Of a DNA stretch of 64,000 nucleotides, positions 1 through 64,000 are shown piece by piece. The notes under the pieces are model-generated. The model did no database searches and had not been told where the DNA came from. It saw only the letters and a program-made list of their open reading frames with translations. The DNA is from Candidatus Methylacidithermus pantelleriae (GTDB lineage Bacteria; Verrucomicrobiota; Verrucomicrobiia; Methylacidiphilales; Methylacidiphilaceae): contig NZ_CAJNOB010000023.1 of the NCBI RefSeq assembly GCF_905250085.1, positions 1 through 64,000 on the forward strand, in the 5' to 3' direction. How positions within the stretch are numbered: position 1 is the first letter of the stretch; every line of letters starts with the position of its first letter. The position numbers and the translations under genes were made by a program.

Positions 1-317
1 ATCCCGGAGCCTCCATGCGCCCGACCTGCCTGTGTTGGGGAGGTCTGGGGACACGCTTGAGAGATCGTTTCGAGTGTCTTTACTCTCATCTCCGGGCGCA
101 CGGCAACGTGAACGCAAGTCGAAAGATTGCCTGGATTGGTGAGACCGCCCCTTCCCCTAGGGCGGTCGTAAAGACGCCTGATGTTGGGAGCATGGGGAAG
201 GTGGGCCATCTTTGCGTTCTGCCCTAAAGCCTGCGATTTCACTCGCGGGTTGTTTACTGTATCCGATGTCAAAGGCATCGTCCCGCACCGGGGAAAACTT
301 AAGCCCGGGAGCACGGG
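1..317. other. Intergenic stretch with one hairpin, no gene seen
   Basis: This stretch lies downstream of the minus-strand ketosynthase-like gene. Short open frames exist on both strands, but none has a convincing start signal or a recognisable product. The only structure I see is a GC-rich inverted repeat at 143-167. A gene continuing beyond the left edge of the window cannot be excluded. Confidence 0.5.
143..167 (-). terminator. GC-rich hairpin, possible terminator of the ketosynthase operon
   Basis: GACCGCCC at 143-150 pairs perfectly with GGGCGGTC at 160-167 around a 9-nt loop. It lies about 150 nt after the stop of the last minus-strand gene of the ketosynthase operon. No U-run follows on either strand, so it is at best a non-canonical terminator. 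Confidence 0.3.
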
Positions 318-1361
318 TCACACGTGGGGTGAGGTGGAATGGTTTTCGTTGGGGGGAAGGACTTTGAGTAATCCGATCCCATAGTTAAGACCCCATAGTG
401 GCAGGTAAAGCGGGCAAGCCTTTTGTCGTGCGAAAAGACCCGCAAGAATGATATGCCAGCCGGCGGAGGCCGTAAAGGCCTCCCCCAAATACCATGGACT
501 TTCACAAGCAGGGCGTCCTCCCGTAACTTGTGCCTCCATGGCTGCAAGCCAGTTATTCTGGGCGGATCGGTACACCCAAGCGTTGGGAGGGATGAGCTCT
601 GCAAGCTTCCGGGCCGCCTGTGCGGCTTGCGAGCGATTTCGATACGGCCATTCTCCCCACCAGGGGCCTAGGTGACAGAGTGCCTCTTGGCCTGGTGGGC
701 CTAGGAGCAAGCTCGCCGCTCCTTCGGAAGGGCGGAAAAGACTCTTGCGTTTAAGCCACCCGCAGGCTACAAAAGCCTCTATAGCAATCGGGTCTAGTTC
801 CTCGGCACCTACGACGAGAACCCACTGGCAGGCTCCCTGGTTCAACCAGATCCGTGCTACGCGCAACGCGGCCAGCCAGGCGGTCTGATCTCCGACCAGG
901 GCATACGCAGGTCCGGAGCAGGAGATGACGGCGGCTAAATGGCTCAGCGAAGCATTATAGACAGTTTCCGGGAAGAGAGCAGGGCTCGCAAACCGTTTCC
1001 CTGTTGCGAGAAAGCCTGCGTAAAACTTATGACTGAGCGAAACGCTTCCGGTTCCAAAGCAAGCGATCACTCCAAGGGAGCCTTCCCTGTCCATGCCGAA
1101 TGATGGACCCAGGGCTTGGCAAGCGGCTTCTACCATGAAGGAGCTAAGGGAGCTAGCACGCCGCAGGCGAGGATGGTCTTTCCATCGGAGCAATTGCGGC
1201 CACTTCCGATTAACAGCAAAAACCTCGTACCATCGCGTGGGGGAACTCACATCGGGTTCTTGTCCTTTTAGGGGGGGATGGTTCCAAAGCTCTTGGACCC
1301 CGCAACCAGAAGGCGAAACCGCTCCCCAGTTGTACACCGAAAGGATTTCACTGCGGTTCAT
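318..1361 (-). CDS. Beta-ketoacyl synthase-like protein lacking catalytic residues
   Basis: This 347-residue protein has the thiolase-fold ketosynthase outline but is about 60 residues shorter than a full KAS. The nucleophile-elbow region reads SGPAYALVGD, with no Cys where KAS enzymes carry it, and the two active-site His motifs are not visible. The ATG at 1361 lies 14 nt inside the upstream active KAS gene, which argues for translational coupling and a paired product. By analogy with chain-length-factor partners of type II polyketide and aryl-polyene systems, it may be a structural partner of that enzyme. The pairing is inferred from overlap and missing residues. A divergent monofunctional enzyme is less likely. 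Confidence 0.7.
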   Translation of the reverse strand: MNRSEILSVYNWGAVSPSGCGVQELWNHPPLKGQEPDVSSPTRWYEVFAVNRKWPQLLRWKDHPRLRRASSLSSFMVEAACQALGPSFGMDREGSLGVIACFGTGSVSLSHKFYAGFLATGKRFASPALFPETVYNASLSHLAAVISCSGPAYALVGDQTAWLAALRVARIWLNQGACQWVLVVGAEELDPIAIEAFVACGWLKRKSLFRPSEGAASLLLGPPGQEALCHLGPWWGEWPYRNRSQAAQAARKLAELIPPNAWVYRSAQNNWLAAMEAQVTGGRPACESPWYLGEAFTASAGWHIILAGLFARQKACPLYLPLWGLNYGIGLLKVLPPNENHSTSPHV

Positions 1362-2583
1362 AGGGTGAAAAAAGTAAAGCCGCGTTGGAGCCACCAAATC
1401 CGAGGTTGACGCTGGCGACGGAAGCTCCCGGACGCAGCGTCTCGGATTTTCGAACCAAAATGGGACCCATGGGTTCCATCGGGTCCTCACATAGGATTTG
1501 AGGTGGAAGCTGGCGGGTCACTAGGGCTAAAATGGAAAAAACGGCTTCCACGCACCCGCTGGCTCCCAGGGAGTGCCCAATGGCTGCTTTGGTCGAGCTC
1601 ACTCGGAGCTGGTGAAATGCTTCCCCGAAGAACCGGTAGTAGGCCCAAGCTTCCATGAGATCGTTCGCAGGGGTTCCGGTCCCGTGAGCGTTCACATAAC
1701 CAATAGCTTCCGGAGGAAGCTTTGCCTGTTTGACTGCCTGATCCAGAGCTCCAATGAGCGCGCTTCCGTCCGGCGAGGGTTGGGTCAAATGATAAAGATC
1801 GGTGAGATGCCCGTAGCCACTTACATAACACAAGGGGCGTATCCCTCGACTCAACGCATGCTCTTGGGATTCCAGAACGACAAATGCACTGGCTTCCCCC
1901 AGAATCAAGCCCTTGCGGTTCCGATCGAACGGGCGACACAAGTCGGGTGAAAGCGTCTGGAGGGAGTCGAAACCGACAAAAATGAGCTCGCTTAAGGCTT
2001 CCACACCCCCGACCAGAACGCAGTCAACCTCCCTAGACCGGATCCAGTCTGCTGCGTGTCCAATCGCGTTGGATCCGCTGGCACACGCGTTGGCCAGCAC
2101 AACGGATGGACCCTGGAACCCCAGATGTTCCTGGAGGTCGAGTACCTGTTGCTGGGGTTGATATCGAGCCACCAGAGGCAATCTTCCCCGCACCCTCCCC
2201 CGCTGGTAACTCAGTCGCAAAAAGGTTTCTCCAAAAGCCATGCCTCCTCCTGTTGTGCTCAAGACAAGAGGAAGCTCGAGAAGACCTCGACCGAGGTCCC
2301 GGGGCCAAAGACCGGCCATCGCCAGCGCCTCGTGGGCTGCCGGCAAGGCCAAGCGCGAGGCCCGAGGGAGACGGGAGCATGTTTTGGCAGAAATTTCTAG
2401 TTCGGGCAGCGGATGGACTTCCGAAGCCACATGGCTGTGACATCCTTCCGTATCAAAAAGCGTGACCGGGCCGACCACCCACCGGCCCTCCAAAAGATTC
2501 CGCCAGCTCAACGATGCATTCTTTCCCAAGGGAGTTACTGCCCCCAGCCCGGTTACCACCACAGAAGCGCTTTCTACGCTCAT
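1348..2583 (-). CDS. 3-oxoacyl-ACP synthase (KAS II/FabF family)
   Basis: This condensing enzyme of 411 residues has a complete Cys-His-His triad. Cys167 lies in ANACASG, His300 in NAHGTGTP and His337 in KAAIGHSLG. It starts with the family hallmark VVVTGLGAVTPLG, and its C-terminal NLGFGGSNAALLF is also typical. It should perform decarboxylative Claisen condensation of malonyl-ACP with an acyl-ACP. Its ATG overlaps the stop of the upstream secreted-protein gene by 4 nt, and its own end overlaps the inactive KAS-like gene. This three-gene context suggests a specialised polyene or lipid pathway rather than housekeeping fatty-acid synthesis, so I withhold the name fabF. Confidence 0.9.
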   Translation of the reverse strand: MSVESASVVVTGLGAVTPLGKNASLSWRNLLEGRWVVGPVTLFDTEGCHSHVASEVHPLPELEISAKTCSRLPRASRLALPAAHEALAMAGLWPRDLGRGLLELPLVLSTTGGGMAFGETFLRLSYQRGRVRGRLPLVARYQPQQQVLDLQEHLGFQGPSVVLANACASGSNAIGHAADWIRSREVDCVLVGGVEALSELIFVGFDSLQTLSPDLCRPFDRNRKGLILGEASAFVVLESQEHALSRGIRPLCYVSGYGHLTDLYHLTQPSPDGSALIGALDQAVKQAKLPPEAIGYVNAHGTGTPANDLMEAWAYYRFFGEAFHQLRVSSTKAAIGHSLGASGCVEAVFSILALVTRQLPPQILCEDPMEPMGPILVRKSETLRPGASVASVNLGFGGSNAALLFSPYEPQ

Positions 2584-3365
2584 TGCCAGGGCCTTTGATA
2601 AAGGAGACGCACACCTACCTTGCCCCCGGGGAAATAAAACGTGGGTTGGTACGAAAAACTCCGGGTGTGAGCGTCATAAATGAGACGTTTCGGATGGTCT
2701 GTGTAGTTCGGATCGTAAACCAGAAATTCCGTTTGGTTGGGATGGGAGGTTTTTCGCGAGGCGAAAACGACCACCGCATGGTTGATGTTGAGCGACGGAA
2801 AATTCGCTAGCCACGCTACAGAAGGGATGCCTTTTCGAGAAAAACTCCAAAGCTTTTGGTAGACTCGATGTTCCTCTCGGGGGCTGGGAGGAATAAGGAG
2901 AACGGCATTCCCCGGACGGAAGTAGATCGGCCATCCTAGGCCGAGATTTCTTCGAAAAACCTCCGGGCGCTGGGAACTGAGCTCCCATAGGGAACGAGCG
3001 CCAGGGAAGAGAACACGCTGGTGTGGTGGGAGAGGATCTTGCCATGCCTCCCGTTCGGTGACTTGGCGGATTCTCCGGGCAAGCTCAGAGTCCGAAAGAG
3101 GCTGTCCTTTAGGATCAAAGCGCGCAAACTTCCAGAATTGGATAGCTGCACGGCAAAGAACAAAGCAGCGACGCGAGTATCGTTTGTGACGATGCTTCGT
3201 ATGGGACTTGTGCGTGGGCCGGCCCGCCTCGTAGTCCCACACCGTCTCGTTGGCAAACCCGAACCGGTCTTTGCTGAATTCGAAACCCCCTGCAACGGCG
3301 AAGCTTACGTTCCAGAGAATAGGCAAAAAGAAAAGGATCCGGAGGGAAAAACGATCGAGTTTCAT
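2580..3365 (-). CDS. Secreted protein, possible papain-like cysteine peptidase fold
   Basis: The protein has 261 residues with an N-terminal hydrophobic signal peptide (about residues 8-25). A Cys-bearing helix-like segment (RRCFVLCRAAIQFW) follows, and later a hydrophobic strand NINHAVVVF and a strand ending VYDPNY. A Cys, then His, then Asp/Asn in this order resembles papain-like or C39-like peptidases, but I cannot name a family. The downstream KAS overlaps its stop by ATGA, so it is the first gene of a three-gene operon. The function, perhaps processing or anchoring of a product of the ketosynthase pair, is only a guess. Confidence 0.7.
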   Translation of the reverse strand: MKLDRFSLRILFFLPILWNVSFAVAGGFEFSKDRFGFANETVWDYEAGRPTHKSHTKHRHKRYSRRCFVLCRAAIQFWKFARFDPKGQPLSDSELARRIRQVTEREAWQDPLPPHQRVLFPGARSLWELSSQRPEVFRRNLGLGWPIYFRPGNAVLLIPPSPREEHRVYQKLWSFSRKGIPSVAWLANFPSLNINHAVVVFASRKTSHPNQTEFLVYDPNYTDHPKRLIYDAHTRSFSYQPTFYFPGGKVGVRLLYQRPWQ

Positions 3366-3556
3366 TTCCAGACCGTGAGGGCGCGGAAAAGAAGGTGGCT
3401 ATTTGCAGCCACCTTGACAAGCAGAGGCGTAAAAAGTGAGCGTCCTTGGGGCAAGACGGAACCGCCGGCCAGCATGTTTTTACAAATTTGGTATGGCCAC
3501 TTCACCAAGCCAAGGATATGTCGTTTGAGTAGGAGGCTAGTGGGAGGAGAGCGGGT

Positions 3557-4732
3557 GTGGCGTGGCGCCTTTTTCTTTGGTGTTGGACGGCGATTAGCGC
3601 TTTATGGTGGGGGCTTTCCCTTCATTGTGCTCGCGCCGGTGCCCCCCGGAGGCCCCCGCGGAAGCGTAAGGGTAGCAAGACCTTATCCCTGTTCCGGCCG
3701 ATTCCTAAGATCCGCTCCCCCCAGGAGTACGAGCGTCTCCGCGATGCCCTCTTTTCGCTTCTTTCGCAACTTGACTCAGGGTGCCAGCTCCTTTTGGGGA
3801 TCCCCAGGGAAGACGCGTGTCTTTGGACCGACGCAATCCAATTGCTTGAGGCGTCCGAATGCGGGGCGTCTTTTCAGATTCTTTTTGAACCGGACCCTTT
3901 CCCTTATCGCAACCCCAAAATTCTCTGGCAGAGGTCGCTGGCCAAGTTTGCCAAAGGCGAGCTTTGGGTATGGACGGACGGGGATGTTTGCTTGCCTTCG
4001 CATTTTTTGCACGTGGTCCGGGAGGATTTCGAAGCATGCCGGAGGGGGTTTGTTACCTACCCGTACGTGATCCGAGGAGTCGACAACGCTCGGGACTTTT
4101 GGGAAGCCGCCTGGGTGAATGTGGAGCTCTTTCCAGGCGTTTGCCTTTTGGGCCGGATGGATCGGGTGTGGTTTGGTCTGGGAGCTGGAATGGTTTTTTT
4201 GGGGAAAAAGTGGGAACGGGCTTCCCTATGGGACAAGCTAGGGAAATCGCTTGCGGATGACTTCGTTCTTGCTCAAACTCTTAAGCCAGGTGCCTTGGGT
4301 TCGGTGGTATTGGAGACCTTTCCCCGTTCCCTGACCTTACGAGAAGCCCTTGCCCGTTATCTCCGTTGGAAAAAAACCGTCCGGTGGTGCTCCCCCGCGG
4401 GATTTGCGGGCCAGATCCTTATTTTGCCCATGATAGGCTGGACCGTCGCGCTTTTTCTTAACTGGCACGAACCCCAAAACTGGATGGGATGGCTCTGCGT
4501 TGTCGTTGGAGAGTCATTGTGGTTTCTTTCCATCTTTCGAGCCGTTCGAGCGCATTTACCGAAGCGTCTCTACCGCCTTTTACCCTTGTGGAGCTATCTT
4601 CGAACCTTTTCTTGGTTGTTGTGCTGGTTGCCTTGGCCGGTGGCGTGGGATCGGCAGTGGTGGCCGTGCCCGGTCGACAAGTCTTCCCTTCTAGATCAAA
4701 GGGTCTCCCTGAAGAGGAAAGGGACCGGTTAA
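3557..4732 (+). CDS. GT21-type glycosyltransferase (ceramide glucosyltransferase/HpnI-like)
   Basis: This 391-residue membrane glycosyltransferase has an N-terminal hydrophobic segment (about residues 5-22) and a GT-A-like domain with WTDGD near residue 141. LADDF lies near 233 and RYLRWKKTVRW near 266, followed by several C-terminal hydrophobic helices. The D, DxD, D and (Q/R)xxRW series is the signature of processive-type lipid glycosyltransferases and of the GT21 ceramide glucosyltransferase/HpnI family. The GTG start is preceded by GGAGGAGA. It is divergent from the ketosynthase operon and is followed within 31 nt by a transposase gene on the other strand. The sugar donor and lipid acceptor cannot be read from sequence. 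Confidence 0.75.
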   Translation: MAWRLFLWCWTAISALWWGLSLHCARAGAPRRPPRKRKGSKTLSLFRPIPKIRSPQEYERLRDALFSLLSQLDSGCQLLLGIPREDACLWTDAIQLLEASECGASFQILFEPDPFPYRNPKILWQRSLAKFAKGELWVWTDGDVCLPSHFLHVVREDFEACRRGFVTYPYVIRGVDNARDFWEAAWVNVELFPGVCLLGRMDRVWFGLGAGMVFLGKKWERASLWDKLGKSLADDFVLAQTLKPGALGSVVLETFPRSLTLREALARYLRWKKTVRWCSPAGFAGQILILPMIGWTVALFLNWHEPQNWMGWLCVVVGESLWFLSIFRAVRAHLPKRLYRLLPLWSYLRTFSWLLCWLPWPVAWDRQWWPCPVDKSSLLDQRVSLKRKGTG

Positions 4733-4762
4733 CGCTTTGCTGGAGGACGGGGACGGGAGCCC

Positions 4763-6367
4763 TCATTCGGGGAAAAATGGAGCAAAGGGCCCAAAGAGAC
4801 CAGCTTTCTCGAGAAGCTCCGTCCATTCGGACGGGATCGGAGAAAGGATGTGGACCAAAGGCTTTTCCTTGCAGGTCAACTGGATCAAGCGAATCGCTTG
4901 GAGACAGCGAAGAAACGGAAGCACGTCCTGCTTAAGCCCTAGAGAGATCCATTCGGCCTGAAGACGCGCGGTTAGCCGAAGGGCGAGAAAAGCGATCCGC
5001 ATCTGATTGCGCACTTGATCGGGCCGGGAGGGATCGGAGGTATCCACGTGAGGATCGTTAGCTAATTCGGAGAAGAGAGCCTGCAGGTGAATCAGCCGGT
5101 AATAGCGGGTGAGGACTTCTTCGGCAGAGGCCTGCGCTTGGGGTAGATCGGTCTCCAGAAGATACCAGCCATCCATGGTCTTTTCCTCCCGGACCCGCTC
5201 CTGGTCGAGCTTCCACGAGAAACGACCCTGGCGATCGATTCCAAGCCGGAAGTGTTTCTTCACTGGAAGACAACCGAGTTCCCGTGCGATCCGGTTCCTT
5301 GCGCTTGCGAGACTCTCTCCGTTTTTCCGGAAGGTCCGAGCAGCCTGGCGCAGGACCTCCTCGATAGAGGTAATCGCGTTATACCGTCGCCTTCGATCCT
5401 GTTCTTGTTGCCATTCTGCCCACGCAAGCACGTAACGAACCCCACCGTCGAAAATTTCCCGGGCTTGTTTCCGGTCCGCTAGCCAAAGTGCCCGCTTTTG
5501 CTGAAGCTCGTGCAAGAGCTTTTGGAGCTTGGCCCGGCTTGCCCGCGTCACATAGCTAGGGAATCCCTCGCGCTTCCACCGGTTGTTCCTATCCCGATCG
5601 AAAACAAAGGTAGTCTTCTCAATCCCAAATCTCCGCTGTAGCGTTACCAGTAGCCCGTGTAACGTTGTCTTGTCTCCTCGGTGGGCTCGGAGTACCTCGA
5701 TGTGAATCGGGATTCCCTGCGCATTGGTCGCAATCGCCAAAAGAGTCTTGGGTGGGCCTAAGGGATCATCATGGCTGAATGTGCCGCCGGTAGCTTTTCC
5801 AGCTTCCTCGCCCGTACGGGAGGAGCTTGACCATCGAAAAAGGAAAAAACTCGTTTCCTGGGTTGGGGTAGCTTGGCAAAGTTTCCGCTCAATCTGGCTC
5901 CACACACCGGTAAGCCCATCCACGGCGGCGGCAAGCTCTTCTTTTTCCAAGTCTTTTGGTTCTAGCCCGCATACTTGGGCCAGTGCTGTCTGGCTAGCGA
6001 CTTCTTCGAGTGCAAGCCTCGAAGAGGGAAAAAGGATCCTTCCAAAGACCAAGGTTTTGAGAAGCCGTTGCTTGCGTTCCGAGCCCATGGCCGAAAGAAC
6101 TTGATCGAGCCCCCAGCGTTTCCATACCTCCTCAAGCACAGCCAATCCCCCGTAATCGCGCGCTTCCTGGATTCGGAGATCTCCCAGGGGCAGAAGCTTT
6201 TCCCCTCGAAGCGATCTTCGAATCAGTTCCTGAACCTCACCGGGGAGCCGTGTCAAGTTGGCCAAAATCTTTGTCTTAACTTGTTTGCCGACCCGGTAGG
6301 ATTGGCGGACGAGTACCGAACGGTACACCTTGCCTCTTTGATAGGTGCGAATCTCCTGGACGTACAT
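4763..6367 (-). mobile_element. IS1634/IS4-type transposase gene, apparently catalytically degenerate
   Basis: The frame is intact at about 534 residues and matches the IS1634 layout. The N-terminus is YRSVLVRQSYRVGKQVKTK, and the core reads KTLLAIATNAQGIPIHIEV then DKTTL. The second catalytic Asp lies in FVFDRDRNN, and a YYRLIHLQALFSEL helix comes near the C-terminus. Where family members carry the first Asp (YDVTS-like) this protein has FLFRWSSSS, and the helix usually holding the catalytic Glu reads LQALF. The triad therefore looks lost although the frame is open. An upstream in-frame TTG at 6403 is an alternative start. I could not identify terminal inverted repeats or a target-site duplication, so element borders are unknown. 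Insertion follows the glycosyltransferase stop by 30 nt. Confidence 0.8.
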
Positions 6368-6729
6368 GCCTCCAGTGTAGCTGACCGATGGCGGGAATGC
6401 CAAAAAAGGTCATCGTCAGTTCGCGGGAGCATAAGTGGCTTACGGGATTTTTAGCCACGAGTGAACATTGTAAAACCATCATAGCAAAAGGTCCTGGAAG
6501 ATAGGTAACCGAGCTGGTGGAAAAATCGACAAGACCGGCCGTCGTTTCTTTCCTGCCGCCAGCATTGGACCATGGGGACGACCCGATAGCGAAGCAGAAG
6601 GGGTTGCCTTTCTACGTGTGACCGAGGCAATAATCGCCTAAAAACCGTTCGTTCACGAAAAAAGACCCGGGTGGGCGTTCAGTAACGGGCGGAAGTCGAG
6701 AAAAGATTTCGATCCTTCCGGCAAGCGGA
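6368..6729. other. Intergenic region, probably transposase upstream flank
   Basis: This 362-nt stretch between the transposase start and the glmM stop holds no convincing gene. A small inverted repeat (GTGGCT / AGCCAC near 6434-6457) lies about 70 nt upstream of the transposase and may belong to the element end. I see no clear promoter. Confidence 0.5.
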
Positions 6730-8109
6730 CTAATGACCAAGTGGCCCCAGAGCCGAGCTAAGAAACTGGGTGAGTGCCTTTTCTACATTGTGAAGCTTGA
6801 TTTCGTCCTTGGCTTCCACCAGCAACCGCAGCTTGGGTTCAGTGCCGGAGTATCGAAGAAGCACTCGTCCCTCGGAACCGAGCTCTCGACGTGCTCCCTC
6901 GAGGGCTTGGGAAAGCCCAGGGATCTCTTCAAGGGGCGGTTTCGCAGACACCGGAAAATTCCGTACTACTTGAGGGTATTTATGAAGACACCGGCGCAGT
7001 TGCCCGAGGGGTTGCCCGGTCTCAAGCATAATCTGGAGAAGCAGCAAACTCGAAAGAAGCCCGTCTCCCGTGGTGGCATAATCCAGAAAGATGAAATGAC
7101 CCGAGGATTCTCCTCCCACGTTAAAGCCACCGTTCCGCATAGCCGCGACCACATGTTGATCTCCTACCGGAGTGCGGACCACTCTGCCTCCGGCCTGGGC
7201 TAGGCACTCATCAAGACCTAGATTACTCATGACGGTTGCTACGAGGGTGTTCTGGGCCAGTTTCCCTTTTTCCAAATAAAAGCGGCCGACAATGGCTAAC
7301 ACATCGTCTCCATCGAGAAGGCTACCGGTCTCATCACAGAGCAGGAGCCGATCCCCATCTCCATCGTGAGCCACTCCTAAATGGGCTTCACAAGCTAGGA
7401 CTGCCTCGCAAAGTCCCTGGGGATGTTCGCTTCCACAATGAAAGTTGATGTTTACCCCGTTGGGTTCCCGGTGGAAGGCGTAGACCTCGGCTCCCAGCTC
7501 CTCCAGAAGCCTTGGAGTTGTCTGGTAGGTCGCACCGTTGGCGCAATCAACCACGATGCGCAACCCTCGGAGATTACGGTTTTTTGGCCAAACCCTTTTG
7601 AGCAAGGAAAGATAGAGTTCCTGTGCTTGAGGGAGAAGCGTGACGCGTCCAACGCTACTTCCTACGGGACGGTCTTCCTCGGAATCCGATTGCTCGAGGA
7701 GCGATTCGATGGTTTGCTCAAACGCGCGATCGCCCTTAAACCCGTCGGCAAGAAAAACCTTCACCCCGTTGTCTGGATAGGGATTATGGGAGGCGCTTAC
7801 CACGATCCCCGCATCAAAACCAAGCTCTCTTGTTAGCATAGCTATCGCCGGTGTGGGAAGGATCCCCGCCAGCATCACTTCGCTTCCGGCCGAAAGAGCC
7901 CCTGCGACGAACGCGGCTTCCAACAGGGGCCCGGAAATTCTGGTGTCGCGTCCTACTAACATTCGTGCTCGCCGTTTAGCTTGGCCCACCTGTTGGGAAA
8001 GAACCCGGCCTAGCCGCAAGAGTAACTCCGGCGTCATCGGCGGGCGGTTGGCAACGCCTCGGATTCCGTCGGTTCCAAAAAGGGGCAAAGCTTGCATAAC
8101 AAAAGGCAT
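6730..8109 (-). CDS. glmM: Phosphoglucosamine mutase
   Basis: GlmM converts glucosamine-6-phosphate to glucosamine-1-phosphate for UDP-GlcNAc and thus peptidoglycan. All four alpha-phosphohexomutase signatures are present. These are FGTDGIRG at the N-terminus, the phosphoserine loop SASHNP (Ser107), the Mg-binding DGDGDR near residue 250 and the phosphate-binding RYSGTEPKLR near the end. GGESSGH gives sugar specificity. The length of 459 residues from the ATG at 8109 is normal. A TTG 42 nt upstream is possible but less likely. It is the last gene of the cdaA, CdaR-like stub, glmM set, an order shared with Firmicutes, where GlmM and the c-di-AMP synthase interact. Confidence 0.95.
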   Translation of the reverse strand: MPFVMQALPLFGTDGIRGVANRPPMTPELLLRLGRVLSQQVGQAKRRARMLVGRDTRISGPLLEAAFVAGALSAGSEVMLAGILPTPAIAMLTRELGFDAGIVVSASHNPYPDNGVKVFLADGFKGDRAFEQTIESLLEQSDSEEDRPVGSSVGRVTLLPQAQELYLSLLKRVWPKNRNLRGLRIVVDCANGATYQTTPRLLEELGAEVYAFHREPNGVNINFHCGSEHPQGLCEAVLACEAHLGVAHDGDGDRLLLCDETGSLLDGDDVLAIVGRFYLEKGKLAQNTLVATVMSNLGLDECLAQAGGRVVRTPVGDQHVVAAMRNGGFNVGGESSGHFIFLDYATTGDGLLSSLLLLQIMLETGQPLGQLRRCLHKYPQVVRNFPVSAKPPLEEIPGLSQALEGARRELGSEGRVLLRYSGTEPKLRLLVEAKDEIKLHNVEKALTQFLSSALGPLGH

Positions 8110-8212
8110 GAAATTCGTACGGAGGCCTCTACCAAAAGGAGCCTCTGTCAAGCGAGCAAAAACCTGAGAAAGCTAAGCTAGCACCCACACGGGGGTCTTG
8201 CTCCATTCTTCC

Positions 8213-8371
8213 CTATCGGATTAGGCCCAGGCTTGAGAGGATCTGATCCAGGGTACCAGGTTCGAGTGACTCTTTGAGCACGACCCAAAGGGCAATGGCC
8301 AAGATTAGGGAAAGAAGTTTCTGTTGCCAGTTGGACACCACGAGGTTTTTTAGTCGTTCCCAGTTTTCCAT
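8213..8371 (-). CDS. 52-residue single-span membrane protein, minimal CdaR/YbbR-like
   Basis: An ATG at 8371 is preceded by the good ribosome site GGTGGAG and opens a 52-codon frame ending TAG at 8213-8215. The N-terminal part NWQQKLLSLILAIALWVV is the typical N-terminal anchor of YbbR/CdaR proteins (N-W/N-x-x-x-K-L-L-S-L-x-L-A-I-x-L-W), with one predicted transmembrane helix at about residues 19-33. The extracytoplasmic YbbR repeats that normally make up over 250 further residues are absent. The gene begins 13 nt after the cdaA stop and precedes glmM, exactly where cdaR lies in Firmicutes. It would be a CdaA-interacting membrane stub, or the remnant of a deletion. Confidence 0.75.
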   Translation of the reverse strand: MENWERLKNLVVSNWQQKLLSLILAIALWVVLKESLEPGTLDQILSSLGLIR

Positions 8372-8384
8372 CGGCTCCACCCCC

Positions 8385-9128
8385 TTAGAGCAAAAGTTCG
8401 GTCAGCCGTGTTCGCAATCCATCCGGATCGTACGGCCTTTCCAATACTCCCTTGCAAGCGATGGAAATAATGCCCGTTTCTTCAGACAGAACCACAACGA
8501 CGGCATCCGTCTCCTCGGAAAGGCCAATAGCCGCCCGGTGTCGTAATCCCAACCGGCGTTCTAGTTGTTCTCGCTGGGTTAAGGGAAAAATGGCTGCAGC
8601 GGCTACAATTTCATCCCCGCGGATAATCACGCCTCCGTCATGAAGAGGCGTTCTGGGGTAAAAAATCGTCACCAGAAGGTCGGCACTCAGTTTGGCGTGC
8701 AGAAGAGTCCCCGTCTCTCGCCCGGGAAGATAATAGTCTTCCCGTTCAATCGCCATCAAGGCTCCGAACCGCTCGCGCTGCAAGCTTTCCACGGCCGTTA
8801 CCATCTCCTCAATGAGTTCTTCTCGCGGGCGGGCGGCGCCCACTCTGGGCCGGGTGCCTAGCTCGGCGAGGATTTGGCGAAGCTCTGGCTGGAAGAGCAC
8901 AATCACCGCGAGAAAGAAAGAGGGAGAAAAAAGCCGGATAATCTCCATAATCACCCGTAGATGAAAGAGATGAGCCGCCAGGGTGACCGTCACAAGCACG
9001 GTTGCCAGCCCGGTCAACACGCGCGCTCCTCGGGTCCCTTCAAGCAATTTCCAGATCTGGTAGATCGCCGTTGCAATAAGTACAATCTCGACGATCCAGG
9101 AAAGATGAAACGGCCCAATCTTCACCAT
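8385..9128 (-). CDS. cdaA: Membrane diadenylate cyclase (c-di-AMP synthase)
   Basis: CdaA condenses two ATP into c-di-AMP, a messenger controlling osmolyte transport and wall homeostasis. Three hydrophobic helices occupy about residues 6-80, and a DAC (DisA_N) domain follows. The catalytic motif reads LHDGGVII (Asp164), where DGA is usual, and the second motif RHR is at 196-198 in LRHRAAIG. The length of 247 residues is normal. I chose the ATG at 9128, which begins the hydrophobic segment; longer in-frame starts lie inside folP. It overlaps the folP stop by 7 nt and is followed by the CdaR-like stub and glmM, so all three are probably co-translated. Confidence 0.93.
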   Translation of the reverse strand: MVKIGPFHLSWIVEIVLIATAIYQIWKLLEGTRGARVLTGLATVLVTVTLAAHLFHLRVIMEIIRLFSPSFFLAVIVLFQPELRQILAELGTRPRVGAARPREELIEEMVTAVESLQRERFGALMAIEREDYYLPGRETGTLLHAKLSADLLVTIFYPRTPLHDGGVIIRGDEIVAAAAIFPLTQREQLERRLGLRHRAAIGLSEETDAVVVVLSEETGIISIACKGVLERPYDPDGLRTRLTELLL

Positions 9129-10009
9129 GTCTTCCGTTCCTCTGGAACTTCGCCAGCAACTGCCCCTAGCAGCCTCGAGGCACACACCGCATCGGCCACT
9201 TCGTGGACCCGCCAAATTCGAGCCCCGTGAGCCGCGGCCCATACTTCTGCGGCCCTTGTGCATACCGATAAACTTCCGGTACCGGCAATTTTTTTTAGAA
9301 ACGATTTTCTCGAAAGACCGACCAGAAGGGGTCTACCAAGATCCGAAAATTGGTCGAGATGCGCCAGAAGCGTGCAATTGTGCTCCGAGTTTTTTCCAAA
9401 ACCAAAACCCACGTCGCAAACCACATGATCCCGTGAGAGACCTCGAGCTTCCAAGTGACGCAACTGGGCAGCAAGGAACTCTTTTACCTCCTCCACCACG
9501 TTGGTGTACTGGGCGAGCTCTTGCATGATCTTGGGTTTTCCCCGGGAGTGGGTAAGAACGTATCCAGCTTGGTAATGGACGATCACCTCCCACAGGTCTG
9601 GTTCCCATTGGCCCCCGCTCACGTCGTTAACGATTTCCGCTCCCTGCTCAAGTGCGACACGAGCTACCTCAGGCTTATAGGTGTCGACGGAAATGGGAAT
9701 TCCAATGGTGCCACGCAATCGCTCTAGGACAGGACCGATACGGTCCAGTTCCACCTCCGCCGGCACTGGGTCGGCTCCAGGTCGGGTCGATTCGCCGCCG
9801 ATATCCAAGAGGTCAGCTCCCTCCTGAACGATCTGGTGAGCGCGTGCCACGGCTCGATCCGGGTCCAGGTAAAGCCCGCCGTCCGAAAACGAGTCTGGGG
9901 TCACATTGAGAATCCCCATAACCAGCGGGCGTCGAGGAAAAGTGATCACCCTCCGGGCAGTGACCCACCGGTTGCCTGTCTGGTTAGCCGGTCGCATCCA
10001 TTTCTCCAT
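9122..10009 (-). CDS. folP: Dihydropteroate synthase
   Basis: FolP joins 6-hydroxymethyl-7,8-dihydropterin pyrophosphate and p-aminobenzoate to form dihydropteroate in folate synthesis. The two family signatures are clear: MGILNVTPDSFSDGG near residue 31 and DIGGESTRPGA near 72. Later come ISVDTYKP, the pterin-binding IVNDVSGG, GFGFGKNSEHN and VGLSRKSF. The length of 295 residues is normal, with a short basic N-terminal extension. An ATG 12 nt further in is an alternative start. The gene overlaps cdaA by 7 nt. The pabB gene for its p-aminobenzoate substrate lies at the far right of the window. Confidence 0.95.
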   Translation of the reverse strand: MEKWMRPANQTGNRWVTARRVITFPRRPLVMGILNVTPDSFSDGGLYLDPDRAVARAHQIVQEGADLLDIGGESTRPGADPVPAEVELDRIGPVLERLRGTIGIPISVDTYKPEVARVALEQGAEIVNDVSGGQWEPDLWEVIVHYQAGYVLTHSRGKPKIMQELAQYTNVVEEVKEFLAAQLRHLEARGLSRDHVVCDVGFGFGKNSEHNCTLLAHLDQFSDLGRPLLVGLSRKSFLKKIAGTGSLSVCTRAAEVWAAAHGARIWRVHEVADAVCASRLLGAVAGEVPEERKTW

Positions 10010-10088
10010 CGATTCCTTTCTTTTTCCTCTGACCTACCCACTGCCCCAAAGCTCCCGGACTCCCGGCAAGCACCCTCCGGCGCCGTTG

Positions 10089-12335
10089 TTACCCTTCGAG
10101 GAGCTCGATCGTTCCTGGGATCCCCTCCTGGGAATTGGGGGAGATCCAGACCTGGTAGATTCCGGGTTCCACCCGAAAAACTCCTTCCGGATCCCAGTAG
10201 CCAAGATCCTCGGCTTGGAGAGAAAATTCTACCCACTGCCGTTGCCCCGGCAGAAGGTAGATTCTTTGGAATCCTTTAAGCTCGCGGATGGGCCGCGCCA
10301 GCTCTCCAGAAAGAGCTCGCACATAGAGCTGGACCACTTCCTCTCCTGGACGCTTGCCCACGTTTTGTATCCAGGCACCTACCCGGATCTTCTCACGGCG
10401 ATGGAAAGACCGAGGTGTAGACTGGCAAGCACCGTATTGGAATTGCGTGTAGGTGAGCCCGTATCCAAACGGGAAAAGCGGATCCACGGGGCTGTCAATG
10501 TAACGGGAGGTAAACATTTGCCCCGGGGGACGGCCAGTCCGGCGATGGTTGTAGTAAACCGGAAGCTGGCCTACCGATCGGGGAAAACTTACCGGGAGTC
10601 TTCCAGACGGGGATTCTTTTCCCAGGAGCACGTCGCAGATGGCGTGGCCACTTTCCACCCCGGGGAACCAGACCTCCAGAAGCGCCGGCACCTGGTTCAC
10701 CAGTTCCGGCAAAGCGAGAGCTCGACCGTTAAAAAGGATGGCGACGGCGGGTTTGTGGACCGAGGCCACAAGTTCGACCAGTTCTTCTTGCCCTGCGGGC
10801 AGGCCCAGCGTAGCTCGCGACGCTGACTCGCCGTCCATGTGAACCAACTCCCCAATCGAAAGAAGGACGACGTCCGCCTGCCGGGCACATGCCAGGACTT
10901 TTGCCTTATCCCTTTGGGTAGGCTGGCCCCAGGGCCAACCGGCTGTTAGAATTTCTCCGCGGTCCCCCAGTTCTTCCTGGAGGGCCTCCAAGAGGGTAAC
11001 GGCGCCACTTTGGGGTTGGCGGGTTCGCCACGGGCCGAGCGGGGTTTCGGAATTGTCGAAAAGAGGTCCGACAAGGGCGATCCGCCGGATCGTGGGCGAT
11101 AAGGGGAGGACACCCCCCTCGTTTTTCAGAAGCACAAAGGTTTGGGTGGCGGCCTTGCGTGCAAGCTCCCGGTCCAGCTTGGTCCATGACGCGGATGGGG
11201 GGGGCAAAGGTTGCGTGAAAGGATGTTCCCAGAGGTGGAGCCTTCTTTTAAATTCCAATACGCGCAAAACCGCCTCTTCGAGAAGGGCTTCTAGCTCCCT
11301 TTTGGCGCGCACAGCTGAGCCAAGATTCCTCAGGTAGATCTCGCTGGACATGTCCATATCGATCCCCGCCCGGAGCGCCTTAAACGCAGCTTCGACCCGG
11401 TCCTTGGCGACCCCGTGGATGGTGAGTTCCCCCAGGGCTCCCCAGTCGCTCACAATGACGCCTTGGAAACCCAATTGTTTTCGTAAAAGATCCCGGAGGA
11501 GCTTCTGGTTGGCCACAGCTGGGATCCCGTTAAGACTGACAAAAGCAGCCATGATCGACGGCGCACCCGCGCGTATCGCTTCCAGGAAGGGGGGCAGATA
11601 GACCTCCCACAACAGGTGATCGGAAACTTCTACCGAGTTGTAATCCCGGCCGCCCTCCGCCGCTCCATAGGCAACAAAATGTTTGGGGCAGCTCGCCAGG
11701 GTGCCGGGTTGACCCAGCCCTTTTCCTTGGAATCCTTCGACCCAGGCGCGTGCGAGACGACTGGCCAGGTACGGATCTTCCCCCGGACCTTCTGCCATTC
11801 GACCCCAGCGAGGGTCGCGGGAGACATCGAGCATGGGCGAAAAAGTCCATCGCACCCCGCTGGCCCAGGCTTCCTCAGCGGCTCGCCGTGCGACCTCGCG
11901 AACAAGGCTAGGGTTCCACGAGGCGGCCAAGGCTAAGGGGATAGGGAAAATGGTGTTTCGCCCTTGAATCACGTCGGCAGCGAAGACCAGCGGAATCCCA
12001 AGCCGGGACTCGCGGATGGCAATCGCTTGCACTTGGTCAGTGGCTTCGGCTCCGACCAGGTTAAGAATAGCCCCGGCTTTCCCTTCCCGAACAAGCTCCC
12101 TTTGATCCTGGCTTAGGGTCACTTCCTTCCCTTGGACCACGGCAGGAAGGAGGACGAGCTGCCCGATTTTTTCTTCCAACGTCATGCGGGCTACAAGCTT
12201 TTGTGATGACAATGGGCGTGCCGCGTGAGGGGAGGCGTGTTGTGCCTGGGACGCGAGGCCAGTGGTAGCGCCCAAAAGCAGGCAAAGGGTGAACGCCGCG
12301 ACCGGGTTTTTTTTGTCTGCTTTTCTCAAGCCCAC
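10089..12335 (-). CDS. Secreted glycoside hydrolase family 3 (beta-glucosidase-like), copy 2
   Basis: This 748-residue enzyme has a signal peptide (hydrophobic stretch about residues 11-28), a GH3 N-terminal TIM-barrel, a GH3 C-terminal domain and a fibronectin-III-like tail. The catalytic nucleophile Asp lies in VIVSDWG near residue 295. Barrel motifs are RWGRMAEGPGEDP and KHFVAYGA, and the acid/base loop is MDGESASRATLGLPAGQ. It should release beta-linked glucosyl or xylosyl residues from oligosaccharides outside the cytoplasm. It is preceded on the same strand by a strongly similar paralogue, so the pair looks like a tandem duplication. The exact substrate is unknown. Confidence 0.9.
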   Translation of the reverse strand: MGLRKADKKNPVAAFTLCLLLGATTGLASQAQHASPHAARPLSSQKLVARMTLEEKIGQLVLLPAVVQGKEVTLSQDQRELVREGKAGAILNLVGAEATDQVQAIAIRESRLGIPLVFAADVIQGRNTIFPIPLALAASWNPSLVREVARRAAEEAWASGVRWTFSPMLDVSRDPRWGRMAEGPGEDPYLASRLARAWVEGFQGKGLGQPGTLASCPKHFVAYGAAEGGRDYNSVEVSDHLLWEVYLPPFLEAIRAGAPSIMAAFVSLNGIPAVANQKLLRDLLRKQLGFQGVIVSDWGALGELTIHGVAKDRVEAAFKALRAGIDMDMSSEIYLRNLGSAVRAKRELEALLEEAVLRVLEFKRRLHLWEHPFTQPLPPPSASWTKLDRELARKAATQTFVLLKNEGGVLPLSPTIRRIALVGPLFDNSETPLGPWRTRQPQSGAVTLLEALQEELGDRGEILTAGWPWGQPTQRDKAKVLACARQADVVLLSIGELVHMDGESASRATLGLPAGQEELVELVASVHKPAVAILFNGRALALPELVNQVPALLEVWFPGVESGHAICDVLLGKESPSGRLPVSFPRSVGQLPVYYNHRRTGRPPGQMFTSRYIDSPVDPLFPFGYGLTYTQFQYGACQSTPRSFHRREKIRVGAWIQNVGKRPGEEVVQLYVRALSGELARPIRELKGFQRIYLLPGQRQWVEFSLQAEDLGYWDPEGVFRVEPGIYQVWISPNSQEGIPGTIELLEG

Positions 12336-12402
12336 TCGATCGTCTTACTCCTTTTGGCGCCGAGCTTTGCTTCCAGGGGAGAAGAAAAAGGGAACAATTT
12401 CT

Positions 12403-14697
12403 TTAGCTGGCCGAAACCTCAAAAAATCCGCTTGCTCCGCCTTCAGAACTTCCCCCAATCCACACCTGGTACTTCCCCGGCTCGACAACAAAGCGACCGT
12501 CCTCCAGGTGGAATCCCAATTCCTTGGGTCCCAAGGTAAACTCAACCCGGGCGCTTTGGCCCGGAGCCAGTCTCACCCTCCGAAAACCCTTAAGCTCCCT
12601 CACGGGGCGGGTAAGGCTTGAGACCATGTCTCGCAAATAGAGTTGAACGACCTCCTCACCCGTTCGTTGGCCTACATTTTGAACCCATGCGCTCAGACGT
12701 ACCGTCCCACCCACAGGGATGGACGAGCGTTCCACCTGCAAGTCGCGATAGACAAAACGGGTGTAGGAAAGACCGTACCCAAAGGGAAAAAGAGGGGTGG
12801 TTGGAATGTCAATGTAAACGGAACTAAACGGGCCGGATCCCGGGGGCCTACCGGTGTTTTCGTGATTGTAGTAGATGGGAATCTGGCCGGTGGACCGGGG
12901 AACCGTTACCGGAAGTTTTCCCGAAGGAATCGCATCGCCAAAGAGAAGATCGGCAATCGCATTGCCCCCCTCAATCCCAGGGAACCAGGCTTGGAAAAGG
13001 GCAGGGACATGGTCGGCGATCCAAGGAATGGCCAAGGGCCGGCCGCTCAACACGATCACTACCAAGCGACACCCAGCCTCGTACAAGAGCCGAACAAGTT
13101 CCTCCTGCTTCCCGGGGAGCCCCAGGCTGGCTCGAGATCCTGCCTCTCCGCTCATCCAGGAGGCTTCCCCTACAACCACAATGGCAACCTCTGCCTCCTT
13201 CGCAGCCCGTAGCGCTTCCGCAAAACCCGACGTTGACTCTCCATTAATGTCGCACCCTTTGGCGTAGAGGAGTTTCGTTTTGGAAGAAAGCTTGGCCCGG
13301 ATCCCTTCGAGCACAGTGACGACATCGCTTGGATGACCGCAGGCGTGCCAGGGACCCAGGAGGTTTTCTTGGTCTGCCGCCAGCGGCCCGATCACTGCGA
13401 CCGAATGGAGATCCTTGGAGAGGGGCAGAAGATTATTGTCATTTTTGAGTAAGACCACAGACCGCTGGGCGGCTAGGCGCGCCAGTTCCCGTCCTTCGCG
13501 AGGCAAAGCGTTACTATGTTCTCCCTCCCCATTGGATCGAGGAACGATGGTGTAGGGGTTATCAAAAAGACCTACTTCAAATTTCAGTCGCAACACCCTT
13601 CGAACGGCTTCATCCAGAAGTCCTTCCGAAACAACCCCTTCGCGAACCAGCTCGGCAAGATTGGCTGCGTAGACCCCGCTTTCCATGTCAACGTCCACCC
13701 CGGCCAAAAGCGCTTGGCGGGCAGCATCCCGGGAATTGGAAGCGATCCCATGGGTGATCAGTTCTCCAACGGCCTTCCAGTCACTTAAGACCACTCCCCG
13801 AAAGCCCAGCTCTTGTCGCAGCACGTGCCGTAAAAGCCACGAGTTACTGGCCATGGGGCGCCCGTTAACGGAGACAAAGGCTGCCATGACACTGGGCGCG
13901 CCGGCAGCAATCGCCTCTTCAAAAGGGGGCAGGTAGAGTTCCCAGAGGGCCGGAAGCGAAACCGACACGGTATTGTAGTCACGGCCTCCTTCAACTGCAC
14001 CGTAAGCGACAAAATGCTTGGGACAGGCAGCGAGGCGTCCGGGAGAGCGGAAACTCTCACCTTGAAAGCCCCGCACCCAGGCTCTTGCCATGGCCGAGGC
14101 CAAAAAAGGGTCTTCCCCGGGTCCTTCTGCTATCCTACCCCAGCGGGGATCATGGGTAACATCCACCATGGGAGCGAAGGTCCAACGAATCCCGTGGGCG
14201 CGCGCTTCCTCGGCAGAGAAGGCTGCAACTTGTTCCACAAGGCCGGGGTCCCAAGAAGCCGCCAGGGCCAGGGGAATGGGAAAGATCGTCCGGTAGCCGT
14301 GGATCACGTCCAAGCCAAAAAGAATGGGGATCCCTAACCGGCTTTCTTCCACTGCGATTCGTTGAATGGCGTTGGTATTTTCTGCTCCGGTGAGGTTCAG
14401 GATGGAGCCGATCCGTCCGGCCCGGATTAGGGGTTTGTACTCCTCTTTGAGCGGGACTGTTTCCCCGAGCTCCACGTTTTCAGGAACTCCACTCACCTGA
14501 ACGAGTTGGCCCACTTTTTCTTCCAGGGTCATCCTGGCAAGAAGTTCCTCCTCGTTGTGGTAAGACCTGCGCGCTGGCATGGCTGTTGGTGATGAATGGA
14601 CCTCTTGGGCGAAAAGTAAACTGGCCAGATTGAGCGAAACGAGGAAAAAGGCCCCAATGGCTTGGGCCTTTCCTAGGCTTAGGCAAAATACATCCAT
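12403..14697 (-). CDS. Secreted glycoside hydrolase family 3 (beta-glucosidase-like), copy 1
   Basis: The protein has 764 residues from the ATG at 14697. A hydrophobic signal segment (about residues 12-30) is followed by the GH3 barrel, GH3 C-terminal and fibronectin-III-like domains. Signatures are RWGRIAEGPGEDP, KHFVAYGAVEGG, the nucleophile loop VVLSDWKAVG, and GEASWMSGEAGSR with LGLPGKQEELV. Its start lies 19 nt inside the end of the upstream sodium:solute symporter gene, which explains choosing 14697 over a start 171 nt upstream. Symporter and glycosidase are therefore probably translated together. The downstream GH3 follows after 67 nt. Confidence 0.9.
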   Translation of the reverse strand: MDVFCLSLGKAQAIGAFFLVSLNLASLLFAQEVHSSPTAMPARRSYHNEEELLARMTLEEKVGQLVQVSGVPENVELGETVPLKEEYKPLIRAGRIGSILNLTGAENTNAIQRIAVEESRLGIPILFGLDVIHGYRTIFPIPLALAASWDPGLVEQVAAFSAEEARAHGIRWTFAPMVDVTHDPRWGRIAEGPGEDPFLASAMARAWVRGFQGESFRSPGRLAACPKHFVAYGAVEGGRDYNTVSVSLPALWELYLPPFEEAIAAGAPSVMAAFVSVNGRPMASNSWLLRHVLRQELGFRGVVLSDWKAVGELITHGIASNSRDAARQALLAGVDVDMESGVYAANLAELVREGVVSEGLLDEAVRRVLRLKFEVGLFDNPYTIVPRSNGEGEHSNALPREGRELARLAAQRSVVLLKNDNNLLPLSKDLHSVAVIGPLAADQENLLGPWHACGHPSDVVTVLEGIRAKLSSKTKLLYAKGCDINGESTSGFAEALRAAKEAEVAIVVVGEASWMSGEAGSRASLGLPGKQEELVRLLYEAGCRLVVIVLSGRPLAIPWIADHVPALFQAWFPGIEGGNAIADLLFGDAIPSGKLPVTVPRSTGQIPIYYNHENTGRPPGSGPFSSVYIDIPTTPLFPFGYGLSYTRFVYRDLQVERSSIPVGGTVRLSAWVQNVGQRTGEEVVQLYLRDMVSSLTRPVRELKGFRRVRLAPGQSARVEFTLGPKELGFHLEDGRFVVEPGKYQVWIGGSSEGGASGFFEVSAS

Positions 14698-16325
14698 AGG
14701 CAGATTAGGACCAGGAGAAGAAGGAGGCTTGCTAGCAAGTGGATTTTCCAGGAGGGGGTTGTTTGGGGATGTTCTGGGCACGTGGTTTCTCCGATTCTGA
14801 CAAGGGGTAAGTTTGGGGCCGGGATACGCTTCCCAGATCCGAGGCGGCGGCTGGTACTGGCGGTCCAAAGAAGGGCGCTAGAAAGAACGAAAAGAAACGT
14901 TGCATAATGAAGAAACGGGAGGTCAATCCATGCGCGCACCACTGGGTTGTGGAAGGTAACGAAAGGATCGGTGAGCTCAAGCCCAATGCGCGCAAGTCCT
15001 AGAGCCAGGCCGATGGTCAGGCATACCCAGGCACCTCCCTCGTTGGGCTTGGCCGATAGCATTCCCCAAAGGAAACAGGCGGCGATAGGGGGGCTCAGAT
15101 AGGCCTGCATTTTTTGGAGGTACAGGAAAAGGCCGCCTCGAAGATGGGGAATAAGCGGCGACCATAAGATCCCAAGAACCACTGTTACCAGCGTAAGCCA
15201 GCGACCAACCTGCACGAGCTCTCTTTGGGAAGCGGCAGGGCGGAGTTTTCGATAGAAGTCCATGGTGAGGAGGGTGGATGTCGAGTTAAACACCGCGCTC
15301 ATGGCGCCCATGAGCGCAGCGAGCATTCCGGCAAGGGAAAATCCCACAAGACCCGGAGGCAAAAGCCGGGTGACTAAAAAAACGTAGGCGAGATCCGTCC
15401 GGTCCCCGGTGGTGGAGTTCCCCAAAAGCTCGCTAGGAAAAAGGGCCCGAGCAATCATTCCAGGAAGAACAAAGAGAAAGACCGGGAGAAGTTTGAGAAA
15501 CCCGGCGAGGATCGCTCCCGCGCGAGCGTGCTCGCTATCTCTGGCAGCTAGGACCCTTTGGACAATGGATTGGTCGGTGCACCAGTACCAGAATCCAAGG
15601 ATGGGTGCTCCAAAGACGATCCCTGTCCAGGGATAGTCTGGATCGCTAGCCGGTCTCCACACGGCAAAGTGAGTGGCAGGCAAAACACGGCGGAGATTCG
15701 CAAGCCCGCCGAGTTCCTGTAAACCCAGCCAGGTGAGAATAAAGCTACCTGCCAAAAGGATCACGGTCTGAAAAAGATCCGCATAGATAACCGCTCCGAG
15801 GCCGCCCGCGACCGTGTACAGACCGGTACAACCCACGAGAAAAATCGAGGTTAGGATAGGACTCCAGCCAACAAGAGGGCTCAGGATAAGGAAAGCGGCG
15901 TAAAGGTGGACCGAAACCTTGGTGAGCACGTAGGTGACAACGGTGGTCAGACTCAAAAGGAGCGCCGGCCCTTGGCCGTAGCGGCGCTTTACGTACTCGG
16001 GCATCGTGTAGAGCTTGAGCCGGAGATAGTAGGGAGCGAGCCACCAGCCTAAAAGTAAGAGAATCGGACAAGCGAGCCACTCAAATTGACCGGCGGCCAG
16101 GCCGGAGCGGGCTCCTGCCCCGGCAAGGCCGACCACATGCTCGGTAGAGATATTGGAAATGAAGAGGGAGGCTCCTACGGGGATCCAGCCCACGTTTCTC
16201 CCCGCCAAGAAGTAAGTTGCTGGGTCTTTGCCCTTTCCGGCCCATCGCCAGCCGATGGCCCATAAGACCCCAAAATAGCCAGCCAGTGCGATCCAGTCCC
16301 AGAAAGTAAGTTGGCGAAAGGGCAT
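14679..16325 (-). CDS. Sodium:solute symporter, SGLT-like sugar transporter
   Basis: This polytopic protein of 548 residues (about 14 hydrophobic helices) belongs to the SSS family. Its SGLT-like features include SNISTEHVVGLAG in the first helices, KLYTMPEYVKRRYG after helix 3 and WYWCTDQSIVQRVLAA, a helix typical of the sugar-transporting branch. It should couple Na+ or H+ entry to uptake of a monosaccharide. The downstream GH3 gene starts inside its 3' end, so the transported sugar is plausibly the GH3 product. A cupin gene lies 78 nt upstream on the same strand. Confidence 0.88.
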   Translation of the reverse strand: MPFRQLTFWDWIALAGYFGVLWAIGWRWAGKGKDPATYFLAGRNVGWIPVGASLFISNISTEHVVGLAGAGARSGLAAGQFEWLACPILLLLGWWLAPYYLRLKLYTMPEYVKRRYGQGPALLLSLTTVVTYVLTKVSVHLYAAFLILSPLVGWSPILTSIFLVGCTGLYTVAGGLGAVIYADLFQTVILLAGSFILTWLGLQELGGLANLRRVLPATHFAVWRPASDPDYPWTGIVFGAPILGFWYWCTDQSIVQRVLAARDSEHARAGAILAGFLKLLPVFLFVLPGMIARALFPSELLGNSTTGDRTDLAYVFLVTRLLPPGLVGFSLAGMLAALMGAMSAVFNSTSTLLTMDFYRKLRPAASQRELVQVGRWLTLVTVVLGILWSPLIPHLRGGLFLYLQKMQAYLSPPIAACFLWGMLSAKPNEGGAWVCLTIGLALGLARIGLELTDPFVTFHNPVVRAWIDLPFLHYATFLFVLSSALLWTASTSRRLGSGKRIPAPNLPLVRIGETTCPEHPQTTPSWKIHLLASLLLLLVLICLWMYFA

Positions 16326-16403
16326 AAGAGCTCTTTTTCCCGACCCGTAACGCTAACGATAGAACAAGTCCATCGTGGGGGGACGGGCTGTCTATGTTGC
16401 GGA

Positions 16404-16700
16404 CTAGGGTTCCTGCGCCGGGGAAGCTCCCAAACGGTAGCGCTTTCGGATGGGTCGAACCACCTCCCAGTGACACGAAAGGCCCGCCGGGAAATGGACA
16501 AGGTCGCCTTCCCTTATTCGCACAGATTCGTTGGCTCCCAAGGGGGTGACCAGGGCTTCACCTTCCAGGATGTAGCAGGTTTCGGAGGAGTCATAATGCC
16601 ACGGAAAACGGGAGGGTTCCTTGGTCCAGATGGGCCACTGGTCCACCTGGAGAGCTTCGAGTTTCTCTTTGGGGGGATGGGATTGGACCTGGATTTTCAT
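16404..16700 (-). CDS. Small cupin-domain protein (ureidoglycine-aminohydrolase-like cupin)
   Basis: A single-domain cupin of 98 residues. The barrel motifs are ETCYILEGEALVTP and IREGDLVHFPAGLSCHWEV, the pattern of the Cupin_3 (DUF861) group. The start at 16700 is supported by AAGGGAG five bases upstream; an ATG at 16718 is weaker. Enzymatic function cannot be inferred from a lone cupin of this size. Metal ligands would be the motif 1 and 2 polar residues, of which the final His is visible. It heads the symporter and GH3 block and is divergent from nuoA. Confidence 0.8.
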   Translation of the reverse strand: MKIQVQSHPPKEKLEALQVDQWPIWTKEPSRFPWHYDSSETCYILEGEALVTPLGANESVRIREGDLVHFPAGLSCHWEVVRPIRKRYRLGASPAQEP

Positions 16701-16897
16701 GGCGACTCCCTTGCTCATGGGGATCCCATAACGCGACTTTTCTTTAGGGGGAAAGAAAAAACCGAGGTGAACTTCTCTTTTCAACGCTTTTTCTCTTTCC
16801 CTGGGCCGAAGATACATGGGTCCAGACGGGAATTTTTTGCTGCAAAAACTTGGGAAGAGCTTGCGTGACGTGCCTCCGTCCGGTAAGGGTTTGCAAC

Positions 16898-17284
16898 ATG
16901 AGCCCGTCTCCAGCGGTGCCAGCCTATTATCCCATCCTCTTGCAGGTCGTCATTGCCCTTTTCATTACGCTTTCCATGGTCGCCCTGCCTCTTTTCTTGG
17001 GCCCGCGGCGCGCGCCCAATCCTGCCAAGGAAAGTCCCTACGAATGCGGCAAACCTGCCGAGGGACCTTTGAGTCCAAGGATGACGATCCAGTTCCACAC
17101 GGTGGCGGTCCTCTTTATTCTTTTCGATATTGAAACGGTCTTCTTTTTCGTGTGGGCCGTCGTTTACCGGCGGGAAATTGGAGAGAATCCCGCAGTTCTT
17201 TGGGGCATGGTCTTCTTTGGTCTTCTCCTTTTGGTTGGCCTCCTTTACGAATTGCGGCAAAAAGTGCTCGATTGGACTCGATAG
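16898..17284 (+). CDS. nuoA: NADH-quinone oxidoreductase subunit A, not in a nuo operon
   Basis: NuoA is a three-helix membrane subunit of complex I near the quinone site. This 128-residue protein shows the conserved loop SPYECGKPAEG between helices 1 and 2, then HTVAVLFILFDIETVFFFVWAV, which holds the buried acidic FDIE. The ATG at 16898 gives the standard N-terminus; an upstream in-frame start adds 16 unlike residues. No nuoB or other nuo gene adjoins it: the next gene is an unrelated HEPN protein on the other strand. It may serve a complex encoded elsewhere or be a separated paralogue. Confidence 0.92.
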   Translation: MSPSPAVPAYYPILLQVVIALFITLSMVALPLFLGPRRAPNPAKESPYECGKPAEGPLSPRMTIQFHTVAVLFILFDIETVFFFVWAVVYRREIGENPAVLWGMVFFGLLLLVGLLYELRQKVLDWTR

Positions 17285-17642
17285 ACGATGTGTTGGGGAG
17301 CCAAGGGAAGCTGGGAGAGGGTCGTCTTTCGATCGCACATTCTTTTGCTGGGCCGCTTTGGGGGAGTGATTCCCAGACGGAAACACCGGGCAGGGCCGCT
17401 TTTTTGCGCGGCGGCAATGACCTGCTTACCAAGCTAGTGGCCTGGCCAAAAAAGGTTTCTCGGGCCCTTTTTTAAAGGCTACTTCCCCCGGTTTCTACCG
17501 CCATGTTTCCCTTTTCGGCTAGCCTTTCTTGTCATTCGAACTATTTCGGGGGGGTGCGACCAACCGTTACCGGTATCTCCTGGGAATACCCCGGGTACGG
17601 GTGGGTGAGCTTCCCTCTGTTGCAAGGGGTCTCGCCGAGGGG
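17285..17642. other. Intergenic between convergent nuoA and HEPN gene
   Basis: No gene is seen in these 358 nt. The only notable element is the A-rich/T-rich inverted repeat at 17447-17473, which overlaps an 18-nt sequence repeated exactly before rpsJ. Confidence 0.5.
17447..17473. terminator. A-tract/U-tract hairpin, possible bidirectional terminator; contains an 18-nt repeat
   Basis: AAAAAAGG at 17448-17455 can pair with CCTTTTTT at 17466-17473 across a 10-nt loop, between the convergent genes nuoA and the HEPN gene. The layout (A-run, stem, T-run) fits a bidirectional terminator, although the stem is AT-rich and weak. Positions 17447-17464 are identical to 30846-30863 upstream of rpsJ. 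Confidence 0.4.
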
Positions 17643-18059
17643 CTACTGGGCTTTGGAGACCGAGGCAACGGAAAGGCAGTGGAAGATATCTCTTCCGATC
17701 GGTTTGGCTATCTCTTCTACCAGCCGTAAGGACTCCCCGGCATCCCCCGGCAGAGGGTCTTCCTCTTCCCAAGGAGAGCCCTCCGGGCGGCACACCAGCG
17801 CGCGAAGACTTTCGCGAAGTGGAAAGAGCTCTGGCAATTCTTCACAAGCTTCTTCGACCAGTTCTTCCTCCAGGATCTCGGCGGGGAGTTTGCGGCGGTG
17901 GGCAAGAAGAAGGGCCCGCAGATAATATTGAAGCGCTCGCGAGCAGTGTGCACAAACCAGCGCAGCCGATTCTTCCGATGCTCCCCACTCCCGTTTGGCT
18001 AGCCAGAGCTCATGCTTAGCCTGTTGCAAAAATCCGAGGACGCGGGACTGCACCGTCAT
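17643..18059 (-). CDS. HEPN-domain protein
   Basis: This 138-residue, mostly helical protein has a helix pair resembling HEPN domains: a segment ALVCAHCSRALQYYLRALLL (near residues 32-51) followed by a basic turn and acidic helices. HEPN proteins are often nucleotidyltransferase partners or RNase toxins. An R-x5-H arrangement (RALLLAH) is present, but not clearly in the C-terminal place expected for RNase activity. No nucleotidyltransferase (MNT) gene is adjacent, so a toxin-antitoxin role is not supported by context. The start at 18059 removes five unlikely residues. Confidence 0.65.
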   Translation of the reverse strand: MTVQSRVLGFLQQAKHELWLAKREWGASEESAALVCAHCSRALQYYLRALLLAHRRKLPAEILEEELVEEACEELPELFPLRESLRALVCRPEGSPWEEEDPLPGDAGESLRLVEEIAKPIGRDIFHCLSVASVSKAQ

Positions 18060-18144
18060 TACGATAAAAAGCATACTGGAGGATTACTCATCCAACAACT
18101 GTTTTTCGTTGCCGGTGTTTTTTTGAGAAACAAAAGGGATGGGA

Positions 18145-18234
18145 GGGGGCGGAAGCCCCCTGGCTTGGATAAAAAATGTTATACTATTACGGTGTTCGTA
18201 TGTTGGATTCTTGCCCCCTTTCTAAAGGGTAACC
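18145..18234 (+). promoter_or_regulatory. Leader of glgP with a GC hairpin and a TATACT box
   Basis: GGGGGC GGAA GCCCCC at 18145-18160 forms a perfect 6-bp hairpin with a tetraloop. A -10-like TATACT follows at 18180-18185. No good -35 hexamer sits at the right distance, so the promoter call is weak. The hairpin could affect glgP transcription start or be part of an operator. Confidence 0.3.
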
Positions 18235-20730
18235 TTGTACCCTATGGTTTACACTCCCTTTCCATCCATCAGGGCCGGAAGACCTCCTACGCCATCGGCT
18301 CTCCGGGAAGCCATTGAGCTTCACCTCAAATACGACCTAGCCAAGCAACCTTCCAACGCGACGTTGCGGGATTGGTGGTACGCTACGTGCCTTGTTACTC
18401 GTGACCTCATGGTGGAACGACGCTTAGAAACCTTTCAAACCCAGGAATACCACCGAGCTCGGCGTGTTTATTACTTGTCCATGGAGTATCTCATGGGACG
18501 GCTTCTCCTTCACAATCTTGCTTGCCTAGGGATTACCGAAGAGTGCCGGCAAGCCTTGCAGGAACTGGGACTTGAGCTGGAAAGAATCGCTGAGGTTGAG
18601 CGAGAAATGGGTCTGGGGAACGGGGGGCTTGGGAGATTAGCCAGCTGTATTTTAGACTCGCTCGCCACCCTTGATTACCCGGCCGTCGGCTATGGGATTC
18701 TCTACCAGTTTGGCCTCTTCCATCAAGAAATCGTCCAGGGATACCAAGTAGAACGTCCCGACGAGTGGCGAGAGCTGGGGCATCCCTGGGAGATTTCTCG
18801 ACCAGAACTTGCCCAAAAAGTTTCCCTGTACGGGGAACTCAAACGCTCCGGTTTGCCCACCGACCCTGCCCAGTGGATTGCAACAACCGAAGTCGTAGGC
18901 ATTCCCGTCGATATCCTTTTGCCGGGTTATGGAACTCAAACCGTCAATTTCTTGCGCCTGTGGATGTCTCGTTCTTCTCGAGAGCTGGATTTGGAAGCTT
19001 TCAACCGGGGAGGATACTTTGAGGCCGTTCGCGAAAAAACGTTCTGCGAATCGATTTCCAAGGTCCTCTATCCCAATGACAAGACCGAGGCGGGGAAAGA
19101 ATTGCGTCTCGTCCAGCAGTACTTTTTCGTTGCGTGCTCGCTTCGGGACATCCTGCGCCGTTTTTGGAGGGAAAATACGCGTTGGGAGGATTTCCCGAAG
19201 AAAGTCGTGATTCACCTCAATGATACCCATCCGTCGCTGGCCATTGTGGAGCTTATGCGCATCCTCGTGGATGAACAAGAGCTCCCTTGGGATCGAGCCT
19301 GGGAGCTTGTTTCAGAAACCTTTTCCTACACCAATCACACGCTTATGCCGGAGGGATTGGAAAAGTGGCCCGTGCCCCTGTTGCAGAAAGTCCTTCCCCG
19401 GCATCTGGAGATCCTCTACGCCTTGAACCACCGGCTCATGGAGTGGGCCGAGAAACGTTTCCCCGGTGACGGGGACAAAAAAACGACACTTTCCCTTATT
19501 GAAGAAACCACGCCTAAGAGCGTGCGGATGGCCAACCTTGCGGTTATGGCCAGCCGGACCGTTAATGGTGTCTCCCGTCTCCATTCTGAACTTTTGCGTT
19601 CTCGGTTTTTTGCCCCTTTTGCGGAACTTTGGCCGGATAAGTTTACAAGCGTTACCAACGGGATTTCTCCACGAACCTTTCTTTTGATGGCCAACCCGCG
19701 GCTGGCCGGGCTTCTCAACCGTGCGGTAGGGGGAGAGTGGGTTCGGGATCTTGAGAAGCTCCGCGGATTGGAAGAGCTCGCGGAGGATTCCGGCTTTCAA
19801 GCCGCCTACCTTGCTGTCAAAGAAGCCAACAAGGTGGAACTATCCAATTGGCTTCTGCAGCGGGGACTGGGAAGTGTAGATCCACACTCCCTTTTCGATG
19901 TACAGGCCAAAAGGATTCATGAGTACAAACGGCAGCACTTAAACCTTTTGCGCATTGTAGCTCTCTATCTTGTGTTACGGGAGCGGCCGCAACTCAACGT
20001 CCCGCCCAGGGTCTTTGTTTTTGCAGGCAAGGCAGCTCCCGGGTACGACGTCGCCAAGCGAATCATCAAAGCAATCCACGCCGTGGCCGCGCGAGTCAAT
20101 TCGGATCCTGTGGTGAAAAACAAGTTGCAAGTTCTCTTTGTGCCCAATTACTCGGTAGACGTGGCTTGTCGGCTGATCGCCGCGGCGGATCTCTCCGAAC
20201 AGATCTCTACGGCAGGCACCGAGGCCTCTGGGACGGGAAACATGAAGTTTGCCTTAAACGGGGCTCTGACGATCGGGACGTTGGATGGAGCCAATGTTGA
20301 AATCCGGGAAGAGGTGGGAGAGGAAAATTTCTTTTCTTTCGGGCATACCGTCGAAGAGCTCCAAGAGCTTCGTCGGAAAGGATACCAGCCGAAAGAGTGG
20401 TATGAAAAGGATCCTCTCCTTCGAAGAGCCATTGACTGGCTCTTTTCCCAGGAGTGTCTAGGGAATGAATCCCCCCAGGCTTTAGAGCCGCTCCGCAAAG
20501 CGCTTTTCGAGGAAGGAGATCGCTTCTTTGTGTTGGCCGATTTTCGCCCTTACTGGGAACGCCAGCAAGAGGTGGATGTCGCCTTTTTTAACCGGCGCCG
20601 CTGGGCGAAAATGGCAATCCTTAACACGGCTCGCATGGGCCGTTTTTCGAGCGACCGGGTGGCAAGGGAGTATGCGACCCGACTCTGGCGACTTAGCCCA
20701 TTAGCTTGTGCCAACCGGGAGAAAAGATAG
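18235..20730 (+). CDS. glgP: Glycogen/maltodextrin phosphorylase
   Basis: GlgP releases glucose-1-phosphate from alpha-1,4-glucans using pyridoxal phosphate. The 831-residue protein has the family core: YLSMEYLMGRLLLHNL near residue 80, GNGGLGRLASC, QAKRIHEYKRQHLN, and the PLP-lysine segment GTEASGTGNMKFALNG near residue 670. The TTG at 18235 has a well-spaced AAAGGGT. The ATG three codons later is the alternative start. It stands alone between a divergent HEPN gene and a long intergenic region, without other glycogen genes nearby. Whether glycogen or maltodextrin is the substrate cannot be told. Confidence 0.93.
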   Translation: MYPMVYTPFPSIRAGRPPTPSALREAIELHLKYDLAKQPSNATLRDWWYATCLVTRDLMVERRLETFQTQEYHRARRVYYLSMEYLMGRLLLHNLACLGITEECRQALQELGLELERIAEVEREMGLGNGGLGRLASCILDSLATLDYPAVGYGILYQFGLFHQEIVQGYQVERPDEWRELGHPWEISRPELAQKVSLYGELKRSGLPTDPAQWIATTEVVGIPVDILLPGYGTQTVNFLRLWMSRSSRELDLEAFNRGGYFEAVREKTFCESISKVLYPNDKTEAGKELRLVQQYFFVACSLRDILRRFWRENTRWEDFPKKVVIHLNDTHPSLAIVELMRILVDEQELPWDRAWELVSETFSYTNHTLMPEGLEKWPVPLLQKVLPRHLEILYALNHRLMEWAEKRFPGDGDKKTTLSLIEETTPKSVRMANLAVMASRTVNGVSRLHSELLRSRFFAPFAELWPDKFTSVTNGISPRTFLLMANPRLAGLLNRAVGGEWVRDLEKLRGLEELAEDSGFQAAYLAVKEANKVELSNWLLQRGLGSVDPHSLFDVQAKRIHEYKRQHLNLLRIVALYLVLRERPQLNVPPRVFVFAGKAAPGYDVAKRIIKAIHAVAARVNSDPVVKNKLQVLFVPNYSVDVACRLIAAADLSEQISTAGTEASGTGNMKFALNGALTIGTLDGANVEIREEVGEENFFSFGHTVEELQELRRKGYQPKEWYEKDPLLRRAIDWLFSQECLGNESPQALEPLRKALFEEGDRFFVLADFRPYWERQQEVDVAFFNRRRWAKMAILNTARMGRFSSDRVAREYATRLWRLSPLACANREKR

Positions 20731-20765
20731 AAGAGTTGTCCAAGCTTTCCTGCCAGGCCGACTAA

Positions 20766-20789
20766 GGTCTTTTTGTTGCAAAAAAGACC
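20766..20789 (+). terminator. Hairpin after glgP
   Basis: GGTCTTTTT at 20766-20774 pairs with AAAAAGACC at 20781-20789 over a 6-nt loop, starting 35 nt after the glgP stop. The T-run is in the 5' arm rather than after the stem, so on the plus strand it is not a textbook terminator. The symmetry still suggests a transcription-end or processing signal. Confidence 0.4.
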
Positions 20790-21641
20790 CCTAGCGCTCT
20801 GCGCCTACGCGGAACAGATTCGGTGTTATCGACCCCGGACCAGGACCTTGGTCTAGGACAGAAGAAGGTGCCTGCAAAAAGGGACCTCCGAGGGGCTCTA
20901 GCAATAAAGGCTGACCGTCTGGGAAGGGAGACTCAAGCCATGGCTTAGCAACGCGATGGAGAAAATTTTTGCGCCTTTGGATGATCGAGTTTCGGGAGAC
21001 ATCGGGCAAAGGTAACAATCTTTTTTCGTTCGTTACGCGCTAGAACCGGTAGCCCCCATCGACAAAAAGGTGTTGTACGTCAAGGGAATGGGCCTGTGGG
21101 CGTCTAACCTTTTGTGTTGGGGCTTGGAAAAGCGGTTGTGAGGAGCCGTAAGCGCGATCACGAGGCGCTTTTTTTCCCATGGTTAGCTCCCTGGAGAAAC
21201 CTATGGCGGGGAAGGGGGCGCAATGGATCTCTCCAGGGATTGGCTGTGGGCGTACTCGAGTCAAAACAAAGGGGACACGGTGCCTGGAGGCCTTCGAGGA
21301 TGGATCGAGGGTGATAAACGAAAAATCGCAAGGGAGCGATCGTGTGTGCAGGCCCGAACCGGTTGCCAGATCCCGCTGGAACCGCTACGAGCAGAAGATC
21401 CGGATTGGTTTTTCCAACGATGGACGCTGCTTGGTACGGGCAATGGTTGTCTATGGTTTTAGGAAAGGTAAAAGGAAGGAATAAGACAGCGTAAGGTGGA
21501 AACGGGCGGACCCTTTCTTTTTTGGATCTAGGATTTTTGCCGCGGCTTTTCCTTGCGAAATCGCTCGACTCGAACAAAAACGCGGAGCAAGTTTCCGGCG
21601 GGCTCCCCTAGGAAACCTAAACTTCTCCGAAGGTCGTGATC
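20790..21641. other. Long intergenic region between glgP and pyrE
   Basis: These 850 nt contain several short open frames on both strands but none I can support. The best is an ATG at 21223 with a fair GAAGGGG upstream, opening a 79-codon frame whose product has no recognisable motif. No tRNA or structured RNA was recognised. Confidence 0.45.
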
Positions 21642-22226
21642 ATGAGCGAGCAGAACATTTCCCAATCGGACGCTTCGGTCCTTGCCATCCTGCGGGAAAC
21701 CGGAGCCCTTCTTGAGGGTCACTTTATCCTTCGATCCGGTTTACATTCCCGGGTCTTTGTCCAGTGTGCTCGCGTGCTTCAATACCCCTGGATTGCTCAG
21801 GAACTTTCAGAAAAGCTCGCGGAAAAACTCCCGTTTCACTCCTTTGATTGCGTGGTTTCTGCAGCCTACGGGGGTATCCTGGTGGGTCACGAACTAGCTC
21901 GAATTTTGCGCGTTCGCCATTTTTTTACGGAAAAAGAAGGAGGAAAACTTCGACTGCGGCGTTTTTTTCTTTCTCCAAAAGAAAAGGTTCTGGTTGCCGA
22001 GGATGTGATTACGACGGGTAGTGCCGTCCGAGAAACTCTCCAGGCGGTTGAGGAAGCCCATGCAGAACCCCTGGCTGTTGCTTGCCTGGTCGATCGAAGC
22101 GTAACTCCGTTAGAGCTGGGGGTGCCCATCTTTTCGCTCCTCCGCCTGCCGATCGAAGTCTATCCGCCGGGCGAATTACCGAAAGATTTACAAAAGATCC
22201 CCGCGGTTAAGCCTGGCAGTCGATAG
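21642..22226 (+). CDS. pyrE: Orotate phosphoribosyltransferase
   Basis: PyrE transfers a phosphoribosyl group from PRPP to orotate, giving OMP in pyrimidine synthesis. The 194-residue protein contains the PRPP-binding signature VLVAEDVITTGSAVRE near residue 118 and the early segment HFILRSGLHSRVFVQCARV, in which family members show the SG(x)HS phosphate contact. The flexible-loop segment carries EKEGGKLRLRR. The ATG at 21642 has GAAGG upstream; a GTG two codons earlier is possible. It is followed, after 410 nt, by purine genes on the same strand. Confidence 0.93.
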   Translation: MSEQNISQSDASVLAILRETGALLEGHFILRSGLHSRVFVQCARVLQYPWIAQELSEKLAEKLPFHSFDCVVSAAYGGILVGHELARILRVRHFFTEKEGGKLRLRRFFLSPKEKVLVAEDVITTGSAVRETLQAVEEAHAEPLAVACLVDRSVTPLELGVPIFSLLRLPIEVYPPGELPKDLQKIPAVKPGSR

Positions 22227-22636
22227 AATAGGGTCTTTTTGTTCACAGTGTCCGCACGTGGCGGGGGATTCTTGGCGATGGATGCGTTGGTACGACAAGG
22301 CAGCCGGCGGGTACGGCGAAGTCGGCTTTTTTTGGGATGAGGCGCAATCGTATGTTTCTGGAAGAAACTTCCCTTGGCAGGGCAGGGGGATTGTCCCAAC
22401 TGTTCTGACGCGAGAAATGGGTGACAAAAAAGGGATCTTGCCTCGTTTTGAGAAAGACCGTAGGTGGTGGAAGCTTCTAGGAGAGAAATGGGAATCAGAA
22501 ACCGTGTTGGAAGAACTCCTCCAATGAGAGGAGCTTCCAGAAGGGAAAAAAGGCATTTTCCGAAAGAAGGAACCAAGACGTTGATGGCACCCGGTCCCTT
22601 TCTCTTGTGTCCGTAGAAAGCCACTGGGAGGATGAG
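22227..22636. other. Intergenic pyrE-purB
   Basis: No supported gene lies in these 410 nt. An 89-codon GTG-started frame (22258-22527) is Trp- and Gly-rich, lacks a ribosome site and matches nothing I recognise. Confidence 0.45.
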
Positions 22637-23950
22637 ATGATCGAGCGTTACAGCCGTGAACCGATGCGCTCTCTTTGGACGGAACAGGCCCGGCTGGAAC
22701 GCTGGTGGCAGGTTGAGCTTTGCGTGGCTCAGGTTCTAGCAGAACAGGGGGTCATTCCCCAGGAGGACGTCCAGGAGATTGCATCCCGGGCACGCTACAC
22801 GCTCGAGGAGATCGAGCAAAGGGAAAGAGAGACACGGCACGACGTTCTAGCGTTTGTGGAAGTGGTAGCCCGTTCCGTAGGACCTGCGGGTCGGTGGATC
22901 CACTATGGCGTGACTTCTTCAGATATAGTGGACACCGCCCTTGCCTTGCAGCTGCGGGACAGCTTGGAAATTCTCCTCCGGGACGTGCGGGAGATCCGGG
23001 AGGTCGTAGGCTTTCAAGCGCGCACCTACGCTTGGACTCCGATGATCGGCCGTACGCACGGTGTCCATGCAGAGCCGATCACCTTAGGGGTCAAATGGGC
23101 TCTCTGTTACGACGAGTTTGGTCGGGCAGAAAGGCGCCTGCAATGGGCGAAAGAGGAGGTCTCGGTGGGAAAAATCTCCGGAGCGGTGGGTACCTATGTT
23201 CACATCGATCCGGAGGTCGAAAAAAAGGTATGCGAGCGGCTCGGCCTGCGTTACGGAGCTTCCTCCCAGGTGGTGCCGAGGGATCGGCATGCGTTGTGCA
23301 TGAGTGTCCTTGCGACGGTAGCGAGCACGGTGGAGCGATGGGCGATGGAGCTTCGTCACCTTCATCGGACGGAAGTAAAGGAGGTGCTTGAGTCGTTTGC
23401 CCCTGGGCAAAAGGGATCAAGCGCGATGCCTCACAAGCAAAACCCCGTGCGATTGGAAAGGTTGTGTGGGCTAGCGCGCCTTTTGCGAGGATATGCGGTA
23501 GCGGCTTGGGAAAATGTTCCCCTATGGCATGAGCGGGATATCAGTCATTCGAGCGTCGAGCGGATCATATTTCCCGACGGGATGATTCTTCTCGATTTTA
23601 TGCTCGGGGAGTTCGCTAGCTTGGCCCGTACCGTGCGAGTGGATCCTCAGCGGATGAAGGAAAATCTGGAAAGGTCCCAGGGTCGATACGCGTCCGAAGC
23701 GTTGCTTTTGGAGCTTGTCCAGCGGGGACTTTCTCGAAAAGAGGCCTATGAGATCGTGCAAAGGGTGGCTTTTACTTCAGATAGTTCCGGACAGCCGTTC
23801 TGGTTAGCGGCAAGCCAAGATCCGGTCATGAGCAAATGGTTATCGGAAGCTCAGCTACAAAAGCTTGGTTCGCTTGAGGGGTATCTCCGGCATGTGCCGG
23901 CCGTTTTCCAGCGGGCCGGGTTAGAGCTGGAGGGCGAAAATTGTTCCTAG
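22637..23950 (+). CDS. purB: Adenylosuccinate lyase
   Basis: PurB cleaves SAICAR and adenylosuccinate to release fumarate in purine synthesis. The 437-residue protein starts MIERYSREPMRSLW, the common N-terminus. It has TSSDIVDTALALQLRD, the catalytic-His region GRTHGVHAEP and the superfamily signature GSSAMPHKQNP carrying the catalytic Ser. I chose the ATG at 22637 because GGGAGG lies six bases upstream. Downstream purS follows after 70 nt and purQ after that, so this is a purine operon. Confidence 0.95.
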   Translation: MIERYSREPMRSLWTEQARLERWWQVELCVAQVLAEQGVIPQEDVQEIASRARYTLEEIEQRERETRHDVLAFVEVVARSVGPAGRWIHYGVTSSDIVDTALALQLRDSLEILLRDVREIREVVGFQARTYAWTPMIGRTHGVHAEPITLGVKWALCYDEFGRAERRLQWAKEEVSVGKISGAVGTYVHIDPEVEKKVCERLGLRYGASSQVVPRDRHALCMSVLATVASTVERWAMELRHLHRTEVKEVLESFAPGQKGSSAMPHKQNPVRLERLCGLARLLRGYAVAAWENVPLWHERDISHSSVERIIFPDGMILLDFMLGEFASLARTVRVDPQRMKENLERSQGRYASEALLLELVQRGLSRKEAYEIVQRVAFTSDSSGQPFWLAASQDPVMSKWLSEAQLQKLGSLEGYLRHVPAVFQRAGLELEGENCS

Positions 23951-24020
23951 CGATTCTACAGGCAAACCGGAAAAACAAAAAGTCGAAAGCTAGCCTAGAG
24001 GAGGCAGAGGAACCTTGAAG

Positions 24021-24266
24021 ATGCGCGTCGTCGTTCTTCCGAAAAAAGAACTTTTGGATCCCCAAGGGGAAGCTATCCAGCGAGCCCTTCACACGCTGGG
24101 TTTTTCCGAAATCCGTTCCGTACGGGTCGGCAAATGCATCGAGGTAGAGTTTGCTCAAGGGAACAAGGAGGAGTGCCACAGGAGGCTCCAGCAGGCTTGC
24201 CAGGAACTTTTGGTCAACCCGATCATCGAGGAATACGTTTTGGAAGAGCCTATCGCCCAGGCTTAA
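24021..24266 (+). CDS. purS: Phosphoribosylformylglycinamidine synthase subunit PurS
   Basis: PurS is the small bridging subunit of the three-part FGAM synthase (PurS-PurQ-PurL). The protein has 81 residues with the characteristic VVVLPKKELLDPQGEAIQRA start, the central HTLGFSEIRSVRVGKCIEVE and the C-terminal LLVNPIIEEY. It ends 24 nt before purQ. An upstream TTG two codons earlier is an alternative start. PurL is not adjacent and must lie elsewhere. Confidence 0.93.
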   Translation: MRVVVLPKKELLDPQGEAIQRALHTLGFSEIRSVRVGKCIEVEFAQGNKEECHRRLQQACQELLVNPIIEEYVLEEPIAQA

Positions 24267-24290
24267 GCAAGTGCCAAAAAAGAGGCTCTT

Positions 24291-25073
24291 ATGCGATGGG
24301 GCATCGTGCGGTTTCCGGGATCCAACTGCGACCGGGATTGTTACTATGCGTTAGGAGCGATTCTTTCCCAGGACGTTTTCTACCTGTGGCATGAAGAGGA
24401 AGATCTTCACGGGGCCGATGCAGTCATTTTGCCCGGGGGATTTTCTTACGGAGATTACCTTCGATGCGGCGCAATCGCCCGGTTTTCCCCGATCCTAAAG
24501 AGCGTGATTCGGGCGGCCGAAGAAGGGAAGCTTGTCTTAGGGATTTGCAATGGTTTCCAAATCCTTTGTGAAGCCCGCCTTCTCCCAGGCGCCCTCCTTC
24601 CCAATGTAGGACTGCGCTTTCGTTGCCGGCCTGTCTGGTTGCGGGTCGAAAATACTCGCACACCCTTTAGCTGTCTTTACTCCCCGGGGGAAGTGATTCG
24701 GATGCCGATCGCTCATGGCCAGGGGAGGTATTACGTTGGGCCAGCCCTCTTAGAGGAGCTTCGTGCACAACGGCAGATTCTCTTTCGGTACTGTGCTCCT
24801 TCCGGCGAAGTCTCGGAGAGCTGGAATCCCAATGGTTCCGTGGATGCGATTGCGGGGGTTTGCAACGCTTCGGGGAATGTAGCCGGTCTTATGCCTCATC
24901 CGGAACGCGCTTGTGAGGAGCTTTTGGGTTCTGAGGACGGGCGCAAGCTTTTCGCTTCCATGATAGAATGGTGGAGACGACAGCCAACCCGTGAAGCTGC
25001 CCTCATGGAGAAGGAAGCCCTTTTGGGGGGCGGGCAAACGGTCGGTGGATCTCAAAGTCGGGGTGGGCGGTAA
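24291..25073 (+). CDS. purQ: Phosphoribosylformylglycinamidine synthase subunit PurQ (glutaminase)
   Basis: PurQ hydrolyses glutamine to feed ammonia to PurL. The 260-residue class I glutamine amidotransferase has VRFPGSNCDRD at the N-terminus, VILPGGFSYGDYLR, the nucleophile Cys in GICNGFQIL, and the His/Glu pair in LMPHPERA. The ATG has AGAGG at good spacing. A Gly/Gln-rich tail of about 25 residues after the core is not conserved in the family and may be disordered. Confidence 0.95.
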   Translation: MRWGIVRFPGSNCDRDCYYALGAILSQDVFYLWHEEEDLHGADAVILPGGFSYGDYLRCGAIARFSPILKSVIRAAEEGKLVLGICNGFQILCEARLLPGALLPNVGLRFRCRPVWLRVENTRTPFSCLYSPGEVIRMPIAHGQGRYYVGPALLEELRAQRQILFRYCAPSGEVSESWNPNGSVDAIAGVCNASGNVAGLMPHPERACEELLGSEDGRKLFASMIEWWRRQPTREAALMEKEALLGGGQTVGGSQSRGGR

Positions 25074-25391
25074 GTTGACTCGTGTTCCGGGCCAAGTGGC
25101 CCGTTTGGGCCCGCCGACTTCCCTGATGGTAACGCGTGCGAACACACGCAAGCTATGTGGTCTCCCGGGGCATTGGTATGACGGCTTGTGGGGAGCCGAT
25201 CCTATTCGTTGTACCGGCCTGCTTTTCGAGGAAAAGGACCGCTAGCATGCGTCCAGAAGAGAAAAAGGTTACTCGAAACTCGTTGATCCCTTTTGCCTTT
25301 TCGGGACGCCGTGCGGACAAATCCCAGTCGCGACCGGCGGCTGAAGGTGGTTTTTGACCTTGACTGCCTCACGTACAACGAGCGAAGCAGG
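25074..25391. other. Intergenic between convergent purQ and rsmD
   Basis: This stretch of 318 nt contains the hairpin at 25088-25103 but no supported gene. Confidence 0.5.
25088..25106 (+). terminator. GC hairpin with short U-run after purQ
   Basis: CGGGCC AAGT GGCCCG at 25088-25103 is a perfect 6-bp hairpin with a 4-nt loop, directly followed by TTT, 15 nt after the purQ stop. This is a plausible though U-poor intrinsic terminator of the purine operon. Confidence 0.55.
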
Positions 25392-25982
25392 TTATGTACC
25401 AGGGGGTTCCGAAAGCCGCTTCTCCGGAGCGCCCGTCAAGCGAAGAACCCAAACTCGGGTTTCTCCAAAAGCCTTCTCCCAAGAGATCTGCCAGAGGCTA
25501 GGGAGAACGACCTCGTTCCACCGGCAAAATTCCCAAATAAATAGCCCTTGCGGAGAGAGTCGCTGGGCCACCGCCGAAAGGAGCGGTATTTCGTCAACGC
25601 GAAGGTGCTTCTTCTGGTAAGGAGGCCCAGCAAAAATGAGGTCGTACCGATTTCCGTCTTTTTGCAGGAAAATTTGGGCAGAAGCCCGAACCACCCTGGC
25701 TTGTGCCGCAAAGCCCAGGGATTGGAGATTTCTTTGGATACAGCGAACCGCCTCCGGCTGGGTGTCAACGAAGGTAGCTTCCCTTGCGCCCCGGCTAAGA
25801 GCTTCGATCCCGTAGGCTCCGGTGCCTGCAAAAAGGTCCAGCACCTTGGCCTCTGGGATTCGCTCTGCCAGGTGGGAAAAAAGGGCCACTTTTAATCGGG
25901 AGGAGGCGGGACGTAAGGTCATTCTGCGGGGAACTTCCAGCAATCGCCCCCGTGCGACGCCGGCAATAATACGGATCGCCAT
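25392..25982 (-). CDS. rsmD: RsmD-family 16S rRNA methyltransferase, altered DPPY motif
   Basis: RsmD methylates N2 of G966 in 16S rRNA using SAM. This 196-residue Rossmann methyltransferase starts MAIRIIAGVARGRLL, has LRPASSRLKVALFSHL in the RNA-contact region, and the SAM loop VLDLFAGTGAYGIEALSRGA. The catalytic (D/N)PP(Y/F) motif reads AGPPY, so the usual acidic or amide residue is Gly, and the VREALF consensus is also changed. Activity may be reduced or the role altered. Earlier in-frame starts up to 26060 are less like the family. Confidence 0.8.
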   Translation of the reverse strand: MAIRIIAGVARGRLLEVPRRMTLRPASSRLKVALFSHLAERIPEAKVLDLFAGTGAYGIEALSRGAREATFVDTQPEAVRCIQRNLQSLGFAAQARVVRASAQIFLQKDGNRYDLIFAGPPYQKKHLRVDEIPLLSAVAQRLSPQGLFIWEFCRWNEVVLPSLWQISWEKAFGETRVWVLRLTGAPEKRLSEPPGT

Positions 25983-26122
25983 TTTTTGCCGCGTTTGTTG
26001 TCCCGGTAGCGAGCATATTGGCACAGAAGTTGGTTTGTGGCTAACGTAATGATTGGTCAATCAAGGTTTCTCTCGTTCTAGACACGCGTGTGTTTTGGGG
26101 GCACGTTCCTCCCGGCCCAACC

Positions 26123-26992
26123 GTGATCGAGCCTGTTTGTATCATTTTTAACCCGGCCGCCCGGGGCCAGAAGGCAGGCCGGCTGTACCGGAGGCTTCAA
26201 ACGATAGCGCCGGAGGCGCAAATCTATTGCACGGAAAAGACAGGTGACGCTCGCTCTTTAGCAAAGCTTGCCGTTGAGGAGGGGTACCCCCTCATCGTGG
26301 CTGCCGGCGGAGACGGTACTGTCAATGAGGTGGTTAACGGCGTTGCCGGTAACCCGGTGGTGCTCGGTGTCCTTCCCCTAGGCACTGTAAACGTGGTAGC
26401 CTGGGAGCTTGGGATTCCTCGCCAGCTAGAGGTCGCTTGGAAGGTAGTCCGCCAAGGAACCACGCGGAGGCTTGACCTGGGGAGAGCCAACGGGCGGTAT
26501 TTCGTCCAAATGTTTGGAGCTGGCCTGGACGCTCAGGCTCTGCAGAGAACATCGGCGCCCTTTCGTCGCACCTTCGGCCCTGCGAGCTACGTGGTGCACG
26601 CGATTAGGATTTCCCTGGAGCGACGCTGCCCAACCCTGGTTATCGAATCCTGTGGCCGGGTGAGAGGGCAAGGTGCTTTCCTTCTTGTGGGAAACGGGCG
26701 GTTCTACGGAGGGCCCTTCCGGGTTTTTCCCACCGCTCGGCCCGACGATGGCGTTCTGGATGTCTGCCTTTTTGAGAAGGCGGATTTTTGGCCGCTTTTG
26801 CGATATGCCTCTGGCGTGCTGAGCGGGCGCCATCCTCACGTGCGCGGGGTCTCCTATTTCCCGTGCAGGGATCTTCGGGTGGCCAGTCACGGGGAAGTCC
26901 CCTATCAAGTGGATGGGGAGGTGGCGGGGAGTTTGCCGTGCCGCGTGGAGGTACTCCCCTCGTCTCTCCAGGTCCGTGTGGGCGCGCGATAG
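26123..26992 (+). CDS. Diacylglycerol/lipid kinase (DagK/YegS family)
   Basis: This 289-residue kinase has a DAGK catalytic domain: IIFNPAARGQKAGRL at the N-terminus, the nucleotide loop AAGGDGTVNEVVNG near residue 65, and LPLGTVNVVAWELGIP. In most members that last motif is GTxNDFAR, so the Asp is replaced here. The C-terminal beta domain includes GNGRFYGGPF and the closing VPYQVDGEVAGSLP. It probably phosphorylates a lipid alcohol at the inner membrane. The GTG at 26123 gives the typical family N-terminus. A GTG at 26090 is the alternative, and neither has a clear ribosome site. It is divergent from rsmD. Confidence 0.85.
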   Translation: MIEPVCIIFNPAARGQKAGRLYRRLQTIAPEAQIYCTEKTGDARSLAKLAVEEGYPLIVAAGGDGTVNEVVNGVAGNPVVLGVLPLGTVNVVAWELGIPRQLEVAWKVVRQGTTRRLDLGRANGRYFVQMFGAGLDAQALQRTSAPFRRTFGPASYVVHAIRISLERRCPTLVIESCGRVRGQGAFLLVGNGRFYGGPFRVFPTARPDDGVLDVCLFEKADFWPLLRYASGVLSGRHPHVRGVSYFPCRDLRVASHGEVPYQVDGEVAGSLPCRVEVLPSSLQVRVGAR

Positions 26993-27573
26993 CGAGAAAA
27001 GAGAAAAGCGGAGGAATTCGTGGGCTCCTTGGAGCTATCGGGGGGCAAAGCGAAAGAGACTTTACCTTTGGTCATTTTCTCCCCTCCGTTCTTCTCCCGG
27101 CGCGGTTGGACTCGCGGGTTTTTACGGCAAAAATCCGTCACGGGAGCTCTTCTGGCGCTGTCGTGGGTGACCCCCACCTAGGGGAGAAAGACCGGCGATG
27201 CCCGGGGCGGTTCTTTGTGGGACTCTCCTTGGGACTGGGCTGTCTGGAAGCTTGTGGCCCTGGGCTTGAGGAAAGAGAACCCTGCACGTCAAGGGCTATT
27301 TTTTTCCCCTTCGAAGGATCCGGCTTTTGTTGGGGGTGGACGAGGAGGGCTCCCTCAGCCCACTTGCCTAGCCCACTTGCGGTGCCGGTAAAGCAACAGG
27401 GAAAACTTGGCCTTTTCCCTTAAAAGGGAGCCTTGAGCGGGGTGCTCTCAAAGTCCGCAACAAAGAGCGCCGGGCAAAACCCCTTGCGAAATCTTTTAGT
27501 TCTGGCATTACTCTTAATCTGCTCCGGGCAGTACGGGGCAAAAAAAGAAGGAGTCGTAACTCAAGGAACGGCT
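26993..27573. other. Upstream region of the ribosomal protein cluster
   Basis: These 581 nt between the lipid kinase and rpsL should carry the main promoter of the ribosomal block. A candidate is TTGCGA near 27484 with, 17 nt later, ATTACT, which is only a weak -10. A small hairpin TCCCT/AGGGA lies at 27416-27429. I see no gene here; an open frame reading across from the kinase gene is a shadow. Confidence 0.4.
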
Positions 27574-28011
27574 ATGCCTACCATCAACCAGCTGGTACGC
27601 AAGGGGAGGGAGAAGCTCTTAAAAAGGACGCGTTCTCCGGCTCTGGACGGCTGTCCCCAGAGGCGAGGGGTTTGTATCCAGGTCATGACCCGGACCCCGA
27701 AAAAGCCCAATTCGGCCCTTCGCAAGGTGGCCAAGGTGCGCCTGACCAATGGGAAGGAAGTCATTGCCTATATTCCTGGCGAGGGACACAACCTCCAGGA
27801 GCATTCGATTGTGCTCGTTCGCGGGGGCCGAGTGAAGGACCTTCCGGGTGTCCGGTACCACATCGTTCGTGGGGCACTGGACGCTGCTGGGGCAGTGGGT
27901 CCTAGTAATACCAATAAGATGAACCGGATGGTTTCACGAAGTAAATACGGTGTGAAAAGGCCAAAGGAAAAAGCTCAAGCGCTGGCTGCGGAAGGGAAAA
28001 AGAAGAAGTGA
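27574..28011 (+). CDS. rpsL: 30S ribosomal protein S12
   Basis: S12 sits at the decoding centre. The 145-residue protein begins [14 protein letters not shown] and contains [15 protein letters not shown], where streptomycin-resistance changes map, and the conserved [11 protein letters not shown] around the usually methylthiolated Asp. The tail is Lys-rich and about 20 residues longer than in E. coli. The ATG at 27574 has AAGGA at proper spacing. A longer in-frame start at 27433 is not family-like. It is the first gene of the str-like part of the cluster. Confidence 0.97.
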
Positions 28012-28136
28012 GGCCGGGAGGTTTGGTGAGAACCCTTCGTTTTCCAGAAAAAAAGATTTCTTGACGAAAAGAAGGGAAAAGAAGCGGATCGAAGCAAGTG
28101 GGCGAGAAGCGAATGTTTTGGGTAGAGGGGTAGAGG

Positions 28137-28610
28137 ATGGCTCGACGACATAGAGCAGAAAAGCGTGTGTTACTCCCCGATCCACGATACGGGTCGGTGC
28201 TGGTTACCCGTTTGATTAACACGGTCATGCGGGAGGGGAAAAAACCCAAGGCGGAAAAGATCGTTTACTACGCCATTGAACGGGCCAACGAGGGCCGAAA
28301 GGAAGCCGATCCTTTAGAGATTTTGGAAAAAGCGATCGACAATGTTAAGCCCAAGCTGGAGTGCAAGTCCCGCCGGGTGGGTGGGGCAACCTACCAGGTT
28401 CCTGTCGAGGTCCCTCCGGACCGGCAGGTCTCCTTGGCCTTGAGATGGATTGTGGGGTTTGCTAAGCGGAAGAAGGGCTTGCCCATGCGCGAGGCTCTTG
28501 CTCAGGAGCTGAAGGATGCAGCGCTGGGGACGGGAAATGCGGTGCGCCGGCGTGATGAGGTCCACCGGATGGCCCATGCCAATCGCGCGTTTGCGCACTT
28601 GAGATTCTAG
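28137..28610 (+). CDS. rpsG: 30S ribosomal protein S7
   Basis: S7 nucleates assembly of the 3' domain of 16S rRNA. The 157-residue protein has the family start MARRHRAEKR and the signature segment DPRYGSVLVTRLINTVM. Later come RRVGGATYQVPVEVP and a C-terminal RRRDEVHRMAHANRAFAH. It follows rpsL after 125 nt and precedes fusA by 56 nt, the standard str order. Confidence 0.97.
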   Translation: MARRHRAEKRVLLPDPRYGSVLVTRLINTVMREGKKPKAEKIVYYAIERANEGRKEADPLEILEKAIDNVKPKLECKSRRVGGATYQVPVEVPPDRQVSLALRWIVGFAKRKKGLPMREALAQELKDAALGTGNAVRRRDEVHRMAHANRAFAHLRF

Positions 28611-28666
28611 GAAAGGGAGAGAATGGTAAGGAGAAGGAAGGGTAAGGTAAGTTAGGGAGAGAAGTT

Positions 28667-30838
28667 ATGGCTACCGCAACCGAAGCAGAGATCCAGTTTT
28701 CTCAAAAAAATTCTCCAAAACGGCCGTATCCGTTGGAGCGGACGCGCAATATCGGGATTTGTGCCCACATTGATGCAGGAAAGACGACCCTAACGGAGCG
28801 GATCTTGTTTTACACGGGAACGATCCACCGGATGGGAGAGGTTCATGAGGGGACGACGGTCACGGATTGGATGGAGCAGGAACGGGAACGAGGGATCACC
28901 ATCACATCGGCGGCCATTACGTGCTTTTGGCCCGAGAAACCGGAAGGGGATCTCGTGAAGGTGTTCCCCGGAGAAAAGTTTCGTATCAATATCATCGACA
29001 CCCCCGGTCATGTGGACTTCACGGCGGAGGTGGAACGCTCGCTTCGGGTTCTCGATGGCGCCATTGCGGTATTTTGCGGGGTCGCGGGTGTTCAGCCCCA
29101 GTCGGAGACCGTTTGGCGACAAGCCAATAAGTATAAGGTTCCGCGAATTGCGTTCATTAACAAAATGGACCGGGTTGGGGCGGATTTTGATCGTGCCGTT
29201 CGGGAGATTCGGGAACGCTTAGGGGCCAATGCGTGGCCCGTGCTTCTGCCCTTGGGGAAGGAGGATCGATTCCGCGGGCAAATCGATGTGATTAACCAGC
29301 GAGCCATTGTCTATTCGGATCACGACCGGTTGGGTTCCACCTACGAAATTTCGGAAATTCCAGAAGAGCTTCGTAAGGAAGCCCAGATCGCGCGCAGGGA
29401 GCTCATTGAGGCTTTGGCTGAGCTGGATGACGAAATGGCCAGTCTTTATCTGGAAGAAAAGGATCCGACCCCGCTCCAGATAAAACTCGCCATTCGGAGG
29501 CTGACGGTCCGGAACCAGTTTGTTCCCGTGGTAGCGGGATCGGCCTTTCGCAACAAGGGGGTCCAGAGTCTTTTGGATGCGATTGTTGATTACCTGCCCA
29601 GCCCGTTAGACATTGATCCGGCGCGGGGCCAGCATCCGGAAACGGGGGAAGAGGTTTGTGTGTATCCGGATGATCGTGGGCCGTTTTGTGGGATTGCCTT
29701 TAAGATATGGACGGATCCCTTTGTTGGGAAGCTGGTTTACTGCCGGGTGTATAGCGGGCATTTGGAGCGGGGGGATACGGTCTACAATCCCCGGACTCGA
29801 AAACGGGAACGAGTTTCCCGGATTCTGCAGACGCAAGCGGATAAGCGTGAGGATATTGCGGAAATTTTTTCGGGCGATATCGCTGCTTTGGTTGGGGTGC
29901 GGGAGGTGACCACGGGCGATACCCTGGTGGAAGAGAACTTTGAGGTGATTCTCGAGCCGCCGAGTTTCCCGGAGCCGGTTCTTTCGATGGCGGTGGAACC
30001 GAAAACCAAAGCGGACCGAGAAAAGATGGTGGCAGGGCTTCAGCGCCTGATGGAGGAAGATCCGACGTTCCGGGTGGGGACGGATGAGGAAACTGGAGAG
30101 GTGATCATTTCTGGGATGGGAGAGCTGCACCTGGAGATTATCCGGGATCGACTCCTTCGGGAGTTCGGTGTTCCGACCAACGCGGGAGCTCCTCAAATTG
30201 CTTACCGGGAAACGATTACCCGAAAATCGGGAGGGGAAGGCAAGCTCATCAAGCAAACGGGTGGTCGTGGGCAGTATGGGCATGTGATTTTGGAAGTGGA
30301 GCCTTTGCCGCGGGGCAAAGGAATTGAAATGGAAAGCAAGGTGGTGGGGGGAAATATTCCCAAGGAATATATCCCGGCTTGCTACAAGGGGATTCAAGAG
30401 GCGCTGCAATCAGGGGTCGTTCTTGGGAGTCCGGTAACGGATCTTAAGGTTACCATCCTGGACGGTTCCTACCACGAGGTGGATTCGAGCGAGTTGGCCT
30501 TTAAGATGGCGGCCATCTTTGCGGTGAAAGACGCGTTAAAGAAAGCCAGCCCGATCGTTTTGGAACCGATTATGAAGGTAGAGGTGACCACACCGAACGA
30601 GTTTCAAGGTGATATTTTGGGCGATTTAACGCGTCGAAGGGGTCGGATTTTGCATGTTGAAACCAAGCCGACCGGGTCGGTGATTTTGGCTGAGGTTCCC
30701 TTGGCCGAAATGTTCGGGTATGTGAACGACCTGCGTTCCATGTCCAAGGGAAGAGCGTCCTATTCGATGGAACCCTGTCGGTTTGAAGAGGTTCCTGCGT
30801 CGATCGTGGCGGCACTGACCAAACAGGGAAAGGGTTAA
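28667..30838 (+). CDS. fusA: Elongation factor G
   Basis: EF-G is the GTPase that drives ribosomal translocation. The 723-residue protein has the G1 motif [10 protein letters not shown]2 region RGITITSA, G3 DTPGHVDF, G4 NKMD, and domains II-V with [13 protein letters not shown] in domain IV and [13 protein letters not shown] near the C-terminus. It is about 20 residues longer than usual, owing to an N-terminal extension and a slightly longer effector-region loop. The tuf gene that usually follows fusA in the str operon is absent; rpsJ comes next after 78 nt. Confidence 0.97.
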
Positions 30839-30845
30839 GAGGCGG

Positions 30846-30863
30846 CAAAAAAGGTTTCTCGGG
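30846..30863. repeat. 18-nt exact repeat of 17447-17464
   Basis: The sequence CAAAAAAGGTTTCTCGGG lies in the fusA-rpsJ spacer and is identical to the one in the nuoA/HEPN spacer. Here no complementary T-run follows, so it is not a terminator at this site. Chance identity over 18 nt within 64 kb is unlikely but possible. Confidence 0.5.
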
Positions 30864-30916
30864 GTAAGCTTGCCAGGTCATGGGTCGGCAAAGGGAAGGA
30901 TAAGGAAAAAGAAACG

Positions 30917-31228
30917 ATGGCACCAGCTACGCGGATTCGGATTCGGCTCAAATCGTTTGATCACCGGTTGTTGGATCGAGCGGCGGCGGAGATTGCCGAA
31001 ACGGCTCGGCGGACTGGTTCTGCGGTCTCAGGGCCAATCCCGTTGCCGACTCGAATTGAGCGGTTTACGGTGAACCGCTCGCCGCATGTCGATAAAAAAA
31101 GCATGGACCAGTTTGAGATCCGAACCCACAAGCGTTTGATCGATATTATCGAGCCGACGGCACGGACGGTGGACGAGTTAAAGAAGCTCAACCTTCCGGC
31201 CGGGGTCGATATCCGCGTAAGGGTGTAA
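30917..31228 (+). CDS. rpsJ: 30S ribosomal protein S10
   Basis: S10 is a 30S head protein also used in NusB-dependent antitermination. The 103-residue protein shows [14 protein letters not shown], the long loop segment [19 protein letters not shown] and the C-terminal [14 protein letters not shown]. It starts the S10 part of the cluster. In this genome the part joins directly to fusA. Confidence 0.97.
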
Positions 31229-31249
31229 GGGGTAGGACGGGAAGGAGTC

Positions 31250-31918
31250 ATGGTCGTGGGAATTTATGGGCGAAAAGTGGGGATGACCCAGCTCTATGAC
31301 GCGGAGGGGAGGCTTTTGCCTGTGACCGTCATTCGAGCGGAGCCGAACGTGGTGGTGACCGTCCGAACTCCGGATAAGGACGGGTACTGGGCGTTGCAGG
31401 TGGGGTTGGAGCGGACCACCCCGAAACGATTAACGAAGCCCGAGCGCGGACATCTGGAAAAACGGGGGCTGCCCATGTTCCGGTACCTGCGGGAGATTCG
31501 GCTGCCGGGCTCTGTCTCCTGCCAGGTGGGCGAGGCACTGACGGTGGCCCAGTTTCGCCCCGGGCAATGGGTCGACGTTATCGGAATTTCGAAAGGCAAA
31601 GGATTTCAGGGAGTCATGAAGAAGCACCATTTTGCGGGGCAGGGAGCGGCCCACGGGTCAAAGATGCACCGGCGGGTAGGAGCCGTCGGCCAGCGTTCTA
31701 CGCCGGGCAGAATCTTTAAGAACCAGGGTATGCCGGGCCGGTTGGGAGGGGATCGAGTGACGGTCCAGAACCTGGTCGTGGCAGGGGTATGGCCGGAGGA
31801 TCACTTATTAGCCGTGCGGGGAGCGGTGCCGGGGCCTGTGGGAGGGATGGTGCTGGTACGGCCCGCGGTCAAACGGGGAGCCAGTGCGGCTCTTGCCGCA
31901 CCAGCCGAAGCGAGGTGA
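31250..31918 (+). CDS. rplC: 50S ribosomal protein L3
   Basis: L3 is an early-assembly protein of the 50S subunit whose extension approaches the peptidyl-transferase centre. The 222-residue protein has [12 protein letters not shown] at the start, [19 protein letters not shown], and [15 protein letters not shown]. It follows rpsJ after 21 nt and ends 7 nt before the GTG start of rplD. An Ala-rich C-terminal tail is slightly longer than usual. Confidence 0.96.
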
Positions 31919-31925
31919 GGAGCCA

Positions 31926-32552
31926 GTGAGCGCTATCCGACTGGATCTTGCTGAGGCAGAAACCCTTACCGGGGTGCGGCTCATCCGGGATGGTTCTGCG
32001 ACGCAGGCTCTGCATGACGCCATTGTTGCGTACCAGGCAAATCGGCGTCAGGGAACCCGTGCTACCAAGACGAAGGGAACCGTGAAAAAGTCCGGAAGAA
32101 AGCCTTGGGCGCAGAAGGGAACCGGCCGTGCCCGGGCTGGGTACGTTTCTTCCCCGATCTGGCGAGGGGGCGGAGTTGTGTTTGGCCCGCAGCCGCGGGA
32201 GTTTGACCAGAGGTTACCGAAAAAGGTGCGAAGGCTGGCTCTAGTCAAAGCGTTTTCGGAAAGGGTGAAAGAGGGAGCGGTTTGGATGCTGGAAGAAGAG
32301 ATCCGGCTGGAGGAACCCAAAACGAAAAAGCTCGTTGGATTTCTTTCGACGCTAGGGGTGAAGCTGCCGGCTCTTTTGATCGTCAAGGAGCCAGATCGGA
32401 ACCTTTTGCTGGCGGCAAGAAATCACCCGGAGCTTCTGGTCTGCACGAGCCGCCGGGCCAACGCGGAGGACCTTTTGACAACGGAAACGATTGTGATCAC
32501 GCGTGCGGCGTTGGAAGAGATGGGGACTCGACTGGGGGCGCGAGCGTCATGA
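31926..32552 (+). CDS. rplD: 50S ribosomal protein L4
   Basis: L4 lines the exit tunnel and in some bacteria represses its own operon. The 208-residue protein has the central basic loop KKSGRKPWAQKGTGRARAG and GGGVVFGPQPRE. I chose the GTG at 31926 because GAGGAG lies just upstream. A start at 31884 would lie inside rplC and give an unlike N-terminus. The stop overlaps rplW by 4 nt. Confidence 0.95.
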   Translation: MSAIRLDLAEAETLTGVRLIRDGSATQALHDAIVAYQANRRQGTRATKTKGTVKKSGRKPWAQKGTGRARAGYVSSPIWRGGGVVFGPQPREFDQRLPKKVRRLALVKAFSERVKEGAVWMLEEEIRLEEPKTKKLVGFLSTLGVKLPALLIVKEPDRNLLLAARNHPELLVCTSRRANAEDLLTTETIVITRAALEEMGTRLGARAS

Positions 32553-32836
32553 GAGATGTTTACCAGATTATTCTTTCTCCAAGGATTACCGAAAAGGGGA
32601 CCTTCCTTTCCGAGAAGCAAAACCAGTACGTCTTTGAAGTTGCTAGGGACGCTAACAAGATTGAGATCCGCAAGGCTGTAGAGAAGATTTGGAAAAAGAA
32701 GGTGGTCAAAGTGCGGACCCTGGCGACCCATCCCAAAAAATATCGTTCTCGCTGGGGGAAGTACACGTACGGGCCCAAAGTGAAGAAAGCCATCGTTACC
32801 CTGGCCGAAGGGGAAAAGCTTGACTTTGGCGTTTAA
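32549..32836 (+). CDS. rplW: 50S ribosomal protein L23
   Basis: L23 lies at the tunnel exit and docks trigger factor and SRP. The protein has 95 residues with ILSPRITEKGTFLSEKQNQY, VFEVARDANKIEIRKAVE and a basic loop before YTYGPKVKKAIVTLAEG. Its ATG overlaps the rplD stop (ATGA), indicating translational coupling. Confidence 0.95.
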   Translation: MRDVYQIILSPRITEKGTFLSEKQNQYVFEVARDANKIEIRKAVEKIWKKKVVKVRTLATHPKKYRSRWGKYTYGPKVKKAIVTLAEGEKLDFGV

Positions 32837-32864
32837 GCGAAAGTGCTCTATCTTGTAGACCACT

Positions 32865-33716
32865 ATGGGAACCAAACGATTTCGCCCGATTACTCCCTCG
32901 CTGCGTTTCGCGGAACTGCCCGATTTTGAGGAGATTACGCGGGCAGAGTATGAGGAATCGTTGACGGAACCGCTCAAAAAAAAGGGCGGGCGCAACTGTT
33001 ATGGCAGGATCACGGCTCGTCATCGTGGGGGAGGGCACAAGCAGAGGTATCGGCGGATCGATTTTAAGCGTGACAAACGCGGAGTCGACGGGGTGGTTGA
33101 GTCCATTGAATACGATCCGGTGCGCTCGGCTCGAATTGCTCTGGTTCGCTATGAGGATGGCGAAAAGCGCTATGTGATCGCCCCGGTGGGGCTGTCGGTT
33201 GGAAGCCGGATTCGCAATGGCCCCGACGCTGAGCCGGCTCTTGGCAACGCGTTACCGCTGCAAAAAATTCCTCCAGGCACCCCGATCCATAATGTGGAAC
33301 TTTTGCCGGGAAGGGGAGCGCAGATTGCACGGGCGGCAGGCACAAGCGCTACGCTGTTGGGTTTTGATGCGGAGTACGCTTTGGTGCGGCTTCCGTCTGG
33401 GGAGGTCCGAAAGATCCATGGCTTGTGCTATGCGGTGATCGGGCAAGTGGGCAACCCGGATCACTTGAACGTATCCCTGGGGAAAGCAGGGAGGCGGCGG
33501 TGGATGGGTTGGCGACCTCGTGTCCGCGGGGTGGCTATGAACCCGGTCGATCATCCCCAAGGAGGGGGGCAGGGCAAAAGTAAAGGTGGAGGGGGTTGGC
33601 AGCAGCTGGAATCCCCGTGGGGACAGCTGGCCAAGGGTTTGAAGACGCGCCGGAAAAATAAGCCGTCGAACCGGTTCATTGTGGAGCGTCGCCCGAAGAA
33701 GAAAAAGAAAAAGTGA
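32865..33716 (+). CDS. rplB: 50S ribosomal protein L2
   Basis: L2 is essential for subunit association and peptidyl transfer. The 283-residue protein has [12 protein letters not shown], the SH3-like domain with [19 protein letters not shown], and the catalytic-site segment [19 protein letters not shown] including the conserved His of the family. The Lys-rich tail is typical. It starts 28 nt after rplW. Confidence 0.97.
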
Positions 33717-33833
33717 CCGAATGGTAGGGGGACCGGAGGGTTGCCGGGCTGGGGTGCCTGGTGATCCTTCCCGGAAGGCGGGAAGCTGGCCGGAGAATGG
33801 ATAGGGTCGGATGGCTTTGGGAGGTGAAAGGAT

Positions 33834-34112
33834 ATGAGTCGGAGTCTGAAAAAAGGCCCTTTTGTCGATCTTCACCTGTTAGAGAAGGTGGAGAAACTCA
33901 ACCGGCAGGGAATCAAAAAGCCCATCAAAACCTGGTCCCGCCGTTCGATGATCATCCCGGATTTTGTCGGTCATACCTTTCTGGTGCATAATGGAAAAAT
34001 CTTTCACCCGGTCTATGTGACTGAGAACATGGTGGGACACCGGTTGGGAGAGTTTTCTCCCACCCGGAACTTTCGCAAGCATGGGGCGCATACCGAGAAG
34101 GCCGTTCGGTAG
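33834..34112 (+). CDS. rpsS: 30S ribosomal protein S19
   Basis: S19 forms a head complex with S13. The 92-residue protein starts [12 protein letters not shown] and contains [18 protein letters not shown] and the signature [19 protein letters not shown]. The ATG is preceded by GGAGGTGAAAGG, a very strong ribosome site. The 117-nt spacer after rplB is the longest inside the S10 part. Confidence 0.97.
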
Positions 34113-34155
34113 GTCCTTGGGCGAGTTTGCCTGACGAAAGGGAGGATGGTTCCAG

Positions 34156-34497
34156 ATGGAAGTACGCGCGGAGAGTCGGTATTGCCGCATTTCGGCGCAG
34201 AAGGCGCAGGAGGTAGCTCGGGTCATTCACGGGATGCCAGCGGTGCGGGCGCTGGAGGTGTTGCCTCATTTCCCGAAAAAAGCGGCCCGTCTTCTTTATA
34301 AGACGCTTCACTCTGCGGTCGCCAATGCGGAAAATAATTATAATCTCCGGCGGGAGAAGCTTGTCATTAAGGAGGCCGTTGTGGGAACGGGGCCCAGCCT
34401 GAAGCGGTATCAGCCCAAGGCCCGTGGAATGGCTGGGCCGATCCGGAAACGGACAAGTCACATTCGCATCGTGCTGGTGGAAAGTTCCCCCAGCTGA
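34156..34497 (+). CDS. rplV: 50S ribosomal protein L22
   Basis: L22 has a beta-hairpin lining the exit tunnel. The 113-residue protein shows [32 protein letters not shown], and the tunnel hairpin region [18 protein letters not shown], which includes the conserved RA/RG turn. It ends 14 nt before rpsC. Confidence 0.96.
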
Positions 34498-34511
34498 CAA
34501 GAGGACCAGAT

Positions 34512-35162
34512 ATGGGACAGAAAGCAAATCCGATCGGGCAGCGCCTAGCCGTCAACCGGAACTGGCGGTCGATCTGGTATGCCGAGAAAAAGGATTATGT
34601 GGCCTTCCTTTTGGAAGACTACCAGATCCGTCGCTTCATCAAGAAGAAATTGGCCAATGCGGCGGTTTCCAAGGTGGTCATTGAGCGGGCAGGAAATCGG
34701 GTGCGGATCAATATTCACACGGCGAGGCCGGGACTGGTCATTGGGCGGAAAGCGGCGGAGTTGGACCGGTTGCGGGAAGAGATCCGGGAAATGCTTCAAA
34801 AGGATCGGGAGGTTTTGATTGATGTCAAGGAGGTTCGGCAGCCGGAATTGGAGGCGCAGCTGGTGGCCGAAAATATTGCGCTTCAGCTGGAGCGGAGGAT
34901 TTCTCACCGCAGGGCCATGAAGAAAGCGGTGCAGGCGGCCATGGCGGCGGGGGCGGCTGGGATCCGGATCCGGGTGGCGGGTCGGCTTGGGGGAGCGGAG
35001 ATCGCCCGGGCCGAGAGGTATCAAGAGGGGACGGTCCCCTTGCACACGCTGCGGGCGGATATTGATTACGGGTTTGCCGAAGCTTTGACCACCGCAGGCA
35101 AGATTGGGGTGAAAGTGTGGATTTGTCGAAGAACGGAAAGTCTGGGTCTTTCCCCATCGTAG
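34512..35162 (+). CDS. rpsC: 30S ribosomal protein S3
   Basis: S3 is part of the mRNA entry helicase. The 216-residue protein starts [18 protein letters not shown], has a KH domain with [20 protein letters not shown] (GxxG at VIGRK), and the S3 C-terminal domain with [26 protein letters not shown] and VKVWI. It follows rplV after 14 nt. Confidence 0.97.
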
Positions 35163-35186
35163 GCCGTTAGCAGGAGGGATGGGAAA

Positions 35187-35615
35187 ATGGCGCTTTTACC
35201 AAGACGGGTTAAGTATCGGAAAGCCCAGCGAGGAAGCCGGAAGGGAAACGCCTGGCGTGGGGTTTCGGTGGCCTTCGGTTCCTATGGGCTTCAGACGCTG
35301 GAACGCGCTTGGATTACCAGCGCGCAGATTGAAGCGGCTCGGATTGCAATCACGCGCCACGTGCGTCGCAGGGGGAAGCTGTGGATCCGGATCTTTCCGG
35401 ACAAACCGGTGACCCAGCGGCCGCCGGAAACGCGGATGGGAAAGGGGAAGGGGCAACCAGCGTTTTGGGTAGCTGTGGTACGCCCCGGTAATGTTCTGTT
35501 TGAGCTGGACGGGCTTCCCGAATCGGTCGCAAGGGAATGTTTTCGATTGGCGGCTGGGAAACTCCCCGTCAAAACCCGGTTTGTCGTGCGAGAACAGCCC
35601 GTGCGGGTGTTGTAA
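35187..35615 (+). CDS. rplP: 50S ribosomal protein L16
   Basis: L16 contacts the A-site tRNA elbow. The 142-residue protein has [56 protein letters not shown] and a C-terminal segment [10 protein letters not shown]. The signature around the usually hydroxylated or modified Arg (RMGKGKG) is intact. rpmC starts 6 nt later. Confidence 0.97.
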
Positions 35616-35621
35616 GGAGCC

Positions 35622-35840
35622 ATGAAGAAAACGAGCGAGATCCGAGGACTGTCCCACGAGGAGTTGCAAAGGATGCTTCAGGAAGCCCGGCAGGAGCTTT
35701 TTCACTTAAAGATTCAGAAGCGGACAGGAGGAGTGGAAAAGCCCAGCCGTTTTCGAGAATTGCGCCGGTTGGTGGCGCGGATCCAGACTGTCTTGGCCGA
35801 ACAAAGACAAGGGCAGCGCTTGTCCGGGGCCAGAAAATAG
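35622..35840 (+). CDS. rpmC: 50S ribosomal protein L29
   Basis: L29 lies near the tunnel exit beside L23. The 72-residue two-helix protein has MKKTSEIRGLSHEELQRMLQ, then QELFHLKIQKRTGGVEKPSR and LRRLVARIQTVLAEQ. It sits in the canonical rplP-rpmC-rpsQ order with 6- and 9-nt spacers. Confidence 0.93.
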   Translation: MKKTSEIRGLSHEELQRMLQEARQELFHLKIQKRTGGVEKPSRFRELRRLVARIQTVLAEQRQGQRLSGARK

Positions 35841-35849
35841 GGGAAAACG

Positions 35850-36161
35850 ATGAGTCAGGTACCCGTAGAAGAAAAACCAACGCCAGAGAGAATTCTCCGT
35901 AAGGAGCGAGTCGGGAGGGTGGTCTCGGCCAAAATGGACAAGACGGTTGTGGTCCTGGTGGAGCGGCGTGTGCCCCACCCAAGATACAAGAAGATTGTGA
36001 CCAAACGGAAAAGGCTTTACGCCCACAATGAGGGCAACCGGGCCAAGGAAGGGGATTGGGTCAAGGTCCGGGAAACGCGCCCGCTCAGCCGCTTGAAACG
36101 GTGGGAAGTTGTGGAAATTCTTAGGAAGGAAGAGCCCAGGATCGAGGAGGTGACACCATGA
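35850..36161 (+). CDS. rpsQ: 30S ribosomal protein S17
   Basis: S17 is an OB-fold primary 16S rRNA binder. The 103-residue protein has an N-terminal extension of about 18 residues relative to E. coli, then [39 protein letters not shown] and [17 protein letters not shown]. It overlaps rplN by 4 nt (ATGA). Confidence 0.95.
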
Positions 36162-36523
36162 TTCAGATGAGATCTTGGGTAGAAGTTGCGGACAACACGG
36201 GAGCCAAATGGGGCACCATGATTGGGGTGATAGGGAAAAAGAGCCGGTATGCTCGGGTAGGGGATCTCATAACGATCACGGTCAAGGAGGCGGCTCCGGA
36301 TGGTGCGGTGAAAAAGAGTGAAGTGGTCCGGGCGGTGGTCGTCCGCACGAAACACCCGATTCGCCGGGAGGATGGATCGTATCTGCGGTTTGACAGTAAT
36401 GCGGTCGTAATCGTTGATAAAGATCTTAACCCGCGAGGAACGCGGATTTTTGGGCCGGTGGCCCGGGAATTGCGCCAGAAGAATTTTATGAAGATTCTCT
36501 CCCTGGCGCCGGAGGTTGTATGA
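36158..36523 (+). CDS. rplN: 50S ribosomal protein L14
   Basis: L14 is at the subunit interface. The 121-residue protein has [56 protein letters not shown] and [20 protein letters not shown], all typical. It overlaps rpsQ and rplX by 4 nt at either end, so this trio is translationally coupled. Confidence 0.97.
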
Positions 36524-36831
36524 GGGGACGTTTTCCTCGCCAGCCGAAGGTTCCTCAACGAAGTTTTCACGTGAAGAAAGGGGATGTGGTCGTCGTCATT
36601 TCCGGGGCAGAGAAAGGGAAGCAGGGGAAGGTGTTGGAGGTCCAGCGGAAGTGGAATCGGGTCGTCGTAGAAGGGGTTCGCATGCTGAAAAAGGCGGTGC
36701 GACCTTCCGCGGAAAACCCCAAAGGGGGATTTGTGGAAAAGGAGGCACCCATTCACATTTCCAACGTGATGCTCGTTGCGGAATACGAGCGACGCAAAAA
36801 CAAACGGCAAGCGGCCCCAAGCGGAACGTAG
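36520..36831 (+). CDS. rplX: 50S ribosomal protein L24
   Basis: L24 is an assembly-initiator protein with a KOW motif. The 103-residue protein shows [20 protein letters not shown] (KOW) and [16 protein letters not shown], ending with the conserved [14 protein letters not shown]. It overlaps the rplN stop by ATGA. Confidence 0.96.
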
Positions 36832-36843
36832 GTTTTCGTTACG

Positions 36844-37419
36844 ATGGGAGAAAAATCTGTGTTACAGGAAAAATGGATTCAAGAAGTCCGGCCAGGACTC
36901 CTGGCGACAGGGAAATACTGCAATCTGCACGAGGTTCCCAAGCTCGAAAAGATTGTGATTAATTGCTGTGTGGGTTCCGCTGCGGATCCCAAGGTGGCCG
37001 TGGAGGAGGCGATCCGGCAGCTGAGTTTGATCACCGGGCAACGGCCCATCCGGACGGTGGCTCGAAAAAGTATTTCGAATTTTAAGTTACGGAAAGGCCA
37101 GCCGATTGGTTGTAAGGTTACCCTTCGAGGGAGGAGGATGTTTGAATTTTTAGAGCGGCTGTTATGGGCGGCCTTGCCCAGGGTGAGAGACTTTCGAGGA
37201 CTTTCCCCGCGTTCCTTTGACGGGAGGGGGAACTATACATTTGGGATCGAAGATCCCACCGTTTTTCCCGAAGTTGAGCTAGAGGAAACCAAGCGTAGCT
37301 TGGGTTTTGATATTACGATTGTGACGACGGCGCGAACGGATGCCGAGGCAAAGGAACTTTTGGCGAGGCTGGGAATTCCGTTTGCGGATATGAAAAAGCC
37401 AGAGGTCGTAGCAGCCTAG
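36844..37419 (+). CDS. rplE: 50S ribosomal protein L5
   Basis: L5 binds 5S rRNA and the P-site tRNA. The 191-residue protein has EVPKLEKIVINCCVG, AVEEAIRQLSLITGQRP, SISNFKLRKGQPIGCKVTLR, and RDFRGLSPRSFDGRGNYTFG. The C-terminal segment DAEAKELLARLGIPF is typical. It starts 12 nt after rplX. Confidence 0.97.
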   Translation: MGEKSVLQEKWIQEVRPGLLATGKYCNLHEVPKLEKIVINCCVGSAADPKVAVEEAIRQLSLITGQRPIRTVARKSISNFKLRKGQPIGCKVTLRGRRMFEFLERLLWAALPRVRDFRGLSPRSFDGRGNYTFGIEDPTVFPEVELEETKRSLGFDITIVTTARTDAEAKELLARLGIPFADMKKPEVVAA

Positions 37420-37465
37420 CTGGTTAAGGCAGCCAGGCCAAGAACCGTGAGGAAAAGACGCTTTT

Positions 37466-37651
37466 ATGGCGACCAAAGCATGGAGAGTTAAGCAGCAAAG
37501 GACTCCGAAATTCCGAGTGCGAAAGTATAACCGGTGTGCGATTACGGGACGGCGCAGGGCCTATATGCGTCGGTTCGGGATTAGCCGGATCCAGTTCCGG
37601 GAGATGGCTTCTTGGGGAGAACTCCCTGGCGTAACCAAAGCGAGCTGGTAG
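37466..37651 (+). CDS. rpsN: 30S ribosomal protein S14, short form lacking the zinc cysteines
   Basis: This is a 61-residue S14, the length of the zinc-binding type. In that type the sequence carries two CxxC pairs. Here the first pair reads CAITG (one Cys kept) and the second reads ISRIQF (none), so a zinc site cannot form. The rest, [20 protein letters not shown] and the ending [11 protein letters not shown], is clearly S14. This hybrid of short length and lost cysteines is less common than the long zinc-free type. It occupies the standard position between rplE and rpsH. Confidence 0.93.
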
Positions 37652-37669
37652 GTTAGGACGAAGGTGTGT

Positions 37670-38053
37670 ATGAGTTCGGATCCCTTGGCAGATTTTCTTT
37701 CGAGTCTTTCCAATGCCTCGCGGGCGGGAAAGCGGGAGCTTGTCGCTCCCTACTCTCGGTTAAAGAGGGATGTCGCGCAAGTGCTCAAGGAGGAAGGATA
37801 TATTGAGCAAGTGGAGGTGATTTACCAAGACGATAAGCCTTTTGTTCGGGTGGTGCTGAAACCACCCGGAGTGATCACCAAAATCCAGCGAGTAAGCAAG
37901 CCTGGATTGCGCCGGTATGTAGGAGCCCAGTGCATCCCTCGGGTCCTGGGGGGAATGGGAATCTGTATCCTTTCCACTTCCAAGGGGGTCATGGCTGGCC
38001 ACAAAGCGAAGCGTTTGCGCGTCGGCGGAGAGCTTTTAGCGATGGTTTACTAA
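37670..38053 (+). CDS. rpsH: 30S ribosomal protein S8
   Basis: S8 is a primary binder of 16S helix 21 and the usual spc-operon autoregulator. The 127-residue protein has DPLADFLSSLSNASRAGK, DVAQVLKEEGYIEQVEV, VSKPGLRRYVGAQCIPRVLG and GICILSTSKGVMAGHKAKR. The ATG at 37670 is chosen over a GTG two codons earlier. Confidence 0.96.
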   Translation: MSSDPLADFLSSLSNASRAGKRELVAPYSRLKRDVAQVLKEEGYIEQVEVIYQDDKPFVRVVLKPPGVITKIQRVSKPGLRRYVGAQCIPRVLGGMGICILSTSKGVMAGHKAKRLRVGGELLAMVY

Positions 38054-38071
38054 AGGTAACCAATAACGGCT

Positions 38072-38614
38072 ATGTCTCGCATCGGTCGAAAACCTATTCC
38101 GATTCCTCAGGGGGTACGCGTGGTTGTTGAGGGCAAAAAGGTCCAGGTGGTGGGGCCGAAGGGGGAGCTCGCCCACGAGCTTCCTCCTTTTCTGGAGGCC
38201 CGTGTGGAGGATGGCTCGTTGCGGCTGGAAAACCATGGACAAGAACGAGAGCACAAGGCTTTCTATGGTCTTCACCGGAGCCTTCTGGCCAATGCGGTCC
38301 AGGGGGTGTTCCAGGGTTTCCGGAAGGAATTGGAGATTCAGGGGATCGGGTTCCGAGCTTCTCTGCAGGGCCGGAAACTGGAACTCAATCTCGGATTTTC
38401 CCATCCCATTTCTTTTCCGATCCCTGACGGGATTCAAGTTACGGTTCGCGAAGGAACCCAGATTGTGATTGAAGGAATCGACAAACAGCGAGTCGGTGAG
38501 GTGGCAGCTTCCCTCCGGCGGTTGTATCCCCCGGAGCCGTACAAGGGGAAGGGGATCCGTTACGTCGGAGAGGTTATCCGTCGCAAGGAAGGGAAGACGG
38601 CTCAGAGCAAGTGA
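38072..38614 (+). CDS. rplF: 50S ribosomal protein L6
   Basis: L6 supports the factor-binding centre. The 180-residue protein has [49 protein letters not shown] and the C-terminal signature [21 protein letters not shown]. The stop overlaps an in-frame GTG that could start rplR (38611). Confidence 0.97.
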
Positions 38615-38649
38615 ACTCTCCTACCATCGAGCTTTCTCAAGACCTGGCC

Positions 38650-39015
38650 ATGATCCGGGTGAAATCCAGGAAAGAGGCGAGGCACCGGAGGCACCTTCGG
38701 GTGCGGAAGAAGGTGAACGGGACGCCCGATCGTCCTAGGCTTTGCGTGTGTTTTACGGGGCGGCACATTTACGCCCAATTGATCGATGATACAGCGGGGC
38801 GAACTCTGGCGAGCGTGATGACTACGGAAAAAGAGCTGGCGGAGCAGCCCTTGCGACCTAACCAGGCTTCGGCTGCGGTGGTAGGACGTATCCTGGCCGA
38901 GCGAGCGCTTGCGAAAAACATTCGCCAGGTGGTCTTTGACCGTGGGGGATATCGGTATCACGGAAAGGTGAAAGCTTTGGCCGATGCGGCGCGGGCCGCG
39001 GGGCTCGTGTTCTAA
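38650..39015 (+). CDS. rplR: 50S ribosomal protein L18
   Basis: L18 brings 5S rRNA to the 50S subunit. From the ATG at 38650 the protein has 121 residues, the family norm: [40 protein letters not shown] and [24 protein letters not shown] at 38611 overlapping the rplF stop would add 13 unlike residues but gives better coupling. The choice is uncertain. Confidence 0.92.
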
Positions 39016-39071
39016 ACGTTTCCTATGGGACGATCATCGGAAGAGGTTTTTCTTGCTTAAGCACGAAACTT

Positions 39072-39725
39072 ATGGAAACCGAAGAAAAAAAAGTGGCAGA
39101 GGAAGGGGTTATCCAGGAAGATCCTGTCGTGTTGGAGGAGGAAACGGCCGCGGCTGCGGGTCGGCGAGTCGTTCTTCCCAAGCGCTTGGATCGGCACCTT
39201 GTGGGATCTTCTGAGGCAGAGCTCTGCGATAAGGTGGTGCACATCAATCGATGTGCCAAGGTGGTCAAAGGGGGGCGCCGATATAGTTTCGGAGCCCTTG
39301 TGGTGGTGGGAGATCGCATGGGAAAGGTGGGTGTTGGTTTTGGAAAGGCCAATGAGGTGGTAGAGGCTGTCCGGAAGGCCACGGAATCGGCACGAAAGAA
39401 CATGGAGGAAATTGTCCTTGATGGCCACACGATTCCCCATGAGGTGTGCGGCGAGTTTGATGGCGGGAAGGTGCTGTTAAAGCCGGCCTCTCCGGGGACT
39501 GGGATTATTGCGGGAGCGGCTGTGCGAGCGGTTGTAGAAGTCGCAGGGATCCGGGATGTTTTGACGAAATCGCTTGGTTCGAGTAATCCCTATAACGTGG
39601 TCAAGGCGACCCTGGAAGCTTTGCGGCAACTAAAGTCGAGGGAAACGGTGGAGAGGCTGCGGGGGAAACCGTTAGGCCGGTCCATGGCGAGGGACCGCAA
39701 TTTGGGTGAGGCCCTTCGGGCCTAA
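39072..39725 (+). CDS. rpsE: 30S ribosomal protein S5
   Basis: S5 supports decoding fidelity and mRNA entry. The 217-residue protein has an acidic, Glu-rich N-terminal extension of about 45 residues. The double-stranded-RNA-binding S5 core follows with [34 protein letters not shown] and [20 protein letters not shown], then the ending [18 protein letters not shown]. The rpmD gene that often follows is absent. Confidence 0.96.
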
Positions 39726-39815
39726 AGGAAAGCCCAAGGGGTTGGGGAACGCAGGCTCTCTCCAGGCAAAGGCCTGGCGCTTTTGGGGAGCGGTGTTAGG
39801 GAAGGAGACAATTTC

Positions 39816-40271
39816 ATGAGGCTTCACGAGGTACGACCCAGACCGGGTGCGAAACATCGGGTCAAACGCGTGGGCTGCGGGGAAAGCTCGGGTCACGGGA
39901 AAACCTCGGGTCGGGGAACCAAGGGCCAGAAAGCCCGTTCGGGAGGGAGTATCCGGCCAGGTTTTGAGGGTGGGCAGATGCCCCTGATCCGGCGGATTCC
40001 GAAGCGGGGATTTAACCATCGCGCCTTTCAGACCCGTTATGCACCAGTTAACGTGGGAGCTCTCGAGAGGCTTTCGGAAGAGGTGATTGACGAAGAGGTC
40101 CTCCGGAAGGTGGGGCTGGTCAAGGGACGTTGGGACGGAGTAAAAATTTTGGGGGGCGGTGAGATTCATCGAAGAATCGTCGTTCGAGTGCAAGCTGTGA
40201 GCCAGGCGGCAAAGGCCAAGATCGAACAAGCCGGGGGAAAAGTCGAAACGGTGCCAAAGAGAGCTAGCTAG
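39816..40271 (+). CDS. rplO: 50S ribosomal protein L15
   Basis: L15 is a late-assembly protein with a long basic arm. From the ATG at 39816, preceded by GAAGGAG, it has 151 residues with MRLHEVRPRPGAKHRVKRVG, GHGKTSGRGTKGQKARSGG, GFEGGQMPLIRRIPKRGFNH and a C-terminal KIEQAGGKVE. It lies between rpsE and secY with no L30 gene in the 90-nt rpsE-rplO spacer. Confidence 0.95.
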   Translation: MRLHEVRPRPGAKHRVKRVGCGESSGHGKTSGRGTKGQKARSGGSIRPGFEGGQMPLIRRIPKRGFNHRAFQTRYAPVNVGALERLSEEVIDEEVLRKVGLVKGRWDGVKILGGGEIHRRIVVRVQAVSQAAKAKIEQAGGKVETVPKRAS

Positions 40272-40391
40272 CCCCATAGAAAAGGAGCGCCCTGGGTTTT
40301 CCTTCGTTGCCCAGACGAGAGTGAAGGAAACAGTGAAAGCCCACAGTTTATGGCTCCATTCCCTAGGGGTTGGGATGGGCAAAAAAAAGAA

Positions 40392-41888
40392 ATGATTAGC
40401 GCCTTCGTCAACGCTTTTAAAATTGCCGAGCTGCGGCAAAGGCTTCTTTTTACTTTGGCCCTGATCGTCGTCATCCGTATCGGCTCTGCAATTCCCACCC
40501 CGGGGGTCAACCCCCACGTCCTTGGGGAATACTTTGCGACGGTAATCGACCAGCAAGCTCAGGGGTCTGTGGTGGGGATGCTCAATCTTTTTAGTGGCGG
40601 CGCTTTGGAAAACTGCGCGGTTTTTTCCCTAAGCGTCATGCCCTACATTAGCGCGAGCATCATGATGCAACTTTTGACGGTGGTTGTCCCGAGTCTTGGG
40701 AAGATGGCGCGAGAAGAAGGAGGGAGACAGAAAATTACCCAGTACGCGCGAGTGTTAACCGTCTTTCTTTGCCTCTTTCAAGGCTACCTCCTTTCGGTAG
40801 GTTTTGAAAATCCGGAAACGATCCCTCTTCTCCACGGGATTAGCGGGGTGATCGAACGGCTGGGGGTTCCTCTGGTGGCCGAGCCCGGATGGAGCTTTCG
40901 CTTGACCACGATGATTTCGCTTACCGCAGGCACCATGCTCCTCATGTGGCTGGGGGAACAGATTACGGATAGGGGAATTGGTAACGGGGTATCCCTTATT
41001 ATCACTGTGGGTATACTGGCACGATTGCCTGCGGCTTTGGTTCAAGCCTGGGGAAAGCTCGTTTCGCCTTCGGCGGCGACGGCTGCTAGTCCGTTTCTTT
41101 TAGTTCTTTTGCTTGTTTTTCTCTTTGGAGTTATCGCGGCCACCGTCGCCATGACGCAAGCCATGCGCAAGGTGACCGTGCAGTATGCGAAACAAGTGCG
41201 CGGAACTCGCGTTTACGGGGGCCAAACCACCTTTATCCCCCTCAAGGTGAACTATGCAGGAGTCATGCCCATCATTTTTGCGCAGGCCCTTCTTTTGTTC
41301 CCCTCGACGATGGTAGGGTTTCTTTTTCCCCGATCGCGGATAGCAGCGGCCTTAGCTACGTCGCTTTCAGGAGGATGGCTTCACTACACCTTGACCATCT
41401 TGCTTGTTTTCTTTTTCTCTTTCTTCTGGGTAGCGACTCAATTCAACCCGGTTCAAATTGCAGAGGACCTAAAGAAGCACGGCGGCTTTATTCCGGGGAT
41501 TCGCCCAGGCCAGCCGACGGCCGAGTTTCTGGATCATGCGATGACCCGGTTGACACTGGCCGGAGCGGTGTTTCTTTCTGCTCTGGCGGTCTTACCTATG
41601 GTCGTTCAGAGGACACTTGGCATCCCCGCCATTACCGCGCAGTTTTTTGGAGGAACAAGCTTGCTCATTGTGGTCGGTGTGATTCTTGATACGATGCGCC
41701 AAGCGGAAACCTATCTTTTACAACGGCATTACGATGGCTTTCTTCGTAAGGGCCGGCTTCGCGGCCGCTCCATGGCCCCCGTGGGAGGAACCGGCGCCAC
41801 GGTCCGAGAAGGGGTTCTAGTGTGGCTCTACGCTTTTATTGGACTTTTGGTGATCGCCGGGATCACGATCTCTTTGGCCAAACGTTAG
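40392..41888 (+). CDS. secY: Preprotein translocase subunit SecY
   Basis: SecY forms the protein-conducting channel. The protein has 498 residues and about ten hydrophobic helices. Signatures are IPTPGVNPHVLGEYF with the plug region SGGALENCAVFSLSVMPYIS, then ITDRGIGNGVSLIITVGI and the cytoplasmic-loop basic segment QVRGTRVYGGQTTFIPLKVN. The end is longer than in E. coli, with a basic loop KGRLRGRSMAPVG before the last helix. The rest of the usual spc/alpha genes (infA, rpsM, rpoA, rplQ) does not follow. Instead its stop overlaps the convergent lipA stop by 4 nt. Confidence 0.96.
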   Translation: MISAFVNAFKIAELRQRLLFTLALIVVIRIGSAIPTPGVNPHVLGEYFATVIDQQAQGSVVGMLNLFSGGALENCAVFSLSVMPYISASIMMQLLTVVVPSLGKMAREEGGRQKITQYARVLTVFLCLFQGYLLSVGFENPETIPLLHGISGVIERLGVPLVAEPGWSFRLTTMISLTAGTMLLMWLGEQITDRGIGNGVSLIITVGILARLPAALVQAWGKLVSPSAATAASPFLLVLLLVFLFGVIAATVAMTQAMRKVTVQYAKQVRGTRVYGGQTTFIPLKVNYAGVMPIIFAQALLLFPSTMVGFLFPRSRIAAALATSLSGGWLHYTLTILLVFFFSFFWVATQFNPVQIAEDLKKHGGFIPGIRPGQPTAEFLDHAMTRLTLAGAVFLSALAVLPMVVQRTLGIPAITAQFFGGTSLLIVVGVILDTMRQAETYLLQRHYDGFLRKGRLRGRSMAPVGGTGATVREGVLVWLYAFIGLLVIAGITISLAKR

Positions 41889-42799
41889 GGATAAGGCCCG
41901 GATCTTCCGGAAGCCTTCCAACCTGCAGCTTGCGCATGCTCCTCGGCACGGTAGGAACTTCGCACCAGCGGGCCTGCAGCAACCGAGCGGAATCCCAGCT
42001 CAAATGCGATCGCCCGCCACTGTTCAAACTCCGACGGCGGAACCCACCGGTGAATCGGGCGGTGGGAAGGCGAAGGTTGCAGGTATTGCCCGAGGGTGAG
42101 GATGTCAACAGGAATGGCAGCAAGTTCTTCCAGGCATTGCCGGATCTCCTCTTGGGTTTCTCCAATCCCCAGCATCAGTCCCGTCTTAGTAAGAAAGCCG
42201 GCTTCCCGGGCTTGTCGAAGCACCTGGAGCGAGCGGTTAAAACGAGCCTGAGGACGGATGGCTCTTTGTAGCCGTGGAACCGTCTCGACATTGTGAGCCA
42301 CGACATCTGGGCAAGCAGCGAGAACCGTCTCCAAAGCTTCTGGGCGACCCCGGAAGTCGGGTACCAGCACCTCAATTCCCATGGCGGGGTTCACCCTGCG
42401 GACTTCTCGGATGGTTCGAGCCCAATGCGCAGCTCCCCCGTCCGGGAGATCATCCCGGGCAACAGAAGTAATGACTGCATATCGGAGACCCATGGCTCGT
42501 AGAGCAACGGCAACACGCAGGGGCTCATTGGGGTCCGGAGGGGCCGGCTTTCCTGTCGCGACCGCGCAGAAACGGCAACTGCGGGTACAGGTCTCTCCGA
42601 GAATCATGATCGTGGCAGCCCCTTTCCCCCAGCACTCGCCAATATTGGGGCAGCAGGCGCTCTCGCAAACCGTGTGGAGTTTAAGAAGCGAAAGCGTTTT
42701 CTTTAACTGGAGGTAAGTTGCTCCGCCAGGGGCACGAACCCGTAACCACGGGGGCTTTCGCTTGACCGATACCGAGACCTCTTCGGATAGTACCGCCAT
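41885..42799 (-). CDS. lipA: Lipoyl synthase
   Basis: LipA inserts two sulfurs into octanoyl-lipoyl domains through radical SAM chemistry. The 304-residue protein carries both iron-sulfur motifs: the auxiliary cluster motif CESACCPNIGEC and the radical SAM motif CTRSCRFCAV. The C-terminal RSSYRAEE includes the Ser ligand. Further motifs are SVARDDLPDGGA and VVAHNVETVPRLQ. The ATG at 42799 gives the family-length N-terminus. LipB is not adjacent. It shares its last 4 nt with the end of secY on the other strand. Confidence 0.96.
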   Translation of the reverse strand: MAVLSEEVSVSVKRKPPWLRVRAPGGATYLQLKKTLSLLKLHTVCESACCPNIGECWGKGAATIMILGETCTRSCRFCAVATGKPAPPDPNEPLRVAVALRAMGLRYAVITSVARDDLPDGGAAHWARTIREVRRVNPAMGIEVLVPDFRGRPEALETVLAACPDVVAHNVETVPRLQRAIRPQARFNRSLQVLRQAREAGFLTKTGLMLGIGETQEEIRQCLEELAAIPVDILTLGQYLQPSPSHRPIHRWVPPSEFEQWRAIAFELGFRSVAAGPLVRSSYRAEEHAQAAGWKASGRSGPYP

Positions 42800-42928
42800 A
42801 AGAGAAAATAAGGGAAAGGGCCAAAGCGGGCGAGTCGAGAAGAAAAAAAGCGAGATTCTTTGTGGAGAATGTTTTCTTGGGCCTGGCAAGCAAACGTGAC
42901 CTAAGTATGTTGCAGGCTCGATCTCGCG

Positions 42929-43630
42929 GTGAATATCCTCATTACAGGAGGACCGGCCTACGAACCTTTGGACGAGGTCCGGACTCTAACGAATTGTGCT
43001 ACGGGAAAAACCGCAGTCACTCTTGCCAAGCATTTTTTGAAGAAGGGGCACAAAGTCTGGATCTTTCTTGGGACTCTGTCCAAGTATTCGTTGTCGAGCC
43101 AGACAAACCTTGTGGTGGAACGCTTCGGCACCAATGAAGAATTGGCTCGTCTGTTAGAGGCTGCGGCCAAAGAATCTTCCGTTGAGGCCGTGTTCCACAC
43201 GGCGGCTCTTTGCGATTTCCGGGTAGGCCAGATTTGGAACCAGAAGGGTGAGCCTGTACCTCATCGTCTGAAATTGCCGAGCCAGGCGGTCTACCATGTC
43301 GAGCTTGTCCCGTTGCCGAAGGTGATCAACCGGTTGGCGGACTGGTTTCCCGGGGCCATGCGGGTGGGATGGAAATTCGAAGTTACGGGAGATCGGGTAA
43401 GTAGTCTCCAGCGTGCAGTCCAGCAGGTGGTCGAGACCCGGAGTCACTTCTGTGTGCTAAACGGGCGAGGATATGGAGAGGGGTACGGGGTTGTCGGGCC
43501 TGAAGGTTTGCGTCGACATGCGAGGGATGTGCAAGCCCTGGCTGAGATTCTCGAGGATTTTTTGATCCACTGGGGGAGACCGGAGGATGCCATTGGAAAC
43601 CAGGATCCAGAAAGGAAGCCGTCTTGCTAG
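42929..43630 (+). CDS. CoaB-domain (phosphopantothenate-cysteine ligase-like) protein
   Basis: This 233-residue DFP/CoaB-like protein has the Rossmann start ILITGGPAYEPLDEVR, followed by LTNCATGKTAVTLAKHF, matching the CoaB pattern T-x-G-x-x-E-P-I-D-x-V-R then N-x-S-S-G. FHTAALCDFRVGQ corresponds to the AAVSD(Y/F) motif. It lacks the CoaC decarboxylase half of the usual fused CoaBC. It may be the stand-alone ligase of coenzyme A synthesis, with CoaC elsewhere, or a related paralogue. It begins with GTG and is divergent from lipA. Confidence 0.75.
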   Translation: MNILITGGPAYEPLDEVRTLTNCATGKTAVTLAKHFLKKGHKVWIFLGTLSKYSLSSQTNLVVERFGTNEELARLLEAAAKESSVEAVFHTAALCDFRVGQIWNQKGEPVPHRLKLPSQAVYHVELVPLPKVINRLADWFPGAMRVGWKFEVTGDRVSSLQRAVQQVVETRSHFCVLNGRGYGEGYGVVGPEGLRRHARDVQALAEILEDFLIHWGRPEDAIGNQDPERKPSC

Positions 43631-44165
43631 GGGTTAGGCTCTCCCTTTTTCGAAGCCCAACTCTCAAAGAGGCACGGGGCAAAAAAAGCAGGGCCGGCGC
43701 AAAGTCGTTGGATTTTCTCGTAAGGAACTGAGCTGGTATCCGCAAAAACGACGCACCGGGGTCCAAAAAGTGACCTTTTTTGCTGTGTTTCGGTAGTGGG
43801 CCCAAAGGAGATCCCGTAGGCAGGAGAAAAAAGATTGGACTCGTTGCCTGCTTCCGCCACCAGCGCCGCTCCTGGGAGAAGCCGTCCAGGATTTGCGCCC
43901 CTTCCGCTCCCTGTCATTCTCAAGGGCGGCATTGGCGCACCCGTGCATCGATCTTTCCTGCAACTGGTCGCGTCGTCTTGAGGACGTCACTCATTTCTCC
44001 GGTCTTACGTTGTATGAGTCAACGGTTCTCTTTGAGCCGCCTCTTTTTGACATCAACCATAGGGAAGAGTCTCTTTTGCAAAGAGGATGGGGGAGAGAAC
44101 TCGTTTGCCTGTGACAGCCAATAGCTTCAAGATTATCCAAGAGAGTGATCTTTCGGCGTAGGTCG
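43631..44165. other. Intergenic, no gene seen
   Basis: These 535 nt after the CoaB-like gene contain A-rich runs but no hairpin I trust as a terminator and no supported frame. Confidence 0.45.
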
Positions 44166-44693
44166 ATGCACCGAGACGCGAGCCGGCTCTGTTTGGGGCT
44201 TTCCTTTGGGTTTTTTCTTTTGCTTTTGACCATAGGGTTCTTGCAGGCTCAGGTGACGATCGCCGTCTTGGCCCTTGTCAAGAATAGCGACCGTTACGAC
44301 GGGCAGATCGTTACGGTGATGGGAACGGTTACCGGCTATCGGGAGCGCACCTCCCGCGCAGGGAACCCGTACACCACATTCCGTTTGGAGGATGCGGGAG
44401 CGTCGGTGCTCGTTTTTGCGTGGAAACACCAGGGACTTCGGAACGGTCAGCGAGTGCAAGTCACCGGTAAGTTCCTCAAAACCAAGCGCGTGGGACGGTA
44501 CACCTTTTACAACGAGATCGAGGCCCAGCGAATTGTGGCTGCGGCGCAAGCCAGGCTAAGTCTCCCGGGGGAACCTTTCTTTACGGATGTGATCTTTTGG
44601 CCACCTCTGGGCCTCTATCCTTCGGGGATAACCCCGCCCCAAGAGCAGCTCCCTTCGACTGGGCTTATCCTCAGGCGTTCCGGTAGAGAGTAG
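44166..44693 (+). CDS. Exported OB-fold (tRNA_anti-like) protein
   Basis: This 175-residue protein has a signal peptide (hydrophobic run about residues 11-28, ending LQAQ). An OB-fold core follows with YDGQIVTVMGTVTGYRER, TFRLEDAGASVLVFA and GQRVQVTGKFLKTKRVGRYT. That arrangement is the nucleic-acid-binding-type OB-fold found in exported bacterial proteins of unknown role. The C-terminal 45 residues are Pro-rich with no recognisable domain. The ATG at 44166 is chosen; a GTG 21 nt upstream is possible. Confidence 0.7.
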   Translation: MHRDASRLCLGLSFGFFLLLLTIGFLQAQVTIAVLALVKNSDRYDGQIVTVMGTVTGYRERTSRAGNPYTTFRLEDAGASVLVFAWKHQGLRNGQRVQVTGKFLKTKRVGRYTFYNEIEAQRIVAAAQARLSLPGEPFFTDVIFWPPLGLYPSGITPPQEQLPSTGLILRRSGRE

Positions 44694-44976
44694 AACCCTG
44701 TACGTGCGATCGCCATTGGTTACGGCATGGTAACCCCGTCATCGCTACGTGGGAGCGAAAAGGGGGCTGCAAGCGGATCCTTTTTAGGAGCGCACGATTG
44801 GTTGGCAGAGCTCCGTGCAGAGGGGGAAGGATTCTCGTTTGCGAGAAGCGACCGGAAGGCGGGTAGCATGGTGCGCCAAGGCCATCTTACAGGTAAGATA
44901 TATCGCCAGAATGTGGGCATGAGGACAAAGAAAGAACCCAGGTGTTTGCCATCTGCCCCTGGGAGGAGAAGGCTCA

Positions 44977-47202
44977 TTACAGTCCATGGAACGATCCAGC
45001 CGTCCGGGACTTCTCCTGGGATGCCGCCAACCGGTAGCGCAAGCCAGAGTAACGAACGAGTGCTTCATTATGATACACGGCTCGAGCCAGAGCTCGCTTT
45101 TGGCCGAGGATGACGGCAAGCTGGCGGGCTCTGGTAAGCGCTGTGTAGAGAAGACTACGGTGAAGAAGGACATATTGTTCCATCGCCAGGGGAATGACGA
45201 CGCACGGAAACTCTGAGCCTTGCGATTTGTGGATCGTAATCGCGTAGGCTAGGGCAAGCTCATCGAGCTCCCGCGCATCATACTCAACCATCCGCTCGTC
45301 GAATGCGACCCAAAGGCGTCCTTCTGCGGGTTTCACCGTAACAATTTCCCCAATATCCCCGTTAAAAACTTGCTTTTGATAGTCGTTTTCAATCTGAAGG
45401 ACCTTATCTCCTGGACGAAATCGCCACCCGAATCGCTCGATCATGGGTGTGGCCCTGCCGTTGAGCCGTTCCTGCAGCCGAAGGTTAAGCTCCCGGATCC
45501 CAAGAACACCCCGGTTCATGGGGGCGAGGACTTGGATATCGCGGATGGGATGAAATCCAAATCGAGCAGGGATTCGCTCTGCCACAAGTTCGATCACCAG
45601 TTCTGCAATCTCTTGGGGATCTTCCCTTGGAATAAAGTAAAAGTCACGCGTCGTCTCCGGTTCGGACGAATATGGGGGAAGCCTCCCGTGCAAGATGGCA
45701 TGGGCAGCTCGGACAATGTGACTTCCTTGGGATTGGCGAAGCACTTCCGTGAGTTCTGCTACGGGAACAACTCCGCTTCTAAGGGTTTCATCAAGGACAG
45801 CTCCCGGCCCAACAGCCGGAAGCTGGTTGGGATCACCAACGAGGATCAAGGAAGCGGTCTCGCGAAGAGCTTGGAGGACCCAATGGAACAAGGGTAGATC
45901 AAGCATGGAAGCTTCGTCCACAATGAGAACATCGCAAAGGAGGCGAGAAATCCGGTTCGAAGGTTGATCCTCCTCTCCTGGCCGAATTTCCAATAGTCGA
46001 TGAATCGTTTTTGCAGAAAATCCGGTAGCCTCGGCGAGACGCTTGGCAGCTCTACCTGTTGGAGCACAACACTCAACCCGCATGCCTTGTGCCTGAAAAA
46101 TTTCCAAAAGAGCTCGCACTAAGGTGGTTTTTCCTACGCCGGGTCCTCCACTGAGAATGACAAAACGATGAGTCAAAGCCTGGGCCAGGGCACGCTCTTG
46201 CGAGGCGGTGAGCGTGAGCTGGCTTCTTTGTTTCCAGGCTTCTATGGCCTGGGAAAGCTCGATTGGTCGGTCGAGAAACTGCTCGCGCAACCGCCGGCCC
46301 AATTGGGCGGCAACACCCGACTCCATCCGGTCCAACCAGGGCAGGTAGACAAGCTTCCCACACGGGAACGATCCTGCGGTTAGGACCTTCTTTTCCACGC
46401 ACTTTTCAAGACAGGCTTCTAGAGTCTTTTCCGACAGGTCCGTAAGCAGAGAAGACTCCTCGAGGAGTTTTTCCCACGGCAGGGCTGTATGCCCGTCCTG
46501 TGTCGCAGCTTGCCACAGAAGATATTCCATGGCAGCCCGCATCCGTTGATCAGAATCTTCCGGAATGCCAAAGTTGCGCGCAAGGGAGTCGGCCATGGTA
46601 AATCCGATTCCAGGAACTTCCCGTGCGAGCTGGTACGGGTCATCTTGAATTCTCCTTGCGGTATCGGGCCCGTACTTTGCGTAGATGCGCGCCGCTCGTC
46701 CTCCACCAATACCCAGGCTATGAAGGAAAAGAAGGGTTCTTTGGGTTGCTTTCTCTCGCTGCCATGCCTGGCAGATTTGCTCGCGGCGTTTCGGGCCGAT
46801 GCCCTCCACCTCCTCTAGTCGGTGGGGAGAAGTTTCAATGATGGCCGGCAGGTCTATTCCGAATTTTTCCACCAGTTTTTGAGCATGTACAGGGCCGATG
46901 CTGGGAATGTGGCCACTGGCCAGATACCGTTGAAGCCCCTCAGAACTAAAGGCAGGCAGAACCTTTAACTCATTTGCCTGAAATTGAAGCCCGAAGCGAG
47001 GGTGCCGGAACCAGTGACCCCAAGCCTCAATTTCCTGTCCCACTCTGGGTGCGATGGTTTGGCCCACCAAGGTTGCCAGTGAGGTTTTTTCGGACGATAT
47101 CCTGACCTTGAGGACGGTAAAGCCCGTGTGCTTATGAAAAGCGACGATCCGCTCGATCCGCCCAGTCAACCTCTGGAAGGAGCGCAAAAGTTCCTGCTCC
47201 AT
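44977..47202 (-). CDS. recD2: RecD2-type DNA helicase
   Basis: RecD2 is a 5'-3' SF1B helicase used in repair in bacteria without RecBCD. The 741-residue protein has N-terminal helix-hairpin-helix repeats (LEEVEGIGPKRREQI), the Walker A GGPGVGKTT near residue 354, the Walker B LIVDEASMLD, motif III GDPNQLPAVGPG, and motif VI region THKSQGSEFPCVV ending with LYTALTRARQL. The length suits the RecD2 family. The ATG at 47202 is chosen because upstream residues are not family-like. It is divergent from the micro-protein locus. Confidence 0.93.
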   Translation of the reverse strand: MEQELLRSFQRLTGRIERIVAFHKHTGFTVLKVRISSEKTSLATLVGQTIAPRVGQEIEAWGHWFRHPRFGLQFQANELKVLPAFSSEGLQRYLASGHIPSIGPVHAQKLVEKFGIDLPAIIETSPHRLEEVEGIGPKRREQICQAWQREKATQRTLLFLHSLGIGGGRAARIYAKYGPDTARRIQDDPYQLAREVPGIGFTMADSLARNFGIPEDSDQRMRAAMEYLLWQAATQDGHTALPWEKLLEESSLLTDLSEKTLEACLEKCVEKKVLTAGSFPCGKLVYLPWLDRMESGVAAQLGRRLREQFLDRPIELSQAIEAWKQRSQLTLTASQERALAQALTHRFVILSGGPGVGKTTLVRALLEIFQAQGMRVECCAPTGRAAKRLAEATGFSAKTIHRLLEIRPGEEDQPSNRISRLLCDVLIVDEASMLDLPLFHWVLQALRETASLILVGDPNQLPAVGPGAVLDETLRSGVVPVAELTEVLRQSQGSHIVRAAHAILHGRLPPYSSEPETTRDFYFIPREDPQEIAELVIELVAERIPARFGFHPIRDIQVLAPMNRGVLGIRELNLRLQERLNGRATPMIERFGWRFRPGDKVLQIENDYQKQVFNGDIGEIVTVKPAEGRLWVAFDERMVEYDARELDELALAYAITIHKSQGSEFPCVVIPLAMEQYVLLHRSLLYTALTRARQLAVILGQKRALARAVYHNEALVRYSGLRYRLAASQEKSRTAGSFHGL

Positions 47203-47438
47203 GCCTTTAGCCCTAAGTGTGAACCCAATAGCCCCATCTTGACAAGAGAGGCCCGCACGGCTCATGAGCTCGAGCGGCAGCCAGCCTGGGTTCTCCCCTG
47301 ATTCGTTCCGTTGGCAGGTCCTTGGGAGTGGGAGGATCCTGCATGAAACTCGCAAGCAAAGGGAGGGGAGAGGAATTGGATATCAAAACTTTTTGCGGGA
47401 AGGGGCAAGGTATGGCTTATTTTCTCATAGCACGGCAT

Positions 47439-47462
47439 GAGTGCGTCAGATAAACGCAACTC
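47439..47462 (+). promoter_or_regulatory. Leader hairpin just upstream of the first micro-protein
   Basis: GAGT and GCGT (47439-47446) pair with ACGC and ACTC (47454-47462), with one bulged A and a 7-nt loop CAGATAA. The stem ends one base before the ribosome-site region AAAGGGGGTGA and 18 nt before the ATG. The position suits translational control. Confidence 0.45.
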
Positions 47463-47480
47463 GAAAGGGGGTGACCGACC

Positions 47481-47579
47481 ATGGCGGGTTATGCGTTTAT
47501 CTTCCTCGTGGTTATTGCCGTGGTGCCTTGGATCTATGTCCTATCCACGATCCTTGAAAAATCCAGGGCGACACGATAG
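47481..47579 (+). CDS. 32-residue single-span membrane micro-protein, first of a tandem pair
   Basis: ATG at 47481 is preceded by GGGGGTGA at good spacing and opens a 32-codon frame. It has a short start MAGYAFIF, a continuous hydrophobic span to about residue 25 with a central Pro-Trp-Ile-Tyr, and a charged tail EKSRATR. It shares YAFxxF, PxIY and a Glu-containing charged tail with the second micro-protein 195 nt downstream, so the two are probably paralogues. I do not recognise a family. Candidates by size and shape are a small accessory subunit of a membrane complex or a type I toxin. Confidence 0.6.
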   Translation: MAGYAFIFLVVIAVVPWIYVLSTILEKSRATR

Positions 47580-47603
47580 GCCACGGGAAAGGGTAAATCC
47601 GTA

Positions 47604-47722
47604 GGGGTTCTCCGGAGGGAGTTTTCGAGACTAACTAGGGGCTACGACCCCACCGGGTCGTCCCGTAAAGGCTCCGGTTGGCCCTCTCCCCCCGGAGAAC
47701 CCTCTTTTTTTTCTTCTTTTTT
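47604..47722 (+). ncRNA. Strongly structured RNA ending in a U-run: terminator or small RNA between two micro-genes
   Basis: GGGTTCTCCGG at 47605-47615 pairs perfectly with CCGGAGAACCC at 47692-47702. The stem continues as GGGAG (47617-47621) with CTCCC (47686-47690) across one mismatch. Inside, ACGACCC (47644-47650) pairs with GGGTCGT (47655-47661) around CACC. Immediately after the outer stem come TCTTTTTTTTC and more T-rich sequence to 47722. A 98-nt closed, branched structure with a U-tract is larger than an ordinary terminator. It could be a small RNA, a riboswitch-like terminator acting on the second micro-gene, or an elaborated terminator of the first. No known RNA class was recognised. 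Confidence 0.6.
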
Positions 47723-47774
47723 CTTGCGTTTTCGTTTCACCCGGGATAGGCAGTTACACTTCGGAGGTCACCCT

Positions 47775-47858
47775 ATGGAATACGCATTCGCCGTGTTTGT
47801 AATCCTCTTGTGCCCGTTAATCTATCTTACGGCCAAGGTGTTCGAGCGCCCGCAGTAA
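47775..47858 (+). CDS. 27-residue single-span membrane micro-protein, second of a tandem pair
   Basis: ATG at 47775 follows CGGAGGTCA, close to the ideal ribosome site. The 27-codon product starts MEYAFAVFV, stays hydrophobic to about residue 20 with Cys-Pro-Leu-Ile-Tyr in the middle, and ends KVFERPQ. It aligns with the first micro-protein through YAF, F, P-x-IY and the Glu-bearing tail. It starts about 50 nt after the U-tract of the structured RNA. Function unknown. Confidence 0.6.
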   Translation: MEYAFAVFVILLCPLIYLTAKVFERPQ

Positions 47859-48139
47859 GAAAGACCCGAAGGGTTTGGCTTGCGGGTCGTTAGGGCCAAC
47901 CGGAATGCCGCGCTGGTGGCCGGAAGGGCTGCCTGCGATGGATTGAAGGGGATCTTCAGGAGGATCGATCGCGAGCTGGGGGTGCCATGGATCGCGTCCG
48001 AGACAGGTGAACCTGCCTTCGAGGGGCGGTCGGGCACCCCCGCATTTTTTGGAGGCCCGGCGGAGGCGTGTCTTTGCCTGGAGGGATGGGAGTGGAGCCG
48101 GTTGACCTTGGGCTGCGGGAATGCTAAAGGGGAGCGACT

Positions 48140-48382
48140 ATGACAAGAGGTTCCGAGGGAGCTCCCCAGACGTTCGAAGAGGCCATGGCACGTATCGAGG
48201 TTCTGGTGCGGGAAATGGAAACAGGTTCCGTTGCTTTGGAGGAACTCATCCAAAAATACGAGGAAGGAATGCGGCTTCTCAAATTTTGCCGTGACAAGCT
48301 CGCTCAAGCGGAACAAAAAATTGAGATCTTAACCCGTTCCGTCGAGGAAGGAGGACGGGGAGCGGGATCGCCGGAAGGGTAA
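48140..48382 (+). CDS. xseB: Exodeoxyribonuclease VII small subunit
   Basis: XseB assembles with XseA into the single-strand-specific exonuclease VII. The 80-residue helical protein shows the family pattern TFEEAMARIEVLVREMETG, then VALEELIQKYEEGMRLLKFC and LAQAEQKIEIL. The XseA gene is not adjacent. It lies 81 nt upstream of dxs, a pairing seen in many bacteria. Confidence 0.92.
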   Translation: MTRGSEGAPQTFEEAMARIEVLVREMETGSVALEELIQKYEEGMRLLKFCRDKLAQAEQKIEILTRSVEEGGRGAGSPEG

Positions 48383-48463
48383 GAGAATAAGACAAAGGCC
48401 TGGACCAGGGTGTTGGGGTGACGTTGGGCTCGTGGAAGCGAAAACGAAGAGCGAGGGAGAACC

Positions 48464-50347
48464 ATGGGGAGGATTTTGGATACGATTAACGGGCCTTCCG
48501 ATGTCAAAAAGCTAAGCTTGGAAGAGCTTAAGATCCTTGCAGAAGAGATCCGGCAGGAGCTCATCACCGTACTTTCAAAAAATGGGGGTCATCTTGGGCC
48601 CAATTTGGGTGTCGTAGAGCTAACCCTGGCGTTGCATTACGTCTTTGAGACCCCGAGAGACAAATTTGTCTTCGATGTCAGTCACCAGGCCTATGTCCAC
48701 AAGCTCTTGACAGGTCGGCGTGAGCGATTTTCGACGATCCGTCAACCCGGAGGGCTCAGCGGGTTTATGTGCCGGGCGGAAAGCCCGCACGATTGCTACG
48801 GAGCAGGACACGCTGGGACGGCGCTTTCAGCGGCTTTGGGAATGGCGGTGGGCAGGGATCGGCTGGGGGAGCCTGAGCATGTGGTTGCCCTTTGCGGGGA
48901 TGCGGCCTTCACGTGTGGGATTACCTATGAGGCACTCAATAATGTTGCAGGGCAAGTCCGGCGCTTGATCGTCATTTTAAACGACAATGAATGGTCGATT
49001 GATCGCAATGTGGGAGCGATTGCGGCCTATTTTAACCGGATTGCGACCAACGAGAAGTACGCTGCGCTCCGGGAGCAGGCTCAGCGATTCCTCGAAAAAC
49101 TTGCGGGCAAAGGAGCCGTCCGGGTGGCGCGAAAGGCCGAGGAAGCGGTCAAGGGAATGCTTTGGCCCAGTGTCCTTTTTGAAGAGTTTGGCTTCACGTA
49201 CTATGGCCCCCTGGATGGCCACAACATTGCTGCCCTTGTTTCGACGCTAGAATTTCTCAAAAAGCAGGAGACGCCCGTACTGCTGCATGTCCTTACTCAA
49301 AAAGGAAGAGGTTTTCCACCGGCACTGGAAAAGCAAAAGAAATTTCATGGCTTGGGTCCTTATGATCCGGTGACCGGTGCCACGCCGGCTTCTTCCAAGC
49401 CAACTTTTTCGGAAGTCTTTGCCGACACCCTGATCAAGCTTGCGGAAAAGGACCGTCGCGTGATCGCCATTACGGCTGCCATGCCCAACGGGACCTGTCT
49501 GGACCGGTTTCAGCCCCGCTTTCCGGATCGTTACTTCGACGTGGGTATAGCCGAGGAACATGCGGTCATTTTCGCGGCTGGTTTGGCGACCAAGGGGTTC
49601 AAACCGTTTTGCGCGATCTATTCAACCTTTCTGCAGCGCGCGTTTGATCCCGTCATCCACGATGTGTGCCTTCAAAATCTTCCCGTGGTTTTCTGTTTGG
49701 ATCGGGGAGGTCTTTCCGGCGACGATGGTCCTACCCACCACGGTCTTTTTGATGTGGCCTATCTGCGGGGCATCCCCAATATGGTGCTATTGCACCCGAA
49801 AGACGAAGATGAGCTAGCGGACATGCTTTGCACGGCTCTTCATCATCCGGGTCCCATTGCGATTCGCTATCCGCGAGGTACAGGTCCAGGGGTTCCTGTC
49901 AAGGACGTTCCGGAGCCGATCCCGATCGGCAAGGCCCAGGTACTGCGTGAAGGCACCACGGTGGCCATTTTTACCCTGGGAATCATGGCGACGCTCGGAG
50001 AATCATTGGCGGATGCTTTAGAGTCTTTGGGCATTTCGACGGCGTTGATCAACGCTCGATCGGCTAAGCCTTTGGACCAAAACACCTTGGAATCGTTTGC
50101 GCAAGTGTGTGACGTACTGGTAACGATCGAGGATCATGTGTTGGCGGGAGGTTTTGGGAGTGCCGTCCTCGAGGCATTGAATGACCGTGGTCTTCGTGTA
50201 CCTGTGGTTCGGGTGGGTTGGCCTGATTGCTTTATTGAACATGGTAAGGTGGATGGCCTGCGGGCAAAATATGGTCTTACCCGGGATCAGGTGCTCCAAC
50301 GCGTGCTGGCGGCGCTGAGACGTCCTTGCGCCCTTGTCTCTGCTTGA
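48464..50347 (+). CDS. dxs: 1-deoxy-D-xylulose-5-phosphate synthase
   Basis: Dxs condenses pyruvate and glyceraldehyde-3-phosphate, the first step of the MEP isoprenoid pathway, using thiamine diphosphate. The 627-residue protein has the N-terminal [35 protein letters not shown], the ThDP-binding region and the transketolase-type pyrimidine domain ([31 protein letters not shown]). The usual GDG motif reads GDAAFTCG and the GHSST motif reads GHAGTALS, variations I associate with Chlamydiae and other PVC bacteria. The ATG has GGGAGAACC upstream. Confidence 0.94.
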
Positions 50348-50390
50348 CACAGTGATGGGATCCCAAACGCGCTCCCGTGGGCCTGTCGCT

Positions 50391-51620
50391 ATGGTGAAAG
50401 TAGTTCTTGCTTACTCCGGCGGTTTGGACACTTCGGTCATCCTCCAGTGGATCCGGGAAACCTACCGTGCCGAGGTAATCGCTTTCTATGCGGACATAGG
50501 ACAGGGAGAAGACGTGGCGCAGATCCAAAAGAAGGCTCGCGCAACGGGAGCGTCCAAGGTGTATGTCGAGGATCTTCAGGAAGAGTTTGTGCGTGACTTC
50601 GTGTACCCGATGTTTCGCGCAAGCAGCGTGTATGAGGGGCAGTACCTTCTGGGAACCAGCATCGCGCGACCGTTGATTGCCAAACGGCAGGTCGAAATTG
50701 CGCGTGTCGAAGGAGCCCACGCGCTAGCCCATGGGGCGACGGGCAAGGGAAATGACCAGGTCAGGTTTGAGCTGGCTTACGCAGCTTTGGCTCCGGAGTT
50801 GGCCGTGATCGCTCCGTGGAGGGAGTGGCATTTTAAGGGACGGCGGGATCTTTTGGCTTATGCCGAGGCCCATGGGATTCCAGTCGAGGCAAGTCCACAA
50901 AGACCCTATTCGGTCGATCGGAATCTCCTGCATATTAGCTACGAAAGTGGGGTGTTGGAGGACCCTTGGAGGGAGCCGCCGAAAGATCTTTTCCAATGGA
51001 CGACCGATCCAGAGAACGCACCCAACGAGCCGGACGTGGTGGAACTGGAGTTCGAACGGGGAGATTGTGTCGGTATTAACGGGGAGAGATTCTCACCGTG
51101 CGAGGTGCTGCGAAGATTAAACCAGCTAGGAGCCAAACACGGCATTGGCCGCGTGGACATGGTAGAAAACCGCTTCGTTGGGATGAAGTCTCGTGGGGTG
51201 TATGAAACTCCTGGGGGAACTATCCTTTACGTGGCGCATCGGCAGATCGAAAGTTTGACCCTCGATCGAGAGGTAATGCATTTGCGTGATCAACTGGCTC
51301 CCAAGTATGCGGAGCTTGTCTACTATGGGTTCTGGTTTTCGCCTGAACGCGAATTCCTTCAGTCTGCCATCGACGAGAGCCAGCAGAGGGTCACAGGAAC
51401 GGTGCGTCTCAAACTCTACAAGGGGAACGTTACCGTTTTGGGCCGCAAAAGCCCTTACTCTCTCTATGATGCTTCCCTGGCCACCATGGAGGAGGATGAT
51501 GGGTCCTATCAGCAGAGGGATGCAGCCGGTTTTATTCGAATCCAAGCCTTGCGATTACGTACCGAAGCTCGAATGCGCGAGCGCAAAAGCGGGTCCCAAA
51601 AAGAAGCTCGGGAGGATTAG
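50391..51620 (+). CDS. argG: Argininosuccinate synthase
   Basis: ArgG couples citrulline and aspartate with ATP in arginine synthesis. The 409-residue protein starts [18 protein letters not shown], the PP-loop signature. It has [13 protein letters not shown], the second signature [13 protein letters not shown], and late motifs [14 protein letters not shown] and [13 protein letters not shown] chose the ATG at 50391 to place the PP-loop at residue 5 as usual. A start 57 nt upstream overlaps dxs. argH is not adjacent. Confidence 0.96.
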
Positions 51621-52024
51621 TTGAGAGCGAATGTCCTTTTCACGTTTCGGGCGAAAAGATTTGGGTGCTTTTGCCTATGTGACCGCCATTTTTCACCAGT
51701 ATGAGCTCTCCGATACAAGAGAGGCTGGTTGGCTCGCTTACGAGGAGTTTTGGTCGCCAAAAGCTTCTGCTAAGGTAAGAGCGTGTAAGGCTTTCGTTCG
51801 TTTTTTCCTTAACACAAGCCCTGCAAAGTCTTCCACATTTCGTCCTGGAGAGTTTCGGCATGGGGTTTTGTTTTAAGACGAGCCCTGCAAAGGGCAAAAA
51901 GCCGGTTTTTGAGCAAAGCTCTTCCCGAGGGTAGGCTTTGCTCAACGAATAGACCTTGCCGTCTTGAGAGAGGCTTTAGCTACGGAGCGCTTGGCAGGCG
52001 TTGAGAAAAGAGGCTTTTCCAAGG
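51621..52024. other. Gene-poor stretch after argG with imperfect direct repeats
   Basis: No supported gene. It contains the imperfect direct repeat described at 51803-51892 and a stretch of short similar words (AGGCTTT...GCTCA) that may be the decayed edge of the adjacent IS1380 remnant. Confidence 0.4.
51803..51892 (+). repeat. Imperfect 26-nt direct repeat pair
   Basis: 51803-51828 and 51867-51892 share the core AGCCCTGCAAAG preceded by a similar T-rich/TTAA stretch, with a few mismatches. They are 64 nt apart. The origin is unclear; they may be debris of the nearby insertion sequence. Confidence 0.35.
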
Positions 52025-52325
52025 CTAGGCACTGCTCATCGAGAGGAGAACGCGGTCGACGCTGACAGGTACCAGGGTGCCGATCGTAAAGAGATGGACC
52101 CGGAGGGCGTCGACCTTAAGCTTCGGCCCACTCCATTCCTCGCAGGGCCAGGCGTCGCAGCGCTTCGACTAGGATGTACGTCAGAGCCGATAAGCACAGG
52201 CGAAGCTGGTTGCTGGCCATTTGCGTAGTGGAGAGCCCCGGTCGGCTAAACGGTAAAGTTGTTCTTCGATCCGATTTTCCCTGTCTCCACGAGCACAAGG
52301 GAGCTCTTCATAAGGGTCCTGGGCG
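52025..52325 (-). pseudogene. IS1380-family transposase C-terminus, broken by two frameshifts
   Basis: Reading leftward, three frames in turn give IS1380 signatures. The first is PYEELPCARGDRENRIEEQL (family: YxxLYCxRGxMENRIKEQ). The second is MASNQLRLCLSALTYILVEA with LRRLALRGMEWAEA. The third is DALRVHLFTIGTLVPVSV. Each step needs a frameshift, so the gene is dead. The N-terminal two thirds of a roughly 450-residue transposase are not recognisable to the right. This marks an old insertion next to argG. Confidence 0.75.
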
Positions 52326-53294
52326 GGGAACCGGCCGGGGGTTCGGCGTAGCCCCCAACCGAGCCTAAGCGCTGCCCTGCCACCGGGCGGCAGCGGGTCC
52401 GGGTGCAGGTCCGAAGAGGTCCATAGTCGCTAAACAGCTGGAAAACAAAGGACCCAGAAGGGTGTGGGCGTTCATGCAGAAGCATCCTCGGAAGGGACAA
52501 AGACAGGGGCGGGGTGAAGAAGAGTCTAGAACCTCCCTGACGTGCTTGGCGGCTCCGGAAGACGTTGCTGAGGCAAGGGAAGGCGGGCTGGAAAATCTCC
52601 TATGGGCATCATCATAGGTCAAGGTGGGCTCAAAGGCGAATGCGGGAAATCCACTTGCTCCATTGGACCGAGCACGGAGTGAAAACGGCCGGCAGGGAGA
52701 AAACCGAGTCACTGCCACACCGAGGCGAGCGGCCTCCGATATGGAGGTCCCACCTCGCACACCGCCACCGCTGGATTCTACAAGTCCATTTCTTCCGCCC
52801 GGATCAGGGAATCCACCAAATCCTGCTGTGCTGCCCATTGAAGCAAATCCATTGGCAAAAAGCATCGGTGTCGCCCGGTGAGCCATCACAGATGGGTCTA
52901 CGAGACCTGCTTCGACCAGTTTGAACCAGAAAAGAAAAGTGCGGCGAGCTCCCAACTCCTCTTCGTCAGATCGATCGTTTTCGGTATCATTTTTGGTTCA
53001 TGAGTCAACGAACCGCTTTTGGCCAGCCCGTCCAGGTCGGCTTCGGGATCAATGTTTGAGTCGGGTCGCTCGATCCTAGAAACTTAGCAAACTTGCTTTC
53101 CAAAAGCATGGGCTTTCTAGCGAACGTTGGATCATTGGATTTGTGGGAGTATCTGCGCTGCCTTACAAAACGATGAGCTTTTTGTTGAAAGTGTCTCCTG
53201 GTCTCTCTCTGTTGTGTGCGTGTCTCTCTCTGTGTGTGAGCGCGCGCTGCTCACATTCTCTCCTCTTGGGTCGGGTTGAGACTGTGAGAGGGAC
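52326..53294. other. Gene-poor region with a low-complexity tract
   Basis: These 969 nt hold no supported gene. A 196-codon minus-strand frame (52365-52955) is Ser/Pro/Gly-rich, overlaps the IS1380 debris and matches nothing. Near the end lies the TC/GT-rich tract at 53200-53262. Confidence 0.45.
53200..53262 (+). repeat. Low-complexity TC/GT/GC tract
   Basis: This segment contains TCTCTCTCTG twice, separated by GTGTGCG, then GTGTGTGAGCGCGCGC. The pattern alternates purine and pyrimidine over its last 16 nt, which can favour Z-DNA or slippage. It lies about 35 nt before the VOC gene. Confidence 0.5.
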
Positions 53295-53588
53295 ATGCCG
53301 GTCGATGTCTTTGGATACCGTCACTTCCTTATTGAGGCAGATGATATTCAAAGAGCCGTCACGTTTTACCAGGACGTTTTTGGTTTACATCTTTTACTGG
53401 CACTTGAGCGGAGAGCGTTCTTTTGGTTGGAGAAAGACAAACTGATAGAGTTTTGTTCCATAGTTCCCGAGAAATACGGCTTAGCTCGGGGAGCTGGATT
53501 CCCTTGTCTTTCTTTTGACCCCTTCGGAAACCGGATCCAGGTGGTTACAGTAGAGGAAGCGCGACTTGCTCTTTGGATTGTGCCCTAG
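53295..53588 (+). CDS. Short VOC/glyoxalase-fold protein, probably truncated
   Basis: The 97-residue product has the first half of a vicinal-oxygen-chelate domain: FLIEADDIQRAVTFYQDVFG, then a beta segment RAFFWLEKDKLIEF. It closes with CLSFDPFGNRIQVV, the typical FxDPxGN ending. Compared with the usual 120-130 residues, the middle beta-alpha unit is missing, so the fold would be incomplete. The ATG has GAGAGGG upstream. It may be a decaying gene or a small dimeric variant. Confidence 0.6.
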   Translation: MPVDVFGYRHFLIEADDIQRAVTFYQDVFGLHLLLALERRAFFWLEKDKLIEFCSIVPEKYGLARGAGFPCLSFDPFGNRIQVVTVEEARLALWIVP

Positions 53589-54137
53589 CTACTTTCGGGC
53601 TATCGAGACGGCGCGATCTCAGAAGAGTAAATGGGTTATTCTTTCCTTTCAGATTCGAAAATCTCACAAATTTCCGTACAAGTTTCGCCAGGATAAGTTC
53701 GCTCTTATTTCCCTTGGCAGCTAAGCGGACTCTGCCGTGTCCATCATCCTGCTCGAAGGTTGTCCGGGAGCCGAACGCAGGAACGCTTGCGCAATCGGTT
53801 GCATAGAGCGGGCAGGGGAAACGGGCGATACGGAGAGATCTCGGACGGGCTGCCATACAAAAGGGCAGCTATGACTCTTTTAGCTCGGTTGGTGCAACTC
53901 TTGGACTCTGGGCCAGCTGTGAGAACGCGCCGGCCAAGCATGGATTACGACAGGGTAACCTAGTTCTAACGGAAGCTCTGGAAAACTTCTTGTAGGTAGG
54001 ATTCTATGCCTGTTGGCCAAGGTTTCGTTCCAGGAGGATCGCTTCCAGGAATGTCTTTTGATGCCACAACTTCAGGTGTGCCCGGATGGTACGCTCCCGA
54101 GGGTGGCGGCTCTTTTTCTCTAGAAAAATCCCAAGGA
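53589..54137. other. Intergenic, no gene seen
   Basis: No supported gene or clear signal in these 549 nt between the VOC gene and the convergent murD-type ligase. Confidence 0.45.
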
Positions 54138-55490
54138 TCATCCTCCCACAAGGCGATTTGCCGAGGAGCCCATGGCCCGTACAAGGTGCTTAAAGGCTTC
54201 TCCTCGCTCTTCAAAATTGCGAAATGGTGGGGCGCTCGGCGCGGCGGGAGAAAACAGGCAACTTTTTCCCTTGGGCGTGTGCCGGAAGGCCTCTTCCACT
54301 GCTTCTTCCAGAGTCTGGACTACGAGAATGTTTCCTGGGAAGGGTGGATCGATCAAAGAAAGAACCTTAGCCAGGCGTAGTCCGCTGGGAGGAAGAAGGA
54401 GGAGTGTTGAAACGGAAGAACGGGCAAGCTTTCTCGCGAAATCCTCATAAGGGATTCCCCGATCCTGGCCGCCGAGGATGAGAGTGGCAGTGTCTCTGAT
54501 AGCTTCTAGCGCAGCCAAGGTTGCCTGGGGGACCGTGGAAATAGCGTCATCGTAGTAGGTAATCCCATCAAAAACCCCGACCCGTTCCAAACGGTGAGGA
54601 AGACCTTGAAAGTCCTGGATCGTTGCAAAAATGGCGGAAGTTTCAATTCCGAGTAGCTGGGCCGCTCTTGCGGCAGCGATGATGTTAAGGCGATTGTGGC
54701 GGCCTTGGAGGAAGGGGCTTTCGGGAAGGCTCCTTCCGTCCGGTAGATCAAAAGGAATGGGTTGAGAGGAAAGGGGGAAACGTGTCAGGGCTTCTTGGAT
54801 ACCCGCGTCGCTACCGTGATAAATGAGGTAGTCACCGGGCTTTTGAAAAAGCGCGATCCGGGCCTTGGCTTTCTGGTATTCTTGGAAGCCCCCGTGGTAA
54901 TCGAGGTGTTCCGGAAACAGGTTAAGCCAGACAGCAACATGGGGTGAGGCTCGCATGAACTCCAGCTGGTAGGAGGATAATTCGCAAACGACAAAGGTTT
55001 CAATAGATAGAGTCTCGAATCCTTCCAAGGGTGGGGTGCCAAAGTTTCCCACGACTCGGGCCGATCGACCCGACCGGAGAATCATCTGATATAAAAGGGC
55101 GGCTGTTGTGCTTTTTCCCTTAGTTCCGGTAACACCAACGACAGGTCCCGGGGAGAACCGAAGAAGGAGTTCACATTGGGAGAGAATCTTCCCGCAAGCC
55201 TCATGGGAAAGTCCAAACTTTCGGACGCAAACACCTGGGCTTTTCACTACCCAGTCAAAACGATCCAGTTGTTCTACGGCTTCTGGTTCGGGAAGCCACT
55301 GGGCTCGAGAAAAAAGGGTCCGTCTGGCATCGTCTGGTTCGACCCGGTCGGTAACGACAAGCGAGACGTCCTTCCAGCCGGAGGCAAGTTGCAAAAAGCT
55401 GGTTCCTTCCCGCCCAAGCCCCCAAACCAAAATGGTTGTGCCGCAAAAAAACTCCTCCAATGCCTCTTTGCCCGCCGAGGATGACTGCAT
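54138..55490 (-). CDS. UDP-MurNAc-L-Ala ligase of MurD family (likely MurD2, L-glutamate adding)
   Basis: This 450-residue Mur ligase has the ATP loop GVTGTKGKSTTAALL near residue 122, then CELSSYQLEF, LFPEHLDYHG and the C-terminal domain. At the substrate segment, ordinary MurD enzymes read DSKATN; this one reads YYDDAISTVPQATLAAL, the form I associate with Xanthomonas MurD2, which adds L-Glu. The ATG at 55490 has AAAGGG four bases upstream; a TTG 36 nt earlier is inferior. The murL-like epimerase gene lies 600 nt upstream on the same strand, supporting MurD2 over classic MurD. Confidence 0.82.
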   Translation of the reverse strand: MQSSSAGKEALEEFFCGTTILVWGLGREGTSFLQLASGWKDVSLVVTDRVEPDDARRTLFSRAQWLPEPEAVEQLDRFDWVVKSPGVCVRKFGLSHEACGKILSQCELLLRFSPGPVVGVTGTKGKSTTAALLYQMILRSGRSARVVGNFGTPPLEGFETLSIETFVVCELSSYQLEFMRASPHVAVWLNLFPEHLDYHGGFQEYQKAKARIALFQKPGDYLIYHGSDAGIQEALTRFPLSSQPIPFDLPDGRSLPESPFLQGRHNRLNIIAAARAAQLLGIETSAIFATIQDFQGLPHRLERVGVFDGITYYDDAISTVPQATLAALEAIRDTATLILGGQDRGIPYEDFARKLARSSVSTLLLLPPSGLRLAKVLSLIDPPFPGNILVVQTLEEAVEEAFRHTPKGKSCLFSPAAPSAPPFRNFEERGEAFKHLVRAMGSSANRLVGG

Positions 55491-56087
55491 GATTCCCTTT
55501 TGGCGAAGTTTGAGGGTGGATAGCAAACCAATCTTTTCCCTTACTTTTTATGGAAGCCCAAAAAGTAGTGCCAGGCCCGTTTGCAAACCCCTTTTCCTAA
55601 AAAAGCCGTTGTCATTCACGATAGGACGGAAAACTAAGAGCCAGGACGCCGACCCTGGCCCAATCTGGGGAATTCCCTAACCTGCTCTTGTCGATCCCTA
55701 CCTCACGCCACGCTCCGCTGGCCAGGCGGAAATCCGCGTCGCGTACCCAAGGGTGGATCGGTCAAAGAAATAAAGTGGTAAAACCGCGACGATGTCCTAT
55801 GGACGGAATAGAGCAAGAAAAGAGAGGAGTCTTTAAAGCTCGATAACCTTTGGCTAGCTTAAGGGAGAGGCCTCATCAAGGTCAACTCGCTCGACCTCCT
55901 ATCCATGCAGGGACTTCTGACAGCTCCTCGTTAGCCGTGCTGGACAAGGTAGCCTCAATAGGGGAGCGGACACTCTCTTTCGTTTGGTAAAAAATCCTAG
56001 TTATCCCTTGTCACGAAAAGCGCAGCCTTTTGGGCAAAGAAATGGAGACAATTAAGTTCAGAATACACGCTAGCTAGTTCTGTCAAA
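55491..56087. other. Spacer between murL and the murD-type gene
   Basis: No supported gene is seen in these 597 nt. The distance argues against a tight operon of the two cell-wall genes. A promoter for the murD-type gene is expected, but I could not identify boxes. Confidence 0.4.
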
Positions 56088-57536
56088 CTAAGCATTTAAA
56101 GGGAGTCGCAGTTCCTCTAGTGCTTCCTCAAAAGAGGGAGTTCTTAGCTTTAGATTGGCCTCAAAATCTTTTGGCAACCAGTGCACAGGATGCCACGAGG
56201 AGAGGAGAACGGCAATCTTTTCAGGACAAAAAAGAGTTTCCCTATGATCCTCGGCGAAGCGTCGAACAAGTAAAGGAAGATGCGCTGGGTTGGCGCTCCG
56301 GTGGATGCATGCTGAAAGTGCTGCCCTGGTTTCTTCCTTGGTTCCGACGCATTCAAAGGGGCTGGCAAGATCGGACAATGTTAGGGAATCGATCACTTTT
56401 GCGAGGGAGACATCATTCAACGGATCACACCCAAGAAAAGCTCGGCACGTTGGTTGTGGCAAGAATGCGGAGAGCATAATATGCACAAAGAGGCATTTCG
56501 GGCATTGTCCACACCAAGTTTCGTCGGGCGTGCGGGCGTTACAGCTGCGAAAAATCTCGCCTACTTTCGAAGGTAGATGGCTAAACTGATGGGTAATTTG
56601 GAGCTCATTCCATGGGCGCAAAAGGCTAAAGTAGGTGATATGCGGGGAAAGCCATTGAGCAAGGTACTGCCGGAAATCTTGCTCAAAGGTGCTGCTTTTG
56701 GAATACTGGTGGTTGACTTCGGTGCCTGGCACCGTGCTGCAATCCGCGCTTGCTTCGTGGGACACGATGACGTGAGACAGACCAAAAAGGGCTGCAACCC
56801 AGACCGATGCAAAGGCAAGAACCGCCGAGAAGGGAATATGCCCGTTCAGCCACCCTTTCGCGTTGAGTTCTACAAGTAAAGGATCCAGAGTCCGGTGAGC
56901 CACGAAAACGCGTTCCTTAGGAAAACCGAAGTATTCGGCTATCTTCCACTGCCGTTTGCCCGGGTTAAGAAAGAATAGATAGATGGGTTCCTGCCGGCTT
57001 TGCAGGAGATGTAATGTTACCAGGGAATCTTTTCCTCCTCCCACGGGGACGAGGATTCCGGCTGACCTACGAGAACCTTCCCACGGAAGCAAAGCGAGAT
57101 CCCTGGGTTTCTCACAAACGAACTGGACCCACTCTTCTTCTCCCACTGCAAGGCCATTACGGTAGGAAAACTCAGAAAGACCTCGGTGGAAAAGCTTTCT
57201 CCACCACAAGGCTTGAGCTATAGAGAGCTCTCCCGCAATAACATGGATCCAAGGAGGACAAGCTCCCTTCCAATAGCTAATCATTTCAACCAAACCCAGG
57301 TGGAAGGCGAAATTCCTTACCCAAGGGAGATGGTGGACAGAGCTTCCACCAGGGGGTTTGGGTAAACGCCAGAGCGTTCGAAATGGGGGGAGTGGGGGGA
57401 TCCGGAAGGAGAATTGGACCTTCAGTTCGTTTTGGCTCTCCTCAAATTCCACGGATTCATAATGCATCTGGGGGAATCGTTTTCTTAAGCGTGCAAAGCG
57501 CTCTAACGGGGAGGAGGGATAGGTCTCGGTTACCAT
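56088..57536 (-). CDS. murL: MurL-like UDP-MurNAc-L-Ala-L-Glu epimerase
   Basis: MurL epimerises the terminal L-Glu of UDP-MurNAc-L-Ala-L-Glu to D-Glu. The 482-residue protein has an adenylate-forming-type phosphate loop GILVPVGGGKDSLVTLHL near residue 165. Other matches are FSYRNGLAVGEEEW before it, IVSHEASADCSTVPGTEVNH, and a Cys-rich segment DETWCGQCPKCLFV. These fit my memory of Xanthomonas MurL. The nearby MurD2-type ligase strengthens the call. The start ATG at 57536 lacks a good ribosome site. Confidence 0.78.
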   Translation of the reverse strand: MVTETYPSSPLERFARLRKRFPQMHYESVEFEESQNELKVQFSFRIPPLPPFRTLWRLPKPPGGSSVHHLPWVRNFAFHLGLVEMISYWKGACPPWIHVIAGELSIAQALWWRKLFHRGLSEFSYRNGLAVGEEEWVQFVCEKPRDLALLPWEGSRRSAGILVPVGGGKDSLVTLHLLQSRQEPIYLFFLNPGKRQWKIAEYFGFPKERVFVAHRTLDPLLVELNAKGWLNGHIPFSAVLAFASVWVAALFGLSHVIVSHEASADCSTVPGTEVNHQYSKSSTFEQDFRQYLAQWLSPHITYFSLLRPWNELQITHQFSHLPSKVGEIFRSCNARTPDETWCGQCPKCLFVHIMLSAFLPQPTCRAFLGCDPLNDVSLAKVIDSLTLSDLASPFECVGTKEETRAALSACIHRSANPAHLPLLVRRFAEDHRETLFCPEKIAVLLSSWHPVHWLPKDFEANLKLRTPSFEEALEELRLPLNA

Positions 57537-57617
57537 AGATGCGAGGGGAGAGTGAATATCACAATAGAGCGATTTTGGTTCCTTAGGCCTGCTCGTAATC
57601 TTCCACTCTCTTTCTTC

Positions 57618-58136
57618 CTAGGAGCTAGCCTCTCTTTCAAGTGAGCCTGGTCGCCACTCAATGTCTTGCAAAGGACCGACCAAGGGCTCCAGAGCGGGTC
57701 TCCCATGGGTCATTGCCGTGGCCGGCGGTCGGACTCGTTTCATTAGAGGCCGGGTAAGGCAAAAAGGCAATGGCTTTTGGAGATCGATCGGCTCTGCCTT
57801 TTTCCTAGGGGAAGGGACCTTTCTTCTCCCATGGGCATCTCTTGGGCAACCGAAAAGCCTGGCTTTGGGAGAGGAAAAACTTTTGGTTGTCGGCTCGTTG
57901 GAAGGAAGCAATGGCTCTAAGCTTTTAGGGAAATACTCGAGGAAAAGATCGAAGCTTTCTTCAAGGAGGGAAACTCGCTCGCATCGAGCACAAGCCAAAG
58001 CCGGCCATCTCTTAACCGCTAGCTTGGGCCCGAACCCCTGCTTTGGCTCAGGCGGATGGAAGTCACAGGTCAATAGACATGAGGAGCACGTCGCGGGAAA
58101 AAGTTTCCAGGGCCGCGCCAACGTTGTTCCCCGCAA
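57618..58136 (-). CDS. Hypothetical protein, doubtful
   Basis: A 172-codon frame with a TTG start lies 32 nt downstream of the nucleotidyltransferase on the same strand. Its N-terminal part has Cys pairs (CSSCLLTC, then CARCE) that could bind a metal, and a segment SLLEESFDLFLEYFPKSLEP looks helical. A 189-codon frame is open on the other strand as well, which lowers confidence. Position in the strand block favours the minus frame. I recognise no family. Confidence 0.35.
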   Translation of the reverse strand: MRGTTLARPWKLFPATCSSCLLTCDFHPPEPKQGFGPKLAVKRWPALACARCERVSLLEESFDLFLEYFPKSLEPLLPSNEPTTKSFSSPKARLFGCPRDAHGRRKVPSPRKKAEPIDLQKPLPFCLTRPLMKRVRPPATAMTHGRPALEPLVGPLQDIEWRPGSLEREASS

Positions 58137-58167
58137 CCCCGAAAATCACTTGCTTCGACCTAAAGGA

Positions 58168-58935
58168 CTAGGCTTTCGAGACGCCTACCGATCGTACCGC
58201 TTGATCCGCTTCTTCCAGCGCTTGCCGTGACCCAATGTCAAACCATAGGCCGGGTAACTCCCACACGTACACCGGAACTTTGGGAAACAGCCATTGGATG
58301 AATCGCCCAGGCTGGTCGCGGTTGTCGGTTTGGCAAAGGTAGTCTTTGAGCCATTGCGGAAGTTCCGGTGGGAAGTAGTAGAGGCCGACAGCCACGCGTG
58401 TGTCTTGGGGTGAGTCCGGCTTTTCCTCAAAGAAAACGATTCGACCCTCCCGATCGGTTCGAAGGTGGTTGTACAAGCGTACCGATGCAAGCTCTGGGAC
58501 GCGGTAAACCGCCACTACGGGCGCCCGGCGGTCTCTGCCGAGTTGAACCATCGGTGAAAGAGAGGAGCGAAAAAGGTTATCTCCTGCCACGACGAGAATC
58601 TCATCCTGGTTCCATCCTCTGTCTGTGAGGGCAAACCAGAGGTCTCCTATGGCACCCCTCCGAGTGGCGTCGGACGTCGTCCCGTCGTTAAGGATATGGA
58701 GAGCAAAAGGCAAAGAAGCCTGAGTTTTCCACGTTGCTGCCCACTGGAGAAAGGAGGGGTAAAATTTGGCATTACTCACCACACAAGCTTCCTCAATCCC
58801 GTCCGTGGCCACTAGCGAGTCTAGGATGTATTCCAGGATCGGCCGGCCACCCACAGGAAGCAGGGCTTTTGGGCAGCAATCAGTAAGGGGTGCCAAACGG
58901 GTACCGTAGCCTGCGGCAAGAATAATAGCTTTCAT
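58168..58935 (-). CDS. Sugar-phosphate nucleotidyltransferase
   Basis: This 255-residue NTP-transferase starts MKAIILAAGYGTRLAPLT with the catalytic G-x-G-T-R-L, followed by CCPKALLPVGGRPILEY (conserved K). VVAGDNLF is the metal-binding Asp, and FEEKPDSP and WFDIGSRQALEEA come later. It activates a sugar-1-phosphate with an NTP; the sugar and base cannot be assigned. The ATG lies within the last 4 nt of ptsI (ATGA), so the two are translationally coupled, which is an unusual pairing. A role in wall or exopolysaccharide synthesis fits the neighbouring mur genes. Confidence 0.88.
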   Translation of the reverse strand: MKAIILAAGYGTRLAPLTDCCPKALLPVGGRPILEYILDSLVATDGIEEACVVSNAKFYPSFLQWAATWKTQASLPFALHILNDGTTSDATRRGAIGDLWFALTDRGWNQDEILVVAGDNLFRSSLSPMVQLGRDRRAPVVAVYRVPELASVRLYNHLRTDREGRIVFFEEKPDSPQDTRVAVGLYYFPPELPQWLKDYLCQTDNRDQPGRFIQWLFPKVPVYVWELPGLWFDIGSRQALEEADQAVRSVGVSKA

Positions 58936-60764
58936 GTCCCAGGAATGGATGGGGAAAGGCCGCCAGCTTCCCACTGGTTCTCCTCCTCCAAAAGGTGCGG
59001 GAAATACAACTGGGCCAGTTCGCGGAGCCGTTCCAAGACGTCCCCGCTCGTGGGGCACTGGGTTAGTTCATCGACATGCTTGCGCAGCTCCCCATAGTGG
59101 ACGTGCCGGATGGCATCCTTAATCCAAGGAACGAAAACGGATCCCATGGAAAGCTCGTCTACGCCAAGCGCGACAAGAGCCAGAGCCGAAAACAGGTCAG
59201 CTGCCATTTCACCGCACACTCCCACCCAGATATGGAAACGGTGCGCTTCTTCCACTACCCGGTGGAGGAGGCGTAAGACGGAGGGATGGGTAGGTTGATA
59301 GAGTGCACTGACTTTTCCGTTCAAACGGTCCACCGCGAGGGTGTACTGCACAAGGTCGTTGGTGCCAACGCTAAAAAAATCGACTTCTCGGGCAAAAAGG
59401 TCAGCCAAAAGGGCCACGGAAGGGACCTCCACCATGACGCCGCACTCTATCTGTTCCGGCACTGGCACCCCTTCCTCGCAAAGTTGCTGGCGGCATTGCC
59501 AGAAGAGCTCTTTGGCCAAGCGCAGCTCCTCAAGCGTAGTCACCATAGGAAACATGACCCGCACGTTGCCTTCGGTACCCGCTCGCCAAATTGCGCGGAG
59601 CTGTGTTTGGAAGAGGTTCCGGCAATCCAGTGAGAGCCGGATTCCGCGCCATCCCAGGAATGGATTGGCTTCCCGGACCGGATTGGGCAACAAAGGACCG
59701 AGTTTATCCGCCCCGAGGTCCAAGGTTCGAATGATGACCCCGTGGGGTTTGACTGCCTGCGCGATTTCTCGATACGCAGCGCATTGTTCCTCTTCGCTGG
59801 GAGGCGTGGCTCGGTTGAGGAAAAGAAATTCCGTACGTAAAAGCCCAATCCCCTCAGCTCCATTAGCACGAACCAGCGGAATATCATCCGGAAGTTCGAC
59901 ATTGGCCGATACAGTGATATGACGGCCGTCCCTTGTTACAGCAGTAAGATCTCGGCTCAGGTTGAGCCTTGCCTCCAAGTGGTTGCGGCGCATTTGCCGC
60001 TCGAGAAGACGTCGTTTGGTCGATTCGGAGGGCCGGATTACGACCCACCCTTCGACTCCATCCACCAGAATTTCTACCTGGTCGTTGAGGTGTTTCAGGA
60101 GCCCTCCCAGGCCGACGACGGCGGGAATGTTCAGGGATCGAGCCAGTATGGCCGCATGGGACGTGCGTGTACCTTCTTCGGTGATGAGTCCCAAAAGGGC
60201 TCGTCGATCCAGAGCTACAACGTCCGAGAGGTAGAGCGATCGTGCTGCCAGGATGCTGGGTTCCTCCAGCTGCCACCGGGCGAGGCTGGGGTTGCCTTGG
60301 CAATGAGCCAGAACTCGCCGGGCCACGTCGCGAATGTCACTGGCTCGTTCTCGGAAATAATCCTCGTTTAAAGCAAGAAGGTGTTGGGAAAACTCTTCGG
60401 TGATCTCGTGGTAGACATATTCAACATTGTAAAGCTTTTCTTCCAACCGAGCCTTCAGCGCCTCGAGAATCGCTGGGTCTTCCAGGACCATGAGGTGAAC
60501 GTCAAGAACTGACGCTGCACCCTGCGACTCATTTTCGGCGAGCTTGGCTTTCGCTTCCAAAAGCTCTCGACGAGTTTCCAGAAGGGCAGCTTGCAGGCGT
60601 TCGAGTTCTCCGCGGATCTCCTCCGGCCGAATTTTCCACCGGGGGACCTTGACACGGCCTTCCTGCAAGAGAACCGCCGGACCAATGGCAAGCCCAGGAG
60701 AAGCCGGGATTCCCCGCAACACCATTTCTGCCGTGGTGCCTTGCGAAACGTTATCCACTTCCAT
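58932..60764 (-). CDS. ptsI: PEP-protein phosphotransferase, PTS enzyme I
   Basis: EI phosphorylates itself from PEP and passes the phosphate to HPr. The 610-residue protein has LRGIPASPGLAIGPAVLL at the start and the active His in EEGTRTSHAAILARSL near residue 195. The C-terminal PEP domain has IRTLDLGADK, FLGWRGIR, MVEVPSVALLADL, FFSVGTNDLVQYTLAVDR and VCGEMAAD. All catalytic features are present. HPr is encoded 206 nt upstream and HprK before it; no sugar permease (EII) gene is nearby. Confidence 0.95.
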   Translation of the reverse strand: MEVDNVSQGTTAEMVLRGIPASPGLAIGPAVLLQEGRVKVPRWKIRPEEIRGELERLQAALLETRRELLEAKAKLAENESQGAASVLDVHLMVLEDPAILEALKARLEEKLYNVEYVYHEITEEFSQHLLALNEDYFRERASDIRDVARRVLAHCQGNPSLARWQLEEPSILAARSLYLSDVVALDRRALLGLITEEGTRTSHAAILARSLNIPAVVGLGGLLKHLNDQVEILVDGVEGWVVIRPSESTKRRLLERQMRRNHLEARLNLSRDLTAVTRDGRHITVSANVELPDDIPLVRANGAEGIGLLRTEFLFLNRATPPSEEEQCAAYREIAQAVKPHGVIIRTLDLGADKLGPLLPNPVREANPFLGWRGIRLSLDCRNLFQTQLRAIWRAGTEGNVRVMFPMVTTLEELRLAKELFWQCRQQLCEEGVPVPEQIECGVMVEVPSVALLADLFAREVDFFSVGTNDLVQYTLAVDRLNGKVSALYQPTHPSVLRLLHRVVEEAHRFHIWVGVCGEMAADLFSALALVALGVDELSMGSVFVPWIKDAIRHVHYGELRKHVDELTQCPTSGDVLERLRELAQLYFPHLLEEENQWEAGGLSPSIPGT

Positions 60765-60970
60765 CGTTTTGCCCTGCGCGATTTTGATAAGACGCTCCGT
60801 GGCTTCGAAGCGTCTTCGGAAGACTTCGTGGGTCTGTCTTCCCCATTGGCATTCGCGAAACCCCTCGTTCCGCGGGTGACCCCGGGTCCCTGGTCCGCCC
60901 TCTCCCCACCCCAGGGATTTTCACGCGTTTCCGGCTTGTCCGCCGGCCGGTCCCCAATCGCTATCCCTCA

Positions 60971-61288
60971 TCATTCGTCTTGGAACTTGCTGGTGACGAG
61001 TTTTTCCAAAGCCTCGATGGCTTCCCGAGCGTCGGGTCCGACCGCAGTAACTTTAATCCTCGACCCGTAACCGGCTGCCAGAAGCATGAGTCCCATAATA
61101 CTCTTTCCGTTCACTTCCTCGCCATCCTTCTCTACCCGGATCTCGCTTCCGTAGCGAGTTGCGGTTTTAACGAAAAGAGCCGCCGGACGCGCATGAAGCC
61201 CCAGACGGTTCTGGATCACCATCTCTCGGGTTACCACAGGCAAAGACCCGGCACTGCGTTTCGTATAATTCGAACCCACGACTGACAT
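60971..61288 (-). CDS. ptsH: Phosphocarrier protein HPr
   Basis: The HPr-fold protein of 105 residues carries the EI-target His32 in GLHARPAALFV and the regulatory Ser63 in NGKSIMGLMLLAAGYGS, the substrate site of HprK. About 18 N-terminal residues precede the usual start. The presence of both sites next to hprK supports dual phosphorylation. The hprK stop lies 10 nt downstream of the complementary order (hprK, then ptsH), so the two form one unit. Confidence 0.94.
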   Translation of the reverse strand: MSVVGSNYTKRSAGSLPVVTREMVIQNRLGLHARPAALFVKTATRYGSEIRVEKDGEEVNGKSIMGLMLLAAGYGSRIKVTAVGPDAREAIEALEKLVTSKFQDE

Positions 61289-61298
61289 AAACTAGCGG

Positions 61299-62270
61299 TT
61301 AGCGCCCGCGTCGCCTCATGAGAGACTTGAGACGTTCGTTAAACTCCATCGCGGCATGATACCCCATGGCGCGAAGCTTCTGGTCCAGCGCTGCCACCTC
61401 AACCAGCGTAGCAAGATTGCGGCCCGGACGCACGGGTATCGTAACATGAGGCACCCGGATTTTCAAGATTTCGCAGTGCCCCTGATCCAACCCGATCCGA
61501 TCCATTTCGAATCCCTCGCTCCATTCTTTCAGAGTGACGACCAGATCCAATCGTTTTTCCAACCGAATTCCTCTTACGCCATAGACGCTGGCCACATTGA
61601 TAATACCAATTCCACGGACCTCCATATGAAAGCGCGTTTGCTCCGGGGCCGTGGCGACGAGCTCCCTTCCCTCCACACAACGAATCAAGGTTGCGTCGTC
61701 AGACACAAGGGTATGCCCTCGCTCTACCAAGGAAAGCACGCATTCACTTTTTCCGACTCCGCTCGATCCTTTGATGAGCACGCCAACCCCTTGGATGTCC
61801 ACCATGCTTCCCTGTTCCAAGATTTGCGGCGCAAAATCCATCTCCAAGCAAATGGTAATGGCGTTAATCAGTCTCATGGTCTGCAGCGGCGACCGGAAAA
61901 CGGCAATGGAATGCTTTTCTGCCTCCTCCAGAACGATGGGGGGAGCTGCTAGACTTCGTGCCAAAATCAAGCAGGGGATTTCCTTTTCAAAAAGCGCGCT
62001 TAAACGTTTCCGGCTTTCCTCGGGAGGCAACCCGTGAATGTAGGAATTTTCGGCCTTGCCAATGACCTGAACCCGGTGACGCGCGAAGTATTTAAAGTAA
62101 CCCGCAAGGGCAAGCCCGGGACGGTTTACGGAACCCTCGCGGATTGTACGAGAAAGACCAGCTTTTCCCGCTAATAAGGAAAGATGAAGCTGCCGCCCGT
62201 GGTGCTCGTAGAACTGTCCGACGGTCACTTCAGGGACACGCCGGTAGGTTGGATGGGAAGCCGCAGGCAT
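61299..62270 (-). CDS. hprK: HPr kinase/phosphorylase
   Basis: HprK phosphorylates or dephosphorylates HPr on its regulatory Ser. The 323-residue protein has the N-terminal domain with SVNRPGLALAGYFKYFA, the Walker A GSSGVGKSE near residue 170, HTLVSDDATLI, and the C-terminal family signature MEVRGIGIINVASVYG with a later IPVRPGRNLATLVEVAAL. An ATG at 62402 with a better ribosome site (AAGGG) would extend the protein by 44 residues over the pabB 3' end. I prefer 62270 on family length, but the true start is open. Confidence 0.92.
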   Translation of the reverse strand: MPAASHPTYRRVPEVTVGQFYEHHGRQLHLSLLAGKAGLSRTIREGSVNRPGLALAGYFKYFARHRVQVIGKAENSYIHGLPPEESRKRLSALFEKEIPCLILARSLAAPPIVLEEAEKHSIAVFRSPLQTMRLINAITICLEMDFAPQILEQGSMVDIQGVGVLIKGSSGVGKSECVLSLVERGHTLVSDDATLIRCVEGRELVATAPEQTRFHMEVRGIGIINVASVYGVRGIRLEKRLDLVVTLKEWSEGFEMDRIGLDQGHCEILKIRVPHVTIPVRPGRNLATLVEVAALDQKLRAMGYHAAMEFNERLKSLMRRRGR

Positions 62271-62280
62271 CAGAGGAAAT

Positions 62281-63543
62281 TCACACGCTGTTTGTTCGCT
62301 TTCTTGCCTTTGGTAAAACGTAGTCCCACCAAGCGGGACTTCCACGCGATTTAGGGGTTGGGGGGGAACGCAAAAAAGAGAGGTCCTTCTTTGTGTTTGC
62401 ATTGGGTTTACCCTTCTCCCAGCGGGACAATGCCTCCTGTAAGCCTCGTGCCTTGTCGAGCGTTTCCTTATATTCGGCCAGGGATTCGGAGTCAATCGTA
62501 ATCCCGCTTCCAACCTGCAGCCACAGGTGGGTTCCATCCCACACCAAAATACGGATGCCCATGGTGAAGACCATCTCGCCCTGAAAACCGATCATCCCAA
62601 ACGCCCCCGTATAGATGCCGCGGGGCGCTTGTTCGAGCTCTCGGATAATCTCCATTGCTCTCTTTTTGGGGGCACCTGTTACGGACCCACCGGGAAAACA
62701 GGCGCGCAAAATGTCGCCCACGCTAGTGCCCGGCCGCAGTTGCCCTTCGACAGTCGAAACTAGGTGGTGAACGAAGGCAAAGGACTCCAGCTCCGCTACT
62801 TTGGGTGCCCGGACAGTTCCCCATTGGCAGATGACTCCCAGATCGTTTCGTTCCAGATCTGTAATCATGATGAGCTCGGCGAGCTCTTTGGAATGGCTCG
62901 CCAGTTCTTCGGCGAGTCTTTGATCTTCTTCGGGGGTTTGTCCTCGAGGCCGGGTACCTTTAATCGGACGTGTGACGATGGAGGATCCCTCTACCCGAAG
63001 AAAAAGCTCCGGAGAGGCCGACAGGAGCACAAGCTTCGGTGTTTCAAAGAACGCGGCTCCGGGGGCAGGGTCACCAGCCAGAAGTTCCTCGAACAGCTCG
63101 TACGGGTTGCCGGAAAAGGGCGCGTGCATGCGGTGGGAAAGATTGACTTGGTAAATATCTCCAGATCGGATGTACTCGTGGGCCTGCTCCACCATCGTGA
63201 TCCATCGCTTTGGAGAGATCTCAAGCTCCCACGAACCCGCCCGTCGGTCTTTGTGGTGGTGGCTGGCTTTTCGTTCTTGCCACCGGCAGGAACTCCCCGG
63301 GCACGGGACGCGACGAAGTTCTGGATAAATCCCAAACCAGAATTCCCCCTCGTAAGTAATGTAACCGACGGCGCCGCCCGAAAACAAAGGAGCTTCCTTC
63401 GGACCGACCGGCTCATAGCGCGCCAGAACGGCCCCGATCTCGTCCCAGTTTTCCCGCGTTCCGGCGAGGATTTCGACGGCACCTTCCCCCTCGAGAAACA
63501 TCCCTGTGGCGTCCCAGGAGCGGAAAAGGACATAGTCGGTCAT
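62281..63543 (-). CDS. pabB: Aminodeoxychorismate synthase component I (PabB type)
   Basis: PabB aminates chorismate on the way to p-aminobenzoate and folate. The 420-residue protein has the chorismate-binding core: RSGDIYQVNLSHRM, ASPELFLRVEGSSIVTRPIKG, TDLERNDLGVIC, the signature CFPGGSVTGAPKKRAM, and YTGAFGMIGFQG. The PIKG motif (PIKGT) is that of PabB rather than anthranilate synthase TrpE. After the core, about 45 residues of low-similarity tail overlap the possible longer hprK start. Its ATG overlaps the M16 peptidase stop by 4 nt. Confidence 0.93.
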   Translation of the reverse strand: MTDYVLFRSWDATGMFLEGEGAVEILAGTRENWDEIGAVLARYEPVGPKEAPLFSGGAVGYITYEGEFWFGIYPELRRVPCPGSSCRWQERKASHHHKDRRAGSWELEISPKRWITMVEQAHEYIRSGDIYQVNLSHRMHAPFSGNPYELFEELLAGDPAPGAAFFETPKLVLLSASPELFLRVEGSSIVTRPIKGTRPRGQTPEEDQRLAEELASHSKELAELIMITDLERNDLGVICQWGTVRAPKVAELESFAFVHHLVSTVEGQLRPGTSVGDILRACFPGGSVTGAPKKRAMEIIRELEQAPRGIYTGAFGMIGFQGEMVFTMGIRILVWDGTHLWLQVGSGITIDSESLAEYKETLDKARGLQEALSRWEKGKPNANTKKDLSFLRSPPTPKSRGSPAWWDYVLPKARKRTNSV

Positions 63544-64000
63544 GGTCGGAACGAGGCAACCGCTTGGATCGGTTCTACGGGCGGCTCCGGTCCCACGACG
63601 GCCACACAAAGACGCCGATCCGAGGCTAGGTATCGACAGACATTCTGGACGGCTTCCGGGCCAACGGCCTCGATCGCTTTTTCATATTCCGCGGGGGTCC
63701 AAACCGATCCGTATCCCACCAGACTTTCTCCGACCCACAGCATCTGGTTGATCGTGCTCTCTAAGCCCAGGTACAGTTGCCCGATCACATATTCCTTGGC
63801 ACGACGCAGCTCCGCTGAGCTCGGTGATTTCCGGCCTAGGGAAGCCACCACGCGTAAAATAAGTTGGAGAGCTTCTAGCGCCCGGTCCGTCTCGACCCCC
63901 GCCAGAATCGTAAGCGCACCCGTATCGGCAAAGTGGCAGGTACCGGAAGAGATGGAATAAGCAAGCCCGTGTTCCTCCCGGAGGATTTGGAAAAGCCGCG
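63540..64000 (-). CDS. M16-family peptidase, C-terminal part (gene runs past the window edge)
   Basis: About 153 codons of the C-terminal domain of an M16 (pitrilysin/processing-peptidase) protein. The segment LFQILREEHGLAYSISS, then FADTGALTILAGVETDRALE and LRRAKEYVIGQLYLGLEST, matches the PF05193-type inactive half, which carries the R/Y pair near GLAYS. The N-terminal zinc site (HxxEH) would lie beyond position 64000 and cannot be seen. The gene is the first seen of the block leading into pabB, with an ATGA overlap. Confidence 0.88.
   Translation of the reverse strand, partial: RLFQILREEHGLAYSISSGTCHFADTGALTILAGVETDRALEALQLILRVVASLGRKSPSSAELRRAKEYVIGQLYLGLESTINQMLWVGESLVGYGSVWTPAEYEKAIEAVGPEAVQNVCRYLASDRRLCVAVVGPEPPVEPIQAVASFRP

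Follow-up and report, generated by a model that had tools for sequence, protein, structure and literature searches.

Among described membrane microproteins, the closest counterparts of the locus reported here are membrane type I toxins and small accessory subunits of membrane complexes. The toxins of Hok/Sok and Ibs/Sib are short, hydrophobic and multi-copy; Hok has about 50 aa and is coupled to the overlapping frame mok, and Ibs has about 18–19 aa and an overlapping antisense RNA, Sib. On the side of the subunits, KdpF and CydX (length near 30 aa, one span, a short charged tail) belong to the kdp and cyd operons, with curated models for their families, and an N-out/C-in topology is typical of accessory micro-subunits. 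TisB/IstR-1 and TimP/TimR combine a small inner-membrane peptide, and a structured 5′ region around or before its start, with an antitoxin sRNA encoded upstream on the opposite strand. Membrane type I toxins are commonly shorter than 60 aa, with a hydrophobic helix and a cytosolic basic tail, and according to a 2021 review they are described only in Proteobacteria and Firmicutes (PMC8309996). Tandem toxin copies are known from zorO/zorP: in the ZorO/OrzO–ZorP/OrzP system of E. coli O157:H7, the toxins are hydrophobic paralogues of about 29 aa encoded in tandem, each from its own transcript, RNA complementarity is limited (18–19 nt), a divergent sRNA gene stands beside each toxin, and OrzO needs 15 continuous or 17 discontinuous pairs (PMC3919570).

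Here, we describe a tandem pair of microprotein frames, P1 and P2, from Candidatus Methylacidithermus pantelleriae, the sole named species of its genus by taxonomy look-up, whose strain PQ17 comes from geothermal soil with temperatures of 60°C or higher (PMC8170126). All positions refer to the window, that is, the whole analysed stretch of 64,000 nt, unless another contig is named.

Two hydrophobic frames with ribosome sites lie between recD2 and xseB

The pair occupies a gap of roughly 930 nt, bounded on one side by the divergent recD2 helicase gene (44977..47355, minus strand for the longest frame, identified by Pfam; the true start is probably near 47205) and on the other by xseB, which encodes the exonuclease VII small subunit (48140..48382, plus strand; Pfam) and is followed on the same strand by frames that, reading their translations, we take to be dxs and argG. 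The wider neighbourhood is one of housekeeping genes, with ribosomal proteins, SecY, lipoyl synthase and Dfp on one side and a Mur ligase, PTS enzyme I and HPr kinase on the other. Within the same window, close to frames for a nucleotidyltransferase and for PTS enzyme I, a 482-aa frame at 56088–57536 (minus strand) has no Pfam match at E ≤ 0.001. The genes at 58932–62537 (minus strand) for PTS enzyme I and for HPr kinase suggest a regulatory phosphotransferase chain in a methanotroph.

P1 (47481..47579, plus strand) is an ATG frame for a 32-aa microprotein, MAGYAFIFLVVIAVVPWIYVLSTILEKSRATR, with a Shine–Dalgarno (SD) site, GGGGGTGA, at 47467..47474 (plus strand); P2 (47775..47858, plus strand) encodes 27 aa, MEYAFAVFVILLCPLIYLTAKVFERPQ, behind the SD site GGAGGT at 47763..47768 (plus strand). 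In both cases the ATG lies 6 nt downstream of the site, as read directly from the sequence and scored for SD strength. An earlier note on this DNA had reported two tiny frames with strong ribosome sites; its coordinates proved exact, and each frame has a GGAGG-type site. Each product consists of a very hydrophobic span of 20–22 residues followed by a short tail in which a Glu stands beside Lys/Arg; the hydrophobic moment of the spans is low, and they are not amphipathic. By the positive-inside rule, we infer that each protein, once translated, would insert as a single helix with its short N-terminus outside and its Lys/Arg tail in the cytosol. The conserved motif spacing that the same note had described holds in part, in that the distance from Pro to Glu is 10 in both proteins, whereas that from Tyr to Pro is 12 in P1 and 11 in P2. 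The remaining frames of the gap (87, 164, 55, 57 and 58 aa) matched no family.

Frames of this kind are rare in the genome

Under a screen for ATG frames of 20–50 aa with a 17-residue hydropathy of at least 2.4 and an SD score of at least 5, P1 and P2 were the only 2 of the window's 383 ATG micro-ORFs to pass, and 30 dinucleotide shuffles of the window yielded 0 frames within the same limits. With softer limits, applied to 292 kb of an assembly of 71 contigs and 2,459,655 bases, they remained the sole free-standing frames combining an SD site with a transmembrane (TM) span, every other such frame being weak or belonging, as a tail or an internal frame, to a longer gene. These counts bear on the simplest rival account, that two untranslated hydrophobic frames happen to stand behind SD-like sequences in a long intergenic stretch. 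Such an account would fit the lack of a homologue in any searched genome, and also the fact that the P2 frame is open for 65 codons 5′ of its ATG, so that the limits of P2 are set by the SD site and ATG alone; it is set against the empty shuffles and against the occurrence of two frames less than 200 nt apart that resemble each other. We regard chance as rather improbable, and we have good confidence that P1 and P2 are translated genes.

Similarity between the two proteins points to selection at the protein level

The P1–P2 alignment score exceeds that of shuffled sequences even when the alignment is re-optimised for each shuffle (p 0.0002–0.0036); it was reached by 0.02–0.36% of shuffles, including those in which span and tail were shuffled separately. 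Across 23 aligned codons, 36 of 69 bases differ (13, 6 and 17 at codon positions 1, 2 and 3), and the BLOSUM62 sum is still 50. Neutral mutation to an equal nucleotide distance gave mean sums of 3–10, and a sum of 50 was reached in 0 of the 3,000–4,600 stop-free simulations per setting. Besides Met, 8 aligned residues are identical, and the codons of 6 of these differ silently. Since the amino-acid similarity is thus greater than in every neutral simulation at 36/69 differences, protein-level selection on the pair is likely.

It is also quite probable, judging from these comparisons, that the two are paralogues from an old duplication. That two unrelated spans converged is less likely; this alternative keeps some weight because the alignment was picked after the pair had been seen and because the neutral model demands no hydrophobic span. 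The earlier proposal of a duplicated, translated and selected pair of single-span proteins is therefore backed by the shuffle, rarity and neutral-simulation statistics, translation being probable and the single span predicted.

The pair is an orphan within the sampled genomes

No homologue was found when P1 and P2 were searched singly against 14 close relatives, or as a two-row profile against 62 genomes of the order and 388 genomes of the phylum, where the 17 genomes with a match at E ≤ 0.1 were no more than expected by chance; queries this tiny have limited reach, and distant relatives may be missed. Those weak matches from single-peptide, two-row-profile and degenerate-pattern searches that were inspected proved to be internal or antisense frames, and a DNA match in one related genome (G002) was dismissed as chance, lying inside a long coding frame that is, judging by its translation, apparently a PutA-type gene. 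Searches of GTDB contigs and viral contigs returned no homologue of either protein, and searches of plasmids and phages none of P2. Pfam and NCBIfam gave 0 families at E ≤ 10, and PHROGs, PADLOC and PDB gave no homologue, which bears out the earlier statement that the proteins belong to no known family.

The surroundings of the pair are equally particular to this genome. Among the relatives examined, recD2 was found only in the M. pantelleriae genome and in a sister genus (g3), being absent from the five examined genomes of another genus (g2); in g3 it is not adjacent to xseB, so that the recD2–xseB adjacency was seen in M. pantelleriae only. No comparable micro-ORF was present at those xseB and recD2 loci of the relatives that were examined. 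Because both the gene arrangement and a comparable micro-ORF are missing in the relatives examined, the locus represents a lineage-specific junction, and on the sequences at hand the pair is restricted, within the sampled genomes, to Ca. Methylacidithermus. The earlier note had set homologues with a tandem layout in related genomes as a test of its proposal. None was found, leaving the pair an orphan without comparative support; this result does not make the pair mere chance, because the silent-site pattern between the copies argues against that, and the pair is probably functional.

A partner encoded elsewhere would explain the conserved residues

The retention of specific residues in two diverged copies under protein-level selection raises the possibility that P1 and P2 are single-span accessory subunits or regulators, in the manner of KdpF, CydX or AcrZ, that serve a membrane complex or a transporter whose genes lie elsewhere; the conserved YAF and PxIY motifs and the Glu–Lys/Arg contacts would then bind the partner. 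Size, single span, charged tail and predicted topology all agree with such a role, as does the non-amphipathic character of the spans, and the shared residues are better explained by it than by a toxin-like mode of action. Against it, no membrane-complex gene except SecY was found among the scanned neighbours, neither protein has a match in Pfam, NCBIfam or PDB, and the pair was not detected in the sister genera within its family. Membership in the CydX or KdpF families in particular found no Pfam or NCBIfam profile match, and no cyd or kdp operon is present at the locus. CcmD gave the only PDB resemblance, a weak one (E 4.9), with a GYAF start and a mid-span Pro common to both; it was rejected as an identity, there being no PF04995 match at the locus at E ≤ 1 in the species' own genome, and it differs in its greater length (its PDB chain has 69 residues) and in that no ccm genes were seen near P1 and P2. 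On balance, we consider an accessory-subunit role somewhat unlikely in itself, yet it is the main rival of the toxin-like mode and only slightly less probable.

Predicted RNA structures surround both frames

Fold prediction places a 16-bp hairpin, with 11 perfect and 5 inner pairs, around the SD site and start codon of P1 (47448..47502, plus strand), with both SD and AUG mostly unpaired in its apical loop; in silico, it is predicted to be still formed at 60–70°C. Of 1420 ATGs in the window no other is enclosed in this way, the palindrome being counted on both strands, and 292 kb of genome contained one other example; contig C34 carries an 11-bp perfect hairpin that likewise encloses a start, in a palindromic context (L077, around 10434). 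The P2 start has no comparable enclosing hairpin. Downstream of P1, a long branched hairpin of about 100 nt is followed by T8 (47604..47718, plus strand; z −4.1), giving a terminator-like end to a putative P1 transcript and placing a strong hairpin/terminator between the two frames. The putative P2 transcript has a structured 3′ region of about 190 nt (47859..48052, plus strand; z −2.9) with a terminator-like end, formed by a GGGGGTGCC...GGCACCCCC hairpin and T6. Because a terminator hairpin follows each frame, P1 and P2 each look like a self-contained microgene. No sigma-70-like promoter was found on either strand, and none was recognised for the P1 or the P2 unit; an overlapping antisense RNA with an atypical promoter would escape this search.

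Two stretches of complementarity link the units. The sequence TCCGGTTGGCCCT (47673..47685, plus strand) is the perfect complement of AGGGCCAACCGGA (47892..47904, plus strand) in the P2 3′ region, with 13 perfect pairs that were matched by 0 of 400 shuffles, and GGTCGGGCACCCCC (48028..48041, plus strand), which is also the 3′ arm of the P2 terminator hairpin, is complementary at 13 of 14 positions to the P1 SD region at 47467–47480, a level reached in 0.25% of shuffles. The stretches had already been seen when these two tests were chosen; in a test of whole-unit P1–P2 complementarity the figure was 0.5% of shuffles. Pairing is predicted to bring only a modest net gain (−7.6 and −5.3 kcal/mol), because local stems hold both partners.

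Long-range complementarity, together with the one-strand order of leader ORF, terminator, leader ORF, terminator and operon, would suit an attenuator in which P1 and P2 are leader peptides before xseB–dxs–argG and alternative pairing decides read-through. The partners, however, are 206 and 547 nt apart, far for co-transcriptional antitermination; direct reading reveals no run of regulatory codons in either frame; the kept protein sequence is something that codon-counting leaders do not need; and the peptides lack the length that MifM-type arrest during membrane insertion would need. An attenuator is thus quite unlikely. A locus whose products are the structured RNAs themselves, whether dual-function or purely regulatory and with minor or non-functional peptides, would account for the strong structure z-scores of both locus halves (−3.8 and −3.1), but not for the SD sites, the rarity of the frames and the protein-level similarity of the pair. 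Rfam contained no match for the RNA (nhaA-I and psbNH, at E 2.5–4, fell far under the gathering threshold), and no relative of it was found in 40 related genomes. A 6S RNA identity was discarded as well: the species' true 6S RNA is elsewhere, at 24198–24382 of contig C34 (52 bits), and 6S RNA is also present in most of the relatives searched. We judge a regulatory RNA locus unlikely.

A type I toxin-like role is tentatively preferred

The best overall explanation, which we hold tentatively and at less than even confidence, is that P1 and P2 are genus-restricted membrane microproteins under RNA-structure control that resemble type I toxins. As translated, diverged paralogues, each would have its own short transcript and terminator hairpin; translation of P1 would be held down or tuned by the start-site hairpin, and base-pairing to the P2 transcript may add to this control. 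The firmest part of this picture is the pair of self-contained microgenes for single-span membrane peptides. The sequestration of the P1 site would be indirect, because SD and AUG lie mostly unpaired in the loop. The proteins would normally be little made and, once released, would insert in the inner membrane and perturb the membrane or a partner there. The toxin-like mode of action itself is a tentative assignment, with a probability of about a third, favoured because the locus is isolated, the copies are tandem and lineage-restricted, the transcripts are structured and have their own terminators, and the predicted cytosolic tail is basic. P1 and P2 also have the features of membrane type I toxins in being hydrophobic, shorter than 60 aa and endowed with one predicted TM helix, and the absence of a linked membrane complex counts in the same direction. 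Against this mode, the YAF, PxIY and Glu that both copies keep despite their divergence could just as well be explained by binding to a protein partner.

Comparison with the described systems shows both likeness and difference. The tandem, paralogous, hydrophobic peptides of similar size, the separate putative transcripts and the limited complementarity recall ZorO/OrzO–ZorP/OrzP, with which no family relation was detected; no divergent sRNA gene was found at P1 and P2, and the same-strand complementarity, of the 13-nt class, falls short of what OrzO needs (PMC3919570). The structured P1 start region is reminiscent of TisB and TimP, from which it differs in that the SD site is unpaired in the hairpin loop. 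Between 47200 and 48200, no repeat is long enough for a divergent sRNA of the IstR, TimR or OrzO type, and because this antisense gene was looked for and is missing, we do not assign the pair to the type I systems. The suggestion of Ibs- or Hok-like toxins found no support, since there is no family match and no detectable divergent or overlapping antisense gene, and P1 and P2 fit neither the size, the layout nor the family of those systems. In a further variant, which we think very improbable, the same-strand paralogous pair would form a mutual antitoxin module, each toxin being restrained by the mRNA of its twin: the 3′ end of P2 would pair with the ribosome site of P1, and the 3′ hairpin of P1 with the 3′ region of P2.

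Genome annotation has a blind spot for membrane microproteins, which go unannotated. The genus restriction of P1 and P2 limits their general reach; coming from a methanotroph that is thermoacidophilic, and combining evidence of selection from silent sites with clear RNA elements, they offer a compact testable case. In general terms the pair is of a kind already known, and the chance that its mechanism is new is small; a mutual antitoxin module, if true, would be a new kind of type I-like module, and one in Verrucomicrobiota.
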